From Peptococcaceae bacterium (GTDB taxonomy: Bacteria > Bacillota > Peptococcia > Peptococcales > Peptococcaceae): a stretch of 10,952 bases of DNA. The stretch lies in contig JAFOFM010000023.1 of assembly GCA_017387265.1 (NCBI GenBank), forward strand, positions 1 through 10,952, written 5' to 3'. Shown one piece after another: positions 1-10,952 of the stretch. The position numbers were made by a program, and so were the translations under genes. The first letter of the stretch is position 1, and each line of letters opens with the position of its first letter. The notes under the pieces are model-generated. The model was not told where the DNA came from, did no database searches, and worked only from the letters and a program-made list of their open reading frames with translations.

Positions 1-491
1 AATTAACCGAGCACTATAAAGATGCTTTTGTTATCTACCGTATTACTCCGGATTACGAAAAATTATATCAGGCAAATACATTCGGTGAAGCTTACTGCTT
101 AACGAAGGGCAATCCGCAGTGGATGCCGGTAAACTATCGCTTCCGCAACAACGATATCCCGCTGACCCGTAAAGAGGCAGAAGTACTGGAAGATAAATGG
201 TATGATATTTTCCTGAATGCCGTGGAAAACGATTTGCAGGATAAATCCTATCCGTTATTCCAGAATGCCGGTAAAGCCTTTGTCATTACTATGGAAGCTT
301 ATCAGCTCACCTTTCAGGGGCAGAATACGATCACACTGAACGAAGATGATACCTACACCTTCATCAGTCAGCTGCGCATGATGCACGGCATTCACGCACC
401 GCTTGCGCAGATTCTCTTTCAGACTTTTGGCAGCGAAAACAGTGAAGCCATCTTCCTCATGATGTGTGAACAGCTTGGAATTGCCTATTAA
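1..491 (+). CDS. 3' end of an unrecognised protein gene (partial)
   Basis: The reading frame is open from the window edge (first full codon at position 3) to the TAA at 489-491, giving at least 162 residues. An ATG at 123 exists, but the codons before it in the same frame also read like protein (acidic and aromatic residues, no stops), and the nearest SD-like stretch (GAAGGG) sits about 13 nt before it, so I treat 123 as internal and the gene as starting outside the window. The visible part looks soluble, with no membrane segment, and is rich in Glu, Asn, Gln and aromatic residues; it ends in a hydrophobic/amphipathic stretch and a C-terminal IAY. I do not recognise the family and see no catalytic motif. 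No classical T-run terminator follows directly; the large inverted repeat at 517-665 begins 25 nt after the stop. Confidence 0.72.
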   Translation, partial: LTEHYKDAFVIYRITPDYEKLYQANTFGEAYCLTKGNPQWMPVNYRFRNNDIPLTRKEAEVLEDKWYDIFLNAVENDLQDKSYPLFQNAGKAFVITMEAYQLTFQGQNTITLNEDDTYTFISQLRMMHGIHAPLAQILFQTFGSENSEAIFLMMCEQLGIAY

Positions 492-516
492 AATAATGAT
501 TGAACAGCAAGAATAA

Positions 517-665
517 AAGGCAGGGAATTATTTCTGCAGTGTCGAGATTAAAATGAACGAATGCGAAGTCATGTTCTTTTTGTCGTGGATGAAGTCCACA
601 AGACAAAAGACAGGACAAGCAGACGTCCATTTTACGAGGGTTTGCAGAAATGAATTCCCTGCCTT
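517..665. repeat. 149-nt imperfect palindrome, possible MITE-like element or structured RNA
   Basis: The two ends are inverted copies: AAGGCAGGGAATT at 517-529 pairs with 653-665, and ATTTCTGCA at 530-538 pairs with 643-651, with only G652 unpaired between. The interior keeps pairing: AAAATG-type bases at 550-555 with 628-633, then 568-589 with 595-616 with a few bulges, closing on a GTGGA/TCCAC stem (585-589 with 595-599) and a 5-nt loop TGAAG. Roughly 55-60 base pairs can form. No convincing gene overlaps it. The shape fits a small non-autonomous mobile or extragenic repeat, or an RNA processed as a long hairpin. No clear target-site duplication is visible. It is not a classical terminator because no T-run follows the right arm. 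Confidence 0.8.
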
Positions 666-727
666 ACTATATCTATCTATTTTGTTTATTCCTTTTGCGC
701 CAGATTGTTCTTTCCCGTACTTTTTCA

Positions 728-756
728 TTGCACCCATTTGGCAAATGCTTTATAAT
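728..756 (+). promoter_or_regulatory. Predicted sigma-A-type promoter of the menA-like gene
   Basis: TTGCAC at 728-733 and a perfect TATAAT at 751-756 are separated by 17 bp, the optimal spacing. Transcription would start near 763, leaving a leader of about 30 nt before the ATG at 794. The -35 box lies 63 bp past the 149-nt palindrome. Confidence 0.75.
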
Positions 757-793
757 TATTGTTTAGAGTAAATTTTGAAAGGACTATCGAAAC

Positions 794-1714
794 ATGACTT
801 CTAATACAAAACGAGATTTTGATTTCTGGTGGCGGCTGGTGCGTCCTCATACATTAACCGCATCACTGGTACCGGTACTGGTGGGCAGTATCTGGGCATT
901 CTCCTGCACCCGCACGCTGCATATCGGTCTGTTTCTGGCCATGTTAATCGCCAGCTGTGCTATTCAGATTGCCACCAATTTATTTAACGAATATTATGAC
1001 TATGTACGCGGTCTCGATACCAAAGATTCGGTTGGGATCGGCGGCACCATTGTACACGATGGCGCATCTCCAAAATTCGTACTGAATCTGGCGCTTGGTC
1101 TTTATGGTCTTGCTGCTCTGCTTGGCATTTACATCTGCTATAACAGCAGCTGGTATCTGCTGTTAATTGGCGCATTCTGTATGTTAATCGGTTATTTATA
1201 TACAGGCGGCCCATTCCCGATTTCGGCCTCCCCATTCGGCGAACTGTTTGCCGGCGGTTTTTTAGGCACCGGGGTTATCTGCATTTCCTATTTTATTCAG
1301 ACCGGCTCTGTCACCTGGCACACGGTAGCCATTTCTGTTCCGGTAATGGTATTAATCGGGCTGATTTTAACCGGTAATAATATTCGTGACCGTGTAGGCG
1401 ACGCTGCCAACGGGCGCCGCACACTGGTAATTTTACTTGGCCATAAACGCTCCGTGCAGTTCCTGAACATCATGTTCATGTTCTGTTATGCGTGGATTGC
1501 AGGTATGATTCTTTTCGGCGGTCATAGTGCATGGCTTCTGGCTACCTTCTTAACCATTCCAACTGCACGCCAGGCAGTTGAAAAGTTCCGTCCGGAAGGC
1601 CAGACACCGCAGCAGATGATGGCGGCTATGGTGCTGATTCCAAAAACCAACACCCGGTTTGGTCTGGCACTGGCACTGGGCTTACTGGTAGAAAGCTTTT
1701 TTGCACTCTTTTAA
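794..1714 (+). CDS. menA: UbiA-family prenyltransferase, MenA-like (1,4-dihydroxy-2-naphthoate prenyltransferase)
   Basis: A 306-residue integral membrane enzyme expected to attach a polyprenyl chain to 1,4-dihydroxy-2-naphthoate (or a related aromatic acid) in menaquinone synthesis. Both Asp-rich prenyl-diphosphate/Mg2+ motifs of the UbiA superfamily are visible: NLFNEYYDYVRGLD at residues 62-75 and NNIRDRVGDAANGRRTL at 195-211; the second form is typical of MenA. Between and after them are several hydrophobic helices (about 21-37, 43-61, 97-115, 120-136, 152-168, 180-193, and more towards the C terminus). Length fits the family. The start is supported by AAAGGA at 778-783, 10 nt upstream of ATG. 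The gene has its own promoter and terminator, so it is probably monocistronic; no other men genes are in the window. Substrate identity is inferred from family; another UbiA-type aromatic substrate is possible. Confidence 0.88.
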   Translation: MTSNTKRDFDFWWRLVRPHTLTASLVPVLVGSIWAFSCTRTLHIGLFLAMLIASCAIQIATNLFNEYYDYVRGLDTKDSVGIGGTIVHDGASPKFVLNLALGLYGLAALLGIYICYNSSWYLLLIGAFCMLIGYLYTGGPFPISASPFGELFAGGFLGTGVICISYFIQTGSVTWHTVAISVPVMVLIGLILTGNNIRDRVGDAANGRRTLVILLGHKRSVQFLNIMFMFCYAWIAGMILFGGHSAWLLATFLTIPTARQAVEKFRPEGQTPQQMMAAMVLIPKTNTRFGLALALGLLVESFFALF

Positions 1715-1759
1715 ACCAGAAAACAGGCAAACATAAAACATCAAATAATATCAAAAATA

Positions 1760-1802
1760 AAAGCTGTATCAGCAGGTCTTCTCCCTGCCGATACAGCTTT
1801 TT
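1760..1802. terminator. Intrinsic terminator after menA, probably two-way
   Basis: The stem AAAGCTGTATC-A-GCAGG (1760-1776) pairs with 1784-1800 across a 7-nt loop, with one A/C mismatch. A T-run follows on the plus strand (1798-1802), and an A-rich stretch precedes the left arm, so it can also end minus-strand transcription coming from the small gene at 1830-2084. Confidence 0.88.
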
Positions 1803-1829
1803 ATATTTTTAATTCATATGCTGATCTGA

Positions 1830-2084
1830 TCAGCCACCGGCCGATAAAAACCGAAGACGAAATGCGTTCTGATGCTCCGCACAGGCCTCATCGTCACCGG
1901 TAAAGGTTACCAGCGTACGCGGTATTCGCAGCACCGAGGTGTCATTTATCAACGGCGTCAGGGTTATTACACAGCCAGGCAGTACATACCCGCCATCCGA
2001 TTCTGGTATAATACCCAGTTCCACTTCCAGATATTCTATAATACGCTTCCTGTCAATACCGCTGTTAATCTGCCGTACACCCAT
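1830..2084 (-). CDS. Small unrecognised protein (84 aa)
   Basis: An 84-residue protein, predicted soluble: an N-terminal amphipathic stretch (DRKRIIEYLEVELG, residues 11-24), a beta-like middle (YVLPGCVITLTPL, 33-45; VLRIPRTLVTF, 51-61), an acidic turn GDDEACAEH (63-71) and a C terminus FRLRFLSAGG. I do not recognise the family. It is judged real because it has AGGAT upstream at a normal distance from its ATG, a well-spaced predicted promoter (2161-2189), a terminator just downstream, and alternating hydrophobic patterning typical of a folded protein. Two Cys (38 and 68) are too far apart and too few to argue for a metal site. It is divergent from the XRE regulator at 2225, which may control it; that is inference. 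Confidence 0.7.
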   Translation of the reverse strand: MGVRQINSGIDRKRIIEYLEVELGIIPESDGGYVLPGCVITLTPLINDTSVLRIPRTLVTFTGDDEACAEHQNAFRLRFLSAGG

Positions 2085-2139
2085 TTTCTCACATCCTGTT
2101 ATTTCAGCTTTTTTCGGATATAATTTTTACACATACTAA

Positions 2140-2168
2140 TTACCATTGTATCTACTAATAATTATAAC
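2140..2168 (+). promoter_or_regulatory. Predicted promoter of the XRE regulator gene
   Basis: TTACCA at 2140-2145 and TATAAC at 2163-2168 are separated by 17 bp. A start near 2175 would give a leader of about 50 nt. The -10 box overlaps that of the opposite-strand promoter at 2161-2189. The -35 matches TTGACA in only 4 of 6 positions, so this is a moderate prediction. Confidence 0.45.
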
Positions 2169-2189
2169 ACTATCCTCTAAAATTCACAA
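2161..2189 (-). promoter_or_regulatory. Predicted promoter of the 84-aa gene
   Basis: Read on the minus strand, TTGTGA (2184-2189) and a perfect TATAAT (2161-2166) are 17 bp apart. Transcription would start near 2154, giving a leader of about 70 nt. Confidence 0.6.
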
Positions 2190-2224
2190 CAATAACTTGT
2201 ATGATGTCCATAGAGGTGATTCAC

Positions 2225-2581
2225 ATGGCAAATCGTATTCGTGCTTTACGGGAAGAAATCAACATGACACAGATTCGACTCAGCACCGAACTGGAAGTCT
2301 CTCAGGAAACAATCAGCGCTTATGAAACCGGGCGACACAATCCAAGTTTTGCGCTGTTAGCGCGTATGAGTGATCTGTTCCATGTCAGCATGGACTATAT
2401 CATGGAATTGTCCGATGTACGAAAACCGCTGGCAGAAATGGCACTGACCGACGAAGAACGGGCTGCCGTTAATCTGTTCAGCCGTTTAAATGAGACAGAA
2501 CGCGCTCTGGCCATGACTTATATGCAGGGCATGTATGATGCAGCACAGGCACAAAGTAAAAAAGCAGCTCTGAAACTTTGA
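2225..2581 (+). CDS. XRE-family helix-turn-helix transcriptional regulator
   Basis: A 118-residue DNA-binding protein. Residues about 4-60 form a Cro/CI-type HTH_3 domain: the pattern IRALREEINMTQ, then LSTELEVSQETISAYETGRHNP (recognition helix about 26-35) and LLARMSDLFHVSMDYIM is typical of the family. The rest (about 66-118) is a helical C-terminal part rich in Ala and Met, perhaps for dimerisation. The ATG at 2225 is preferred because GAGGTG at 2213-2218 lies 6 nt before it and the HTH domain begins at once; an in-frame ATG at 2201 would only add eight residues without a good SD. It is divergent from the 84-aa gene with overlapping predicted promoters, so autoregulation and control of that neighbour are plausible. 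The last codons and the stop lie inside a terminator stem. The regulated ligand or target is not evident. Confidence 0.88.
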   Translation: MANRIRALREEINMTQIRLSTELEVSQETISAYETGRHNPSFALLARMSDLFHVSMDYIMELSDVRKPLAEMALTDEERAAVNLFSRLNETERALAMTYMQGMYDAAQAQSKKAALKL

Positions 2582-2605
2582 GTTTCAGAACTGCTTTTCT
2601 TTTTG
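2560..2605. terminator. Two-way terminator between converging xre and ABC ATPase genes, overlapping the xre 3' end
   Basis: AAAAGCAG (2560-2567) pairs with CTGCTTTT (2591-2598) and CTGAAACT (2570-2577) pairs with AGTTTCAG (2581-2588), with a 2x2 internal loop and a 3-nt apical loop. T-runs lie on both sides for both strands (CTTTTT at 2599-2604 on plus; six T directly after the stem on minus). The xre stop codon TGA (2579-2581) sits at the loop, so the left arm is coding sequence. The ATPase gene ends at 2608 on the opposite strand. Confidence 0.88.
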
Positions 2606-2607
2606 TC

Positions 2608-3393
2608 TTAACCTTGTGTATAACGAGACAGGAACTGTTTGGTGCGTTCCTCTTTCGGATTATTGATGAGTTCTTTTGCATCGCCCTGTTCTACCACAAC
2701 GCCGCCGTCCATAAAAATAATCTGGTCGGCTACATCACGGGCAAATGCCATCTCGTGGGTAACAATAACCATAGTGGTTTTATTTTCCGCCAGGCTGCGG
2801 ATAACTTTTAATACTTCGCCGGTTAATTCCGGGTCCAGAGCCGAAGTCGGCTCGTCGAAACACAGAATATCCGGTTTTAATGCCAGCGCACGGGCAATAG
2901 CCACACGCTGCTGCTGACCGCCGGATAACTGATGCGGATAATGATCCATACGATCGGCAAGCCCCATCTGTGCCAGTAATGCTTTACCGTGTTCTTCAAT
3001 TTCCGCATAAATCTGTTTTTTATGCTGTTTGAAATCCGGACGCTCTTTTGCTAATAACTGTTCTGCCAGCATAACATTTTCCAGTGCAGTGTACTGAGGA
3101 AACAGATTAAAAGACTGGAATACCATGCCAAAATGCAGGCGTTTTTTACGTAAATCCTTTTCATTTTCGCTGGCAGGCAGCGATGCGTCAAAAATAACAT
3201 TATCGTGTACCGAAATAGTACCGCTGTTTGGTGTTTCTAAAAAGTTCAGACATCTCAGCAGTGTGGTTTTCCCGGAACCGGAAGAACCGATGATTGCCAG
3301 AGTATTCCCGGCATCCAGCGAGAAACTGACATCTTTCAGCACTTTTGTATTGCCGAAATGTTTTTCAATATGATTAACTTCCAGAATTGCCAT
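2608..3393 (-). CDS. Polar amino-acid ABC transporter ATP-binding protein (GlnQ/HisP type)
   Basis: A 261-residue cytoplasmic ATPase that powers the importer encoded with it. All ABC motifs are present: Walker A GSSGSGKT at 36-43, Q-loop Gln93, signature LSGGQQQR at 156-163, Walker B ILCFDE at 176-181, D-loop SALD at 184-187 and switch His213 in VTHE. Length is slightly above the usual 240-245, owing to extra residues around 68-84 and 112-135, before the signature helix. The ATG is preceded by a strong GGGGAG site. It is the last gene of a three-gene operon and starts 20 nt after the permease stop. Polar-amino-acid specificity follows from family resemblance and partners; the exact substrate is not deducible from the ATPase. 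Confidence 0.95.
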   Translation of the reverse strand: MAILEVNHIEKHFGNTKVLKDVSFSLDAGNTLAIIGSSGSGKTTLLRCLNFLETPNSGTISVHDNVIFDASLPASENEKDLRKKRLHFGMVFQSFNLFPQYTALENVMLAEQLLAKERPDFKQHKKQIYAEIEEHGKALLAQMGLADRMDHYPHQLSGGQQQRVAIARALALKPDILCFDEPTSALDPELTGEVLKVIRSLAENKTTMVIVTHEMAFARDVADQIIFMDGGVVVEQGDAKELINNPKEERTKQFLSRYTQG

Positions 3394-3413
3394 AATGTTT
3401 CTCCCCTCGCTTT

Positions 3414-4079
3414 TTATCTGAAGTAGTTCAGTCTGCGTTCAATATAGCCGAACAGCAGTGTTAAAATCCCTACAAACAGCAGATAGAATACCGCTGTATA
3501 GAATAACGGCCAGATAATCCCCGCCGCTTTGATGTAGGCATAACCGGCATGGGTCAGTTCTACAACGCCGATTACACGGGCAAGAGAAGTATCTTTTACC
3601 AGTGTAATGATCTCGTTAGACATTGGAGGCACGACACGTTTAATCATCTGTAACAGTGTAATTTTGAAGAAAATCTGACTTTTTGTCATGCCCAGCACTT
3701 CGCCGGCTTCTCTCTGACCAGCTGGCACCCCTTCAATACCGCCACGGAAAATAACCGAGAAATAGCAGGCATAGTTCAGGCTGAATGCCACAATGGTAGC
3801 CAGCATACGGCCTTCTGTGCCGCTGCCCCAGATATTATTATGGAGCAGAATCCCCGGAATATAGAACACTACAAACAGCTGCAGCATCAGCGGAGTACCG
3901 CGGAATACCCATACGATTAAATCAACCGCATATTTCAGCGGTTTAATTTTACTCATAGAGCCGAACGCTACCACCAGACCCAGTGGAATCGCAAAAATCA
4001 GTGTACATGCAAAAATTTTAAAAGTATCAGCCAGAGCCAGAAGCAGCGACTGGTTGACCGACCAGAACATCTCAGGCAT
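3414..4079 (-). CDS. Polar amino-acid ABC transporter permease (HisM/GlnP family)
   Basis: A 221-residue inner-membrane permease. Hydrophobic segments lie at about 9-40, 51-78, 93-112, 140-175 and 186-211. The EAA coupling loop is clear: GQREAGEVLGMTKSQIFFKI at about 121-140, which docks on the ATPase. The N-terminal RGTPLMLQLF (60-69) and the later KDTSLARVIG (162-171) are hallmark stretches of this family. Only one permease gene is present, so it likely works as a homodimer. The start ATG has AAGGAG 7 nt upstream. It lies 201 nt downstream of the binding-protein gene, with a hairpin in between, and 20 nt upstream of the ATPase gene. Confidence 0.94.
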   Translation of the reverse strand: MPEMFWSVNQSLLLALADTFKIFACTLIFAIPLGLVVAFGSMSKIKPLKYAVDLIVWVFRGTPLMLQLFVVFYIPGILLHNNIWGSGTEGRMLATIVAFSLNYACYFSVIFRGGIEGVPAGQREAGEVLGMTKSQIFFKITLLQMIKRVVPPMSNEIITLVKDTSLARVIGVVELTHAGYAYIKAAGIIWPLFYTAVFYLLFVGILTLLFGYIERRLNYFR

Positions 4080-4214
4080 ATGTTGTCTCCTTTTTGTCTT
4101 GATTCATAGTTTTATTTTAAGTACCAGTATCTTTCTATTATTCACTGAACGGCAATACTGCCGCAACTATGTATAACGGATTCCCGTTTTTTATTTCCCG
4201 TAAACCCGAAACAA

Positions 4215-4238
4215 AGCAGAGGACAAAAATCCTCTGCT
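4215..4238 (-). terminator. Intercistronic hairpin between binding protein and permease genes
   Basis: A perfect 9-bp stem (AGCAGAGGA at 4215-4223 with TCCTCTGCT at 4230-4238) with a 6-nt loop. On the minus strand it is followed only by TTTG-TTT, so it may be a weak terminator or a 3' stabilising hairpin that lets the binding protein be made in excess over the membrane parts, a known arrangement in such operons. The rest of the 201-nt gap (4080-4280) holds a smaller CGGCA/TGCCG hairpin at 4150-4163 and no gene. Confidence 0.6.
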
Positions 4239-4280
4239 ATTGTTCCAGTAATAAGTTTATGGTTTTAAAATTTTATTTGC

Positions 4281-5096
4281 TTATTCAGCAGCAGGCAGTA
4301 CGATTACCTGTGCGTTGTTGCAGTATGGGTTGGTGCAGTTCATAGCTTCCAGTACGGATTCGTTTAAGGTCATGCCGTTCCAAACAACGTCGATTGCTTT
4401 GGAATCCAGTTCCATGATTTTAGCATCCCATTCGATTACTACGAATTCACATTCTACGCCCAGTTTTTCTGCAACTAAACGAGCCATGTCAGCGTCAAAG
4501 CCGATCCATTCGCCGTTTTCATCTTTGTAATCCATTGGAGCAAATTCAGTGATACCAACTACCAGAGTGCCTTTATCCTGAATGTAAGCTACATCGCTGT
4601 CAGCTTCGGAAGCTGCAAATGCGCTTTCAGGCTGTTCTACTAAGGAAGCCTGTACGCCGTATTTTTCAGCAGTTGCAACCAGAGTGCCATCTTCCTGCGC
4701 TTCATACATTACCTGGTTAATGAAGCTGGTCAGGTCGGAATCTACACGGCAGCCAGCGCCGTATTTTTCTTCAGTCAGCTGATCGCCCAGAACCATATCT
4801 GGATAGCTTGTGCCTTCGCCAATCATAGCGCCAGCCATCAGTAAGTCAATAATAGCAGCATCAGAGGTACCAGCAGCAACTTCCATCAGAGCATCGCCCT
4901 GGGAGTTAACAGCGTTGTATTCCATACCCTGTTCTTTTGCTGCCGCTTCACCAGCGGAACCCAGTTCTACTGCATATACCATTGCGGTTTCTTCACCAGC
5001 TGGTTCCTGATTAGCATCACCAGAACCGCCGCAGCCTGTCAGTGCTAAGCCTGCGATCATTGCAGCTGCTAAAACTTTCATAAATTTCTTTTTCAT
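4281..5096 (-). CDS. Amino-acid ABC transporter substrate-binding lipoprotein with apparently permuted lobe order
   Basis: A 271-residue family-3 solute-binding lipoprotein that captures an amino acid outside the membrane. Residues 1-21 are a lipoprotein signal with lipobox LTGC, Cys22 being lipidated. The body is in unusual order. Residues about 38-154 match the usual second lobe and C terminus (YAVELGSAGE at 41-50; DALMEVAAGTSDAAIID at 68-84; TEEKYGAG at 108-115; EDGTLVATAEKYG at 135-147). Residues about 171-271 match the usual N-terminal lobe (GTLVVGITEFAPMDYKDENG at 176-195; GFDADMARLVAEKLG at 199-213; IDVVWNGMT at 235-243; NPYCNNAQVIV at 256-266). A 16-residue linker (155-170) joins them. 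The start is set at 5096, with GGGGAG just upstream; an in-frame ATG at 5138 would bury the signal peptide. First gene of the operon. The Arg that commonly follows the GMT motif to bind the ligand carboxylate is not evident. Confidence 0.92.
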   Translation of the reverse strand: MKKKFMKVLAAAMIAGLALTGCGGSGDANQEPAGEETAMVYAVELGSAGEAAAKEQGMEYNAVNSQGDALMEVAAGTSDAAIIDLLMAGAMIGEGTSYPDMVLGDQLTEEKYGAGCRVDSDLTSFINQVMYEAQEDGTLVATAEKYGVQASLVEQPESAFAASEADSDVAYIQDKGTLVVGITEFAPMDYKDENGEWIGFDADMARLVAEKLGVECEFVVIEWDAKIMELDSKAIDVVWNGMTLNESVLEAMNCTNPYCNNAQVIVLPAAE

Positions 5097-5136
5097 GTTT
5101 GTCTCCCCCAAATCATTTATCGAGATAATAACTTTC

Positions 5137-5156
5137 ATTCAGAATCATTTCTGAAT
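5137..5156. promoter_or_regulatory. Perfect inverted repeat at the predicted 5' end of the transporter mRNA
   Basis: ATTCAGAA (5137-5144) and TTCTGAAT (5149-5156) form a perfect 8-bp inverted repeat around a 4-nt centre. It begins about 2 nt into the transcript predicted from the promoter at 5165-5193. It could be a repressor operator or a 5' stem-loop that protects the mRNA. Confidence 0.6.
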
Positions 5157-5164
5157 CTTTTAGT

Positions 5165-5193
5165 ATTTTATCACGCTAAAGCGCAAAAGTAAA
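5165..5193 (-). promoter_or_regulatory. Predicted promoter of the amino-acid transporter operon
   Basis: On the minus strand, TTTACT (5188-5193) and TAAAAT (5165-5170) are 17 bp apart. A start near 5158 gives a leader of about 60 nt before the ATG at 5096. The spacer contains a short CGC-TTTA-GCG inverted repeat of uncertain meaning. Confidence 0.6.
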
Positions 5194-5250
5194 GATGTAT
5201 TTTCATAGTTTTTTTATTTTATCTGCCCATCTTATATGTCTATATCCCGG

Positions 5251-5291
5251 TAAAAATTAAAAAGCAGAACAAATTATTTGTTCTGCTTTTT
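5251..5291 (-). terminator. Intrinsic terminator of the lonA-engB unit
   Basis: A perfect 15-bp stem, AAAAAGCAGAACAAA (5259-5273) with its complement at 5277-5291, and a 3-nt loop. On the minus strand it ends in a T-run that continues as AATTTTTA (5251-5258). It starts 17 nt after the engB stop. Confidence 0.9.
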
Positions 5292-5308
5292 ATTGATTCT
5301 ATATTCTT

Positions 5309-5920
5309 TTATTCTTCAATCTCCGGGATTACCGAGGCAATGCGCGCTTCAATCCACTGATGCAATTCTTCCAGGCCCTGACCGGTCTCAGCGGAAAACG
5401 CCAGAATCTGCTGACTCTTATCCGCTTTTAAGCCCTCGCGCACCTGTTTAATATGTTTGAGCCACTGCCCTTTTGAGATTTTATCGCATTTTGTAGCAAC
5501 TACCAGCACATCTTTGTGCATATGCATCAGCCACTCATACATGTTGATGTCATCTTTGCTAGGCGGATGACGTAAATCCACCAGCTGAATCACACCGCAA
5601 AGAGGTTCCCGTTTTGTTAAATAGGCATCAATAAATTTTGCCCATTTGTCTTTTTCTGCCTGGCTTACCTGAGCAAAACCATAACCCGGCAGATCCACAA
5701 AGTAAAAGGCATCGTTATTGACTCTATAATAGTTTAATGTCTGGGTTTTGCCCGGTTTACTGCTGGTTCGGGCAAGATTTTTGCGGTTTACAAATTTATT
5801 AACCATAGACGATTTGCCAACATTGCTTCGCCCCGCCAGCGCAATCTCCGGCAGGCCATCGGTCGGATACTGTTTCGGACCAACCGCACTGATAACAAAT
5901 TCTGCATTTTTAACAATCAT
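5309..5920 (-). CDS. engB: Ribosome-assembly GTPase EngB (YsxC/YihA)
   Basis: A 203-residue GTPase of the TrmE-Era-EngA-YihA class, needed for late assembly of the 50S subunit in bacteria studied. G motifs in order: G1 GRSNVGKS at 30-37; switch I RTSSKPGKTQTLNYY at 51-65 with the conserved Thr; G3 DLPG at 76-79 in the family phrase FVDLPGYGFA; G4 TKCD at 143-146; G5 SAETGQG at 176-182. Length is normal. The start ATG lies 3 nt after the lonA stop, and its GGAGG (5929-5933) lies inside the last lonA codons, so translation is probably coupled. The lon-engB order is the same as in Bacillus. Confidence 0.96.
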   Translation of the reverse strand: MIVKNAEFVISAVGPKQYPTDGLPEIALAGRSNVGKSSMVNKFVNRKNLARTSSKPGKTQTLNYYRVNNDAFYFVDLPGYGFAQVSQAEKDKWAKFIDAYLTKREPLCGVIQLVDLRHPPSKDDINMYEWLMHMHKDVLVVATKCDKISKGQWLKHIKQVREGLKADKSQQILAFSAETGQGLEELHQWIEARIASVIPEIEE

Positions 5921-5923
5921 ATT

Positions 5924-8329
5924 CTACGCCTCCACTAAGGCCAGCTCTAATACCTGCTGCAGTGTCTGAACCGGATGGAATTCCAGTTCTTTTTTGATAT
6001 CAGCAGGGATTTCCTCTGTATCTTTCATATTTTCCATCGGCAGGATAATTTTTGTGCAGCCGGCACGATGCGCCGCCAGCACTTTTTCGCGAATGCCGCC
6101 TACCGGTAAAACTTTGCCGCGCAGGGTCAGCTCGCCGGTCATTGCAAATTCTTTCCGCACAGCACGTTTTGTCAGCGCAGAGATAACTGCGGTTGCCATA
6201 GAAATCCCGGCAGAAGGACCATCTTTTGGTGTTGCCCCTTCCGGAATATGAATATGGATGCTGTTTTTTTCAAAGAATTCCGGCTCAATACCCATATCTG
6301 CCCCGATACTGCGAATATAACTGAAGCCCAGACGAGCCGATTCTTTCATAACGTCACCCATCTGACCGGTCAGCAGTAATTCACTTTTGCCTGGGAAGGT
6401 ATTAACTTCAATATTCAGAGTTTCACCGCCAACAGATGTCCATGCCATACCGGTTACTTTCCCCACTTCATCCTGCAGTTCTTCCAGATTGCGCAGATAT
6501 TTTGGTTTTCCTAAATAACGCTCGATATTATTTAAATCAACGCGAACATTTTTCTTTTCTTTTTCCAGCACTTCACGGGCCGCTTTACGGCAAATGGTTG
6601 CCAGCTGGCGTTCCAGACCGCGCACACCCGATTCTCTGGTATAGTAACGTACAACATGCAGAACAGTATTGCCGGAAATATAAATCTGGCGTGGTTTCAG
6701 ACCATGTTCTTTCAGCTGTTTCGGCATCAGATAGCGCTGTGCAATCTGTACCTTTTCCTCTTCGATATAGCTTGCCACCTCAATCACTTCCATACGGTCC
6801 AGAAGCGGCTGAGAAATAGTCTGCAGAGAGTTTGCCGTGGTGATAAACAGTACTTTCGACAAGTCAAACGGCAGTTCCACAAAATGGTCACTGAAAGTAT
6901 TATTCTGTGCAGGGTCTAATACTTCTAACAGCGCAGAAGATGGATCCCCACGAAAATCAGTTGTCATTTTGTCGATTTCATCCATCAGGAATACCGGGTT
7001 GGCAGTTCCTGCCTCCATCATCCCGCGAATAATACGGCCAGGCATTGCGCCTACATAAGTGCGACGATGGCCGCGGATTTCCGCTTCATCACGCACACCG
7101 CCCAGCGAGATACGCACATATTCACGATTTAATGCCTCGGCAATGGAACGGGCCAGCGAGGTTTTCCCTACACCTGGAGGCCCAACCAGACACAGAATCG
7201 ACCCTTTGTTGTCATTGCGCAGCTGACGTACCGCCAGAGATTCCAGAATGCGTTCTTTTACTTTTTCCAGACCATAATGGTCACGATTCAGCACTTTACT
7301 TGCATATTTGATATCCAGGCAGTCTTCACTATATTTATTCCACGGTAAATCCAGCACAGTTTCTACATAATTGCGCAGCACCGAATATTCCGGAGACATA
7401 TTGCTCACTTTTAAAAGCTGATTAATCTGTTTACTGATTTTTTCACGGATTTCATCCGAAACATTTAAGGCTTCCAGACGTTCTTTAAAAGCCTGTACCT
7501 CTTCCGAACGGCTTTCACCTTCACCCAGTTCATCACTGATGACTTTCATTTTTTCACGCAGATAATATTCTTTCTGGCTCTTATCCATCTGCGCTTTTAC
7601 CTTTTCGTTCAGATCCCGCTCCATTTCAGCAAAGCTGGCTTCACGAATAATTACTTCCAGCATATGATCGATGCGTTTTTCAATATCCTGTTCTGCCAGC
7701 AGCGCATAGCGTTCTTCCGGCTTCACATTCAGATAATTGCACATCATATTCAGCTGGCGCACCAGAGGGTCTGCATTCATAACCTGACCCAGCTGTTCGG
7801 CACCAATACGGCTGCTGCGTTTTAAATATCCCTCAAACTGATGACGCAGAGCGCGAATTTTTACTTCCAGTTCATCCGCATCGTATTCTGCCTCCGGCAC
7901 TTCTTCATAAAGCGCACTGATGCGTTCCTCACTGATACGATATTCGGTTACTTTTACCACACGCAGAGCACTTACCAGAACGCGCATCCCTTCGGTTGGC
8001 AGGGTAATGGTACGTTTTACTTTGGCTACAACCCCGTATTCATATAAATCATCGGCAGATGGCAGTTCCGATTCTGCATGTTTCTGAAAGGCCAGCAGGA
8101 CTTCCTTATTGCCACGAGTACATTCCTGCACCGCCGCGATAGAAAATTTGCGACCTAAATCCAGCGGATTTTCGGTATGCGGGAATACTACCATCCCACG
8201 CAGCGGAATCACAACCAGTTCCGGTTCCTGTTCTTCCTCCACTTCCGCTCCTAATGCTTCTTCAATCGCCGCTTCCAGAACCTCATCGGTCAAAAGTTCT
8301 TCTAATTCCTGATTAAATTCTTCTGTCAT
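5924..8329 (-). CDS. lon: ATP-dependent endopeptidase La (LonA)
   Basis: An 801-residue soluble AAA+ serine-type protease that degrades misfolded and regulatory proteins. The N-terminal substrate-binding domain begins near residue 38 (VVIPLRGMVVFPHTENPLDLGR), after an unusually acidic Glu-rich lead of about 35 residues. A coiled-coil-like region lies at about 220-300. AAA+ motifs: Walker A GPPGVGKT at 383-390, Walker B FLMDEID at 447-453. The C-terminal protease domain carries catalytic Ser706 in PKDGPSAG and Lys749 in GGIREKV. The ATG at 8329 is chosen because GAGGG lies 6 nt before it; an in-frame TTG two codons upstream would touch the SD. lonA has a predicted promoter of its own, 3 nt separate it from engB, and lonB lies upstream. 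Confidence 0.97.
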   Translation of the reverse strand: MTEEFNQELEELLTDEVLEAAIEEALGAEVEEEQEPELVVIPLRGMVVFPHTENPLDLGRKFSIAAVQECTRGNKEVLLAFQKHAESELPSADDLYEYGVVAKVKRTITLPTEGMRVLVSALRVVKVTEYRISEERISALYEEVPEAEYDADELEVKIRALRHQFEGYLKRSSRIGAEQLGQVMNADPLVRQLNMMCNYLNVKPEERYALLAEQDIEKRIDHMLEVIIREASFAEMERDLNEKVKAQMDKSQKEYYLREKMKVISDELGEGESRSEEVQAFKERLEALNVSDEIREKISKQINQLLKVSNMSPEYSVLRNYVETVLDLPWNKYSEDCLDIKYASKVLNRDHYGLEKVKERILESLAVRQLRNDNKGSILCLVGPPGVGKTSLARSIAEALNREYVRISLGGVRDEAEIRGHRRTYVGAMPGRIIRGMMEAGTANPVFLMDEIDKMTTDFRGDPSSALLEVLDPAQNNTFSDHFVELPFDLSKVLFITTANSLQTISQPLLDRMEVIEVASYIEEEKVQIAQRYLMPKQLKEHGLKPRQIYISGNTVLHVVRYYTRESGVRGLERQLATICRKAAREVLEKEKKNVRVDLNNIERYLGKPKYLRNLEELQDEVGKVTGMAWTSVGGETLNIEVNTFPGKSELLLTGQMGDVMKESARLGFSYIRSIGADMGIEPEFFEKNSIHIHIPEGATPKDGPSAGISMATAVISALTKRAVRKEFAMTGELTLRGKVLPVGGIREKVLAAHRAGCTKIILPMENMKDTEEIPADIKKELEFHPVQTLQQVLELALVEA

Positions 8330-8335
8330 ATACAA

Positions 8336-8622
8336 CCCTCTTTATCTTTCCTAGTCATGTAGATAACAGTTTAACGATTTTTCACAAGATTTTCAACCAA
8401 AATCATTCTTTTTTCTGAATTTTCATCCACTTCTTGCAAAAAATCATCAAAACTGAACTATTTTCGAATACTACTTCCCTTAATTTCACCGCAGGAACGA
8501 AAAATCCCTTTTTCAGTGACAAAAACCTTGTAAACCAGTATACTATTCAGATAAAAACAGCGGCAGCGGATCGTATGATTCGGCTCTGTTCCCGATTTTT
8601 GAATAATCTCTGTTTCTAAAAG
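8336..8622. other. Intergenic region upstream of lonA
   Basis: About 290 nt between the lonA start and the lonB terminator. Apart from the predicted lonA promoter I see only short AT-rich inverted repeats (for example GAAAAA/TTTTTC near 8499-8514) and an AGTATACT palindrome near 8538-8545. The open frames across it on both strands lack ribosome binding sites. No CIRCE or CtsR box was found. Confidence 0.6.
8368..8396 (-). promoter_or_regulatory. Predicted promoter of lonA-engB
   Basis: On the minus strand, TTGAAA (8391-8396) and TAAACT (8368-8373) are 17 bp apart. A start near 8361 leaves a leader of about 30 nt. The -10 matches in 4 of 6 positions, so this is moderate evidence. Confidence 0.45.
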
Positions 8623-8670
8623 AAAACTGCTCCTCATTTTCTGCATACTGCAGAGATGAAGAGCAGTTTT
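8623..8670 (-). terminator. Intrinsic terminator after lonB
   Basis: AAAACTGCTC (8623-8632) pairs with GAGCAGTTTT (8661-8670); the inner TCAT and TCTGCA parts also pair with 8649-8660, with a small bulge, around a 3-nt loop TAC. On the minus strand it is followed by TTTTCTTTT. It starts 15 nt after the lonB stop and separates lonB from lonA transcription. T-residues on the plus side as well make it partly two-way. Confidence 0.85.
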
Positions 8671-8685
8671 TATTTATATTTATCG

Positions 8686-10308
8686 TTACATCACAGCCAT
8701 TTTTACTACATCAGTCAGTTCTTCCACCGGAATTACTTCCATCCCTTCCATATGGCAAAACGAATCCTGCCAGTTCTGCTTTGGAATCAATACCTGTTTC
8801 AGCCCGGCCTGCCGGGCCGCCTCTACTTTAGCCGGTGTGCCGCCTACCGGCAGCACCTTGCCGCGAATAGAAACTTCGCCTGTCATAGCAAGCCGGTTAT
8901 CTACCGGCTTCCGGCTGATAGCTGAATAAACGGCAGTGGCAATTGCAATCCCTGCGGAAGGGCCGTCAATGGGAGTCCCTCCAGGAAAATTCACATGAAT
9001 GTGATACCGCTCCACCTCCATGCCAAGTACCGTTTTCAGTGCGGTGCAAACATTTTCCACCGAACAGCGCGCCATACTTTTGCGCCGGACTTTCTGGCCA
9101 TTGCCCCCGGTCAGTTCTTCTTCCTCCACAATCCCGGTTACATTAATGGTTCCCGGTTCATATTCCGCCGGACACACCGCCACCTCAACACTGCTGACGA
9201 TGCCCATATTCGGTCCGCATACAGCAAGCCCGTTTACCAGACCAATATCCGGTTTTTCTGCAATACGGCTATGTGGTCTCGGTGAATAATGGCAGCTGTT
9301 GATTACCCATTCCACGTCCTCCCGGCTGATTTCCTGCCGCTGCTCCTCCATCGCCATACCGGCTGCAATCTGCACCATATTCACGGCTTCACGCCCATTG
9401 GTTGCATAGTCGCTGATCAGCACCACAGCCCGGTGAGCAATAGGCATATTCATACGCTTTGCCGCCCGTTCCACTACCGACATAATTTCTTCCGGAAGCA
9501 GACTCCGAAAATAAATTTCAAGGCACCTGGAACGAATCGCTGCCGGAATTTCCTCCGGTCTTCTGGTCGTGGCAGCCACCAGCCGAAAATCCGCTGGAAG
9601 CCCATTGGCAAAGATGTCGTGAATATGACCAGGTATTTTTTCGTTATCTTCACTGTAATAGGCACTTTCCAGCAGAACCTTGCGGTCCTCCAGCACTTTC
9701 AGCAGTTTGTTCATCTGCATCGGATGCAATTCACCGATTTCGTCAATGTATAACACACCGCCATGGGCTTTTGTTACCGCCCCGGGCTTTGGCTGGGGAA
9801 TTCCTGCCATTCCCATAGCACCGGCCCCCTGATAAATCGGGTCATGCACCGAACCAATTAACGGATCCGCAATCCCTCGCTCATCAAACCGGGATGTGGC
9901 ACCATCAATCTCAATAAATGCCGCATCGGCTAAAAACGGGCTCCCTTCCATTCTTTTTGCCTCTTCCAGCACCAGTCGAGCCACCGTTGTTTTTCCCACA
10001 CCAGGAGGACCATAAATAATCACATGCTGCGGATTCGGCCCGCACATCGCCGCACGCAGTGCCTTTATCCCTTCCTCCTGCCCGATAACGTCATCAAAAC
10101 ATTCCGGCCTTGTTCGCGCTGTCAGCGGCTCGGAAAGCTGAATTTTTCGCATACCCTCCAGCCGTTCCTGCTCTTTTTGCGTGTTAATTGTGATTTTTGT
10201 TTTATTCTGCCGCTGTCCTTTTATCAGGCCAATAAAATAAATCCCGATAACCAGAGCAAAGAAAATCTGCACCACCCCGAAAACTGTCCATACCTGTTCA
10301 CTCATCAT
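8686..10308 (-). CDS. lonB: Membrane-anchored ATP-dependent protease LonB
   Basis: A 540-residue Lon-type protease without the large LonA N-terminal domain. A single membrane segment at about 8-28 (VFGVVQIFFALVIGIYFIGL) is followed by a charged linker to about 66. The AAA+ module has Walker A GPPGVGKT at 100-107 and, after an insertion rich in Gly, Pro and Met, Walker B LYIDEIG at 186-192. The C-terminal protease domain has Ser451 in IDGPSAG and Lys494 in GGTPAKV. Length is close to the Bacillus LonB (about 550), a protein linked there to forespore gene expression. Its position just upstream of lonA is also as in Bacillus. The start at ATG 10308 is favoured by GGAGG 7 nt upstream; the ATG at 10305 is possible, and an upstream TTG at 10326 would precede the SD. 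A terminator-like hairpin lies immediately upstream. Confidence 0.94.
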   Translation of the reverse strand: MMSEQVWTVFGVVQIFFALVIGIYFIGLIKGQRQNKTKITINTQKEQERLEGMRKIQLSEPLTARTRPECFDDVIGQEEGIKALRAAMCGPNPQHVIIYGPPGVGKTTVARLVLEEAKRMEGSPFLADAAFIEIDGATSRFDERGIADPLIGSVHDPIYQGAGAMGMAGIPQPKPGAVTKAHGGVLYIDEIGELHPMQMNKLLKVLEDRKVLLESAYYSEDNEKIPGHIHDIFANGLPADFRLVAATTRRPEEIPAAIRSRCLEIYFRSLLPEEIMSVVERAAKRMNMPIAHRAVVLISDYATNGREAVNMVQIAAGMAMEEQRQEISREDVEWVINSCHYSPRPHSRIAEKPDIGLVNGLAVCGPNMGIVSSVEVAVCPAEYEPGTINVTGIVEEEELTGGNGQKVRRKSMARCSVENVCTALKTVLGMEVERYHIHVNFPGGTPIDGPSAGIAIATAVYSAISRKPVDNRLAMTGEVSIRGKVLPVGGTPAKVEAARQAGLKQVLIPKQNWQDSFCHMEGMEVIPVEELTDVVKMAVM

Positions 10309-10319
10309 CGCAATTCCTC

Positions 10320-10373
10320 CCAACAAAAAACCGACATACCCGATAGCAAAGTTTCGCTACTAGTATGTCGGTT
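10320..10373 (-). terminator. Terminator-like hairpin between the ABC permease gene and lonB
   Basis: AACCGACATAC (10329-10339) pairs perfectly with GTATGTCGGTT (10363-10373), an 11-bp stem around a 23-nt loop that itself holds a TAGC/GCTA inverted repeat. On the minus strand it is directly followed by TTTTTT-G-TT. The T-run ends only a few nt before the lonB GGAGG site (10316-10320), leaving no room for a separate downstream promoter. Confidence 0.85.
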
Positions 10374-10390
10374 ACATATTTTTTTATGAG

Positions 10391-10402
10391 AAGAACGTTC
10401 TT
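10391..10402. repeat. Perfect 12-bp palindrome at the permease stop codon
   Basis: AAGAACGTTCTT is identical on both strands and has no spacer, so it is a protein-binding-site shape rather than a hairpin. It overlaps the TAA of the permease gene by two bases. No known operator consensus matches it; the LexA type needs four bases between GAAC and GTTC. Confidence 0.4.
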
Positions 10403-10952
10403 ATTTCCACTTGCAAAGAATATTTTCCAGCAAATCCACAACCCAGTATAACACCAGCCCTAACAGTGCCAGACCGATAATACCGGCATACATGGCAGGA
10501 TATTCACGGGTCTCCATGCCATCTAAAATAAAATATCCCAAACCATCAAAAGAGGCAAAGGTTTCGGCAAAAAACAGAATAGCAATAGCTGTCCCCAGAG
10601 TAATACGCAGGGATGTCAGAATTTGAGGCAGACAGCTTGGCAGAATAAGATGGCAGAAAGTCTGCCACGGTGTGGCATTCAAAGACCGCATGGACTGCAG
10701 GCTCGCCTTTGGAATACTGCTCGCCGCATCACGGGTAACCACCACAATCTGAAAAAACACCACAAGCGCAATCAGAAAAATCTTTGGCCAGTTGCCTAAA
10801 CCCATCAGCACAACGATAATCGGTAAAAATACCACTTTCGGCAATGGGTACAGCAGATACACAATCGGATTTAAAAGCCGTCCAAGCCATTCCACGCGCC
10901 CCATAGCAAGGCCAAGCGGCACCGCCAGCACCATAGCCAGCACAATACTGCT
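10401..10952 (-). CDS. ABC transporter permease, SsuC/TauC-like (partial, N terminus beyond the window)
   Basis: The C-terminal 183 residues of a membrane permease of the nitrate/sulfonate/taurine (and thiamine-precursor-like) family; the frame stays open to the right edge, and a GTG at 10943 is probably internal because the family is about 250 residues long. Hydrophobic helices cover most of the visible part. The family phrase YPLPKVVFLPIIVVLMGLG is clear, as is the coupling loop SMRSLNATPWQTFCHLILP followed by LPQILTSLRITLG. In the loop the usually conserved Gly (in LGA) is Asn here. Cognate ATPase and binding-protein genes are not in the window. Substrate cannot be assigned. Confidence 0.9.
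   Translation of the reverse strand, partial: SSIVLAMVLAVPLGLAMGRVEWLGRLLNPIVYLLYPLPKVVFLPIIVVLMGLGNWPKIFLIALVVFFQIVVVTRDAASSIPKASLQSMRSLNATPWQTFCHLILPSCLPQILTSLRITLGTAIAILFFAETFASFDGLGYFILDGMETREYPAMYAGIIGLALLGLVLYWVVDLLENILCKWK

Follow-up and report, generated by a model that had tools for sequence, protein, structure and literature searches.

The DNA considered here, which we call the window, is a stretch of 10,952 nucleotides, and it raises the question of whether the gene at positions 4281..5096 (minus strand) encodes a natural circular permutant of a family-3 binding lipoprotein. The reading that we favour, at a probability of roughly 0.87, is that the product is a working natural family-3 permutant of an amino-acid-type ABC importer which arose by duplication and trimming.

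The open reading frame encodes 271 amino acids and was assigned as a permuted family-3 solute-binding lipoprotein from the frame itself, Pfam, phmmer and a rotation profile. The frame, its strand, the lipobox and the motifs cited in an earlier, sequence-only reading of this DNA are all present. A second in-frame ATG is found upstream at 5138; an RBS-like G-rich run, read directly at 5103..5109 (minus strand), stands immediately before the ATG at 5096, and the start at 5096 is therefore favoured. The lipoprotein signal peptide (5031..5096, minus strand) and its lipobox, LTGC, were read by eye and identify Cys22 as the expected lipid-modified residue, which is invariant in alignments of 20 and 108 rows. 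Downstream on the same strand are two conserved neighbours, a HisM/GlnP-type ABC permease (3414..4079; BPD_transp_1) and an ABC ATPase of the polar amino acid type (2608..3393; profile match). The gene thus has both the export signal and the linkage to a polar-amino-acid-type permease and ATPase that characterize family 3. As the operon contains a single permease gene, the permease is expected to work as a homodimer. None of the listed NCBIfam equivalogs scored above cut-off for the permease or the ATPase, so that annotation gives no substrate for the transporter. A palindromic stem at 5260-5292, read by eye and flanked by runs of A and T, separates the binding-protein gene from a YsxC-like GTPase gene and is perhaps a terminator acting in both directions.

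Canonical family-3 proteins have the segment order A-B-C. Segment A covers lobe 1 from its N-terminal side as far as the first hinge, B is lobe 2, and C, beyond the second hinge, completes lobe 1 at its C-terminal side; the borders were placed at the hinge positions usual for the family. In the window protein the canonically second segment B comes first (residues 39-109; 4770..4982, minus strand) and is followed by the canonically last segment C (residues 110-155; 4632..4769, minus strand), a new linker (residues 156-171; 4584..4631, minus strand) and, at the end, the canonically first segment A (residues 172-268; 4293..4583, minus strand). Segment C ends in YGVQASLVEQ, as canonical C-termini do, the linker region, EQ-PESAFAASEA-DSDVAYI, connects the former C-terminus with the former mature N-terminus, and segment A ends with the first hinge strand, AQVIVLP. 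The sequence-only reading had assigned the first half of the protein to the second lobe and C terminus of the family. This half is lobe 2 together with the C-terminal part of lobe 1, and this composition places the cut at the first hinge crossing.

Membership of the family is clear from the SBP_bac_3 (PF00497) score of 92.4 bits against a cut-off of 26.4, and a Pfam scan at E<=0.01 found no other family in the protein. Positions 2-91 of the Pfam model correspond to residues 179-268. A phmmer comparison with PDB chain 6svf gave two alignments, each significant alone, in which chain residues 6-102 match window-protein residues 172-267 (i-Evalue 1.8e-16) and chain residues 119-226 match residues 39-146 (i-Evalue 5.9e-8). 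Segment HMMs, which like the rotation profile were made from unpermuted relatives only, read the protein as B-C-A. Against the canonical-only profile the native order matches 108 of 240 positions at 185 bits; rotation to the best start, S158 in the linker, raises this to 237 positions and 314 bits. Permuted proteins from other genomes gain likewise (L059, from 175 to 332 bits; L064, from 182 to 324 bits), and rotation adds nothing to the scores of the canonical controls L106 and L091. A whole-length collinear alignment, which the sequence-only reading had itself named as speaking against permutation, was sought with Pfam, phmmer and the canonical-only profile and was not found. With B-C-A in place of the collinear order of SBP_bac_3, the protein is classed as a permuted variant rather than a canonical one; once rotated, it again matches unpermuted homologues collinearly over the whole length. 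At the level of sequence, the segment order, the profile rotation and the occurrence of the same order in the best 80 loci of at least 556 relatives confirm the claim of a naturally circularly permuted family-3 binding lipoprotein.

These relatives come from a one-genome-per-species scan that confirmed at least 556 of them, the best 80 loci being kept. All 80 contain a B-C-A reading frame. The taxa given in the titles are Peptococcaceae, Ruminiclostridium, Lachnospiraceae, Oscillospiraceae and other Clostridia; most of the records are MAGs, many from gut samples, those without a MAG label include Roseburia porci and Oscillibacter sp. PC13, and at least one named isolate strain is among them. 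A permease lies downstream in 79 of the best 80 loci and both permease and ATPase in 74; five of the remaining six reach the end of the locus and one, L056, does not. The operon is thus intact, as had been proposed, with its gene order kept across this set. The dN/dS values of the window gene are 0.066-0.196 (from the 11 pairs, out of 12, whose dS is finite), amounting to about seven independent values since 4 of the 12 loci repeat those of another, and the gene is under purifying selection. Conserved gene order and purifying selection support the earlier suggestion that the permuted protein would still be functional.

Could the order be an assembly or annotation artefact of one MAG? The window genome is fragmented (251 contigs, 79.9% complete), and metagenomic reading frames with 1.5 copies, possibly chimaeras, do exist. 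The probability that we attach to an artefact is nevertheless negligible, given that B-C-A is found in every one of the 80 kept loci, in many assemblies, with the same neighbours and under purifying selection. We reject it; the independent assemblies likewise exclude a local rearrangement in this gene, which the sequence-only reading had listed against itself.

The natural permutation that we prefer can be placed by descent. A maximum-likelihood tree of rotated sequences was built from a selection of 61 rows, with the majority of the permuted and canonical rows unused and the long-branch rows L099, L100, L164_143, L165_1, L048_3448, L123 and both L172 rows being left out. All 14 window-type proteins in it form one clade (support 100/98). 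The canonical proteins L108, L112 and L119 adjoin this clade (17 rows, 99/97), and the enclosing clade of 29 rows (100/100) includes 15 canonical proteins. The nearest single canonical row is L112, which is placed weakly (86/42). A wider rotated set, from which 14 loci judged to be duplicates were removed and which was reduced from 180 to 105 rows at 78% identity, was used for a quick tree only. In a quick tree of the permeases, which carried a long-branch warning elsewhere in the tree, the window-type operons group together (16 of 16; SH-aLRT 95) and are nested among canonical operons. The permuted order is therefore fixed in independent genomes and placed within unpermuted relatives. As the binding-protein and permease trees agree, the simplest reading of these sequences is that the window group reflects a single in-place permutation in an existing operon.

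The route by which the permutation arose appears to have left a scar. In canonical sisters the typical C-terminus is YGVQAALIEQ and the typical start after the lipobox is ESDMAYVKDKGTLVVGIT. In the middle of the permuted proteins we find YGVQASLVEQ-PESAFAASEA-DSDVAYIQDKGTLVVGIT, which is the old C-terminus, a spacer and the old mature N-terminus. A strict form of this join is matched by 66 of the 80 loci, and the eight of the 14 misses that were checked have the same join with small variations; the linker varies little among 21 permuted loci compared. The new C-terminus, AQVIVLPAAE, lies a few residues past the first hinge strand, and about 15 residues that follow the first hinge in the canonical sisters are missing from the permuted proteins. 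A terminus-to-terminus scar and a loss of this kind are what one would expect after tandem duplication and trimming. On this route the gene of an ordinary A-B-C ancestor, flanked by the same genes, would have been duplicated in tandem and in frame to A-B-C-A-B-C; B-C-A would be what was left once the leading A and the trailing B-C had been lost.

Unpermuted and duplicated relatives, for which the sequence-only reading had called, both exist. Besides the canonical sisters, three other genomes have two-unit A-B-C-A-B-C genes in single undivided reading frames: L219 (1911-3587 of its locus, 558 aa, adjoining permease and ATPase), L220 (516 aa, adjoining permease within the fetched stretch) and L221 (515 aa, adjoining permease and ATPase). 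They are candidate permutation intermediates. In a 38-row tree they lie on branches that differ from that of the window clade, and the clade itself yielded no tandem gene. This last point is consistent with an origin in which a split B-C half-gene and an independent A gene became joined, or in which cut-and-paste acted in one step. Against it, the linker holds canonical C-terminal and mature N-terminal residues head to tail, relatives carry tandem genes, and two permutant groups cut at the second hinge share starred clades with them; we find such an origin improbable. Tandem duplication and trimming, as originally proposed, is what the linker scar and the tandem genes of relatives argue for.

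Proteins of 1.5 copies, with the order L2-L1-L2 or L1-L2-L1, make up part of the metagenomic sets P0010-P0148 and P0206-P0315. Among 199 proteins (the window's own and search matches) 45 are L2-L1-L2 and 16 are L1-L2-L1, and a search with L159 gave 36 and nine more, respectively. In the first metagenomic list 45 of 52 consist of one member on one contig each. Of the 108 long proteins 70 were checked, and in many of these one end is nearest to a canonical protein and the other to a permuted one, with some rows that misfit; since the end identities are only 46-97%, the parents were not identified. No reading frame of this kind was seen in 300 genomes (two 150-genome family samples). At first sight these proteins looked like intermediates; either chimaeric assembly or genuine recombination may have produced them, and no conclusion here is built on them.

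An AlphaFold2 prediction of the window protein as a single chain, made with a 108-row alignment, has a mean pLDDT of 89.5 and a pTM of 0.80; an earlier structure prediction with a 20-row alignment had a pLDDT of 61.8. Foldseek and VIA-align keep the chain order, so that a permuted structural match cannot be scored with them. In the predicted arrangement B would still form lobe 2, and C and A, joined by the new linker of about 16 residues, would re-pair within one chain as lobe 1. One covalent hinge strand (B to C) would remain, the new termini would lie at the other hinge and the lipid anchor would sit on lobe 2 and not on lobe 1. The A-C interface has to be rebuilt through this short linker, and domain swapping is known for the arginine-binding protein of Thermotoga maritima; the chain might thus not refold as a permuted monomer, B-C pairing instead with A of a neighbouring chain to form domain-swapped dimers or longer chains. 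The confidence of the single-chain prediction and the near constancy of the linker in the 21 permuted loci make such a swap unlikely in our view, and we retain the permuted monomer as the predicted form.

The ligand may be unusual. We take Arg77 of LAO to be the arginine that holds the α-carboxylate of the amino acid, and the equivalent position in the window protein is Val248 in both the phmmer and the 20-row alignments; an entry for LAO R77A is among the matches listed in the structure comparison. The carboxylate-binding arginine is also absent from the unpermuted sisters. With this residue missing here and in the sisters, the ligand may be something other than an ordinary amino acid. No riboswitch that might hint at the ligand was found at the gathering threshold in 12 sources. 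The same loss might instead mean that the protein has left transport for another role, as a sensor, enzyme or adhesin, and family-3 folds do include enzymes, cyclohexadienyl dehydratase being among the matches. We judge this very unlikely, as unpermuted sisters with the same neighbours have lost the same arginine and the permease and ATPase stay beside the gene; a part in import remains our preferred reading.

In the window's own class, for which 46 genomes were searched, the permuted order is present in six of the eight genomes of the genus, with one match cut at a contig end, and in one further genome of the family. A phylum-wide sample gave three of 398 genomes, namely the genome on which the sample was centred and two already encountered under other handles. 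The order is thus patchy in this class, while Lachnospiraceae and Oscillospiraceae contribute many loci, a contrast that points to possible horizontal spread of the gene among gut bacteria. Two 150-genome samples, one from the family of Roseburia porci and one from that of Oscillibacter PC13, contain the permuted protein in six and nine genomes, respectively. Each of these 15 has one whole-length member of the clade as its sole match at E<=1e-25, and no close canonical relative was found in them at that threshold among the scored candidates, some first-look ones having been left out. From this single match in 15 of 15 genomes, the permuted protein seems to replace its canonical counterpart and not to be added to it. 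A second permuted gene was not found in the window genome (79.9% complete), where the other two SBP_bac_3 genes found by the search, L001 and L003, read as canonical.

Permutants outside the window group are cut at three sites. The first-hinge cut recurs in another lineage, comprising L159 and 73 of the 120 proteins listed in the search with it, which read B2-C-A, and also in L160. A cut inside lobe 2 (B2-C-A-B1) is found in L138, L139 and L140, for which 107-140 of 240 positions match in native order and 235-236 after rotation. The second-hinge cut (C-A-B) is found in L161-L166 and others; in L163, phmmer aligns residues 127-296 with 3hv1 20-192 and, more weakly (i-Evalue 0.0039), residues 59-118 with 3hv1 199-259. 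Some members of this type have a weak segment C score (9-48 bits), and the rotation scan left C unjoined in L163, L166, L185, L210 and the second gene of L214.

AU tests, in which the permutant groups were named after the trees had been seen, reject one clade for the window group with the L159 group (p 3.8e-5), with L160 (p 1.1e-4) and with L160 plus the lobe-2 cuts (p 2.7e-6); the lobe-2 cuts and L160 may themselves have a common origin. In the 38-row tree of chosen rows, in which the weak hinge-2 set is represented by L185, L187 and L202 only, the starred branches force at least five changes among nine hinge-2 rows, and the AU test on this set rejects one clade for six of these rows. Counts of changes on trees cannot tell gain from loss; if every change is a gain, the sequences would imply about eight events over the 61-row and 38-row trees. 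On balance we lean towards a wider picture in which family-3 proteins of gut Clostridia have been re-cut at the three sites in independent lineages (about eight if all are gains), repeatedly by way of in-frame tandem duplication, with unpermuted and tandem states surviving in some relatives; the move of the anchor and the break of a hinge strand were perhaps selected. In L206, L208, L210, L212, L214 and L217 the ATPase gene is followed by a second binding-protein gene in which C stands before A, as in the hinge-2 type. The L214 operon opens with a window-type permutant and so seems to hold two different permutants.

Natural permutation of a binding protein has a precedent in Tp0684 (TpMglB-2) of Treponema pallidum. 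The passages available to us describe a crystallized, glucose-binding, naturally permuted lipoprotein of the type I class whose gene clusters with transporter genes; its authors report relatives among Gram-positive bacteria, including many commensals of the gut, and propose the name 'Type Ic' (PMC4990184). Tp0684, as described there, shows that natural permutants of binding proteins can work, and like the window protein it is a binding lipoprotein of an ABC importer in naturally permuted form. The two differ in fold: Tp0684 is of type I (sugar-binding, cluster B), which the window protein is not, being of family 3. Several cut sites, repeated origins and tandem intermediates, to which the family-3 sequences point here, do not appear in those passages (PMC4990184). 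The literature searched, mainly non-subscription and without bioRxiv preprints and in part available only as excerpts, yielded engineered sensors, papers on unrelated subjects and Tp0684 and contained no natural family-3 permutant, and the window protein would be a new, family-3 variant of a phenomenon known for type I.

Both halves of the window protein are significantly similar to the T. maritima arginine-binding protein (6svf, 4prs). That protein and LAO/HisJ are A-B-C; the window protein is B-C-A, lacks the Arg77 equivalent and would have one hinge strand and its anchor on lobe 2. Closer comparison is offered by the unpermuted sisters L106, L108, L112, L119 and others (Roseburia porci family), which share its signature motifs and the loss of the arginine and have an adjoining permease where the stretch is long enough, and which differ in being A-B-C and in the extra residues (about 15) after the first hinge. 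The tandem genes L219, L220 and L221 are of the same family and also adjoin a permease, differing in their full A-B-C-A-B-C order and their tree branches. With probable repeated origins, three cut sites and living canonical and tandem relatives, the permutation is more than a curiosity. Since unpermuted relatives stand beside the same transporter genes, the effects of moved termini on folding, hinge motion, anchoring and permease docking are measurable, and binding proteins of this class serve as biosensor scaffolds; with the tandem-gene relatives, the duplication-and-trimming model can be put to a direct test. The permutation is concealed by automatic annotation: the precomputed domains are mostly PF00497 alone, and in the window protein the PF00497 match covers the last third only.
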